NCBI GenBank assembly: GCA_014859605.1
Contig: JACUTW010000018.1
Coordinates: 1-38,260, forward strand
DNA length: 38,260 nt
Origin: Desulfuromonadales bacterium
GTDB taxonomy: Bacteria; Desulfobacterota; Desulfuromonadia; Desulfuromonadales; UBA2197
Direction of reading: 5' to 3'
How positions within the stretch are numbered: the first letter of the stretch is position 1; each line of letters begins with the position of its first letter. The notes below the pieces were generated by a model, which was given only the letters and a program-made list of their open reading frames with translations, did no database searches and was not told where the DNA came from. Of this stretch, positions 1 to 38,260 are shown one piece after another. Both the position numbers and the translations under genes were made by a program.

Positions 1-792
1 ATTGTGCAGAATATTGTCGTCCCTGCCGCCGGCATCGGCACCCTGTGGTCGGGAGGCGAAGATGATCTTAAGGCTGGTCCGGTCTTTGGTGCCTATACTT
101 CTTACGAAGAAGAGCCACTGCCAATTCCGGTCCGTCCCGCTAAGGAGACCAGCGAAGTCGAAGCTGCGCCGGTCCTGATTTTGCCACCGCCGATTTCAAA
201 AGAAGTCCCGGTCATCATTCCTCAAAGTGAGGAGACTCCTGCTGCCGTTCCGCCCCTTGAGCCCGCGCCGGTACTGCCAGAGGCCGCCGGCACTATTTCC
301 CCGGTCGTTAGCGAGGAGGCTATAACGGCACCACCCGCCGAACTTATCCAGCTGCCGAGCTTTGAGATCCCTCCGGCCGGCGATGGCTCCTTGCTCCTCT
401 TTGGTCCCAGCCAGATCAGTGTCGGGGATGTCATTAATGTTGCGATTAGCGGACAGGAATTAAATGGCCTCTTCAGCGCCCCTTTATTTGTTACTTACGA
501 TCAAAATCTCTTTGATCTGCTGAGTGTGGCGGAAGGGGACTTTTTGAGTCGGGAAGGGAAGACAACGGTCTTCAGCACTAACCCGATTCCCGGTAAAGGG
601 GAGTTGATGATCGGCTACAAGCAGGGTGTCGGGGGGAGCGGAGTCTCTGGGGACGGAACCCTCTTCACCGTCACCTTTCGGGCAAAAGCGCCGGGGACTG
701 CAGCGTTTTCCGTCGATCGGCTGAATCTCCGCAATGCCGCCGGGCAGCGATTAAAAATCGTGGCAACCCCTTTGGCGGTCGAGGTAAAATAA
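1..792 (+). CDS. Cohesin-domain protein, C-terminal part (5' end outside window)
   Basis: The reading frame is open at the left edge, so this is the C-terminal end of a longer protein; the GTG at 4 need not be its start. Three parts are visible: a short N-terminal stretch, a proline/glutamate/valine-rich linker (about residues 35-120), and a C-terminal beta-rich domain (about 130-262) starting near FGPSQISVGDVINVAISG and ending FSVDRLNLRN...VEVK, which has the pattern of a cohesin domain. Two pseudopilin genes follow at once. In Geobacter-like bacteria, secretin proteins of type II secretion-like systems can carry a C-terminal cohesin domain, so this is probably the end of such a protein or of an associated surface component. 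No secretin signature is visible in the part present, so the secretin link is inference. Confidence 0.6.
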   Translation: MVQNIVVPAAGIGTLWSGGEDDLKAGPVFGAYTSYEEEPLPIPVRPAKETSEVEAAPVLILPPPISKEVPVIIPQSEETPAAVPPLEPAPVLPEAAGTISPVVSEEAITAPPAELIQLPSFEIPPAGDGSLLLFGPSQISVGDVINVAISGQELNGLFSAPLFVTYDQNLFDLLSVAEGDFLSREGKTTVFSTNPIPGKGELMIGYKQGVGGSGVSGDGTLFTVTFRAKAPGTAAFSVDRLNLRNAAGQRLKIVATPLAVEVK

Positions 793-793
793 G

Positions 794-1303
794 TTGCAAG
801 GAGTCTTTACAAAGCTGCTGGCAACCGGGCGGCGACAGAGACATGCCGGTTTGACCCTGATCGAATTGATCATTGCCATGTCGATTCTGGCGGTTCTTGC
901 CTCGGCTGTGATTCCTTTGGCAACCACCACGGTCCGCCGCACCCGCGAGATCGAATTACGCAGTTCTCTACGCGAAATGCGTTCAGCGATTGATCAATAC
1001 AAAAAGGATTATGACCGGGCGGTCAAGGATAAGAAGATTATCCCGACTCTTGCTGATACCGGTTATCCCAAAGAGCTTGAAGATCTTGTCAATGGGGAAA
1101 GTTGGGGTGATCTCTACCCGTTTAAGCGGAAATATTTACGGCGGATTCCCCGTGATCCCTTTGATGTTAATAACGAAGGGTGGGGCTTGCGCTCCATGGC
1201 CGATGATCCGGATTCGTTGAGTTGGGGCGGAGAAGATGTCTTTGATGTCTACTCCCAAAGTACAGAAACCGGCCTTGACGGCACTCCTTATAATACCTGG
1301 TGA
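794..1303 (+). CDS. Type II secretion-like pseudopilin (GspG-like)
   Basis: 169 aa with a short basic leader followed by the prepilin peptidase site AG/LTLIEL, a hydrophobic helix (IIAMSILAVLASAVIPL) and a charged alpha-helical spine. Glu is at the +5 position that pseudopilins need for assembly. Residue +1 is Leu rather than the usual Phe. The TTG start at 794 is chosen because GAGGT at 781-785 sits 8 nt upstream; no ATG lies before the cleavage site. It starts 1 nt after the upstream stop codon. It should be an inner-membrane pseudopilin subunit processed by PilD. The end (TGLDGTPYNTW) resembles that of the next gene (VGLDGRPYQEW), so the two are paralogues. Confidence 0.85.
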   Translation: MQGVFTKLLATGRRQRHAGLTLIELIIAMSILAVLASAVIPLATTTVRRTREIELRSSLREMRSAIDQYKKDYDRAVKDKKIIPTLADTGYPKELEDLVNGESWGDLYPFKRKYLRRIPRDPFDVNNEGWGLRSMADDPDSLSWGGEDVFDVYSQSTETGLDGTPYNTW

Positions 1304-1310
1304 TAAGATC

Positions 1311-1718
1311 ATGACTTTATGGCACAAAATGGCATCGCGCCGCGGTTTCACTCTCATTGAGCTTTTGGCGGTGATGATGATTCTCGGAATCCTTGCATCG
1401 ATTGCCGTGCCGAGCTACAAGCAGAGTGTCATCAAGGCCCGTGAGACGATCTTGAGCGAAGATCTTTACCAGATGCGGCGGGCCATCGATGCTTATTTTG
1501 CCGATCGCCTGACTTATCCGCAAGCACTGGAGGATCTGGTGCAGGATAAATATCTCTACGATATCCCCGTCGATCCCTTTACCCGAGCGCGCGATACCTG
1601 GCAAGTCGTTCCTCCGGAAGCAGATAGCGAGGGGAGAGTCGCCCCCGGCAGTGTTTACGATGTCCATAGCGGTAGCGATCTTGTCGGCCTTGACGGTCGA
1701 CCGTATCAGGAATGGTAG
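1311..1718 (+). CDS. Type II secretion-like pseudopilin (GspG-like), second copy
   Basis: 135 aa from ATG 1311. The short leader MTLWHKMASRRG precedes the canonical prepilin site G/FTLIELL with Glu at +5, then a hydrophobic helix (AVMMILGILASIAVPSY). The soluble part shares features with the preceding pseudopilin: a central DPF motif (PVDPFTRARDTWQV) and a similar C-terminus. The frame is open further upstream to 1236, but that part overlaps the previous gene and would place a long extension before the leader, so ATG 1311 is preferred; ATG 1329 is also possible. No strong ribosome-binding site is visible, so translation may be coupled to the gene ending 8 nt earlier. Likely a partner of the upstream pseudopilin in one pseudopilus. 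Confidence 0.85.
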   Translation: MTLWHKMASRRGFTLIELLAVMMILGILASIAVPSYKQSVIKARETILSEDLYQMRRAIDAYFADRLTYPQALEDLVQDKYLYDIPVDPFTRARDTWQVVPPEADSEGRVAPGSVYDVHSGSDLVGLDGRPYQEW

Positions 1719-1725
1719 TCTGTAA

Positions 1726-2430
1726 ATGATTCAAGTCAGCAAAGTGGGTAAGAGTTATGGCCGGGAACGACCCGTATTGTCAGACATCTCCTTCACCTTG
1801 GCCAAGGGAGAGTTTGCATATGTCACGGGGACGTCCGGTTCCGGGAAGTCCACACTGCTTCGGCTTCTATACGGCGCTGAACGCCCCGATCAGGGGACCA
1901 TTTCAATTAACGGGGTCAGTGTCAATCGCTGCAGTTCCTTTGCGCTGGCGCAGTTACGCAGTAAATTAGGATTAGTCTTTCAGGATTTCAAATTACTCCC
2001 GGAACGGAATATTTTTGAAAATATCGCACTTCCCCTCGAAATTCAGGGGCGAGGTCAGGCAGAAATCAGTAAACGGGTACAACAATCCTTGCATTATGTT
2101 GGCCTGGAACAAAAGATGCGGACGTTACCGCAACAATTATCGGCCGGAGAACAGCAACGTGTGGCCATTGCCCGAGCTTTGATTGTCGATCCGGTGGTTT
2201 TGCTGGCAGACGAACCGACCGGCAACATAGATCCAGAGCATATGTCCGGCATTCTCGAACTTTTCAAAGGGGCAAATGCTCGCGGCACCACCGTGCTCAT
2301 GGCAACGCACGATTACGGAATTCTGCGGCGCTCGCCGCGGCGGACTCTCCATCTGGTGAACGGTCGACTCGAGAACGACATTGCTCTGGCAACGATTCTG
2401 GAAACAGAGAGGGCAAATGTCGGGAATTGA
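1726..2430 (+). CDS. ftsE: Cell division ATP-binding protein FtsE
   Basis: 234 aa ABC ATPase. Walker A GTSGSGKST (35-43), Q-loop in LGLVFQDFKLLPE (from residue 81), signature LSAGEQQRVAIARAL (138-152), Walker B VVLLADEPT (157-165) and the H-loop histidine (195) are all present. LSAGEQ replaces the commoner LSGGEQ, a tolerated change. FtsE couples ATP hydrolysis to the membrane protein FtsX to control septal peptidoglycan hydrolysis through EnvC-type activators. ftsX follows with a 14-nt overlap, and an EnvC-like gene lies one gene further on, which separates this from a generic LolD-type ATPase. It starts 7 nt after the pseudopilin stop without an obvious ribosome-binding site. Confidence 0.95.
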   Translation: MIQVSKVGKSYGRERPVLSDISFTLAKGEFAYVTGTSGSGKSTLLRLLYGAERPDQGTISINGVSVNRCSSFALAQLRSKLGLVFQDFKLLPERNIFENIALPLEIQGRGQAEISKRVQQSLHYVGLEQKMRTLPQQLSAGEQQRVAIARALIVDPVVLLADEPTGNIDPEHMSGILELFKGANARGTTVLMATHDYGILRRSPRRTLHLVNGRLENDIALATILETERANVGN

Positions 2431-3307
2431 GCTCTTAAAACGGGGACTCACCCCTTTGCGGCAACACCCATGGTTTTCATTGATGGGGATCACTTCGGTC
2501 GCAGTCGCCCTTACCCTGATTGCCCTCTTTGCCCTGTTCAGTCTGAACATGCAACGGGCCGTAGGGGAGTGGAGTCGTGATTTCCAGATCGTTATCTATC
2601 TTGATCCTTCTCCGGATGACACTCTTGCCCGGCAGTGGCAGATTGCTTTGGGCAGCATGGCCGAAACGGAAGAGGTCACTTATATTTCTTCGGCAGAAGC
2701 TTTGCAACACTTCAGCACTCGTCTAGGCAATGATGCCTCCCTGATCAGCGGCATCGGCAATGATGTCCTTCCGGCCTCTTTTGCATTAAAACTCCGCCCG
2801 GAATTTCGCCAGCGTGATGCCGTCAAGCTTCTTGTCAGCAAGATTGCGCAAAAGGACGAGTGGCGGGATATTCACTACGGCTCAGATTGGATAGAGCGAT
2901 TCGATGCCGTGCGCCGACTTATGCGGATCAGCGGAACCATCTTCGGATTATTCCTCTTTTTATCGGCTTTTTTAATTGTTGCGACGACGATCCGGCTGAT
3001 TCTTTTAACCCGAAAGAACGAGATTGAGATTTTACGTCTACTCGGTGCCAGCCCTCTTTATATTGGACTCCCCTTTTTGCTGGAAGGGGGTATCCTTGGT
3101 ATGTTTGGTGGTGGGATCGCACTTTTTTTGGTCTATGTCTTTTATCAAATCGGCTTACAACAGGGACTCCTTTCGTTGCTACAGTTACTCGGAGTCGATC
3201 GAGTCGTTTTTCTCCCCCCAATGTGGCAGCTTGCCCTGATCATCGGTGGTGTCACTCTGGGATTTTTCGCCAGTTTTGTCGCGATGCGACGGATCTCGAA
3301 AGTTTAA
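2417..3307 (+). CDS. ftsX: Cell division protein FtsX (permease-like)
   Basis: 296 aa from ATG 2417, which has the purine-rich GAGAGGG just upstream and overlaps the end of ftsE by 14 nt. The longer frame from 2381 would lie mostly inside ftsE and is less likely. Topology matches FtsX: a cytoplasmic N-terminus (MSGIELLKRGLTPLRQHP), membrane segment 1 at about 20-43, a periplasmic domain of about 120 residues, then three further membrane segments (about 170-195, 215-250, 268-290). KNEIEILRLLGAS after segment 2 is the typical cytoplasmic coupling loop. The periplasmic loop is where EnvC-like activators bind in E. coli. Confidence 0.93.
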   Translation: MSGIELLKRGLTPLRQHPWFSLMGITSVAVALTLIALFALFSLNMQRAVGEWSRDFQIVIYLDPSPDDTLARQWQIALGSMAETEEVTYISSAEALQHFSTRLGNDASLISGIGNDVLPASFALKLRPEFRQRDAVKLLVSKIAQKDEWRDIHYGSDWIERFDAVRRLMRISGTIFGLFLFLSAFLIVATTIRLILLTRKNEIEILRLLGASPLYIGLPFLLEGGILGMFGGGIALFLVYVFYQIGLQQGLLSLLQLLGVDRVVFLPPMWQLALIIGGVTLGFFASFVAMRRISKV

Positions 3308-3342
3308 TTTATTCCGCAGCTCACTAACGAAAGGGATTATCT

Positions 3343-3525
3343 ATGAAATGCCCGAATTGTCACGACCGTACTCACATTGACGTAGAAATTGGTGATGGAT
3401 TTACTGACAACGATACACGCGAGTGCTTGAATTGTGGCGCTGTTTGGTTCTACAGTGAGATGGAAAGTCACTATAAAATTATCAATGAAGGCAACGTGGC
3501 CCTGAAAAAGGACAAATCTGTTTAA
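3343..3525 (+). CDS. Small zinc-ribbon protein of unknown function
   Basis: 60 aa. Two CxxC knuckles, CPNC (residues 3-6) and CLNC, are separated by about 20 residues, the layout of a small zinc ribbon. The rest is mostly charged, without membrane segment or signal. AAAGGG at 3331-3336 lies 6 nt before ATG 3343, a good ribosome-binding site, which supports it as a real gene. It sits between ftsX and the EnvC-like gene in the same direction with short gaps, so it is probably co-transcribed with them. I do not recognise a named family; a metal-binding adaptor or regulator is possible but not shown. Confidence 0.75.
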   Translation: MKCPNCHDRTHIDVEIGDGFTDNDTRECLNCGAVWFYSEMESHYKIINEGNVALKKDKSV

Positions 3526-3586
3526 TATTTCTCCGTGGCCCGCACAATGCACGATCTTTTTAGTAGCGAAAGGTTTGACGCGATAC

Positions 3587-4738
3587 GTGGAAGAGAGATG
3601 CTTAAAGGTCGGGTTTGTCGCCCTGTTAATATTGTTCCTCAGTTTGCATCAGAGTGTCTTTGCTGCTGGTGAAGATCTTGATTCAAGTCGTAGAGAACTG
3701 GAAGAAATTCGTCAAAGGATTGGCAAAACCAGCCGCACCCTCGAAGAGAAGAATCGTGCCGAAAAGCTTGCGAACTCCGATCTTAAGAAGGTTGAGAAGT
3801 CACTGGAGCGGATGACGTCACGGGTCAATGCGATCAATTCAGATCTGAATCAGTTAAGGGGCAAGATCAAACGTGCTGAGAGTGAACTGGGACAGACCGG
3901 TGCACAGATCGACGGTTTGAGTCATCTGGTCAAGCAGCGACTTGTTGCTTTGTATAAGGGTGGGGAGATCCCGTTGGCACAATCGCTCTTCACTCCCGGA
4001 CCCGCCGCCGATGTTTCAAATGATTTTGTTTATTTACAACGCATTGTCGAACATGATCGCGAATTGCTGGGAGGGTATCAACTCCGTCTCAATCACCAGA
4101 GTCAAAATCTGCAGAATCTTGCCGCCCTGCGGGAGAAACAGTTACGATTAAAGCAGGAGATGGAAAAAGAGCGGCGGGAGATGGTACAGCTCACGAAGAT
4201 GAAAGAGGACCTTCTTGTGCAGGTACGCAAGGACAAGAATTCACTTTCGCAACAGTTGGCAGATTTACAAGGTCGGGCCAAACGCATCGATGGCCTGATC
4301 CGTAATTTTGAAACAAAAAGAAATCGCCAACCCGCCGCACCCGGAACAGCTTTTGCCGGTCAGAAGGGGCAGCTTTCCTGGCCGGTGAACGGTCGGGTAC
4401 GTATCCCTTTTGGCAATAGCCGGCACCCGGATTTGGGGACTCCCTACCAAAGTCACGGGATTGAGATTGAAGTTTCCGGCGATTTACCGGTCAAATCGGT
4501 CTGGTCGGGAAAGGTTGTTTTTGCTAATGCCTTTAAAGGGTACAACAATCTGCTGATTATTGATCACGGCGATAGTTATTACACCTTGTATGCACAAACG
4601 GCGTCTTTGAACTGCAAGGTCGGTGACAAAATCAGCCAAGGGCAAGTTGTGGCGCAAACAGATGGCAGCACAGGACGTTTTTATTTCGAAATCCGTAAAG
4701 GGGGCAACCCCCTTGATCCCAAACAATGGCTGCGATAA
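3587..4738 (+). CDS. envC: EnvC-like murein hydrolase activator (degenerate LytM domain)
   Basis: 383 aa from GTG 3587; a TTG at 3575 gives four more residues but has AAGG only 1-2 nt before it. A signal peptide (FVALLILFLSLHQSVFAA) is followed by long coiled coils (about 30-105 and 155-245, rich in E, K, L, Q) and a C-terminal LytM/M23 fold (about 262-383). The zinc site is degenerate: HGIEIE has Glu where active M23 enzymes have Asp, and the HxH position reads YFEIRKGG, as in E. coli EnvC. It should therefore be a non-catalytic activator of amidases, recruited by FtsEX, whose genes lie just upstream. It acts in the periplasm at the division site. Confidence 0.9.
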   Translation: MEERCLKVGFVALLILFLSLHQSVFAAGEDLDSSRRELEEIRQRIGKTSRTLEEKNRAEKLANSDLKKVEKSLERMTSRVNAINSDLNQLRGKIKRAESELGQTGAQIDGLSHLVKQRLVALYKGGEIPLAQSLFTPGPAADVSNDFVYLQRIVEHDRELLGGYQLRLNHQSQNLQNLAALREKQLRLKQEMEKERREMVQLTKMKEDLLVQVRKDKNSLSQQLADLQGRAKRIDGLIRNFETKRNRQPAAPGTAFAGQKGQLSWPVNGRVRIPFGNSRHPDLGTPYQSHGIEIEVSGDLPVKSVWSGKVVFANAFKGYNNLLIIDHGDSYYTLYAQTASLNCKVGDKISQGQVVAQTDGSTGRFYFEIRKGGNPLDPKQWLR

Positions 4739-4784
4739 ATCGTCGACCAATGTCGTTCCGGGCGAGTCAACAGGGATTTTTTTG

Positions 4785-6095
4785 ATGAAACATTTGCGAC
4801 AGTTTTTTTTGGGCAGCATTATTATTGTTTTACTTACAGTGGTGATGTCACCCCAGGCCTCTTTGGTTCAGGCTGAAGAGGTCAATCCGTATCAGGAATT
4901 GCAGCAATTAACGGATGTCATGGCGATCATCCGGCGCAATTACGTTGACGAAGTCCCCTTAAAGACGCTGGTGGATGGTGCAATTCGCGGCATGCTGGCA
5001 GCCCTTGATCCGCATTCTTCTTTTCTTGCACCGGACGATTACAAAGAAATGCAGGACGATATGTCCGGAGAATTCATCGGCCTGGGATTGGATGTGACGA
5101 TCCGGAATGATGAACTTCTCGTCATTGCACCACTGGAAGGGAGTCCCGCTGAAAAAGCCGGGATCATTGCCGGCGATCGCGTGGTGAAAATCGGCAGCCG
5201 CAACACCCGTGATCTTGAAAACGTCATGGAGGCACTCCGCTTGCTGCGCGGCGCGAAAGGGAGCTCGGCGACGCTGACGATCATGCGTGACAGCTTCGAT
5301 TCTCCCCGGGAATTTACCCTACAGCGGGATTTGATCAAGATTATCAGTGTGCGTTCCAGAATTCTCGAAGCAGGCTATGCCTATTTACGGATTGCCCAGT
5401 TTCAGGCAACGACCTCTGCCGAGGTTGCCAGAGAATTGGCGCGACTGCATCAAGAGACCCCTGGCGGACTGAATGGTCTGATCCTCGACCTTCGCAATAA
5501 CAGCGGCGGTCTCCTTGATCAGGCCGTAAATGTGAGTAATTTCTTTCTGGACAAAGGCCTGATCGTCTATACCGAAGGACGTGAGCCGGAAAGTCAATTC
5601 CAATACAGCGCTCAACAACGCGGCACCGAGCCTTATTATCCCCTCATTGTTTTGATTAACGGCGGCAGTGCCAGTGCCGCCGAGATCGTTGCCGGCGCCT
5701 TGAAAGATCATGGCCGGGCATTACTTCTCGGGACAAAAAGCTTTGGTAAAGGGTCAGTGCAAACCATTGTCCCTTTGCGCGATGATTACGGCCTGAGATT
5801 GACAACAGCTCGTTACTTTACTCCTTTGGGGACATCGATTCAGGCTCTCGGTATCACCCCGGATATTGTTGTTGCCGCAAAGCAGGGAAAAGAGCGCATG
5901 GCTCTAAGTGATGAGCATTTCAGTGAAAAAGATCTGCCGCATCATATCGCTGCCACGGGGCATCCCGACTCCTCGAAACAGGGGAAAAAACAGGAAAAAT
6001 CCGTGGTGAGCGCAGAAGATAACCAGTTGCAATATGCCCTTGATATTCTCAAGGCCGGGCATATTTTACAGCCGGCCCAGAAGAGACAGGGCTGA
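4785..6095 (+). CDS. ctpA: Carboxy-terminal processing protease, S41 family (CtpA)
   Basis: 436 aa from ATG 4785, preceded by AGGGA (4772-4776, 8 nt spacing). The frame extends to 4623 but would overlap envC, and a clean signal peptide (FFLGSIIIVLLTVVMSPQASLVQA) begins at 4785. Domains: N-terminal S41 segment, PDZ domain (about 95-170, with FIGLGLDVTI and GSPAEKAGIIAGD), then the S41 catalytic core. The Ser-Lys dyad fits S297 in GGSASAAE and K322 in SFGKGSVQT, 25 residues apart as in known CtpA/Prc enzymes. The tail from about 370 is polar and low-complexity. It is periplasmic or membrane-anchored and cleaves C-terminal tails; its place between envC and a yibQ-like gene suggests a role in controlling cell-wall hydrolases. 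Confidence 0.95.
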   Translation: MKHLRQFFLGSIIIVLLTVVMSPQASLVQAEEVNPYQELQQLTDVMAIIRRNYVDEVPLKTLVDGAIRGMLAALDPHSSFLAPDDYKEMQDDMSGEFIGLGLDVTIRNDELLVIAPLEGSPAEKAGIIAGDRVVKIGSRNTRDLENVMEALRLLRGAKGSSATLTIMRDSFDSPREFTLQRDLIKIISVRSRILEAGYAYLRIAQFQATTSAEVARELARLHQETPGGLNGLILDLRNNSGGLLDQAVNVSNFFLDKGLIVYTEGREPESQFQYSAQQRGTEPYYPLIVLINGGSASAAEIVAGALKDHGRALLLGTKSFGKGSVQTIVPLRDDYGLRLTTARYFTPLGTSIQALGITPDIVVAAKQGKERMALSDEHFSEKDLPHHIAATGHPDSSKQGKKQEKSVVSAEDNQLQYALDILKAGHILQPAQKRQG

Positions 6096-6099
6096 GCCA

Positions 6100-7098
6100 A
6101 TGGCGGAAGTGCAAAATAAGAAGAAGGGCACAGCCAAAGGAAAGAGTGTCAAAAAGGGATCGCCAGCAAGGCGGTCCTTCTTTTTCAAGCCGGCGACGAT
6201 CATTCTGGCGGTGTTGACGACTCTCTTGCTGGTGCTCGGGATCCTTTATTTTGCCCGTGTTCAGCACTGGTTTGCAGCCCCGACGGCCAGTGAGATGGAA
6301 CGTAAAACGCCGATTACCGGGACAGTGCTGCAAAAAGGAAAAAAAGAGGTCAAGCCAAAGGCGGCACCAGCCGAGGAGTACCACAACATCCCCCGTCAGC
6401 AGGGCGATGATTATGCGCCGCTCCGTCCTGAAAAAGGTGCGCTTGTTGCCATTATCGTTGATGACCTTGGTGCCGATCTGGTCATGATGCAGGACTTTTT
6501 GGACCTGCAGCTCAATATCACTGCTGCCATCCTGCCGAATCTCCCGCATGCCCGGGCCGTGGCCGAATTAGCGCATGCAGACGGCCGCGAAGTTATCCTG
6601 CACATACCGATGGAGCCGCAAAACTATCCGGCAATTGATCCCGGAGAGAATGCGTTGCTGGTCGAGTTATCTAAAGCGGAAGTGCAGCAGAGGTTGCGCA
6701 GTTACTTACAAATTGTCCCCTGGGTCGTCGGGGCCAATAATCATATGGGGTCGCGTTTTACCGAGAGTCGGGAAGGGATGAGGGGGGTTTTGCAAATCCT
6801 TAAAGATCAGGGACTCTTCTTTGTCGACAGTCGGACCACTGCCGATTCGGTTGCCATAATCGAAGCCAAAAAAAATGGAATAGCTCACGCCGGGCGCGAT
6901 GTCTTTCTGGATAATGACATTAACGAAGAAGATATCCGCCGGCAGATTCGTAAATTGGTCAAAATCGCCAAAGCTGAGGGGAGTGCCATCGGTATCTGCC
7001 ACCCCCACCATGAAACTGTTACCGCCCTGAAAAAGGAAGCACCGTCCTTTGCGGCCGCCGGAGTGACATTAGTCGCCGCCTCTGCTTTGGTCCATTAG
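6100..7098 (+). CDS. Divergent polysaccharide deacetylase (YibQ/DUF610 family)
   Basis: 332 aa from ATG 6100, 4 nt after the ctpA stop, with AGAGACAGG just upstream. A lysine-rich cytoplasmic start is followed by one membrane anchor (about 27-50, FKPATIILAVLTTLLLVLGI), a variable linker, and the deacetylase-like domain (about 112-332). Family motifs are VAIIVDDLGAD, EVILHIPMEP, GANNHMGSRFTE, FFVDSRTTADSVA and IGICHPHHET. The fold is that of NodB-like deacetylases, but activity of the divergent family is poorly defined. In E. coli yibQ sits next to envC; here only ctpA separates them, so a shared cell-envelope job is plausible. It is convergent with the ParA gene, with a 7-nt gap. Confidence 0.88.
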   Translation: MAEVQNKKKGTAKGKSVKKGSPARRSFFFKPATIILAVLTTLLLVLGILYFARVQHWFAAPTASEMERKTPITGTVLQKGKKEVKPKAAPAEEYHNIPRQQGDDYAPLRPEKGALVAIIVDDLGADLVMMQDFLDLQLNITAAILPNLPHARAVAELAHADGREVILHIPMEPQNYPAIDPGENALLVELSKAEVQQRLRSYLQIVPWVVGANNHMGSRFTESREGMRGVLQILKDQGLFFVDSRTTADSVAIIEAKKNGIAHAGRDVFLDNDINEEDIRRQIRKLVKIAKAEGSAIGICHPHHETVTALKKEAPSFAAAGVTLVAASALVH

Positions 7099-7105
7099 CA
7101 AAGGA

Positions 7106-7933
7106 TCAAAGGGCGAGGGGATCGGCATCACCGGCAATTTGGCCAAGACGCCGGGCCGGTTCATTGCGATAATCCTGTAAAACCTGTCGGGCCAGTTGTG
7201 TAAACTGATTATGCACTTCGGAATGCTGTCCGTAGCTGATAATCGGATAGACTTTGCCATCGGGGTTGGTCTGCAGCGAGTCGACCTTGGGGCTGCGAGT
7301 GATACAGCCATCCATGCAACGATAACCACGGTTGATTGCATAAGCGCGCAAAAGTTGGCGCATGTCCCGGAATGGACCCTCAAAGCGGATGCGGGCATCG
7401 ATCAGGCAGGGGAGGAGGCGCACAGCACGACGCGACAGTTTGGCGCGATCGAAAAATTCGTAAAGGTATTTGCAGTTTTCCAGAGAAGGGAGGTCTTTGA
7501 CTGGAACGATAACACGGTCAGAGGTAAAGAGGGCATTGAGGGTAAAGGCATCAAGATCGGGACGGGTATCGATGATGACGATGCCACTGAGTTGAGATGC
7601 TGCTAACAGGCGGGCAAAGGCGGCGGCGTCTGTCAGTAGTTCCCGCACTTCCGGTAACCGTCGCGAAGATGGAACAAACTGGACGCCGAACTGACCAAGC
7701 TCGGTTATATCCTGGGCGGGCTCCCCGGTAAAAAGTTGAAAAATATCCTTTTTATTGGCGGACTCTTTACTGATCCGGAAGAGCCGGTCCACAGTAAAGT
7801 GGTTGTCAAAACTGAAGATGGTGACAGGCAGGTCTTCACAAAGAGCTTTTAAATAGATCGCCAGATTAGTGGCGACCGTTGTTTTGCCGACACCGCCTTT
7901 TTCGCTGGACAGTGTAATGATATAAGGGCGCAT
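7106..7933 (-). CDS. ParA/MinD-type P-loop ATPase (orphan)
   Basis: 275 aa from the ATG at 7933; the complement of 7939-7946 reads CGAGGAGA, a good ribosome-binding site. The deviant Walker A KGGVGKTT (residues 12-19) and a Walker B region (IVIIDTRPD, about 118-126) define a ParA/MinD/Soj-class ATPase. Not a plasmid ParA: no N-terminal DNA-binding extension, and no parB gene beside it. NALFTSDRVIVPVKD matches the family's nucleotide-dependent dimer region. No C-terminal membrane-targeting helix of MinD type is evident. It stands alone on the minus strand with its own promoter (7958-7986), so its partner or cargo is unknown. Confidence 0.88.
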   Translation of the reverse strand: MRPYIITLSSEKGGVGKTTVATNLAIYLKALCEDLPVTIFSFDNHFTVDRLFRISKESANKKDIFQLFTGEPAQDITELGQFGVQFVPSSRRLPEVRELLTDAAAFARLLAASQLSGIVIIDTRPDLDAFTLNALFTSDRVIVPVKDLPSLENCKYLYEFFDRAKLSRRAVRLLPCLIDARIRFEGPFRDMRQLLRAYAINRGYRCMDGCITRSPKVDSLQTNPDGKVYPIISYGQHSEVHNQFTQLARQVLQDYRNEPARRLGQIAGDADPLAL

Positions 7934-7957
7934 CGTTATCTCCTCGTGTGGATGGTT

Positions 7958-7986
7958 TTTATAGTGCAAATATCCGGAAATGTCAA
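7958..7986 (-). promoter_or_regulatory. Sigma70-type promoter for the ParA-like gene
   Basis: On the minus strand TTGACA (7981-7986) and TATAAA (7958-7963) are separated by exactly 17 nt. The start would fall near 7951, about 18 nt before the ATG at 7933. This is the closest match to consensus found in the window. Confidence 0.75.
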
Positions 7987-8013
7987 AAACTCACTGCCAG
8001 AACGGGGGCGGGT

Positions 8014-9225
8014 ATGATTACGGCCAATGCCATTCCGGTGTCACGGCTGGTTGCTCTGCTGCGTGATATTGTCGAAGAAAATTTTCTGTCAGTCTGGGTC
8101 GAGGGGGAGATCTCCAACTTTTCGATTCCGGCATCAGGACATTACTATTTCACTCTGAAAGAGAGCGATGCGCAGCTGCGGACGGTGATGTTCCGGGCGC
8201 ATAACCGCTTGCTCCCTTTTGTCCCGGAAAATGGACTTAAAGTCGTGTGTCATGGGCGGGTCTCCGTCTATCCGCAACGCGGCGAGTTACAATTCATCGC
8301 CGAGGGGATGGAACCGTGCGGGGTCGGCGGTTTACAGTTAGCCTTTGAACAGTTGAAGGAGCGGTTGGCGGCGGAAGGGCTCTTTGCCAGCGAAGTCAAG
8401 CGACCGCTGCCCTCCCATCCCGAGACGGTCGGTATTGTGACTTCCGCGACCGGGGCGGCATTGCAGGATATTTTGCAGATTCTGCGCCGGCGCGGCGCCG
8501 GGGTCCGTATCCTTCTGGCTCCGGTCCGAGTTCAGGGGGAGGGGGCTGCGGCGGAGATTGCCCAGGCAATCAGCGATCTTAACCGTCATGGTCAGGCCGA
8601 TGTTTTGATTGTCGGCCGCGGCGGCGGGAGCCTTGAAGATCTCTGGGCCTTTAATGAGGAGATCGTTGCCCGCGCCATTCGCGCTTCCCGGATTCCGGTC
8701 ATTTCGGCCGTTGGCCATGAAACGGATACGACGATTGCCGATTTTTCCGCCGATCTTCGGGCCCCGACTCCGAGTGCGGCAGCAGAGCTTGTCGCCCGGG
8801 GACGATTGGAGCGGGAGGTTCACCTGGATCACCTCTGCACCCGTCTTGCAACCTGCATCGATTCCCGTTTGCGTTTTGCCCGGGAGGTCGTCGAAGGTCT
8901 GGCGCGCCGTTTACGGTCTCCCCTGGCTGCGGTGGCGCAACAGCGACTGCTTCTTGATCAACTGGAAAATCGACTCGACAGCGGGATGGTGGGTCGTTTG
9001 CAAAGACAACGCGATCATCTGAACGCTCTCCTCGGCCGCCTCCATCTCCTGTCCCCCTTTGCCACCGTGGCGCGCGGTTATGCGATCGTCACCCAAAGGG
9101 ACGGGTCGGTGCTGCGTGATGCGATGACTGTTCAACCCGGTGAGCGGATTTATCTTCAACTGCAACACGGCAAACTCACGGCTAACGTCGAGAAGACCGA
9201 AACGGACAAGGAAGAAAAGTGCTGA
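8014..9225 (+). CDS. xseA: Exodeoxyribonuclease VII large subunit
   Basis: 403 aa from ATG 8014, with GGGGGCGGG just upstream; the frame is open to 7948 but those codons run into the divergent promoter. An N-terminal OB-fold (VSRLVALLRDIVEENF, VWVEGEISNF, GHYYFTLKE) is followed by the catalytic domain with VGIVTSATGAALQDI, VLIVGRGGGSLEDLW and SAVGHETDTTIADFSADLRAPTPS, all hallmarks of XseA. The C-terminus is a coiled-coil region ending LLSPFATVARGYAIV. With XseB it forms exonuclease VII, which degrades single-stranded DNA. It overlaps the next gene by 7 nt and is first in the xseA-M23-xseB-ispA-dxs run. Confidence 0.96.
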   Translation: MITANAIPVSRLVALLRDIVEENFLSVWVEGEISNFSIPASGHYYFTLKESDAQLRTVMFRAHNRLLPFVPENGLKVVCHGRVSVYPQRGELQFIAEGMEPCGVGGLQLAFEQLKERLAAEGLFASEVKRPLPSHPETVGIVTSATGAALQDILQILRRRGAGVRILLAPVRVQGEGAAAEIAQAISDLNRHGQADVLIVGRGGGSLEDLWAFNEEIVARAIRASRIPVISAVGHETDTTIADFSADLRAPTPSAAAELVARGRLEREVHLDHLCTRLATCIDSRLRFAREVVEGLARRLRSPLAAVAQQRLLLDQLENRLDSGMVGRLQRQRDHLNALLGRLHLLSPFATVARGYAIVTQRDGSVLRDAMTVQPGERIYLQLQHGKLTANVEKTETDKEEKC

Positions 9226-10079
9226 AAACCTCCCTTTGTTTTATCCTGTTTGCCTTATTCTGTGCCCGGGTCGAAGCAGATTTCATCCTGAGCTCTGAGA
9301 CTCTTCCTCCCGGTGGGGTCGCGCTTCTGTGCTGGCAGGGGGCCGGGACTCCGCATGATTTGTTAAAGGTCGCATTTTCCGGCACCGCACAGCCGCTCTT
9401 GCAACGCGACGATCGCCCCTGCGCTCTGGTCGGGGTCGATCTCGATCAAGCACCGGGGCTATGGCCATTAACCGTTGAATCGATGGCGCCGTCCGGAACC
9501 AGACACCGGTCTCTGCTCTCGCTGCGCATTGAAGGCGTTGAACGTCCGGCCCAGAAGTTGACTCTACCTAAACAGATGGTCACGCCGACCGAAACCAAGA
9601 TCGTGCAGCAGATCGAAAAGGATCGTAAACGCCTCGATCAGGTCTTCAAGCGCCGCCAGTCGGTGCATTTCTCCCCGCCGTTTATTCGGCCGGTTGAAGG
9701 AGAGGTGATCAGTGCCTTTGGTCTGCGGCGGGTTTTAAATGGAATCCCCAAGGCTCCTCACAACGGCGTCGATTTTCGCGGCGCGACCGGCACCAGGGTC
9801 AAAGCCATGGCGCACGGTGAAGTGGCTTTGGCCGATAACCTCTATTACACGGGAAAGACTGTCATTCTCGATCATGGCGGCGGTCTCTTCTCTCTCTACG
9901 CCCACCTTGATACCCTGGCAGTCACAGCCGGGGAGATGGTCGCACCAGGCAACAAGATCGGAACGATCGGTTCGACCGGTCGCTCAACCGGGCCGCACCT
10001 GCATATGGGGACCCGTCTTGGCAAATCCCGCATCGACCCGCTTGCCTTGCTCGCTCTCTTCGCGGATGAAAAGCATTGA
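9219..10079 (+). CDS. Secreted M23 (LytM) peptidase with intact zinc site
   Basis: 286 aa from GTG 9219, overlapping the end of xseA; AAGGAAG lies upstream. Signal peptide MLKTSLCFILFALFCARVEA is followed by a beta-rich N-terminal domain (about 21-110), a short helical linker (125-145) and an M23 domain (about 155-286). Zinc and catalytic residues are complete: HNGVD (H181, D185), H229 in YAHLD, and HLH (H260, H262). It should be an active periplasmic peptidoglycan endopeptidase, unlike the EnvC-like protein upstream. Its place between the two exonuclease VII genes is a positional curiosity; translational coupling with xseA suggests co-expression rather than a DNA role. Confidence 0.92.
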   Translation: MLKTSLCFILFALFCARVEADFILSSETLPPGGVALLCWQGAGTPHDLLKVAFSGTAQPLLQRDDRPCALVGVDLDQAPGLWPLTVESMAPSGTRHRSLLSLRIEGVERPAQKLTLPKQMVTPTETKIVQQIEKDRKRLDQVFKRRQSVHFSPPFIRPVEGEVISAFGLRRVLNGIPKAPHNGVDFRGATGTRVKAMAHGEVALADNLYYTGKTVILDHGGGLFSLYAHLDTLAVTAGEMVAPGNKIGTIGSTGRSTGPHLHMGTRLGKSRIDPLALLALFADEKH

Positions 10080-10127
10080 CTCAGCGTTATCGGTAACCGG
10101 ATAATAGTTCATTAAAGGATTAAGTTT

Positions 10128-10352
10128 ATGTCGGAAAAAAAGTTTGAGGAGACCCTGGCTGCTCTTGAAGCAGCGGTAGAACAGCTGGAAAGCGGTGATT
10201 TGAGTCTGGAAGAAGCGCTGGTCTGTTATGAAAAGGGGGTCAAAAATGCTCTGCTTTGTCGAAAACGTTTACAGAGTGTGGAGAGTAAGGTAGAAATCCT
10301 TCTCAAAGAGCGCGGCGGTACATTACGTACCGAAGCTGCGGATGAACTTTAG
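10128..10352 (+). CDS. xseB: Exodeoxyribonuclease VII small subunit
   Basis: 74 aa, the usual XseB length. The pattern KKFEETLAALEAAVEQLESG followed by LSLEEALVCYEKGVKNALLC and a helix with LQSVESKVEIL is diagnostic: two helices that coat the XseA coiled coil. AAAGGA upstream is a reasonable ribosome-binding site. A 48-nt gap separates it from the M23 gene, and ispA follows after 20 nt. It is needed for solubility and activity of exonuclease VII. Confidence 0.95.
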   Translation: MSEKKFEETLAALEAAVEQLESGDLSLEEALVCYEKGVKNALLCRKRLQSVESKVEILLKERGGTLRTEAADEL

Positions 10353-10372
10353 TCGGAGAATCCTGGAGAAGT

Positions 10373-11266
10373 ATGTTGAATCTAGAGACCTATATCAGCG
10401 ACCGGGTGACGCAGATTGACTCGGCACTCGATCGCTATCTTCCAGTCGCCGAACGTCTTCCGGCCTCCCTGCACCAGGCCATGCGTTACTCGATCTTTGC
10501 TGGCGGCAAGCGCATTCGGCCATTACTGATGATTGCAGCCTGCGAAGCTGTTGGCGGCAGCATCAAGAGTGTCCTGCCCGCGGCTTGTGCCATGGAGATG
10601 ATCCATACCTATTCGCTTATCCATGACGATCTGCCGGCGATGGATGATGACGACTATCGGCGCGGGCGGCTGACCAACCACAAAGTCTTCGGCGAGGCTA
10701 CCGCCATTCTCGCCGGTGATGCTCTGCTCACCCAGGCATTCATTCTTCTGGCAGGAGTCGATCCCAACAATGGCAGCAGCGCCGCCGATCATCTGCGCGT
10801 GCTGCAAATAATTGCGACGGCGGCCGGTTCACTCGGCATGGTCGGCGGACAGGTCGTTGATATGGAGTCGGAGACAAAATCCGTTGAGTTGCCGATTATT
10901 GAATATATTCACACCCACAAGACCGGCGCTTTGATCCTTGCCTCCCTGCAGGCTGGCGCCATCCTCGGCGGCGCCGATAACCGAGCGTTTGCGTCTTTGA
11001 CCCGCTATGGCGAATGTGCCGGTCTCGCTTTTCAAATTGCCGATGATATCCTCGACATTGTCGGTGACCAGTCGCTGCTCGGCAAGGATGTCGGCAGTGA
11101 CGTCCATCGCGGCAAGGCGACCTATCCGGCCCTTATCGGGCTGGCGGAGTCGCGCCGCCGCGCCGAAGAGTTACGGGATATGGCGATTGATGCTCTTGCT
11201 CCTTTGGGCCGCGAAGCGGAACCGTTGCGGGCGCTTGTTTCCTTCATAGTTGATCGTTCGCGTTAG
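10373..11266 (+). CDS. ispA: Farnesyl/geranyl diphosphate synthase (IspA type polyprenyl synthase)
   Basis: 297 aa, standard for short-chain prenyl synthases. GGKRIRP (44-50) binds the diphosphate of IPP. The first aspartate-rich motif DDLPAMD (85-91) has the two-residue insertion typical of bacterial FPP synthases, and the second is DDILD (224-228). It condenses IPP and DMAPP to C15 (possibly C20) diphosphates in the cytoplasm for undecaprenyl and quinone synthesis. A purine-rich TGGAGAAG lies just before ATG 10373. The neighbours xseB and dxs reproduce the xseB-ispA-dxs order of many proteobacteria. Confidence 0.95.
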   Translation: MLNLETYISDRVTQIDSALDRYLPVAERLPASLHQAMRYSIFAGGKRIRPLLMIAACEAVGGSIKSVLPAACAMEMIHTYSLIHDDLPAMDDDDYRRGRLTNHKVFGEATAILAGDALLTQAFILLAGVDPNNGSSAADHLRVLQIIATAAGSLGMVGGQVVDMESETKSVELPIIEYIHTHKTGALILASLQAGAILGGADNRAFASLTRYGECAGLAFQIADDILDIVGDQSLLGKDVGSDVHRGKATYPALIGLAESRRRAEELRDMAIDALAPLGREAEPLRALVSFIVDRSR

Positions 11267-11281
11267 CAGGAGCTTTTCTAG

Positions 11282-13156
11282 ATGACGATTTTGCAAAAAT
11301 TGCAGTCCCCGGCTGAACTCAAGGAACTGAGTATCCCTGAACTCGAAACCCTCGCCGAAGAGTTACGGGAAACGATTATCGCCACGGTGGCGACCAACGG
11401 CGGGCACCTTGCCAGCTCACTTGGCGTTGTTGAGTTGACGATTGCCCTGCACCGGGTTCTCGATTCTCCGCAGGACAAGATCGTCTGGGACGTCGGCCAC
11501 CAGGTTTACGCGCATAAATTGCTCACCGGCCGACTGGCAGAGTTTCCGACCTTACGGCAACTCGATGGCTTAAGCGGTTTTCCCAAGCGCCATGAAAGCC
11601 CGCATGATGTCTTTGATGTCGGCCATTCCGGCACCTCAATCTCTGCGGCACTCGGCATGGCAGCGGCGCGTGACACCCTCGGCGGCACCGAAAAGATTGT
11701 CGCTGTTATTGGCGATGGTTCCTTGACCGGCGGCATCGCTTTTGAGGGACTCAATCATGCCGGACACCTCAAGCGTGATCTCATCGTGATTTTGAACGAT
11801 AATGAGATGTCGATCTCCGCCAATGTCGGCGCTCTCTCCGACTTTCTCAATCGCAAAATGACCTCGGATCTGGTCGTACGCCTCAAGCGCGAAACCGAAA
11901 GTTTCCTCGGCGGGCTCCCCCGTTTTGGTCGCGAACTTTTGCAGATTGCCCGACGCGCCGAAGATTCGATCAAGGGTTTTTTGACCCCGGGGATGCTCTT
12001 TGAATCCTTCGGTTTCAACTATGTCGGCCCGATCGATGGCCACCGTCTTGACCTGCTCTGTGAAATGTTGCAGAACGTCAAGAAGATGAAGGGGCCGGTC
12101 CTGGTCCATGTCGTCACCAAAAAAGGGAAGGGGTATCCGCCGGCGGAAGCGAATCCGTCCCTCTTTCACGGGGTCGGGCCCTTCAATCCGGAGACCGGCG
12201 AAGTGCAAGCCGGGAAGGGGGGGGCGGCAAGCTATACCGCCACCTTTGGCAGGATGATGGTCGAGCTTGCCGAGAAGGATCCCGCCATCGTTGCGATTAC
12301 GGCGGCGATGTGTGAAGGGACCGGACTCAATGATTTTGCCGCCGCTTTTCCCGAGCGTTTTTTTGATGTCGGTATCGCTGAACAGCACGCTGTCACCTTT
12401 GCCGCCGGACTGGCAAATCGTGGTCTCAAACCGGTCGTTGCCCTTTATTCGACCTTTTTACAGCGGGCTTATGATAACGTCCTGCACGATGTTGCCCTGC
12501 AGAATCTTCCCGTTGTCTTTGCTCTCGATCGCGGCGGTCTGGTCGGTGCTGATGGGCCGACGCATCACGGTCTCTTTGATTTCTCCTATTTGCGTCATAT
12601 CCCCAACATGGTGATCATGGCGCCGCGCAACGAAGAGGAATTGCGACGGGCAATGGTTACCGGTTTGTGCCATCAGGGACCCTTTGCTTTCCGTTATCCG
12701 CGCGGCAATGGTTTCGGCGTCCCCTTGTCGACCGACCCGCAGCCGCTCGAAATCGGTAAGGGTGAAAAATTACGCAGCGGCAAAGATGGCGTTATCTTTG
12801 CCATCGGCACAGCGGTCGCAGACGCGTTGACGGCGGCCGTGATTTTAAGTGCGGAAGGGTTGGAGTTGTCCGTGGTCGATGCCCGTTTTGTTAAACCTCT
12901 CGACCTCGAACTTTTAACCAAAGAAGCGGCAGCGCATCGTTTTGTTGTGACTGTTGAAGAGCATGTCCTGATGGGAGGGTTCGGTTCGGCGGTCACAGAA
13001 GCATTGACGCAGTCGGAGATACAGGTACCGATTCTGATGATCGGCCTCCCTGATCTCTTTATCGAACAGGGGACGCAAGCCGAGCTTAAAGCCCGCTACG
13101 GTATTGATAGTGAAGGAATTGTTTCGTTAATCCGAAACTTTACAGATAAGAATTAA
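11282..13156 (+). CDS. dxs: 1-deoxy-D-xylulose-5-phosphate synthase
   Basis: 624 aa, full length. The thiamine diphosphate motif begins GDGSLTGG (GDG at 144-146) and ends NDNEMSIS (about 172-179). NGGHLASSLG and VWDVGHQVYAHKLLTGR are DXS signatures, and GIAEQHAVTFAAG carries the glutamate that activates the cofactor. A transketolase central domain and C-terminal domain follow in order. It joins pyruvate and glyceraldehyde-3-phosphate in the first step of the MEP pathway, supplying ispA. It starts 15 nt after ispA with AGGAGC upstream, and transcription should end at the hairpin 13203-13237. Confidence 0.97.
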   Translation: MTILQKLQSPAELKELSIPELETLAEELRETIIATVATNGGHLASSLGVVELTIALHRVLDSPQDKIVWDVGHQVYAHKLLTGRLAEFPTLRQLDGLSGFPKRHESPHDVFDVGHSGTSISAALGMAAARDTLGGTEKIVAVIGDGSLTGGIAFEGLNHAGHLKRDLIVILNDNEMSISANVGALSDFLNRKMTSDLVVRLKRETESFLGGLPRFGRELLQIARRAEDSIKGFLTPGMLFESFGFNYVGPIDGHRLDLLCEMLQNVKKMKGPVLVHVVTKKGKGYPPAEANPSLFHGVGPFNPETGEVQAGKGGAASYTATFGRMMVELAEKDPAIVAITAAMCEGTGLNDFAAAFPERFFDVGIAEQHAVTFAAGLANRGLKPVVALYSTFLQRAYDNVLHDVALQNLPVVFALDRGGLVGADGPTHHGLFDFSYLRHIPNMVIMAPRNEEELRRAMVTGLCHQGPFAFRYPRGNGFGVPLSTDPQPLEIGKGEKLRSGKDGVIFAIGTAVADALTAAVILSAEGLELSVVDARFVKPLDLELLTKEAAAHRFVVTVEEHVLMGGFGSAVTEALTQSEIQVPILMIGLPDLFIEQGTQAELKARYGIDSEGIVSLIRNFTDKN

Positions 13157-13202
13157 GAAATGATCTGAAGGTTTCCGGAGTCATGAAATCCGCGAAAGTG
13201 AA

Positions 13203-13237
13203 ATGGCCTTGCGACATGAGTCGCAAGGCCATTTTTT
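13203..13237 (+). terminator. Rho-independent terminator after dxs (possibly bidirectional)
   Basis: A perfect 13-bp stem, ATGGCCTTGCGAC (13203-13215) and its complement (13220-13232), encloses a 4-nt loop and is followed by six T residues. It lies between the convergent dxs and response-regulator genes. On the minus strand the downstream T-tract is short, so termination of the opposing gene is less certain. Confidence 0.93.
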
Positions 13238-13238
13238 A

Positions 13239-14231
13239 TCAATGCGGGGCAGGAACTTTTCCCCGCTTATAGCGATGAATGATCCCCGCTTTTTCGAGGG
13301 CGAGAGTAGCATGGTGAGCGAGTTGAATGGCAAAGTGTAGATCATGTTCATTAAATGCCGGCCGCTCTAGTACGCCGGAGAGGATCATGGTACCGACGAG
13401 TCGGCCACGCATGCGCAGAGGTGAAACGATGAGCCCCGGTTCAGCAAAGAAGTAATCGCGCTCTTCTTCTGTCTCCAGCGAACGGATACGGGGGGGATAC
13501 TCGGCGGTGATCATCAAGGGTTTATCCCGCCGGGCTATTTCACTGACTAGGCCGGCAGGAATGCCATTGGCGTACTTACGACAGATCTCTTCGTCGATCC
13601 CTTCACCGACTTTGAGACGAAAAACGGTGGCAGTTCGATCGCACAGGATGATACAGCCACGACTGGCACCGGTTTCACGCATTGCCGAAGAGACAAGTTC
13701 TGTCAGCAAATCTTCAATCTCGTCTTTATCGGCCAACCGTTCGATGGAATCGTTCAAGGCCTTCATCATCTTCAGCGATGTTTGCAGAGAACGGTTTTGC
13801 TCTTCCAGTTCGGTCAGGAGGAGTTTATTCTGCACACGTAGGCGAATATGGTTCAATGCCCGGTCAACGGCATTATAGAGGACCTCGCCGGTATCAATCG
13901 GCCGGACGATAAAGTCGTAGGCGCCGAGTCGCAAGGCTTGCATTAGGTTGTAGGAGGAGGCATTGTGCGTAAGGAGGATAACCTCAATTTCCGGATTCGT
14001 TTCTTTGGCGATCTTGAGCAGAAAGAGACCGCTTTTTGCCGGCAATTCCGTCTCAGTAAGTACCAGAGTCACGTCTTCGACCGCCAGGCGTTGCAGGGCG
14101 TCTTCGCAGGTAGACGCCGGAATAACGTTGTAGCCTCTTTCAGCCAGAAGTTGCTGCACGACCAGGCGGCGTGGCTCAATGTGATCAACCAGCAGAATTT
14201 TTTCAAGAGGCGGGGTTGGTTCAGTACTCAT
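13239..14231 (-). CDS. Response regulator with degenerate receiver plus GAF-like domain
   Basis: 330 aa from the ATG at 14231 (complement of 14240-14247 gives a GGAGAG-type site). An N-terminal CheY-like receiver (about 9-125) begins ILLVDHIEPRR. The phospho-acceptor position reads VLTETELP with Glu60 where Asp is expected, the second acidic pocket residue is His17, and the usual Lys is Arg110 in FIVRP. A coiled linker (about 125-170) leads to a GAF-like domain (about 170-320: SAMRETGASRGCIILC, IVSPLRMRGRLVGTMIL). There is no DNA-binding or enzymatic output domain. It may work as a phosphorylation-independent or ligand-sensing adaptor. No histidine kinase gene is adjacent. Confidence 0.85.
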   Translation of the reverse strand: MSTEPTPPLEKILLVDHIEPRRLVVQQLLAERGYNVIPASTCEDALQRLAVEDVTLVLTETELPAKSGLFLLKIAKETNPEIEVILLTHNASSYNLMQALRLGAYDFIVRPIDTGEVLYNAVDRALNHIRLRVQNKLLLTELEEQNRSLQTSLKMMKALNDSIERLADKDEIEDLLTELVSSAMRETGASRGCIILCDRTATVFRLKVGEGIDEEICRKYANGIPAGLVSEIARRDKPLMITAEYPPRIRSLETEEERDYFFAEPGLIVSPLRMRGRLVGTMILSGVLERPAFNEHDLHFAIQLAHHATLALEKAGIIHRYKRGKVPAPH

Positions 14232-14260
14232 CTTCGCAGCTCTCCAAGAATTGGTACGCG

Positions 14261-14289
14261 ATAATAGCATGCACATTAGCCTTGACCAA
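14261..14289 (-). promoter_or_regulatory. Probable promoter for the receiver-GAF gene
   Basis: On the minus strand TTGGTC (14284-14289), a 17-nt spacer and TATTAT (14261-14266) lie 30-58 nt upstream of the ATG. The -10 matches consensus in five of six positions, the -35 only in three. The same 82-nt spacer must also drive the divergent TmcAL-like gene, where a TATAAT at 14291-14296 has no good -35. Confidence 0.5.
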
Positions 14290-14313
14290 ATATAATTTTA
14301 GCAAGGAAACATC

Positions 14314-15597
14314 TTGTCTTATGCGGAACCCCAGATGAACGCCGTCGGATTGATTACGGAATATAACCCGTTCCATAACGGGCATCGGCACCATCTCCAG
14401 GAAAGTTTGAAAGTCTCTGGTGCCGGGGTCGCGGTGGCGGTGATGAGCGGACATTTTCTGCAACGCGGCATGCCGGCGATGCTCGATAAATGGGTGCGGA
14501 CGCAGATGGCCCTTGCCGGCGGTGTCGATGTCGTTTTTGAATTGCCGGTCGTCTGGGCGTGTAACAGTGCGCCGCACTTTGCCGCCGGGGCCGTTGCAGT
14601 CCTTGAGGCCTGCGGTGGAGTTGAATCCCTCTGTTTTGGGAGTGAGAGTGGAGAACTCGCATCGTTGCAGAATTGTGCCGCCCTTCTTAATACTTCGGCC
14701 GGACGGATCGCACAAGAGACCGGGCAGGCGCTGCGAACCGGCATCTCCTATCCGGTTGCCAGGGCCGCTGCGATGGAGGATGTTCCCGGTGCGGCTGAAC
14801 TCCTCGCCACCCCGAACAATATCCTCGGCATCAGTTATCTTCAGGCTCTTGCTGCTACCGGAAGTTCTCTTCGCCCCCTGACCATTCGCCGCATTGGCGC
14901 CGGCTATCATGATTGTGTCCCGCACGGCGAGATTGCCAGTGCCACCGGTATTCGGCATTTGCATAGCCGCGGCGAGGATCTCTCTCCTTTCATTCCTCGC
15001 GCGGTGCAACCGTATCTTCAAGCCGCCCTGCAGACAGGAAAGGTTCTGGATTCTACCCGTCTCTTTCCTTTGCTGATGTCCCGACTCAGCGACGAACCTG
15101 ACTCTCTGGCTGATGTTTATCAGGTTGAGGACGGTATCGCTGATCGCCTTTGCCAGCAGGCGCGCTCGGCTCATCATCTCGCCGAGTTGATCGATAGCAT
15201 CAAAGTCCGCCACCTCACTGTCTCGCGACTGCAGAGAATCCTGGCGTATATCCTCCTGAATCTAACGACACAAGAAGTCGAAGCACAGTTGGCAGGTGGC
15301 CCTCCCTATCTGCGGCTCCTCGGCGCCACAGCCAGGGGCGAGCGTTTCCTGGCTGCCACCCGCAAAAAACGTACTCTCCCGCTCCTGGCCAATCTTTCCC
15401 GCTCCGGGGCGCAACTCAAGAAGTTTTACGGGGCCGAGAGTCCGGATTATCAGCGGGGACTGGCGCTGTTGCGTCTGGAAGCACGGGCGACACGTCTCTA
15501 CACGCTCCTGCTGGCACAGTGGTCCGGGAAGGACCGGAATCAGGATTATTACGAGGCTGTCTGCAGGATGGGTGATGCGGGCAGGGGAGGATCCTGA
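14314..15597 (+). CDS. tmcAL: tRNA(Met) cytidine acetate ligase-like protein (TmcAL/YlbM family)
   Basis: About 420-427 aa. The nucleotidyltransferase-type N-terminus has GLITEYNPFHNGHRHHL, the HxGH-like adenylation motif of this family, followed by AVMSGHFLQRG and a core with FGSESGELASL. B. subtilis TmcAL uses acetate and ATP to acetylate the wobble cytidine of elongator tRNA(Met); that activity is inferred here from family. Two starts compete: TTG 14314 has AAGGA (14303-14307) at a good distance, while ATG 14335 starts right at the conserved region with a weak site. The longer form is listed. It is divergent from the receiver-GAF gene. Confidence 0.85.
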   Translation: MSYAEPQMNAVGLITEYNPFHNGHRHHLQESLKVSGAGVAVAVMSGHFLQRGMPAMLDKWVRTQMALAGGVDVVFELPVVWACNSAPHFAAGAVAVLEACGGVESLCFGSESGELASLQNCAALLNTSAGRIAQETGQALRTGISYPVARAAAMEDVPGAAELLATPNNILGISYLQALAATGSSLRPLTIRRIGAGYHDCVPHGEIASATGIRHLHSRGEDLSPFIPRAVQPYLQAALQTGKVLDSTRLFPLLMSRLSDEPDSLADVYQVEDGIADRLCQQARSAHHLAELIDSIKVRHLTVSRLQRILAYILLNLTTQEVEAQLAGGPPYLRLLGATARGERFLAATRKKRTLPLLANLSRSGAQLKKFYGAESPDYQRGLALLRLEARATRLYTLLLAQWSGKDRNQDYYEAVCRMGDAGRGGS

Positions 15598-15618
15598 TAA
15601 AAAGGGTGTCGCTATCCC

Positions 15619-15647
15619 TTTACAATTGCACTTTGAATACCTATGAT
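15619..15647 (+). promoter_or_regulatory. Sigma70-type promoter for lemA
   Basis: TTTACA (15619-15624), a 17-nt spacer and TATGAT (15642-15647) lie in the only gap of this stretch, 42 nt before the lemA start. Each hexamer matches consensus in five of six positions. Confidence 0.7.
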
Positions 15648-15688
15648 GTCCGCCATTCAACCATTGTCAACTAATCAAGGAGTCGATC

Positions 15689-16276
15689 ATGTCCCGTCGT
15701 TTATTGTTTCTCGCTACTCTCCTCCTCTGTGGATTCACCCTCTCCGGCTGTGGTTACAATCAAATCCAGAGTAATGAAGAGGCCGTCTTTGCCGCTTGGG
15801 CTGATGTCGAAGCCTCTTATCAGCGCCGTGCCGATCTCATTCCCAATCTGGTCGAAACCGTCAAAGGTTATGCGGCGCACGAACGGGAGACCTTGCAGGC
15901 GGTCACCGAAGCCCGTTCCAGGGTCGGGCAGATGAGCCTGTCCGCGAAAGATCTCAATAATCCCGCCAATCTCGAAAAATTTCAGTCCGCACAAGGCGAA
16001 CTCGGTTCAGCCCTTTCACGCTTATTGGTCGTAGCCGAGCGTTATCCTGATCTCAAAGCCAGCCAGAACTTCAGCGATTTGCAGCATCAGCTCGAAGGGA
16101 CGGAGAATCGCATCAACGTTGCCCGGCAACGCTACAATGCGTCAGTGCAGACCTTTAATACCTCGATCCGCACCTTCCCCAACAGCCTGACCAACAGCAT
16201 GCTCCTCCATCTGGAGCGCAAAGAACCGTTTAAAGCGACGGCCGGTGCGGACCAGGCTCCGGGCGTAAAGTTCTAA
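15689..16276 (+). CDS. lemA: LemA family lipoprotein
   Basis: 195 aa. The N-terminus MSRRLLFLATLLLCGFTLSG ends in a lipobox (LSGC, Cys21), so it should be a lipoprotein; many LemA proteins have a plain membrane anchor instead. The LemA signature follows: GYNQIQSNEEAVFAAWADVE, YQRRADLIPNLVETVKGYA and the helical AHERETLQAVTEARS. ENRINVARQRYNASVQTFNT and the late FPNSL motif are also typical. AAGGAG precedes ATG 15689. The family has no settled biochemical function. The next two genes encode TPM-domain proteins, a widespread lemA partner arrangement. Confidence 0.93.
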   Translation: MSRRLLFLATLLLCGFTLSGCGYNQIQSNEEAVFAAWADVEASYQRRADLIPNLVETVKGYAAHERETLQAVTEARSRVGQMSLSAKDLNNPANLEKFQSAQGELGSALSRLLVVAERYPDLKASQNFSDLQHQLEGTENRINVARQRYNASVQTFNTSIRTFPNSLTNSMLLHLERKEPFKATAGADQAPGVKF

Positions 16277-16279
16277 TTG

Positions 16280-16999
16280 ATGCGGCGCTTTCTATTACTC
16301 CTCCTCTGCCTGGTCACGCTGCCCTTGACGGCCGGGGCCTTCGATGTCCCACCGGTGCAGGGATATGTCAATGACTTTGCCGGCCTTTTGTCGCCGTCCG
16401 CCAGGAATCAGATCGAAAACTTCCTCCGTAACTTCGAGGCGAGCGATTCGACCCAGGTCGTTGTCGTCACCGTGCCAAATCTGCAGGGGGAACCGATCGA
16501 TATGGTCGCGCTGCAGATCGCCGAAACCTGGAAGATCGGGCAGAAGGGGAAGGATAACGGTGCCCTGCTCCTCATCGGCAAGGAAGACCGCAAGATGCGC
16601 ATCGAGGTTGGCCGGGGATTAGAAGGGAAGCTCACCGATCTCCTTGCCGGGCGTATTGTCGACCATGAGATCGCGCCGCGCTTCAAGCAGGGCGATTTCG
16701 AGGGCGGCATCGCCGCCGGGGTCTCAGCCATTGTCCAGTCGATTCGCGGTGAATACACCGGAACAGGAAAGACCGGCCGCAAAAAGAATTCCGGACCCTG
16801 GTGGGTCTTTCCTCTCCTCTTTTTCGTCCTCCCCCTGCTCGGGCGTTTGAGCGGCAATGGCCGGGGGCGTCACAGTGGCGGCTACTGGGTCGGCGGTGGT
16901 GGATTTGGCGGTGGTGGATTTGGCGGTGGTGGGGGCGGGGGAGGTTTCTCCGGTGGTGGCGGCGGTTTCAGTGGCGGCGGATCTTCCGGAAGTTGGTAG
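16280..16999 (+). CDS. TPM-domain membrane protein with glycine-rich tail (YgcG-like)
   Basis: 239 aa from ATG 16280, 3 nt after the lemA stop. Signal peptide (RRFLLLLLCLVTLPLTAGA), then a TPM domain (about 22-160: VQGYVNDFAGLLSP, VVVVTVPNLQG, KDNGALLLIGKEDRKMRIEVG, GLEGKLTDLLAGRI). A hydrophobic segment (PWWVFPLLFFVLPLLGRL) leads into an almost pure Gly/Ser/Phe tail. This is the YgcG-like architecture that commonly accompanies lemA; function is unproven, with roles proposed in membrane-protein quality control. No convincing ribosome-binding site is seen, so translation is probably coupled to lemA. Confidence 0.88.
   Translation: MRRFLLLLLCLVTLPLTAGAFDVPPVQGYVNDFAGLLSPSARNQIENFLRNFEASDSTQVVVVTVPNLQGEPIDMVALQIAETWKIGQKGKDNGALLLIGKEDRKMRIEVGRGLEGKLTDLLAGRIVDHEIAPRFKQGDFEGGIAAGVSAIVQSIRGEYTGTGKTGRKKNSGPWWVFPLLFFVLPLLGRLSGNGRGRHSGGYWVGGGGFGGGGFGGGGGGGGFSGGGGGFSGGGSSGSW
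16892..16931 (+). repeat. Short in-frame tandem repeat encoding the glycine-rich tail
   Basis: Two full copies and a partial copy of the 15-nt unit GGCGGTGGTGGATTT encode Gly-Gly-Gly-Gly-Phe repeats. The repeat keeps frame and is explained by the protein tail; copy number could vary between strains. Confidence 0.8.
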
Positions 17000-17016
17000 C
17001 GAATTCAAAAGACAAC

Positions 17017-17104
17017 TTGTCATTCCCGTAGAGCTTTTGAGCGGGAATCCAGCTTCCGACACGAGAAACCATAGATCCCCGACAAAGTCCTTCGGGGATG
17101 ACAA
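17017..17104. repeat. Palindromic intergenic repeat element (two hairpins with terminal inverted repeats)
   Basis: An 88-nt element between the two TPM genes. The ends TTGTCATTCCCG (17017-17028) and CGGGGATGACAA (17093-17104) are inverted repeats with one mismatch. Inside are two hairpins: ATTCCCG (17022-17028) with CGGGAAT (17042-17048), and ATCCCCGA (17075-17082) with TCGGGGAT (17092-17099). It resembles dispersed extragenic palindromes or MITE-like elements known in many bacterial genomes. It separates the third gene from lemA and the first TPM gene and could modulate mRNA ends. Confidence 0.75.
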
Positions 17105-17152
17105 ATAAAGTTGACGAGTTCATCATTTATCCGCTCGGAGAAAAATGATCGC

Positions 17153-17794
17153 ATGAAGAGATCTGAAAAGTTTTTTAGCGACGAAGAACAGAGTCGCATC
17201 AAGGCTGCGGTACAGGCCTGTGAAGCGCGCACCAGTGGCGAAGTTGTGCCGGTGATTGTCGATGCCGCTTACGACTATCCCAAGGCCGAGATCATCGGCG
17301 GCGGTTCATTTGCCATCGGTCTTGCCCTCTTTGCCACCTGGTTCTATAACGGCGATTCGCACTGGGTCTTTCCGGTGGTCTTTCTCGCCCTTTATTATCC
17401 AAGTTTACTGCTGATTCGCTTTCTCCCCGCCTTGAAACGAGCCCTGATCTCCCCGGTCGAATTTGATGCGGAAGTACGGGAAAAAGCCCTGGTCACCTTC
17501 GTCGAACACGGCATTTACCGGACGCGGGGCGGCAGTGGCATTCTGATTCTGCTCTCCCTCTTCGAACATCGCGTCTATGTCCTGGCCGACGCCGGGATTA
17601 ACGAGCGCGTCCCCCTGCATACCTGGGAGGAGATCGTCGCTACCGTCACCAAGGGAATTGTCGACAAGCACGCCTGCGACGCCCTGTGTCAGGCGATCAG
17701 TCGCTGTGGTGATCTCCTGGCCCATGAATTTCCCCGTCAGGATGACGATCATAACGAATTGCCGGATCTGATCATCGGCGGGAGATCGCGCTAA
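17153..17794 (+). CDS. TPM-domain membrane protein, second copy
   Basis: 213 aa from ATG 17153, with GGAG 12 nt upstream. The frame is open to 17111 but that part runs into the repeat element. A TPM domain is split by membrane segments: the first half (KFFSDEEQSRIKAAVQACEA, SGEVVPVIVDAAYDYP) is followed by two hydrophobic segments (about 45-85: GSFAIGLALFATWFY and VFPVVFLALYYPSLLLIRFL), and then the second half (FVEHGIYRTRGGSGILILLS, HRVYVLADAGINERV, HTWEEIVATVTKGI). It has no glycine-rich tail. It completes a lemA-TPM-TPM set; biochemical role is unknown. Confidence 0.85.
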   Translation: MKRSEKFFSDEEQSRIKAAVQACEARTSGEVVPVIVDAAYDYPKAEIIGGGSFAIGLALFATWFYNGDSHWVFPVVFLALYYPSLLLIRFLPALKRALISPVEFDAEVREKALVTFVEHGIYRTRGGSGILILLSLFEHRVYVLADAGINERVPLHTWEEIVATVTKGIVDKHACDALCQAISRCGDLLAHEFPRQDDDHNELPDLIIGGRSR

Positions 17795-17801
17795 GAAATC
17801 C

Positions 17802-18953
17802 CTATCTGCGCAGGAAGCGGCCAAACTTCTGACTGAGCCGCAGAATTAACCCCTGTTGGCTGTGCAGCGCGCCGTAGGGACAAAGTTCGTGACAGCAGAA
17901 ACAGAGGATGCAGCGTTCTTCATCAATCCACAACCGGTCGTTGCGGATCGCCATGGCATGCGGAGGGCAGCTCTCCACGCAGATCCCGCAACGCCGGCAT
18001 TTTTTCAAATCGACCACCGGCCGGGCACTCAGGGCCCGGCGCAGCGGGCGTTGCAGCAGTTTCGGCACCCCGAAATGGACAGCGGTATTCTTCGCCGGTT
18101 TGAAAGCCCGCGGCCGCAAATCCGCCAGGGGCGCACCGCAGAGTTCGATATCCTCCAGAGAAGTCCAGGGACGATTGCTCCGTTTCGCCTCAGACAAGGT
18201 CCAGATCGTCTCCGGCGCCAAACCGGTCAGCTCAGCAGCCACAACATCGACTGCCATCGGTTCCACCCCGGCGACAAGGACACCGAGTTGGATCGGATCA
18301 CCACTGCCGGGACCATCCCCCTCCATTGCCAGCACCCCGTCAACAATCGTCAGCGCCGGTCTTATCTCCTCTGCCAACTCCAGCAGCATCAACGCAAAGA
18401 AGCCTTTATCCGCACCGGCTTGTAAATGAACGTGAGGTTTGCGTAAGCCGACCACCGCGCCAAAGAGGTTCTTGACCGCGCCGGTCATCCCCATCATCTG
18501 ATGGGTCTTGAGCTTGGGGAGGTTGATGATGACCTCCGCCTCGACAATATCGCGGGCAATATCAAAGTGATGGAAGGTGCCGCTGCGGGGGGTAATGCGG
18601 ATCGATTCGCTAAAGGGGGCAAAGGTGGCGCCGGTCTCTTCGATTACCGCCATGATGCCGCAACGCTGCGCCACCTGCTGCGGGGTGCCGACACCGGGGG
18701 AATCGCCGACCGAAACGATGCCGCCGGCACTTTGGGCGAGTTCGATTACCGCCCGGACGATCTCGGGATGGGTGGTCACCGCCGCCTCGACCCCTTTGCC
18801 GGCCAGCATGTTCGGTTTGAGCAGGACGCGCTGCCCCGGCCGCACAAAGGCAGTCATTCCGCCCAGCGGTCGCAAAAGTTCTTCGATCGCCGCCTTGGTG
18901 AGGTGCCGGTCATAATGGTCGAGGCGTTGCAGAACGACGCGAGTCTTCTTCAT
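17802..18953 (-). CDS. DUF362 protein with C-terminal 2x[4Fe-4S] ferredoxin domain
   Basis: 383 aa. The DUF362 region (about 1-300) shows VLLKPNMLAGKGVEAAVTTH, VGDSPGVGTPQQVAQRCGI, INLPKLKTHQMMGMTGAVKN and TIVDGVLAMEGDGPGSGDP. The C-terminus (about 310-370) is a bacterial ferredoxin with CRRCGICVESCP and CILCFCCHELCP, enough for two [4Fe-4S] clusters, plus one extra Cys. There is no signal peptide, so it is probably cytoplasmic. The family is common in anaerobes; no substrate is established. It is convergent with the TPM gene (7-nt gap) and 35 nt downstream of the lipase-like gene, probably one transcript. No clear ribosome-binding site. Confidence 0.9.
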   Translation of the reverse strand: MKKTRVVLQRLDHYDRHLTKAAIEELLRPLGGMTAFVRPGQRVLLKPNMLAGKGVEAAVTTHPEIVRAVIELAQSAGGIVSVGDSPGVGTPQQVAQRCGIMAVIEETGATFAPFSESIRITPRSGTFHHFDIARDIVEAEVIINLPKLKTHQMMGMTGAVKNLFGAVVGLRKPHVHLQAGADKGFFALMLLELAEEIRPALTIVDGVLAMEGDGPGSGDPIQLGVLVAGVEPMAVDVVAAELTGLAPETIWTLSEAKRSNRPWTSLEDIELCGAPLADLRPRAFKPAKNTAVHFGVPKLLQRPLRRALSARPVVDLKKCRRCGICVESCPPHAMAIRNDRLWIDEERCILCFCCHELCPYGALHSQQGLILRLSQKFGRFLRR

Positions 18954-18988
18954 GAGAATGCAATCAATGAGATAAGCGGGGAGGGGAC

Positions 18989-19825
18989 TTAATCCGCACG
19001 GAGAGCATCGATCGTAGCTCCAATCGATTCACGATGGAAAATCAGAGAGTTATGACCGAGCCATTCGATCTCGATCGCTTCCGTACCGGCTAATTCAGCG
19101 CTCTCGGCGGGGATGACGAGGTTATCGTGCAGACTGAAGATGGTGGTGTAATTCACCGTCGTACTTAAGGGGGCGGCATTGAGTTCGGTGAGAAAATCGG
19201 AACCGGGCATGAGCTCGCGACCGAGGGGACTTAAAGCAAAGGGCGCCAATTTTGAGCCGGCATTCGGGGTGCCGAGCGTAATGCAGTGCTTAACCCGTTT
19301 ATCTCCACCCATAAATTCGATATAGTAGCGGGCGAGGAGTCCGCCCAGCGAATGGCCGACAATATCGACCTGCTCGGCATCATAGGTCACCAGCGTCTCC
19401 TCAACGGTCTCGGCAATCTTCCGCCCCAAAGTTTCAACCATCTCAAAGGGGGGAAGGTTCATCGTCACCACCGGAAATCCACACTGTTCGAGGCGTTGTT
19501 TCATCAGAAACCAGACGGCGCGGTTATGAAAGAGACCATGCAGAAGGAGGACCGGACGCTTTTGCGCCACCTTGATCAAGGTCTGCGGTTTTTGCGGGAG
19601 AAGACCGAAGGGATAGGCACAAACGACGAGAAAGATTGACCAGGCTTCGACGAGGATGAGTCGCAGCGCCAGATAGCGGCGTTCCGGCAGGAATCGACTC
19701 GCAAGCAGTTGCGGGTCGCGGTTGGAATATTCATACCACGCCACAGCACAACTGGTGGTGACGACCCAGAAGATCAGGATCCAGAGAGCGATAAAGAGGA
19801 CAAGGAAAAAATAGAGTATCGACAT
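18989..19825 (-). CDS. Membrane-anchored alpha/beta hydrolase (lipase/esterase-like)
   Basis: 278 aa from the ATG at 19825, with GGAGG (complement of 19830-19834) close upstream. One or two N-terminal membrane segments (about 2-28 and 52-75) anchor it. The hydrolase domain starts at PVLLLHGLFHNRAVW, whose HG is the oxyanion motif. The nucleophile elbow is GHSLG (Ser159), followed by KHCITLGTPNAGSKLAPFAL as in triacylglycerol lipases. D in FSLHDNLVIP and H in WLGHNSLIFH are good candidates for the other triad members. Substrate is unknown; lipase, phospholipase or thioesterase activity could be tested. It has its own promoter at 19846-19874 and is divergent from the Xer gene. Confidence 0.87.
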   Translation of the reverse strand: MSILYFFLVLFIALWILIFWVVTTSCAVAWYEYSNRDPQLLASRFLPERRYLALRLILVEAWSIFLVVCAYPFGLLPQKPQTLIKVAQKRPVLLLHGLFHNRAVWFLMKQRLEQCGFPVVTMNLPPFEMVETLGRKIAETVEETLVTYDAEQVDIVGHSLGGLLARYYIEFMGGDKRVKHCITLGTPNAGSKLAPFALSPLGRELMPGSDFLTELNAAPLSTTVNYTTIFSLHDNLVIPAESAELAGTEAIEIEWLGHNSLIFHRESIGATIDALRAD

Positions 19826-19845
19826 AGCGCCTCCTTGGCCTGACA

Positions 19846-19874
19846 ATTATGCACAGCCGCGGTTAACCCGTCAA
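19846..19874 (-). promoter_or_regulatory. Sigma70-type promoter for the lipase-like gene
   Basis: On the minus strand TTGACG (19869-19874), a 17-nt spacer and CATAAT (19846-19851). Both hexamers match consensus in five of six positions, and the predicted start lies about 15 nt upstream of the ATG at 19825. Confidence 0.7.
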
Positions 19875-19899
19875 TCACATTGAACGTTTGAGGATTTAA

Positions 19900-20793
19900 A
19901 TGCACACGCTGATCGCTCGTTTTGAGGACTTTCTGACCATTGAACGGAACTCCTCTCCCCATACCCGCAGCGCCTATCGCCGCGATCTCGAGGATTTTTG
20001 TCGCTTTCTGGCCACAACTTACGACATGACCGATGCCAGCCAGATCAAAGAGATCGATCGCAACACTCTGCGCCGCTATCTTGCCCAGATCCATGCAACC
20101 CATAACAAGACCTCGATCAACCGCAAACTCTCGACGCTGCGCAGCTTCTTTCGCTATCTCGTCCGCGAGGGGATCATTGCCGTTAGTCCTGCCGCCCATC
20201 TCTCGGCGCCCCGCATCGACCGCTATCTGCCGTCGGTCCTCACCGTCGATGAAGCCAGCGCCCTGATGGCGGCGCGGCCCGCCAGTGACGAACTCTCACT
20301 GCGCGATCGGGCAATCGTCGAACTTTTGTATTCCTGTGGCCTGCGGGTGAGCGAAGCGGTCGGACTCAACATCGGCCATCTCGATTTTTCCCAGGCTCTG
20401 GTCCGGGTCTTCGGCAAGGGGAGGAAAGAACGGATCGTGCCGATCGGCAGCAAGGCGCAGGAAGCTTTGCAGGATTATCTGACGCAACGAGGGAAACCGG
20501 GGGAAGAGGAACCACTCTTCCTCAATCATCGCGGCGGCCGGTTGACGGCCCGCAGTATCGAACGCAACCTCAAGCAGCGCCTCCTCGACGCCAATATCCT
20601 GCGTCGCGCCACGCCGCATGCTCTCAGGCACACCTTTGCCACGCATCTCCTTGATGCCGGCGCCGATCTTCGCTCCATTCAAGAACTTCTCGGCCACGTA
20701 TCGCTCTCGACAACGCAAAAGTACACCCAGGTGAGTGTCGATCATCTTCTTAAGGTTTATGATCAGGCGCATCCCCGCAACCGCAAAAAATAG
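19900..20793 (+). CDS. xerD: Tyrosine recombinase XerC/XerD
   Basis: 297 aa, the standard Xer length. An N-terminal SAM-like core-binding domain (about 1-90, FEDFLTIERNSSPHTRSAY) precedes the catalytic domain. All six catalytic residues are visible: R149 (GLRVSE), K173 (FGKGRKER), H240 and R243 (HALRH), H266 (LLGH) and nucleophile Y275 (TTQKYTQV). That marks it as a chromosomal Xer recombinase, which resolves chromosome dimers at dif with FtsK, rather than a phage integrase. XerC and XerD cannot be told apart firmly here; no second xer gene and no recognisable dif site is in the window. ATG 19900 has only a weak GAGGA upstream. Confidence 0.9.
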   Translation: MHTLIARFEDFLTIERNSSPHTRSAYRRDLEDFCRFLATTYDMTDASQIKEIDRNTLRRYLAQIHATHNKTSINRKLSTLRSFFRYLVREGIIAVSPAAHLSAPRIDRYLPSVLTVDEASALMAARPASDELSLRDRAIVELLYSCGLRVSEAVGLNIGHLDFSQALVRVFGKGRKERIVPIGSKAQEALQDYLTQRGKPGEEEPLFLNHRGGRLTARSIERNLKQRLLDANILRRATPHALRHTFATHLLDAGADLRSIQELLGHVSLSTTQKYTQVSVDHLLKVYDQAHPRNRKK

Positions 20794-20813
20794 CCGGTCG
20801 ATATCTTGGTTAA

Positions 20814-20829
20814 CATAATATTTATTATG
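20814..20829. promoter_or_regulatory. AT-rich perfect palindrome upstream of the 146-aa gene
   Basis: CATAATA (20814-20820) and TATTATG (20823-20829) form a perfect 7-2-7 palindrome in the gap between xerD and the unknown gene, 53 nt before its start. It is the size of a regulator operator; no regulator is identified. Confidence 0.4.
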
Positions 20830-20881
20830 CGACGTTGAATTAACGCGTGTAGTGTAACATAGGCCATCCTGGAGGTGACCT

Positions 20882-21322
20882 ATGAAACAGAAAGATTTCC
20901 CCCCTCTCGATCGATTCACAATCAAACCGGCTCCGGATGGTCTTGTCGCCGTGACCGTCCATCTACCGCCTGATCTCGTCCGCGATTACTGCCGTTTCCT
21001 TGAAACTCTCGCTGACTTCTTTCACACTGTTGACCGCAAAGCTAAGATTGAACGCGCTCATGTCGACACTGCCACCCGTGCCGCTCAAGTGGAAGAAGGA
21101 AAACAACGCCTTGCGGAGTACGACGCCCGTCTCAGCACATCTTATGATGCCTACCTCGCCAGCGGTCTTGATCGAAAAAATGCGACCAAGAGTGTGGCCT
21201 CCGACCTTCGAAGGGACAATCATCCATGGAGTACTTTTGATTTGGTGCGTTCCCGTCTGGTTAAGCTGGGTCGTGGCGGAAGTGCTGGCCGACCGCGCAG
21301 GGCGCAGTCACAAGATCCATAG
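20882..21322 (+). CDS. Protein of unknown function (146 aa)
   Basis: I do not recognise the family. A near-perfect ribosome-binding site, GGAGGTGA (20871-20878), precedes ATG 20882, which makes this a convincing gene. The product is soluble and polar: an N-terminal segment (FTIKPAPDGLVAVTVHLPPD), a long charged helix (about 40-90, TRAAQVEEGKQRLAEYDARL), and a basic C-terminal region (ASDLRRDNHPW... GRGGSAGRPRRAQSQDP). The second half, with SGLDRKNATKSVASDLRR, could be a small helical DNA-binding or recombination-associated module, but that is speculation. It lies between a Xer recombinase and a decayed inverted repeat just before the pga operon. Confidence 0.65.
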   Translation: MKQKDFPPLDRFTIKPAPDGLVAVTVHLPPDLVRDYCRFLETLADFFHTVDRKAKIERAHVDTATRAAQVEEGKQRLAEYDARLSTSYDAYLASGLDRKNATKSVASDLRRDNHPWSTFDLVRSRLVKLGRGGSAGRPRRAQSQDP

Positions 21323-21596
21323 GTAGCGGTGCCCTCCCCTACCCAGCTGGTTTTATTTCCGCCGTTCATCTTGAGCTTGTCGAAGGGATGGCAGGTTCCG
21401 TTTTCATGGTTTGATAAGCTCACCTCAAACGGAACCAATCTCCGGAACTTGACCACTAAAAAGTTTTATTTTCACGAAAAACATGCTAATTTTAAAAATA
21501 AATAAACAGTAAATGATGCCACAACCATCGAATGTTTATATGTTTTTTTACGTAATGCGAGAACTTACTACCCGATGTGAACGCTGAAAGAAAACC
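21323..21596. other. Intergenic stretch before pgaA: decayed repeat plus AT-rich leader
   Basis: The first half holds an inverted repeat (21362-21436). From about 21455 to 21560 the DNA is markedly AT-rich (runs such as AATTTTAAAAATAAATAAAC), as expected for a promoter region of the pga operon. I could not assign a confident -10/-35 pair or a sigma54 site. Confidence 0.6.
21362..21436. repeat. Degenerate inverted-repeat element
   Basis: Two arms of 25 nt, 21362-21386 and 21408-21432, are inverted relative to each other and match at about 16 of 25 positions (shared AAGCTCA core). GGTTCCGTTT (21394-21403) and AAACGGAACC (21427-21436) add a perfect 10-bp stem. The left arm contains TTGAGCTTGTCGAAGG, a motif seen in dispersed palindromic repeats of many bacteria. 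No ORF lies inside; it looks like a decayed non-autonomous element or extragenic palindrome. Confidence 0.6.
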
Positions 21597-24059
21597 ATGC
21601 GAGATTTCATGAGCAAAGATGATCAAGGACTGAATAGACCGAGACGTGGATCTTTCCTGGTGTGCCTGGCCTTGCTGTTGATGCTTGTCGGACTGCCCGC
21701 CGGCGTCTCTTTCGCTGCCTCCAACATTGCGCAGGAGCAGGCCGTTTCTCTGGCGCGCGCCGGGGAGTTCAACGAGGCACTGGCGATTCTCGGCGATCTC
21801 CATCAGCAGTCTCCCGACAACCAGGCAGTCGCTTATGATTACCTGTCCGTGTTGGGTTGGGCAGGCCGTGATGGGGAGGTAGTGACTTTCGCCGAGGGTC
21901 TGACGCTCGATTTGGCGCCGGCTTATGTGCTGGAGGCCGTCGGCAAAGCCCTGCGCAACACGCAGCGATTTAAGGAAGCGACCGCCCTGTATGGCAGGGC
22001 GTTGGCGCGCTTCCCTGCCCATCGCGATTTCATCGAGGGGCATGTTTATGCTCTCGGCGAAGCGGGCGACTTCGCGGCGGCTGATGAGCGCATCGCGCGG
22101 CTGCGCGCGCAATATCCCCGTGAACTCTGGCCGCTGCGCCTTGATGCCTATGTGGCGGCTCTGCGTGGTGATGACCTGGCTGTGCTCGACCGTAACCAGC
22201 GTATTCTGACGCTGGCCCCTGAGGACTCCGCTGCCTTGCGCGGGCGCATCCTCGCCCTTGAAGCCCTGGGCGCCACCCATCGCGCGCAAGTGTATGCAGA
22301 GCAACACCCCCATCTCTTGAGTCGCGAAGAACGGTTGCGTTTGCAAACCGGAAGCGCCGCCCAACAGGTACGATGGGGGAGCCTGGAACCCGAGTCAGAA
22401 GAGATGCGCTTTGCCGAAACCGATCGGGCCCTGGCGCTGATTGAAAAGAATCTGGCTGGCCTCGATGCCAAGGATCCAGTCGAGCGCTCCTTTGTTTTTC
22501 AGGCGCGCTTTGATCGAGTGGTGGCGCTGCGCGACCGGGTGCGTATGGCCGAGGCTATCGCTGAATACGAAAGCCTGGCCGACGAAGGTATTTCTCCTCC
22601 GCCCTATGCACTGCAGGCCGCCGCCGAGGCCTATCTGTACCTGCAAAAACCTGAGGTGGCGCGCGATCTCTACCTGCGGGTGCTCGCCGAAGAGCCTCAG
22701 AACTTTGAAGCCGGCCTTGGTCTCTTCTACGCCTACATCGAAACGGAGGATTTCCCCAGAGCCTACAACCTGATCGATCGAATGCAGGCCAAACAGCCGG
22801 TGTGGCGCCAAGGGCGCGGCGTCGGCGCTAATCGCGAACGGCTCGACGTGGATGTCTTCGCCGGTTTAGCGCGGGTGTTAGCTGATGATTTGACCGAAGG
22901 GCAGCGACGTTTTAAAACCATGCACGCCACCGCGCCGCACAACCCCGATCTGGTGCGCGAGTTAGCCAATATTTACGGCGCACGAGGCTGGCCGCGCCTG
23001 GCCCAACAGACCTACGCCGATGGGCTCGTCATCGCGCCCGGCCATCCCGGTCTACAAATGGGACATGCCGCCACGCGTCTCGATCTGCGCGAATACGACG
23101 AAGCCCAAAGCGAAATCGCCGATCTTTACCGTCGCTTTCCCGAAAACCGTCAGGTACAGCGACTACAGCTTCTGTGGGATATCCACGAACTGCGCGAACT
23201 GCGCGCCGAAGCCGCCTACGCTGACAGCAGCGGTGCCGAACCTTCCAGCCAGGAACTGCGCCTGAGCAGCACTCTGTTCTCCTCGCCCTTTCTCACCCAC
23301 TACCGAGCCTTCATTTCCGGCTTCTGGAGTCGGGCCGATTTCCCCGAAGGCCGGGGCATCTACCAGCGTTACGGGGGTGGTTTGGAATATCGCGGTCGCG
23401 ACCTGATCGCCAGTCTGGCGGCCAGCGCCAATCATAGTGACGGCAGCGATCTTGGTCTGGCCTTCTCCGGAACTTGGTATCGCGACGATCACTGGTCATT
23501 TCCCTTTGCCCTTGAAATGTTCAGCGCCGATACGCCGCTGCGCGCCCTGCGCAATGGCGTCGACGCTGATGCCGCGCGGCTGGGGGTTGATTATCGCCAA
23601 AGCGAACTGCGCAGCATGGGCTTGGGCGGGCAAGCCATGGATTTCAGCGACGGCAACCAGACTGGCCGCGTGAGCGCCTACTGGCGTGAGCGCCTGGTGA
23701 CCAGGCCCCATTACAAGCTCGATGGCGTGGTGGATCTCTACGCGTCAACCAATCGGCGCGACGATGTTCCCTATTTCAGCCCCAAGCAGGATTTTTCCGC
23801 CGAACTGACCCTCGACAACGACTGGCTGCTATATCGGCGCTACAGTCGCACCTTCGGTCATCGCCTGGCGCTGTCGGGTGGCGGTTACTGGCAGAAGGGT
23901 TTTGGCGCCAATCCGGTAGCGGCCATACTTTACGAACACAACTGGCAAGCGGATTATCGCTTCAGTCTCAGCTACGGCGCGGTGCTGAGCCGCCGCGTCT
24001 ATGACGGCGACGGCGAAACGGGTGTCGAGTATTATCTGCGCCTGGGTTGGAGATTCTGA
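21597..24059 (+). CDS. pgaA: Poly-beta-1,6-N-acetylglucosamine export porin PgaA
   Basis: 820 aa, the expected length. A signal peptide (about residues 17-41, FLVCLALLLMLVGLPAGVSFAA) is followed by a long helical repeat region of TPR type (about 45-530; e.g. EQAVSLARAGEFNEALAILG, RDLYLRVLAEEPQNFEAGLG). The C-terminal part (about 550-820) is an aromatic, alternating outer-membrane beta-barrel ending YYLRLGWRF with the terminal Phe typical of BAM substrates. PgaA carries partially deacetylated PNAG across the outer membrane. pgaB, pgaC and pgaD follow with overlapping stops and starts. ATG 21597 or the in-frame ATG 21609 may be used. Confidence 0.93.
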   Translation: MRDFMSKDDQGLNRPRRGSFLVCLALLLMLVGLPAGVSFAASNIAQEQAVSLARAGEFNEALAILGDLHQQSPDNQAVAYDYLSVLGWAGRDGEVVTFAEGLTLDLAPAYVLEAVGKALRNTQRFKEATALYGRALARFPAHRDFIEGHVYALGEAGDFAAADERIARLRAQYPRELWPLRLDAYVAALRGDDLAVLDRNQRILTLAPEDSAALRGRILALEALGATHRAQVYAEQHPHLLSREERLRLQTGSAAQQVRWGSLEPESEEMRFAETDRALALIEKNLAGLDAKDPVERSFVFQARFDRVVALRDRVRMAEAIAEYESLADEGISPPPYALQAAAEAYLYLQKPEVARDLYLRVLAEEPQNFEAGLGLFYAYIETEDFPRAYNLIDRMQAKQPVWRQGRGVGANRERLDVDVFAGLARVLADDLTEGQRRFKTMHATAPHNPDLVRELANIYGARGWPRLAQQTYADGLVIAPGHPGLQMGHAATRLDLREYDEAQSEIADLYRRFPENRQVQRLQLLWDIHELRELRAEAAYADSSGAEPSSQELRLSSTLFSSPFLTHYRAFISGFWSRADFPEGRGIYQRYGGGLEYRGRDLIASLAASANHSDGSDLGLAFSGTWYRDDHWSFPFALEMFSADTPLRALRNGVDADAARLGVDYRQSELRSMGLGGQAMDFSDGNQTGRVSAYWRERLVTRPHYKLDGVVDLYASTNRRDDVPYFSPKQDFSAELTLDNDWLLYRRYSRTFGHRLALSGGGYWQKGFGANPVAAILYEHNWQADYRFSLSYGAVLSRRVYDGDGETGVEYYLRLGWRF

Positions 24060-25993
24060 TGATGCGGATTAAAATTGTTATCTTGTTGCTCCTACTGCTG
24101 AGCGCACTTTCCCCTACCCCGGCCCGCGCCTTCGTTGCCTTATGCTATCACGATGTGCAGGACGTAGTGGACGATCCCGACGGCATGGCGGTATCGCGTG
24201 ATAACCTCGTTGCCCATTTCAGCTGGCTGCGCGAGAACGGCTATACGCCGGTGAGCATCGATGCTTTGCTGGCGGCGCAGCGTGGCGAGCGGCCCTTGCC
24301 GGACAAAGCGGTGCTGCTGACTTTTGATGACGGCTATACGAGTTTTTATACCAAGGTCCTTCCCTTGCTCAAAGCCTTCAATTACCCGGCCGTTCTGGCC
24401 CTGGTCGGCAGCTGGCTCGAAGTCCCGGCGACGGGGCAGGTCGCCTACGGTGACTCTCTGGTGCCACGCGAGCGCTTCATGAACTGGGAACAGATTCGCG
24501 AGGTCGCCGCCTCGGGCCTGGTGGAAATCAGTTCACACAGCTACGACCTGCACCGTGGTATTCCGGCCAATCCCCAGGGCAACGTTCAGCCGGCCATGAC
24601 CACGCGGCGCTATGACGCCGCCAGCGGTCGTTATGAAATGGACGAAGTCTACTTAAAGCGTCTGCGCGCTGATTTAGCACGGAACTCCGCCTTGCTCCAG
24701 AAGCAGCTTGGCAATAAGCCGCGCGTCATGGTCTGGCCTTACGGTGAATACAATCGCCACGCGCAGGAATTGGCTATGGAAGCCGGTATGCCCATCACCC
24801 TCACCCTGGATGTGGGCAAGAACAATCCTCAAGAGCTCGGCGCAGTGCGTCGGGTGCTGATTCTTGACAACCCGCCGCTCGCCGACTTTGTCTGGCAGAT
24901 GCGTAATCCCCAGTGGCAAAGGCCGCGGCCGATCCGGGTCGTGCATGTCGATCTTGACTATGTGTACGACTCCGATCCCTCGCAGCAAGAAACCAACCTT
25001 GGCCTGCTGCTTGACCGTATTCAGAAACTCGGCGTCAACACTGTCTATCTACAGGCCTTTGCCGATCCTGACGGCGACGGAGTGGCTGATGCCCTCTATT
25101 TCCCCAACCGTCATCTCCCCCTGCGCGCCGATCTCTTCAACCGCGTGGCCTGGCAGTTGCGGGTGCGTACCGGGGTGCAGGTTTATGCCTGGATGCCGGT
25201 TCTAGCCTTCACCCTCGGCGATGAAGCCGATCAGGTGCTGGCCTGGGCTGCGGACAACAGGGTGGCGCCCGATCCTCACCAGTATCGCCGCCTGTCGCCT
25301 TTTTCACCGCGCGCCAGACAATTGGCCTCAGAGCTTTACGAAGATCTGGCCAAGCATGCCGCCTTTGCCGGGGTGCTGTTTCACGACGATGCATTGCTCT
25401 CTGATTTCGAGGATGCAAACCCTGCCGCCCTGACCGCTTATCAGGCGGCCGGACTGCCCGGCGACATCGGCGCCATCCGTACCGATGAGGCGCACAAACG
25501 CGTCTGGACGCGTTTGAAAAGTGAGGCGTTGCATGATTTTACCGCCCATCTCGCCGAGCGGGTGCGCACCTGGCGGCCCGCCGTCAAGACGGCGCGAAAT
25601 CTCTATGCCCGTCCGGTGCTGGAAAGGGACAGCGAGGCCTGGTTCGCCCAGAGCCTGCCGCGTTTTCTTGAGAAGTATGATTACACCGCCGTCATGGCCA
25701 TGCCCTACATGGAAGGAGCTGAAGATCCCGATATCTGGCTGCGCACCATCGTCCAGAGCGTCGCCGAGGTCCCCGGCGGCTTGGACAAGACGGTCTTTGA
25801 GCTGCAAAGCGTCGACTGGCGCAAGAATAACGAAGCCATCCCCGGCAGCTTTCTGGCGCGGCAGATGCGTCTGCTGGCTCGCGAGGGCGCCCGACATTAC
25901 GGTTATTATCCCGACAATTTCTTCCACAACCAGCCGCGGGCGGAGGATTTGATGCCGATCATGTCCTTGCGCACCTACCCCTATCTGCCATGA
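24059..25993 (+). CDS. pgaB: PNAG N-deacetylase / glycoside hydrolase PgaB
   Basis: 644 aa from ATG 24059, which shares one base with the pgaA stop (TGATG). Signal peptide MMRIKIVILLLLLLSALSPT plus PARA, with no lipobox Cys, so unlike E. coli PgaB it may be a soluble periplasmic protein. The deacetylase domain (about 25-280) has YHDV (H31, D32), TFDDGY (D90, D91) and SSHSYDLH (H160, H165) as metal and catalytic residues. The C-terminal domain (about 290-644) has VDLDYVYDSDPSQQETN, TVYLQAFADPDGDGVADA and FHDDALLSDFED, as in PgaB hydrolase domains. It deacetylates PNAG so that PgaA can export it. Confidence 0.95.
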   Translation: MMRIKIVILLLLLLSALSPTPARAFVALCYHDVQDVVDDPDGMAVSRDNLVAHFSWLRENGYTPVSIDALLAAQRGERPLPDKAVLLTFDDGYTSFYTKVLPLLKAFNYPAVLALVGSWLEVPATGQVAYGDSLVPRERFMNWEQIREVAASGLVEISSHSYDLHRGIPANPQGNVQPAMTTRRYDAASGRYEMDEVYLKRLRADLARNSALLQKQLGNKPRVMVWPYGEYNRHAQELAMEAGMPITLTLDVGKNNPQELGAVRRVLILDNPPLADFVWQMRNPQWQRPRPIRVVHVDLDYVYDSDPSQQETNLGLLLDRIQKLGVNTVYLQAFADPDGDGVADALYFPNRHLPLRADLFNRVAWQLRVRTGVQVYAWMPVLAFTLGDEADQVLAWAADNRVAPDPHQYRRLSPFSPRARQLASELYEDLAKHAAFAGVLFHDDALLSDFEDANPAALTAYQAAGLPGDIGAIRTDEAHKRVWTRLKSEALHDFTAHLAERVRTWRPAVKTARNLYARPVLERDSEAWFAQSLPRFLEKYDYTAVMAMPYMEGAEDPDIWLRTIVQSVAEVPGGLDKTVFELQSVDWRKNNEAIPGSFLARQMRLLAREGARHYGYYPDNFFHNQPRAEDLMPIMSLRTYPYLP

Positions 25994-27276
25994 TGCTCAC
26001 CTATCTCGAACAGGTCCGAGGCGCGCTACTGCCCTTTTTATTTTTCTATCCGCTGTTCATGGCCTATTTTTGGATGATCGGCGCGATTTATTACTATTGG
26101 CGCCACGAGCGCAACCAGGGCGGCTACCAGAACGAACCCAAACTACGCGAATATCCCGGCGTGTCTCTAGTGGTTCCCTGCCACAACGAGGGCGACAACG
26201 TGCGCGAAACGATTGCCGCCCTCCTCAACCAGACCTATCCCGACTTCGACATCATCGCCGTCAATGACGGCAGCAATGACGACACGGGGTCAATCCTCGA
26301 CGAGTTGGCCGAGCAGCATCCGCGCCTGCGCGTGCTGCACTTCACCCAGAATCAGGGCAAGGCCATGGGGCTGCGCATGGCGGCCCTGTCGTCACCCCAC
26401 GAGTTTTTAATCTGCATCGACGGTGACGCCTTGCTCGATCCTCACGCCACCACCTGGATCATGAGTCACTTCGTCAACGGCGCGCGGGTCGGCGCAGTGA
26501 CCGGCAATCCGCGCATCCGCAACCGCTCGACTTTGCTCGGCAAGGTGCAGGTCGGCGAATTTTCGGCGATCATCGGCATGATCAAGCGCGCCCAGCGCAT
26601 CTACGGACGCGTCTTTACTGTTTCGGGAGTGGTATCTGGTTTTCGTAAATCGGCACTGCACGAGGTGGGCTTCTGGAGCCTCGACAAGGTGACCGAGGAT
26701 ATCGACATCAGCTGGAAACTTCAGCTCAATTACCAGGACATCCGCTTTGAGCCCAACGCCCTGTGCTGGATTCTCATGCCCGAGACACTGCGCGGTCTGT
26801 GGAAGCAGCGTCTGCGTTGGGCGCAGGGCGGCTACGAGGTGCTGTTCGCCAATCTCGGCGGCCTGTTCAACTGGAAAAAGCGGCGCATGTGGCCGGTGGT
26901 TCTCGAATTCGCCGTCAGTGTCATCTGGAGCTACAGCATGCTGGCAGTGGCGGGGCTCTGGATCCTGAGTTTTTTCATGCCCCTGCCCGAATATCTGGAA
27001 CTGCCTTCCATGTTGCCGCATTGGCCCGGGGTGGTGCTTGGACTGACCTGTCTGCTGCAATTCGCGGTGAGCTTGGGTATTGATTCACGCTACGAGCAGG
27101 GATTGGGACGCAGCTATTACTGGATGATCTGGTATCCCCTGGCTTTCTGGTTGATCAATCTGTTCGCCTCCATCGTCGGGCTGCCCAAAGCCCTGTTCAA
27201 ACCCCGTGGACGCCGCGCCACCTGGGTCAGTCCCGATCGCGGCGTCGCTCAAAGCGAAGAAGGAGTCGCCCCATGA
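25990..27276 (+). CDS. pgaC: Poly-N-acetylglucosamine synthase PgaC (GT2)
   Basis: 428 aa; ATG 25990 overlaps the pgaB stop by 4 nt (ATGA). A membrane segment (about 13-36) precedes the GT2 domain: SLVVPCHNEGDNV, AVNDGSNDDTG (D93), CIDGDALLD (DGD 144-146), VTEDIDISWK with the catalytic-base Asp, and QRLRWAQGG (QxxRW). Three or more C-terminal membrane segments follow (AVSVIWSYSMLAVAGLWILS; GVVLGLTCLLQFAVSLG; PLAFWLINLFASIVGLP). It polymerises UDP-GlcNAc and needs PgaD. In E. coli PgaCD is activated by c-di-GMP; no c-di-GMP enzyme is encoded nearby. Confidence 0.96.
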   Translation: MMLTYLEQVRGALLPFLFFYPLFMAYFWMIGAIYYYWRHERNQGGYQNEPKLREYPGVSLVVPCHNEGDNVRETIAALLNQTYPDFDIIAVNDGSNDDTGSILDELAEQHPRLRVLHFTQNQGKAMGLRMAALSSPHEFLICIDGDALLDPHATTWIMSHFVNGARVGAVTGNPRIRNRSTLLGKVQVGEFSAIIGMIKRAQRIYGRVFTVSGVVSGFRKSALHEVGFWSLDKVTEDIDISWKLQLNYQDIRFEPNALCWILMPETLRGLWKQRLRWAQGGYEVLFANLGGLFNWKKRRMWPVVLEFAVSVIWSYSMLAVAGLWILSFFMPLPEYLELPSMLPHWPGVVLGLTCLLQFAVSLGIDSRYEQGLGRSYYWMIWYPLAFWLINLFASIVGLPKALFKPRGRRATWVSPDRGVAQSEEGVAP

Positions 27277-27713
27277 AGTCGCCCATCATCGAAAACCCCA
27301 AGGGCGCCTCGCGATTGCAGCGCTATAGTCAGGGAGTGCTGACCGGCATATTCTGGGTGCTTCTCGGATTGCTGCTGTGGCCGCTATTCACTTTCGGCAC
27401 CTGGCTGCAAGGTAGTCATCCCGACTTCCTGACGATATTACGCTTCGATGGTCTCGGCAGTTTATTTCGCGTGCCCTTTGTGTACTTTTTAGTGGTAGCG
27501 CTCATCGGGGTGGTATTGATCGGGTGGTCCAGCTACAATCTGCTGCGCTTTCGCCATAACGAGCGGCGTACACGGCAGCCCGATGCCTTGACGCCGGCGC
27601 AACTGGCGGGATTTTTCGGCGTGGAGGAGGAGCAGGTGCGGCACTGGCAGACCAGTCGCCGCATCGTCATGAGCCATGATGAGCAGGGTCGGCCGAGGCC
27701 GGAAGAGGGCTGA
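27273..27713 (+). CDS. pgaD: PNAG biosynthesis accessory protein PgaD
   Basis: 146 aa; the start overlaps the pgaC stop by 4 nt. Two membrane segments (about 22-48, VLTGIFWVLLGLLLWPLFTF; about 68-92, VPFVYFLVVALIGVVLIGW) are followed by a cytoplasmic tail with LTPAQLAGFFGVEEEQVRHW and IVMSHDEQG, the usual PgaD layout. It stabilises and activates PgaC and helps form the c-di-GMP-binding site in E. coli. It completes a four-gene pgaABCD operon. A 52-nt gap with no convincing terminator separates it from the convergent rlmD. Confidence 0.9.
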   Translation: MKSPIIENPKGASRLQRYSQGVLTGIFWVLLGLLLWPLFTFGTWLQGSHPDFLTILRFDGLGSLFRVPFVYFLVVALIGVVLIGWSSYNLLRFRHNERRTRQPDALTPAQLAGFFGVEEEQVRHWQTSRRIVMSHDEQGRPRPEEG

Positions 27714-27765
27714 GGTTCACGGCGCCCCGGTCGAAACTGAAGACAGGATCAAACCATGCCGGGGA

Positions 27766-29052
27766 TCAGTTGCGGGCGAGGACGACCAAACTTTCGATGT
27801 GATGGGTCTGTGGGAAGAAGTCGAAGGGTTGCGCTGAGTCGCAGTGATAACCGTGCTGCAGGAGGGTCTTGAGATCGCGAGCCTGGGTGGCTGGGTCGCA
27901 GGAGATGTAGAGGATGCGCGGCGGAGCAAGGTCGATGAGTTCGCGGCAGACATCGCTTGCACCCTCCCGCGGCGGATCGAGGACAACGAGATCGAAGGGT
28001 AGATTCTGACTGTAAGCGCGCAGGGCGCCAGCCGCCGGACGGGCATAAAAGCGGGCATTTTTCAGGCCGTTTTGCCGGGCGTTGCTTTTGGCCTGAGCGA
28101 TCGACGGTGCATAATTCTCGACCCCGACGACTTCGGCACAGCGCCGCGCCAGAGGGAGTGAGAAATTTCCCATACCACAATAAAGATCGAGAACCCGCTC
28201 TGTCCCTTGTAACTCTGCAGCGCTGAGCACAGCGTTGAGCAGAGCACGATTCTGCTCCAGATTGATCTGGGAAAATCCTCCCGCCTTGTACGCCAACGCC
28301 AATGGCGGCGTGTCGCAGCTGATGACCAGATCCTCCTCACCGCAAATGTGTTGTATCCCTCCCTGACGATCCCCCTGCACAAAGAGCGCAAAATCCTCCT
28401 GGAGAGCCAGGGGGCGCAGCAACTTTGCGACTGCAGCGGCGGCGTTGTTGCGGGCATGGATGGCCAGCCGGACCTTGCCGCGATCGTCGATACCAACGTC
28501 GATCTGGGGGATGTGGGCCGCGACAGCGGTTCCGTCAATTTCCGCCTGCAGTAAGGGAATCAAGCGATTCACCGCGGCCGGCAGCAAGGGGCAGCTGTCG
28601 ATTTCTGCGACGCTGTGACTTCCTCTGCGGAAAAATCCGAGAGCGAAACCTTTACTGCTCTGGCAACATTTGATCTGGGCGCGACTGCGATAGGCGTACG
28701 CTTGCGGGGCTGTGACAATCGACAAGATCTTCTCTGCGGGTATTCCGGCCTGGCGCTGTAAAAGATCGCGATAGATCGTTTCCTTCCACTTTGCCTGCTC
28801 GCGATAAGGCAGAAATTGCCACTGACAACCGCCGCAGACCCCGAAAACCGGACAGGGCGGAGTGATCCGCTCTGCGGCCGGCTGGAGGATTTCGACCAAC
28901 TCGGCTTCGGCCCAGCGCCCCTTGTCGCGGACAATGCGACAGCGAATCTGATCGCCGGGCGCGGTCAGGGGGACAAAGATCGCTTTGCCGTCGAGGCGGC
29001 CGATACCGTTGCCGCCAAAGACGAGGCTCTCAATGGTCAATTCGACTATCAA
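27766..29052 (-). CDS. rlmD: 23S rRNA (uracil-C5)-methyltransferase RlmD (RumA family)
   Basis: 428 aa. An N-terminal TRAM domain (about 1-56) is followed by four Cys for a [4Fe-4S] cluster, C67, C73, C76 (CPVFGVCGGC) and C154, in the spacing of E. coli RumA. The SAM-binding motif is VLDLYCGMGNFSLPLA (about 287-302), then LDPPREG (359-365), the nucleophile C385 in YISCDPATQARDL, and the base glutamate in HHIESL near the end. It methylates U1939-type uridine of 23S rRNA; another uridine in 23S rRNA or tRNA is possible for this family. It overlaps the upstream 145-aa gene by 4 nt and is last in the arsR-led run. Confidence 0.93.
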   Translation of the reverse strand: MIVELTIESLVFGGNGIGRLDGKAIFVPLTAPGDQIRCRIVRDKGRWAEAELVEILQPAAERITPPCPVFGVCGGCQWQFLPYREQAKWKETIYRDLLQRQAGIPAEKILSIVTAPQAYAYRSRAQIKCCQSSKGFALGFFRRGSHSVAEIDSCPLLPAAVNRLIPLLQAEIDGTAVAAHIPQIDVGIDDRGKVRLAIHARNNAAAAVAKLLRPLALQEDFALFVQGDRQGGIQHICGEEDLVISCDTPPLALAYKAGGFSQINLEQNRALLNAVLSAAELQGTERVLDLYCGMGNFSLPLARRCAEVVGVENYAPSIAQAKSNARQNGLKNARFYARPAAGALRAYSQNLPFDLVVLDPPREGASDVCRELIDLAPPRILYISCDPATQARDLKTLLQHGYHCDSAQPFDFFPQTHHIESLVVLARN

Positions 29053-29486
29053 CGCATCCTCAGAATCGTCGACGCCGACGGTTTGTTGGCTAATTCAGCA
29101 CGAAGGAGGCGCTGGGGGACTTCCGGACGACTGAGATAACTCTCTACTTCGGTTTGATAACTGGCGACCAGTTCTGCCCGCAGCGCATCGACACGACTGC
29201 CCGGAACCCCCATCCGCTCCAGAACCTTGTTGGTCGTCAGTTTTGCGCCAAAACGCTTCTTAGCGGCGATCAGGAGTTCGGGGTCGGTCAAGAGTTCGTT
29301 GCTGAGGTTCAATTCGATCTCAACGACAATGCGCAGGCGGTGATAATCCCCGAAATAGCGATTACTTTGATCAAAAAAGCGCAGGTACAAACCGTTCGTC
29401 AGTCTCTCTTCGGCAAAAGGAGGAGCCGCAACAGACGTGGCAGTTGATACGGTGGGTTGTTGTGGATTAACGGGAGGGAGGAGCAT
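29049..29486 (-). CDS. Conserved-looking protein of unknown function (145 aa)
   Basis: I do not recognise the family. It is overlapped on both sides, by 1 nt with trmJ upstream (TAATG) and by 4 nt with rlmD downstream, which strongly supports it as coding. The product is soluble: a Pro/Thr/Ala-rich start, then RLTNGLYLRFFDQSNRYFGD and HRLRIVVEIELNLSNELLTD, which look beta-stranded. A helical C-terminal half follows (AAKKRFGAKLTTNKVLERMG, VDALRAELVASYQTEVESYL). No catalytic motif or metal site is visible. Its fixed place between two RNA methyltransferase genes hints at RNA- or translation-related work, but that rests on context only. Confidence 0.75.
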   Translation of the reverse strand: MLLPPVNPQQPTVSTATSVAAPPFAEERLTNGLYLRFFDQSNRYFGDYHRLRIVVEIELNLSNELLTDPELLIAAKKRFGAKLTTNKVLERMGVPGSRVDALRAELVASYQTEVESYLSRPEVPQRLLRAELANKPSASTILRMR

Positions 29487-30259
29487 TATTTCTTCTCTTT
29501 CTCTTTACGGCGCTCGTTCTCGATCCAGTCGAGGCGGCTCCAGAGTCCCTGCAAAATACGGACATCCCGTTCATTGAGACCGGCGCGGCTGAAGATGCGG
29601 CGGAAGGTGCGGAGGATATGCTCGGGATTCTGCGGGTCAAGGTAACCGATCTCGAGGAGGCTCTGGCGCATGTGACTGTACATCGCCTCAATGGCGGCAG
29701 AAGGGGCACTTTTGCGGCGCCGTTCCCGCACTTTCCCGGCGGCTTCCGCGCCGGCCTGGCCGACTTCATAAAGACAGACGGCGACCGCCTGGGCGAGATT
29801 CATCGACGGCAGTTCATCGCTGGTGGGAATGGTGAGAAAACGCTGACAGAGATCGAGTTCGCTGGTGTGGAGGCCGCGATCTTCGCGACCGAAGACCAGA
29901 GCGGTCGAAGCCGATGCTGCCGCCGTCAGGATCTCCCGTCCGGCATCGTTGGGGTGAATAAAATCCTCGCGGTATTTTCCGAAGCGGCGGGTGGTACCGA
30001 TGGCGAGGCTGCAGCCGGCCAAGGCATCAGGGAGGGAGAGATAGACCCGCGCTTGCTCCAGAAGGGGGGCAGCCCGCACCGCCATGCGCCGCGCTTCTTC
30101 GCCGAGGTGGTCGGTCTGGGGATTGACCAGGCGGAGATCAGACAGGCCGAAGTTCATCATCACCCGACAGACCGAACCGATATTGAGAGGACCTTGCGGT
30201 TCGATGAGAATGACGGCAATATTGGTTAATGGCGACGTTGGCGCGGGGGGGAGAGACAT
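29486..30259 (-). CDS. trmJ: tRNA (cytidine/uridine-2'-O)-methyltransferase TrmJ (SPOUT, TrmH family)
   Basis: 257 aa. The SPOUT core shows the three family motifs: ILIEPQGPLNIGSVCRVMMN (motif 1), ALVFGREDRGLHTSEL (motif 2) and IPTSDELPSMNLAQAVAVCL (motif 3, with the trefoil knot and SAM site). Its length and extra C-terminal helical part (about 170-257) match TrmJ rather than TrmH or TrmL. TrmJ makes the 2'-O-methyl group at position 32 of several tRNAs. AAGGA lies about 9 nt before its ATG. It follows rsmE after 12 nt and overlaps the next gene by 1 nt. Confidence 0.88.
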   Translation of the reverse strand: MSLPPAPTSPLTNIAVILIEPQGPLNIGSVCRVMMNFGLSDLRLVNPQTDHLGEEARRMAVRAAPLLEQARVYLSLPDALAGCSLAIGTTRRFGKYREDFIHPNDAGREILTAAASASTALVFGREDRGLHTSELDLCQRFLTIPTSDELPSMNLAQAVAVCLYEVGQAGAEAAGKVRERRRKSAPSAAIEAMYSHMRQSLLEIGYLDPQNPEHILRTFRRIFSRAGLNERDVRILQGLWSRLDWIENERRKEKEKK

Positions 30260-30271
30260 TGATAAGTTTCC

Positions 30272-31039
30272 TTAGTTCAAATCGCCGAGGGCGTACTGGA
30301 TGACGGTCGCGGCGCTGATCGCTGCAGTTTCGGTGCGAAGGATGCGCGGCCCGAGGGAGACCGGGAGAAATCCGTTGCGACGAGCAGTTGTGACTTCTTC
30401 AGTAGCAAAACCCCCTTCAGGGCCGATCAGCAACGCGACCGGTCGGCTCGAATGCTCGGCAACAACGCTTTTGAGCGAAGTGACCCCCTCCCCTTCATAT
30501 AACATGAGGCGAAGAGCGGTCTCCGGGGCATCGGCAAAGACGGCAGCGAAATCGAGACAGGGGCTGAGTTCGGGGATGATCGCCCGCCGGCATTGTACCG
30601 CGGCGCGGCGGAGCACTTCCGGCCAGCGGTGGGATTTTGGCTGTTTGGCATCACGCGCCGCCAGCGTCGAAGAGTGTTTTGAGACAAAAGGGACGATGCG
30701 GGTCACCCCGAGTTCGGTGAGTTTTTCGAGGATGAGTTCGAAACGCTCTTTTTCCGGCAGAGCTTGATAAACAGTCAGGCTTAAAGAACTTTCGAGGGGC
30801 CGTAAGGTGCGTTGAAAAGGAATCAGGATCCCGCCGTCTTCGTTTAGCTCCGCAAGTCGCCCCCGCCACATTCCCTCGTCGGCAGCGATCACAGTCACAA
30901 TCATGCCGCAGCGCGCCCGCCAGTGTTTTAAAGCGGTAACGACATCGAAAGAAAACGGGTATGGAACCCCGGCCTGAAGAGTTCCGGCGAGCCGGACCAG
31001 ACTCCCGGCGCCGCCGCTACTCCCGGAGACTGGTGGCAA
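30272..31039 (-). CDS. rsmE: 16S rRNA (uracil1498-N3)-methyltransferase RsmE
   Basis: 255 aa from TTG 31039. This start is chosen because AGGAGG (complement of 31046-31051) sits 6 nt upstream; an open frame continues to 31129 but deep into holC. The C-terminal SPOUT domain has LPEKERFELILEKLTELGVT, LLIGPEGGFATEEV and LGPRILRTETAAISA, the RsmE knot motifs. The N-terminal PUA-like part is divergent: the usual RRFF start is missing and MPPVSGSSGGAGSLVRL replaces it. It methylates N3 of U1498 in the 16S decoding region. It overlaps the end of holC by 23 nt, indicating coupled translation. Confidence 0.9.
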   Translation of the reverse strand: MPPVSGSSGGAGSLVRLAGTLQAGVPYPFSFDVVTALKHWRARCGMIVTVIAADEGMWRGRLAELNEDGGILIPFQRTLRPLESSLSLTVYQALPEKERFELILEKLTELGVTRIVPFVSKHSSTLAARDAKQPKSHRWPEVLRRAAVQCRRAIIPELSPCLDFAAVFADAPETALRLMLYEGEGVTSLKSVVAEHSSRPVALLIGPEGGFATEEVTTARRNGFLPVSLGPRILRTETAAISAATVIQYALGDLN

Positions 31040-31442
31040 AACCGGCCTCCTGATAAGCGCGGTAGCGCTGGCGACTTGCCGCGGTGAGATCATTGTCGTA
31101 GGTTTCGGCAAAGTCGATGACGGTGTCAAACTGGCGAAGGAAGTTCAGGGTTGCCGGCCGCCCGAGGATCACGACCCGACTGGCGTTGGCGTTGCGCTCG
31201 GCCGAAGCAATGACAATCGGTTCGCCGAGACACTCGACAGCACCGTTATCAAAGGCATGCGGCAGGAAAGAATCGCGTTTCCAGGTCCACAAAAAATGAT
31301 CGAGTTTGATCCCCTGATCGTCATCCGCAACGAGAATCAGCACCCTTTGTCCGGCATTATAGAATTCAGCTGTCAACTCAAAGAGATGACGTGCTTTTTC
31401 CGGTTTACGTAAACGAATGAATTCAGCGCGACGGAGTGTCAT
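31017..31442 (-). CDS. holC: DNA polymerase III chi subunit
   Basis: 141 aa. The HolC pattern is clear: EFIRLRKPEKARHLFELTAE, a strand-helix with GQRVLILVADDDQGIKLDHF, then LWTWKRDSFLPHAFDNGA and the late GEPIVIASAERN. Chi links the clamp loader to single-strand DNA binding protein during lagging-strand synthesis. AGGTGA lies 6 nt before ATG 31442. It starts 24 nt after the DUF3108 gene and overlaps rsmE. No holD (psi) gene is in the window. In proteobacteria holC is often next to pepA and valS; its location in an arsR-led operon is unusual. Confidence 0.9.
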   Translation of the reverse strand: MTLRRAEFIRLRKPEKARHLFELTAEFYNAGQRVLILVADDDQGIKLDHFLWTWKRDSFLPHAFDNGAVECLGEPIVIASAERNANASRVVILGRPATLNFLRQFDTVIDFAETYDNDLTAASRQRYRAYQEAGFATSLRE

Positions 31443-31466
31443 CGTTGCTCACCTGAAGATGGAAGT

Positions 31467-32315
31467 TCATCGCCGTAACTCTCCGCGTACATCCCCTATT
31501 CCTAAAACATTCTCAACAATGACCCGTTGCGGCAAAAACTTTTCATCCAGCAGTGCGTATACAGCGCCGCCACCGGTATCCAGGATTTCTGTCGGGAGGA
31601 TAATTTTGAGGAGGGTTCCGCCCCCTTTTTTCAGAAAAGAGGTCTTAGGCCAGTCGGCAGCACCGAGAACCTCAATAGTGATATTGCGTTCTCCTTTGTC
31701 CGTGAAGGTCAAGATCTCTTTGCGGACTCCGGGTTCGAGTGGCCCATCTGCTCCGATAATAAAATTAAATCCAGCAGTTAGAAAGTCAACCGGGCAAGTC
31801 TCACAGACAATCTTGCGCGGATTGTCCTCACCTGTTTGACCGGCTTTGTGGCGGGTGACGAAAATCGTCCGGGTCGCTGGTTCAAACTTGTAGCTTTTAG
31901 TCTGTTCAATGACCTCGCCCGCTCTTTTTTTGTAAATCATTGAACGGTATTCAAGGGCGACAAATCGTCCTTGCGGGGTCATCTCCATCAAGCTTTCATA
32001 ATGTTGTTTCCGATCACCTGTCAACCACGCCGCCACACCAAGGGTTTTGGCATCGAGAATCGCCCGGTAACGATTGGGAGCAGAAGGATCACGACGAAAA
32101 CTTAACTGTCCGACCGCGAGACTGTCAAACCAGAGAAAAGAGAGGTTGTAGTGACGATCAACGTCGATCAGGGACTGTAACGACGCTTTTTTTGCAACAA
32201 CCGGGAGGGATTCAGCGGCATCAACGGGGCCAGGAGTAGAAAGAAAGAGTCCTGTCACCAACAGGAGAGAAAGGCTGCAGCGATAGAAAAAAAGGATTAA
32301 ATTCATCGCGGGCAT
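31467..32315 (-). CDS. Secreted DUF3108-family protein
   Basis: 282 aa. An N-terminal signal segment (MNLILFFYRCSLSLLLVTGL then FLSTPGPVDAAE) sends it to the periplasm. The mature part is beta-rich, with LSFLWFDSLAVGQLSFRR, YRAILDAKTLGVAAWLTGDR, VALEYRSMIYKKRAGEVIEQ and a CETCP motif (two Cys in CxxC) before VDFLTAGFNF. This matches DUF3108 proteins, beta-barrel-like envelope proteins of unknown function. The CxxC could be a disulfide or a metal site. Its ATG overlaps the arsR stop by 1 nt; an ATG at 32306 is an alternative. It is the second gene of the arsR-led operon. Confidence 0.8.
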   Translation of the reverse strand: MPAMNLILFFYRCSLSLLLVTGLFLSTPGPVDAAESLPVVAKKASLQSLIDVDRHYNLSFLWFDSLAVGQLSFRRDPSAPNRYRAILDAKTLGVAAWLTGDRKQHYESLMEMTPQGRFVALEYRSMIYKKRAGEVIEQTKSYKFEPATRTIFVTRHKAGQTGEDNPRKIVCETCPVDFLTAGFNFIIGADGPLEPGVRKEILTFTDKGERNITIEVLGAADWPKTSFLKKGGGTLLKIILPTEILDTGGGAVYALLDEKFLPQRVIVENVLGIGDVRGELRR

Positions 32316-32620
32316 TAGCTGCAGCGCTGCTGTGGGGCGAAAAGCGCTGCGATAATTTCCCCGGCTTCAGGAGAGATGACGCTGTAGAAGACTTCCGTCC
32401 CGTCGCGGCGACCGGCAATAATCTGTTTGCTCTTGAGCAGGGAGAGGTGCTGAGAGACTGTCGCCTGTGGCAATTCCAGACATTCCCAGATCTTTTTGAC
32501 ATTGCAGCTTTGGGAAAGGAGTCCGGCAACTATCTTCAGGCGAATGGGGTGCCCGAGAACTTTAAGGATTTCGGCTTGACGTTCAAGGTTGGCGTGCTTG
32601 TCAAATTCCTGTTGTGCCAT
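32315..32620 (-). CDS. ArsR/SmtB-family transcriptional repressor
   Basis: 101 aa from the ATG at 32620, placed 9 nt after AGGAG (complement of 32630-32634); an ATG at 32629 abuts that site and is less likely. The winged-helix core reads AEILKVLGHPIRLKIVAGLL, then recognition helix LELPQATVSQHLSLLKSKQI and wing GRRDGTEVFYSV. The ELCVC metal motif of ArsR is absent. Cys occur at 39, 47 and 100. One in the helix-2 region and one near the C-terminus recall the paired cysteines of persulfide- or redox-sensing members (SqrR/BigR type), but that is inference. It probably represses its own operon at 32658-32689. Confidence 0.88.
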   Translation of the reverse strand: MAQQEFDKHANLERQAEILKVLGHPIRLKIVAGLLSQSCNVKKIWECLELPQATVSQHLSLLKSKQIIAGRRDGTEVFYSVISPEAGEIIAALFAPQQRCS

Positions 32621-32657
32621 AGTTGTCATCTCCTGGAGACAAATAAAATCAGCGGCT

Positions 32658-32689
32658 CAAACCTTATTCTCATATATGGATAAGGTTTG
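32658..32689. promoter_or_regulatory. Inverted-repeat operator upstream of arsR
   Basis: CAAACCTTAT (32658-32667) and ATAAGGTTTG (32680-32689) are a perfect 10-bp inverted repeat with a 12-nt spacer, 38 nt upstream of the arsR start. Size and position fit an ArsR/SmtB-family operator. The right arm overlaps the predicted -10, so binding would block transcription. Confidence 0.75.
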
Positions 32690-32705
32690 GGGAAAATAAA
32701 GTCAA
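32677..32705 (-). promoter_or_regulatory. Promoter of the arsR-led operon
   Basis: On the minus strand TTGACT (32700-32705) is followed after 17 nt by TATCCA (32677-32682). The -35 is good and the -10 weak, as often seen at regulated promoters. The operator arms cover the -10 and the start region. Confidence 0.6.
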
Positions 32706-32712
32706 GTTTGAT

Positions 32713-33900
32713 CTAGAAAAGCGGCAGAGAAGTTCCGTTGCGTCGCGGCAAAGAGAAGACTTTAGCGATGGTGGCGGCAAGATCGGCAAAGGTTGCCCTG
32801 GTCCCGAGATCCTGACCCGCAGTCATCCCCGGTTGCCAGACAAGGAGCGGCACATATTCACGGCTATGATCGCTGCCGGCAGTGGTCGGGTCGCACCCGT
32901 GATCGGCAGTGATCACAAGGAGATCCCCTGGAGCCAAAGCCGCCATCAGGGGTTGTAAATCCGCATCAAAACGCTCTAAAGCCCGGGCAAAGCCGGCAAC
33001 GTCAAGACGATGCCCGTACTCCATGTCAAAGTCGACCAGATTAGCGAAGATCATCCCCCGGCCGACGCGCTCGAGGGCTGCAACGGTCTGTTCCATCCCT
33101 TCTTGATTATTCCGTGTCGCAACTGATGTTGAAATCCCTCGGCCGGCAAAAAGATCGCTGATCTTGCCGATAGCATGAACTGGTAAGTGCCGTTCGATGA
33201 GATCATCCAGAATCGTCGGAGAGGTCGGCGGCATGGAAAAATCATGGCGGTGCCGGGTTCGTTTGAAATTATCCGCAGCTGTGCCGATAAAGGGGCGGGC
33301 AATAACGCGAGCAATACGATAGGGATCGAGAATCTTTCGGGTGAGTTGACAGATTTCGTAAAGGCGTTCCGGGGCAATAACCTCTTCGTGGGCGGCAATC
33401 TGAAAGACAGAATCGACACTGGTATAGATAATCGGGCGACCGCTGTGCAGGTGCTCTTCACCGAAGCGACGCAACACATCGGTGCCGCTCGCCGCAACGT
33501 TCCCCAGGGGTGCCAAACCGGTTTGTTGTGTAAATGCGTCGATTATTTCTTCCGGAAAACCCTGCGGAAAGGTGGCAAATGGCTGCAACTGGGTGACGCC
33601 GCAGATTTCCCAATGGCCGGTGGTAGAATCCTTGCCGACAGCAGAAGATTGCATGCGCCCGTAATGCGCCCGGGCCTGAGTCGCGGGCGGGATGCCGGGG
33701 AGAGCCAGGATGTTGCCGAGACCGAGTTGCTGCAGGTTGGGTAGCTGCAAACCGCCTTCTCGCTGGGCAATATGCAACAAAGTGTTAGCGTCGCTATCAC
33801 CATAACTGTCGGCATCCGGCAGGGCGCCAATACCGACGCCATCGAGGACAATCAGGATGACGCGTTGAATGGGCTCAGACTGAGAGGGCATGAAGGGCAT
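32713..33900 (-). CDS. deoB: Phosphopentomutase
   Basis: 395 aa from the ATG at 33900, which overlaps the argJ stop by 1 nt (TAATG); the ATG at 33891 is also possible. It is an alkaline-phosphatase-superfamily enzyme: RVILIVLDGVGIGALPDADS carries the first metal ligand, SYGDSDANTLLHIA is the DeoB signature, and DSTTGHWEICG holds the phospho-acceptor Thr. IYTSVDSVFQIAAHEE and ITADHGCDPTTAGSDHSRE near the end supply further Mn ligands. It interconverts ribose- or deoxyribose-1- and 5-phosphates in nucleoside salvage. It is last in the secA-argJ-deoB run. Confidence 0.95.
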   Translation of the reverse strand: MPFMPSQSEPIQRVILIVLDGVGIGALPDADSYGDSDANTLLHIAQREGGLQLPNLQQLGLGNILALPGIPPATQARAHYGRMQSSAVGKDSTTGHWEICGVTQLQPFATFPQGFPEEIIDAFTQQTGLAPLGNVAASGTDVLRRFGEEHLHSGRPIIYTSVDSVFQIAAHEEVIAPERLYEICQLTRKILDPYRIARVIARPFIGTAADNFKRTRHRHDFSMPPTSPTILDDLIERHLPVHAIGKISDLFAGRGISTSVATRNNQEGMEQTVAALERVGRGMIFANLVDFDMEYGHRLDVAGFARALERFDADLQPLMAALAPGDLLVITADHGCDPTTAGSDHSREYVPLLVWQPGMTAGQDLGTRATFADLAATIAKVFSLPRRNGTSLPLF

Positions 33901-35090
33901 TAACTGCGATAGGAGGCATTGCACTTGACGTAGTCATAGGTCAAGTCCGAGGTGTAATAGCGACCGAGTCCGCTGCCGAGATGGAGATCGATGGTCACCT
34001 TGAATTCGGGCTGCTTCAGCACCGCCGTGGCTTTGGCCTCCAGTTCAGCGCCGGTACTGATGCCGTCAAGCACAACCGGGATTTCGCCAAAAGAGATGCC
34101 GACCCGCTCCGGATCGATCTCTGCCCCGGAGTAACCGACCGCGGCAATGATCCGTCCCCAGTTGGCGTCCTCGCCAAAAAAAGCAGTCTTGACCAGATTG
34201 GAGGTGGCGACACTCAGGGCCGCCTGCCGCGCCTGCGCATCATCCAGCGCGCCGCGGACTTCAATCTCGACCACCTTGGTCGCCCCTTCCCCATCCTTGA
34301 CGATGAGTTTGGCGAGTTGCAAAAGGACGTTAGCGAGTTTCTCGGCAAAAGCCTCCCCGTCCGGGGTATTGGGTTGAATCTCTGCGCCAACTGAAGCGCC
34401 GTTAGCGAGGAGCAGAACCATATCATTGGTCGAGGTATCGCGATCGACCGTAATGCTGTTAAAGGAAGCGTCAACCGCACGGCGCAGCGCCGCATCAAGG
34501 AGATCTGGCGCCACCTGCGCATCGGTCATGACAAAAGCGAGCATGGTCGCCATGTTCGGGTGGATCATCCCCGCCCCTTTGGCAATGGCCACGATATTGT
34601 AGGGATTGCCGTAGCTGCTCCCCGAGGCGGTGGCGATCTTGGGATAAGCATCCGTGGTGCGGATCGCCTCGGCAACGTCAGCGCAGCGATCTTCTGCCAG
34701 AGAAGCGACCAATTGCGGCAGGAAGTTTTCAAAGGGGGCCAGGGGCAAAAGCTGTCCGATAACGCCGGTCGAAGCCAGTGCGAGAGTTTCGACCGGAATC
34801 TGCAGTTGGGCAACTGCAAGCTCTGCGGTCTGCAGGGCAACAGCGTGGCCGGCGGCACCGGTGCAGGCATTAGCATTACCGCTGTTGACCAGAACCGCCT
34901 GACAGTGACCACCAGCAAGACGGTCGCGGGTGATAACAATCGGCGCGGCCACAACCTTGTTGGTGGTATAGACCGCAGCACAACGTGCCGGGGTCGCGGA
35001 TACGATCAAACCCATGTCGAGCTTGCCGCTTTTTTTGATGCCGGCGGCGCAGGCGGCAAAACTAAAGCCTTTTATCTTAAGATTCTGCAT
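33900..35090 (-). CDS. argJ: Glutamate N-acetyltransferase / amino-acid acetyltransferase ArgJ
   Basis: 396 aa precursor. ArgJ cleaves itself into two chains at A181/T182 in HPNMATMLAF, leaving Thr182 as the nucleophile. Oxyanion residues are in ASTGVIG (107-112), and KGAGMI (171-176) supports the active site. The C-terminal chain contains SFNSITVDRDTSTNDM, and the protein ends DLTYDYVKCNASYRS as usual. It transfers the acetyl group from N-acetylornithine to glutamate in the cyclic arginine pathway, and may also use acetyl-CoA. It starts 35 nt after secA with no separate promoter evident. Confidence 0.96.
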   Translation of the reverse strand: MQNLKIKGFSFAACAAGIKKSGKLDMGLIVSATPARCAAVYTTNKVVAAPIVITRDRLAGGHCQAVLVNSGNANACTGAAGHAVALQTAELAVAQLQIPVETLALASTGVIGQLLPLAPFENFLPQLVASLAEDRCADVAEAIRTTDAYPKIATASGSSYGNPYNIVAIAKGAGMIHPNMATMLAFVMTDAQVAPDLLDAALRRAVDASFNSITVDRDTSTNDMVLLLANGASVGAEIQPNTPDGEAFAEKLANVLLQLAKLIVKDGEGATKVVEIEVRGALDDAQARQAALSVATSNLVKTAFFGEDANWGRIIAAVGYSGAEIDPERVGISFGEIPVVLDGISTGAELEAKATAVLKQPEFKVTIDLHLGSGLGRYYTSDLTYDYVKCNASYRS

Positions 35091-35125
35091 GATGATTCAA
35101 CCTTTAAAGGTCTGAAGTTAAAGGA

Positions 35126-37822
35126 TTAACCTTGCCCGCAGCATTTTTTATACTTCTTGCCACTGCCACAGGGACACATTTCATTGCGTCCGACTTTATC
35201 CTCATCGCGAGTGACCGGGCGCGGCGCAGCCTCTTCATCGGCACCGCTGAGGTCGCGCAGGGTAGCGCGGTTGCGCTCCAACTCTTCCGCTTCCATCTGG
35301 GCGACATCCTCCTCGTGCACCAGTTGCACAAAGAAGAGCTTCGACACCACTTCCTGCCGGATGCGCTGCATCAGATCCATAAAGAGGCTGTACGCTTCTT
35401 TTTTGTATTCTTCCTTGGGGTTCTTCTGCGCATAACCGCGCAGGCCGATCCCTTCCTTGAGATGGTCGATGGAAAGGAGATGATCTTTCCACTGCCCGTC
35501 GATCGCCTGCAGCAGGAGAATTTTCATCAACTGATCCATCACCGGCGTGGTGAAATCGGCTTCCTTCTCTTGGAAACGATTGTTGACCGCTACCTGCAAT
35601 GCTTCGATCATCTCTGGGGGAGTTTGTACCGTCGGGAGTTGTGGGCGGAAGCAGAAGAGTGTGTAACACTCGTCGGCTAAGACATCGAGATCCCAATGCT
35701 GGGCATGCCCCTTGACTGCCGGGGGGCAATGCGAGGAAACGAGATTGTCGATGGTTTCGTCGATGATCGATTGAAAAATTTCGCGAACACCTTCGCCGGC
35801 AAGAACTTCTTTGCGCTGCGAATAGATGACCTCGCGCTGCTTGTTCATGACGTCATCATAATCGATGAGATGTTTACGAATCTCGTAGTTATGAGCTTCG
35901 ACCTTCTTCTGGGCATTTTCAATCGCCTTGGAGATCATGCCGTGCTCAATCGGCTCATTTTCGGGGATACGCAGTTTATCCATAATGAAGGCGACACGAT
36001 GCGAACCGAAGATGCGGAGCAGGTCGTCTTCGAGGGAGAGATAAAAACGACTCTCACCGGGGTCGCCCTGTCGTCCGGAGCGGCCGCGCAACTGGTTGTC
36101 GATCCGTCGTGACTCATGACGCTCGGTACCGCAGATGTAGAGCCCGCCGGCCGCGAGCACTTCTTCCCTCTCCTTGGCACAAAGGATCTGGCATTTTTCA
36201 AGAAGTTCGCTACGTACCTCTTCGCTATCGGCCACCCCGGCGGCCAGATGTTTTGCCATCATCTCGGCATTGCCGCCCAAGACGATGTCAGTACCACGAC
36301 CGGCCATATTGGTGGCGATGGTGACCGCCCCCTTGCGGCCGGCCTGGGCAACAATCTCCGCTTCGCGATCATGATGCTTGGCATTGAGAACCGAGTGCGG
36401 CACCCCTTTTTCGCGCAACATCTTTGCCAGAGTTTCAGACTTTTCAATGGAGATAGTACCGACCAGTGACGGCTGCCCTTTGGCGTGGCGCTCGACTACA
36501 TCAGCGACCACGGCGTTAAATTTTTCCCGCTCGGTCTTATAGATGACATCCGACTGATCGATACGAATCATCGGGCGATTGGTCGGCACGACCGACACCC
36601 CCAACTTGTAGATTTCGTTGAATTCCGTCGCTTCGGTATCGGCGGTACCGGTCATCCCTGCGAGTTTTTTATACATACGGAAGTAATTCTGGAAAGTGAT
36701 CGTCGCCAGTGTCTGATTTTCACTCTCGATCTTCACCCCTTCTTTTGCTTCGATAGCCTGGTGCAAACCGTCACTCCAGCGTCGGCCCGGCATCATGCGG
36801 CCGGTGAATTCATCGACAATCACTATCTCGCCTTCGTTGACCACATAATCGACATCGCGGCGGAAGAGGGCGTGGGCGCGCAGCGCCTGCTTGGCATGGT
36901 GAAGGATTTCGTTGTTCTGCAAATCATACAAGTTGGTAATCCCGAGCAACTGCTCAACCTTAAGGAGCCCTTGTTCAGTAAACTCAGCATTTTTGGCTTT
37001 TTCATCGATGGTGTAGTCGCCGGTATATTCTTTACTCGACAAACCGATCTTGCCATCCCGGTGTTCGATCATCTCCCCTTTGACCAGTTTCGGGATGATC
37101 TTGTCGACGGTGTAATAATGGTTGCTCGACCCCTCGCTCGGCCCGGAGATGATCAACGGCGTCCGCGCTTCATCGATGAGGATCGAGTCGACCTCATCGA
37201 CGATGGCGAAGCTGAGATCCCGCTGTACATAATCATCGAGAGAAAACTTCATGTTATCGCGCAGATAGTCAAAACCGAGCTCATTATTGGTGCAGTAAGT
37301 GATATCGCAGGCGTAAGCGGCCTTACGTTCGGCGTCGCTGAGTCCGTGGACAATCACCCCGACACTCAAACCGAGAAAGCGATGGATATCCCCCATCCAT
37401 TCCGAGTCACGCCGTGCCAGATAATCGTTGACCGTAACGATATGGACACTCTGACCACTCAGGGCATTGAGGTAAGCCGGCAGGGTCGAGACCAGAGTCT
37501 TCCCTTCGCCAGTCTTCATCTCGGCGATCTTCCCCTGGTGCAAAACCATGCCGCCGATCAGCTGGGTATCAAAATGTCGCAACCCCAGCACCCGGCGCCC
37601 GGCTTCGCGCACCACCGCAAAGGCTTCGGGGAGGAGTGCGTCAAGGGCTTCCCCTTTAGTCAGGCGGCCGCGAAATTCATCGGTCTTGCTGCGCAGTTGC
37701 TCATCAGAGAGGGCGACTATTTTCGCTTCCAAAGCGTTGATCTGATCAACCAGGGGTTGCAACCGCTTCAACTCACGCTCGCTCTGGCTGCCAAAAACTT
37801 TTTTCAGGATATTACCAAGCAT
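35126..37822 (-). CDS. secA: Preprotein translocase ATPase SecA
   Basis: 898 aa from the ATG at 37822; GGAG 6 nt upstream favours it over the ATG at 37834. Motor domain: MKTGEGKT (Walker A, 102-109), [20 protein letters not shown] (DEAD-box region), [24 protein letters not shown] and [20 protein letters not shown] (NBD2). Helical wing and scaffold domains follow. The C-terminal tail is complete: [16 protein letters not shown], a zinc-binding SEC-C motif for SecB and phospholipid contact. It drives protein export through SecYEG. The upstream 93 nt hold no clear sigma70 pair. A reverse-transcriptase fragment starts divergently within 51 nt. Confidence 0.98.
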
Positions 37823-37872
37823 ATCAGGCTCCATCGATGGTCTATTTTGAAGTTACAGGGCGCGCATACTAA

Positions 37873-38260
37873 CACAAGGAGCATCCCCCCTCAAGGGTAA
37901 AGGGGAAAGGAAAAAGTGACGAAAATGATGGCGACGCACATGATGGCGTCCTGTCGCCCACAGTTAAAGCAATAAAGCAAGAACCGGCCTGCCGCTTTCA
38001 CGCCTTTTATGACAAGGTCTACCGGGCCGACATCCTTGGTCATGCCTATGCCCTTGTCCGTGCCAACAAAGGGAGCGCCGGGATCGACGGCGTCACCTTC
38101 GCGGCCATCGAGGAGAACGAAGGGGCACCTGCATTCATTGGGGAGTTGGAAGAGGCACTAAGAAACAAGACGTATCAACCCGATCCGGTCAAACGGGTCA
38201 TGATACCGAAAGCGGATGGCAGTCAGCGCCCTCTCGGTATTCCGACCATCCGGGACCGGG
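37873..38260 (+). pseudogene. ltrA: Group II intron-type reverse transcriptase, N-terminal part; no start codon in frame, truncated by window end
   Basis: The frame from 37873 (after a TAA at 37870-37872) stays open to the right edge. From about 37981 it encodes EPACRFHAFYDKVYRADILG, then ANKGSAGIDGVTF and YQPDPVKRVMIPKADGSQ followed by RPLGIPTIRDR, the RT0-RT1 motifs of group II intron (LtrA-type) reverse transcriptases. No ATG, GTG or TTG occurs in this frame before a TTG at 38146, inside the conserved domain. In another frame, GTG 37916 with GAAAGG 5 nt upstream gives 19 codons and then stops at 37973. The ORF is therefore frameshifted, 5'-truncated, or started at a non-standard codon. The usual several hundred bases of intron RNA before the ORF cannot fit, because secA begins only 51 nt away. 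Confidence 0.8.

Follow-up and report, generated by a model that had tools for sequence, protein, structure and literature searches.

A predicted ArsR-type autorepressor at the head of a run of RNA methyltransferase genes in one genus of the Desulfuromonadales

ArsR-family repressors are known mostly from metal, sulfur and redox detoxification, and they usually control transport or detoxification genes. In the window, by which we mean the whole 38,260-nucleotide stretch of DNA analyzed here (from a genome of 2.76 Mb in 153 contigs), a gene for such a repressor stands at the head of a run that includes three RNA methyltransferase genes, an arrangement that a sequence-only reading had taken as a possible link from stress to translation. 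Does the repressor control these enzymes, or is it simply their neighbor? If it does control ribosome-modifying enzymes, it would connect a chemical signal to the chemistry of the ribosome simply and directly.

On the minus strand, argJ and deoB are followed, after 83 nt, by arsR, a DUF3108-like gene, holC, rsmE, trmJ, an orphan gene and rlmD, joined by overlaps or by gaps of 12 or 24 nt (Table 1). The coordinates of these seven genes, reported earlier as a run with overlaps or gaps of no more than 24 nt, are confirmed, and Pfam and NCBIfam profiles back the assignments of arsR, HolC, RsmE, TrmJ and RlmD. The DUF3108 assignment falls under the family cut-off (PF11306, 23.1 bits against a Pfam cut-off of 26); the structure model of the protein is confident (pLDDT 90.9) and beta-rich, and its comparison with the PDB returned no strong match of known function, the DUF1089 protein 2h1t being among the best. 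The orphan protein has no family match in Pfam or NCBIfam, its PDB profile search gave weak, implausible matches, and a structure model made without an alignment was poor. It is nevertheless kept in place across the order and carries the motifs NRYFGDYHR and ERMGV. The same genome holds a second TrmJ-family gene, 41% identical to the first (G000:C75:9032-9754). Convergent with the end of rlmD, a plus-strand set of the poly-N-acetylglucosamine synthesis type occupies 24047-27713 (PgaB-like deacetylase, PgaC-like glycosyltransferase and PgaD, the family test having been run on PgaD alone).

Table 1 Features of the arsR locus and of a related locus (L067).
Feature	Coordinates	Strand	Remarks
argJ	33900..35090	-	PF01960, 473 bits; upstream and codirectional
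deoB	32713..33924	-	TIGR01696, 441 bits; upstream and codirectional, possible source of readthrough
-35 box TTGACT of the arsR promoter	32700..32705	-	Read from the sequence
Predicted operator CCTTATCCATATATGAGAATAAGG	32662..32685	-	Cognate of TAATATYCATATATTCAA, found upstream of arsR in the order
arsR	32315..32629	-	104-aa ArsR/SmtB-type winged-helix protein with C42 and C50; PF01022, NF033788
DUF3108-like gene	31467..32315	-	TAATG overlap with arsR; product probably exported, beta-rich
holC, DNA polymerase III chi subunit	31017..31442	-	PF04364, 98 bits; 24-nt gap after the DUF3108-like gene
rsmE, 16S rRNA U1498 methyltransferase	30272..31129	-	PF04452, 160 bits; TIGR00046, 129 bits, above cut-off; coordinates are those of the longest ORF, which overlaps holC, and the true start is uncertain
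trmJ, tRNA 2'-O-methyltransferase family	29486..30259	-	TIGR00050, 206 bits, above cut-off; 12-nt gap to rsmE
Orphan gene	29049..29486	-	Between trmJ and rlmD; 1-nt overlap with trmJ
rlmD, 23S rRNA m5U1939 methyltransferase	27766..29052	-	TIGR00479, 340 bits against a cut-off of 184; 4-nt overlap with the orphan gene
RlmI-like gene in L067	+299..+1474 relative to arsR		

The ArsR protein scores above the curated cut-offs of PF01022 (HTH_5; 32 against 22 bits) and NF033788 (HTH_metalloreg; 76 against 55 bits) and above that of no named subfamily, PagR and BigR being the nearest. The relatives in which this ArsR recurs are Desulfuromonadales: 124 of the 136 genomes of the order have a match at E <= 1e-10, usually as a single copy, and the orthologs are about 65-77% identical in most genomes of the order. 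Across the class, the count is 226 of 244 genomes at E <= 1e-30. Every one of the 121 aligned proteins has C42 and C50. The CNVKKIWEC segment is likewise invariant, apart from its second lysine (96%), and so is the LPQATVSQHL segment, apart from one V-to-A change; a cysteine lies among the last 14 residues in 88 of the 121. The protein is a predicted ArsR/SmtB-type repressor, uncharacterised so far and typical of the class to which the Desulfuromonadales belong.

Upstream of arsR, most relatives have CTTGAC followed, after about 17 nt, by TAATAT continuing into YCATATATTCAA, and the operator consensus of the order, TAATATYCATATATTCAA, overlaps arsR's own promoter. In the window's genus the operator is changed to CCTTATCCATATATNANAATAAGG, and the -35 region CTTGACTTTATTT is invariant across the three genus genomes; position 32705, where the sequence-only reading had ended the locus, is exactly the first base of the TTGACT box. 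Compared with the order-wide promoter, that of the genus has 3 nt fewer from the -35 box to the operator and differs in its spacer; its -10, TATCCA at 17 nt, is a weak one. In G131, another genome of the genus, the sequence between deoB and arsR is about 80% identical, against about 53% at the third codon positions of the two genes, and is therefore under constraint.

With up to three mismatches allowed, the genus variant of the operator matches exactly once per genome in the three genomes of the genus, at arsR only, and it was not found in the sister genus. Order-wide, 51 operator sites have no more than one mismatch: 46 are at an arsR promoter, four are elsewhere and a contig end cuts the last. 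A wide ArsR regulon was rejected, as the two of the four non-arsR sites that were viewed (L189 and L210) had no convincing target. A perfect arsR-type operator core is found away from arsR in one genome (L249, 2666-2693, G009:C193), where the stretch around arsR itself scores no operator site. Because the genus variant occurs once per genome, and here only, the run is ArsR's one predictable target.

The natural reading of the operator's position is that ArsR acts as a local autorepressor, and from precedent in the family we infer that it may combine autorepression with a sensing site. It would bind the site that overlaps its own promoter and so repress its own transcription unit, as the position and conservation of the operator suggest; with a single operator per genome in the genus, its reach would be local. 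A signal received at the invariant C42/C50 region, perhaps thiol chemistry (oxidation or persulfidation) or a soft metal, would then cost the protein its DNA binding and lift repression.

How far down the run this control would extend depends on the transcription unit. The earlier proposal of a single promoter/operator for all seven genes holds in so far as a conserved promoter/operator does precede arsR, but it is weakened by the poor -10 and by the codirectional argJ and deoB directly upstream. With no terminator called in the gap from deoB to arsR, transcription from upstream can read through into all of these genes. A scan for sigma-70-like consensus sites, of a kind that would miss promoters for other sigma factors inside the DUF3108-like gene, returned no minus-strand site near the holC start. 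Within trmJ there is a single promoter-like site on the minus strand (29640-29613), and in G131, the one genome compared, its consensus -10 is replaced by CATCCT. Because the genes are tightly spaced and no promoter was called close to the start of holC, we favor a predicted single transcription unit.

The full order from arsR to rlmD is confined to the window's genus, where it occurs in three of three genomes: it is complete in the window's own genome (G000) and in G131, and in G130 it breaks off inside holC, where the contig stops, and rsmE to rlmD are found on a second contig. The expectation that the order recurs in close relatives is thus borne out within the genus and rejected beyond it, as other relatives keep arsR and the holC block apart. 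In most sampled relatives holC, rsmE, trmJ, the orphan gene and rlmD form a conserved block, with the same genes in the same order as in the window but without an upstream arsR or DUF3108 gene; 2-oxoacid:ferredoxin oxidoreductase-like genes or a phosphoglycerate-mutase-like gene often precede it. The relatives' arsR lies divergent from ppaC (57 of the 75 loci with full flanks), DUF3108 (60 of 75, its commonest neighbor) and yrbG (40 of 75), and 23 of the 75 have rlmI beside it. Since the holC cluster has no arsR in front of it elsewhere in the order, control by ArsR would have been gained recently and in this genus alone. In the genus, which lacks rlmI, arsR and DUF3108 now separate deoB from the old cluster. 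On whether arsR and DUF3108 arrived by transfer, the DUF3108 tree, in which the G131 sequence was mistranslated, is uninformative, showing a long branch without resolved placement.

The relatives also provide a second association with an RNA methyltransferase. In 14 families, 34 genomes have a gene for an RlmI-like 23S rRNA methyltransferase, and comparison of coordinates places it directly downstream of the orthologous arsR in 34 of 34; members of this group are 60-100% identical to the query, the next group being 43% or less. At 31 loci, which include a few identical contigs from two collections, the two genes overlap by 4 nt in 27 cases and by 1 nt in three, with a single 5-nt gap. The ortholog was never found away from arsR in the order, the pairing extends to at least eight genomes elsewhere in the class, and the window's genus has no ortholog, keeping a 36% paralog alone. 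The exact target of the RlmI-like enzyme is left putative because the protein does not exceed the NCBIfam RlmI equivalog cut-off. Taken together, the regulator is linked to RNA methyltransferases twice, to an RlmI-like enzyme in one setting and to RsmE, TrmJ and RlmD in the other. Function could account for this, or the inertia of a conserved block plus chance, the latter being possible because RNA methyltransferase genes are common. The literature searched contained no ArsR-RlmI or ArsR-RsmE link, and a paper listed for Geobacter ArsR refers to no more than regulator mutations that it does not specify. The general arsR-rlmI pairing is a stronger reason for interest than the arrangement in the genus, and its strictness, together with the near-exclusive operator, makes it easily testable in culturable relatives such as Geothermobacter.

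We consider it somewhat more probable than the contrary that ArsR is a local autorepressor and that, in this genus, the holC-rlmD block has joined as the distal part of its autoregulated unit; the spacing of at most 24 nt suggests that the cluster is probably now such a distal part. A rival account that deserves real weight, although we do not think it probable, is that the coupling is incidental, with holC to rlmD expressed mainly through argJ-deoB readthrough or an internal promoter, and ArsR mattering for arsR and DUF3108 only. The open path from argJ and deoB, the fact that elsewhere holC-rlmD serves as a housekeeping block with no arsR, and the frequency of DUF3108 beside arsR all agree with it, but the scan offers no site near holC, the site inside trmJ loses its consensus -10 in G131, and the arsR promoter/operator is constrained in the genus. 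It is also possible that the ancestral role of ArsR concerned its divergent neighbors (the Na/Ca antiporter YrbG, DUF3108 and the Mn-dependent pyrophosphatase PpaC), for instance in sensing cations, and that RNA methyltransferases were passengers both times. The counts of ppaC, DUF3108 and yrbG against those of rlmI, and the transport and detoxification targets usual in the family, speak for this account; we regard it as unlikely, however, as each upstream region has one operator, which lies over the arsR -10 and not near the divergent start (a second operator for the divergent genes was found in just 1 of 118 loci), and as the RlmI ortholog stays with arsR, usually in a 4-nt overlap.

Two further readings concern the motif and the signal. 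The conserved motif is AT-rich and overlaps the -10 box, and it might be an extended promoter with no repressor site; we find this distinctly improbable, since the near-identical sequence continues for about 12 nt beyond the -10 and is found almost exclusively at arsR promoters. SahR, an ArsR-family regulator reported from Desulfuromonadales (PMC4239095), raises the idea of a SahR-type protein that senses S-adenosylhomocysteine made by methyltransferases, and SAM-dependent methyltransferases do lie downstream here. SahR, however, acts on SAM-cycle genes, at several promoters that carry a 20-bp palindrome (PMC4239095), whereas the window's ArsR has one operator per genus genome, at arsR; SahR identity was rejected on this regulon, and we give the idea hardly any credence.

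With local autorepression as the preferred reading, the stress-to-translation link is plausible from sequence and survives in part: a conserved operator heads the run, but the arrangement is specific to the genus, and readthrough from argJ-deoB or syntenic inertia could explain much of what is seen. A broader association of ArsR with RNA methyltransferases gains from the pairing in 14 families. A more ambitious proposal, that the class-wide and nearly universal subfamily with the invariant CNVKKIWEC-type site is a dedicated local switch from a chemical signal to rRNA and tRNA methylation, acting ancestrally on an RlmI-like enzyme and, after the loss of rlmI in the genus, on RsmE, TrmJ and RlmD, we regard as doubtful.

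Among known ArsR-type regulators, the closest solved relative is PagR of Bacillus anthracis (PDB 2zkz, 3e-16), which is also the top NCBIfam match and has a similar LPQ(S/A)TVSQHL recognition-helix segment. PagR identity is ruled out, as the protein misses the equivalog cut-off (78.5 against 170 bits); its gene context also differs from that of PagR, in which no cysteine aligns with C42 or C50. The persulfide- or redox-responsive regulators BigR, SqrR and HlyU share the common ArsR fold and make thiol-based sensing plausible. That subgroup is marked by a pair of cysteines in alpha-2 and alpha-5, and membership is ruled out by the score (BigR, 59 bits against a cut-off of 155) and by the replacement of the alpha-2 cysteine, as the cysteine of LMLVC in BigR aligns with an alanine. 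Metal-sensing ArsR proteins are marked by an alpha-3 CxC site (ELCVCDL), and a sensor of this type is likewise ruled out, the segment in the window reading SCNVKKIWEC, with no CxC. RexT of Nostoc senses H2O2 through alpha-3 cysteines, the vicinal C40-C41 (PMC8960804), whereas C42 and C50 lie eight residues apart and no thioredoxin neighbor was seen. Both proteins nevertheless carry cysteines in the alpha-3 region, and RexT provides a precedent for redox sensing there.

What the first reader, a model, noticed from the sequence alone, without database searches (positions are those of the whole stretch)
37873..38260. Group II-type reverse transcriptase with no start codon and no intron 5' region beside secA
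The RT0-RT1 region is intact, yet its frame has no ATG/GTG/TTG before position 38146. A GTG with a good ribosome-binding site (37916) lies in a different frame and hits a stop after 19 codons. Ribozyme domains I-III of a group II intron normally take several hundred bases before the ORF, but only about 100-150 nt separate the RT domain from secA. Either this is a decayed, 5'-truncated retroelement, or an RT that has lost its ribozyme (domesticated or group II-like), or its start needs frameshifting or a rare codon.
Basis: partly seen in the sequence, partly recalled or inferred. Interest (0 to 1): 0.6.

Follow-up and report, generated by a model that had tools for sequence, protein, structure and literature searches.

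The report
Broken-off group II intron beside secA
The stretch is the 3' part of an ordinary bacterial group II intron whose front end (most of the ribozyme and the first 20 codons of its protein) is missing, so it is a dead fragment of a common mobile element and not a new kind of reverse transcriptase.

Summary
In detail: frame 37873-38259 is open, has no ATG/GTG/TTG before 38146, and encodes the start of a group II intron RT (TIGR04416, E 4.6e-24) only 140 nt from secA. Relatives explain it. Six close copies in the same order (83-91% DNA identity) belong to standard group II introns with RF02005 ribozyme domains ahead of the ORF; the best-preserved ones also have a proper start codon, RVT_1 + GIIM, and domain V/VI. 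The window matches them abruptly from 37975, codon 21 of the intron protein; about 555 nt of the intron's 5' end are missing. The window is a whole contig that stops inside the element. A second contig of the same genome (C63) begins with the last 87 nt of the same intron lineage, including a complete domain V/VI, and continues into the genes that lie directly upstream of secA in two congeneric genomes. So one 5'-truncated intron sits there, with about 1 kb of its middle unassembled. No domains I-III were found elsewhere in the assembly. dN/dS against the nearest relative is 0.075, so the loss is probably recent. Incomplete reverse transcription is slightly favoured over later deletion, but not shown. 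Truncated bacterial group II introns are common. Low interest.

The parts
37975..38260 (+). Codons 21-115 of a group II intron-encoded protein (start of the RT domain), 5'-truncated; runs off the contig end
   Evidence: TIGR04416 E 4.6e-24; 91% DNA identity over 286 nt to complete intron L010 starting exactly here; dN 0.030, dS 0.395 against L010
37906..37974 (.). Strain-specific 69-nt flank between secA's conserved upstream region and the truncated intron; source of the GTG 37916 mini-frame; no significant homology to the intron, to congeners or elsewhere in the genome
37835..37905 (.). secA upstream region, conserved in two congeneric genomes (88-92% DNA identity); the clear genus-level alignment ends at 37905
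35126..37834 (-). secA, intact (902 aa), divergent from the intron fragment
   Evidence: Pfam SecA domains; 89% aa identity to congeners over its first 200 aa

Best explanation
This is a 5'-truncated copy of a standard mobile group II intron lineage of Desulfuromonadales, inserted between secA and a CxxCxxCC-protein gene. About 555 nt are gone from the 5' end: roughly 495 nt of ribozyme (domains I-III and the 5' part of IV) and the first 20 codons of the RT/maturase. Shown: the sharp homology edge at 37975; the complete 3' end (domain V/VI) on contig C63, which borders the same chromosomal interval; no domain I-III elsewhere in the assembly. Inferred: the roughly 993-nt middle is present but unassembled; the copy cannot splice or move by itself, because it lacks domain I with its exon-binding sites, and its protein has no start codon. 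It probably arose when target-primed reverse transcription, which copies from the intron's 3' end, stopped early. Later deletion of the 5' part is nearly as likely.
For: Six relatives with 83-91% DNA identity match only from 37975. All six have RF02005 D1-D4 ahead of the ORF; L010, L011 and L013 also have RF00029 at the 3' end at gathering score. The L010 protein carries RVT_1 + GIIM. A full-intron search of the window's genome finds only two real pieces, C102:37975-38260 (91%) and C63:1-87 (94%, the intron 3' end). C63:12-85 scores 57 bits for RF00029 over the full model and shares with L010 a short domain VI, where most other copies have a longer one. C63 from 1697 on is about 86-91% identical and collinear, in the right orientation, with DNA directly upstream of secA in G001 and G002. 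Low dN/dS (0.075) and no stop in 95 codons point to recent loss. Literature: most bacterial copies are truncated or inactivated (PMC4424553); 5'-truncated copies tentatively attributed to incomplete reverse transcription are described (PMC7923331).
Against: The middle of the element is not in the assembly, so continuity of C102 and C63 across the intron rests on synteny, not on reads. That the join at 37974/37975 is real, rather than an assembly error, also rests on indirect arguments. The 5'-exon test meant to favour incomplete reverse transcription was inconclusive: only one of 34 copies (L013) has its best placement at the junction. Internal deletions in related copies (L101, L107) show that deletion is a live alternative for how the 5' part was lost.
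Confidence: 0.93

Rival explanations
1. A full-length intron inserted here and its 5' part (and perhaps some flank) was later deleted, rather than being cut short during reverse transcription. The end product is the same dead fragment, so this rivals only the last step of the best explanation.
For: Related copies in other genomes have internal deletions: L101 lacks about 430 nt, L107 (same family) is reduced to three pieces. Fragments with large deletions are described in Thermosynechococcus (PMC2882425).
Against: The lost part is the 5' side with the 3' end complete, the pattern expected of incomplete reverse transcription; no residue of the 5' ribozyme remains at the left edge.
Confidence: 0.4
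2. Assembly artefact: the intron here is full-length and the assembler wrongly skipped about 555 nt at 37974/37975.
For: The contig ends inside a mobile element most of which is missing from the rest of the assembly, a typical place for errors.
Against: The two sides of the junction share no more than a 7-nt stretch (AAAGCAA), too little for a usual misjoin; C63 independently places the intron's 3' end at the same locus; the 5' 555 nt is found on no contig.
Confidence: 0.05
3. A domesticated or group II-like RT that has lost its ribozyme and works for the host.
For: No ribozyme 5' region next to it; coding sequence under purifying selection on average (dN/dS 0.075).
Against: The nearest relatives are introns with ribozymes; this copy keeps domain V/VI downstream; no start codon; absent from two congeners at this locus. 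The low dN/dS is explained by the history before truncation.
Confidence: 0.02

Closest known systems
Complete group II intron at L010 (G024, same order), RF02005-type domains I-IV, RT + maturase protein
   Same: 91% DNA identity over the RT start, 94% over the 3' end, same short domain VI form
   Different: L010 is complete (about 1.9 kb, start codon, ribozyme at both ends); the window copy lacks the 5' 555 nt
5'-truncated introns UHB.F1 and H.ha.F1/F2 (PMC7923331)
   Same: Only the 3' part remains, start of the RT lost; H.ha.F1/F2 lie in toxin-antitoxin cassettes, and incomplete reverse transcription is proposed for them
   Different: Those are in integron or CALIN cassettes with attC-like sites; no attC core pair was found here
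Thermosynechococcus elongatus fragments TeI3g and TeI3m (PMC2882425)
   Same: Lack everything upstream of a point in the ORF or in domain IV
   Different: Full-length siblings are in the same genome; here no other copy is in the assembly

Membership tests
Mobile group II intron | RT of the group II class | tested here: met
   TIGR04416 E 4.6e-24 for the fragment; the curated whole-protein cut-off cannot be reached with only 95 codons present
Mobile group II intron | Catalytic domain V (and VI) at the 3' end | tested here: met
   RF00029, 57 bits, full model, at C63:12-85, which lies at the same locus by synteny
Mobile group II intron | Domains I-III with exon-binding sites before the ORF | tested here: not met
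   No Rfam match in 37200-38260 and no DNA match to the relatives' 5' part anywhere in the assembly
Mobile group II intron | Intact ORF with start codon, YADD and maturase domain | tested here: not met
   Start and first 20 codons absent; YADD and GIIM lie in the unassembled middle and could not be read here
Group II intron fragment (5'-truncated) | Sequence collinear with a complete intron from an internal point to the 3' end | tested here: inconclusive
   Both ends of the expected stretch are present and in order (L010 reversed 1504-1789 on C102, 2783-2869 on C63); about 993 nt between them not assembled
Group II-like (ribozyme-free) RT | No group II ribozyme parts associated | tested here: not met
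   Domain V/VI present at the 3' end
Trans-splicing split intron | Missing domains encoded elsewhere in the genome | tested here: not met
   Only two pieces of the intron in the assembly, neither being domains I-III; the assembly is incomplete, so absence is not final

The most novel reading that the evidence does not exclude
The truncated copy is still translated from a non-standard start (CTG 37951 or ATA 37972), and the resulting N-terminally altered RT acts in trans or for the host.
Probability: 0.01. Interest if true: 0.45.

Novelty: new member of a known kind. Interest (0 to 1): 0.08.

Why it matters
Little beyond annotation: an automatic gene caller would leave it unannotated or call a false partial RT. 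It is one more example of apparently recent decay of a bacterial group II intron, with intron-free alleles in two congeners that bound the insertion to an interval of roughly 60 nt in their genomes.

Tried and rejected
(1) RVT_1 search of the own genome: no match, because only about the first 19 residues of that domain are in the contig. (2) L074 seemed to match from residue 7, suggesting a conserved N-terminal extension; on inspection the DNA match starts at the same 37975 point and L074 has the normal intron start. (3) Test whether the sequence left of the junction is the intron's 5' exon: last 16 nt of 34 copies with a readable 5' end placed on 37835-38000; only L013 (11 of 16) has its best placement at the junction, others scatter; EBS-IBS pairings were not consistent. 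Inconclusive. (4) Search for a pre-insertion site that holds the strain-specific right flank (C63:86-1700) in 136 genomes of the order: only parts of it match, mostly the CarboxypepD_reg gene region, and no intron-free version of the junction was seen. (5) attC core pairs around the insertion: none. (6) Sigma-70 and terminator scans between secA and the intron: none over threshold.

Full report
Observation. The window is one complete contig, G000:C102, 38,260 bases, of a 2.76-Mb genome in 153 contigs. The finding lies at its right end. The + frame from 37873 to 38259 is open; its first ATG, GTG or TTG is TTG 38146. The GTG at 37916 is in another frame and ends after 19 codons. The translated fragment matches the start of TIGR04416, group II intron RT/maturase, E 4.6e-24, profile positions 3-76 of 353. 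Pfam gives nothing, because RVT_1 starts at residue 125 of the complete 474-residue open frame of relative L010, so the contig holds only about its first 19 residues. Rfam finds no group II RNA in the window.

What it is. A search of 58 genomes found relatives in 26; the best six have 80-94% amino-acid identity. All six (L010-L015) have RF02005 group-II-D1D4-6 ahead of the RT, and L010, L011 and L013 have RF00029 domain V/VI after it at gathering score; L014 and L015 are interrupted or deleted copies. Their ORFs begin as M-(L or S)... and continue as ...RKAKQEPACRFHALYDKVYRADIL. DNA similarity between the window and all six starts at the same base, 37975 (AAGCAAGAACC), which is codon 21 of that ORF. 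A named-genome search found 44 loci; most match from the same residue. One apparent exception, L074, proved to be a chance protein extension. In L010 the intron runs from about 949 to 2869 of the reversed locus; the window has 1504-1789 of it. So about 555 nt are missing at the 5' end: about 495 nt of RNA domains and 60 nt of coding sequence.

The other end. Searching the whole own genome with the L010 intron gave just two real matches: C102:37975-38260 (91%) and C63:1-87 (94%). C63 begins with the intron's 3' end; RF00029 matches C63:12-85 over the full model with 57 bits. C63 and L010 share a short domain VI, whereas most other copies have a longer one. Behind the intron end and 1.6 kb of strain-specific DNA, C63 carries the genes that lie upstream of secA in two congeners: C63:1697-6378 aligns at 86% to G002, and C63:1697-4240 in pieces at 86-91% to G001; in G002 this block stops about 130 bases before the secA start. 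Window 37500-37905 aligns with the same two contigs on the secA side (81-82%). Orientation and order agree for both the genes and the intron. Therefore C102 and C63 flank one interval, and the intron fragment lies in it, with about 993 nt of its middle unassembled. In place of all this, congener G002 has about 57 nt.

How it works, or no longer works. Domain I carries the exon-binding sites and is needed for splicing and target recognition (established knowledge of group II introns); it is absent here and was found nowhere else in the assembly. The protein has no usable start. The copy is thus inferred to be dead. The coding fragment has dN 0.030 and dS 0.395 to L010 and no stop, so most of its history was under selection and the loss is probably recent. 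Changes placed on the window's own branch are 3 non-synonymous and 4 synonymous, too few to test. For the cause, incomplete target-primed reverse transcription gives a complete 3' end and a cut 5' end, as seen; but deletions occur in kin copies L101 and L107, and the 5'-exon test did not settle it. I put about 55% on truncated insertion and about 40% on later deletion.

Comparison. [quoted passage not shown] Fragments that keep only the 3' part are described in Thermosynechococcus (PMC2882425), and 5'-truncated introns, some in toxin-antitoxin cassettes and tentatively attributed to incomplete reverse transcription, in halophiles (PMC7923331). Enterobacteriales genomes hold 55 distinct fragmented copies among 135 distinct copies (PMC3522654). 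The solved structures nearest to the L010 protein are group II intron RT/maturases (7uim, GsI-IIC 6ar1). The window's element is one more ordinary fragment. Verdict: well explained, low interest.

Noticed in passing
L065 (G000:C63) 134-653, minus strand: A ParE toxin gene (PF05016, 134-409) with a preceding small ORF (399-653) that looks like a ParD-type antitoxin lies directly behind the intron's 3' end; this stretch is absent from congeners at this place.
   Followed up: partly
L065 (G000:C63) 85-130: The 3' flank of the intron repeats the word CTGTTCAA three times; L010's 3' flank also has a repeated word (GGAACTCC) and the same GTCCCC. May be a target feature of this lineage.
   Followed up: no
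L107 (same contig as L067, G003:C127) 38-432: Desulfuromonadales bacterium GWC2_61_20, same family as the window's genome, holds a remnant of the same intron lineage reduced to three pieces by internal deletions.
   Followed up: partly
L014 about 2264-2441: The RT ORF is broken just after YADD, and a second group II intron of another type (RF01999) begins there: a nested arrangement.
   Followed up: no
window 21597-27713: Genes like pgaA (PgaA_barrel) and pgaB (polysaccharide deacetylase + GHL13), followed by two more ORFs in series: a likely poly-N-acetylglucosamine operon.
   Followed up: no
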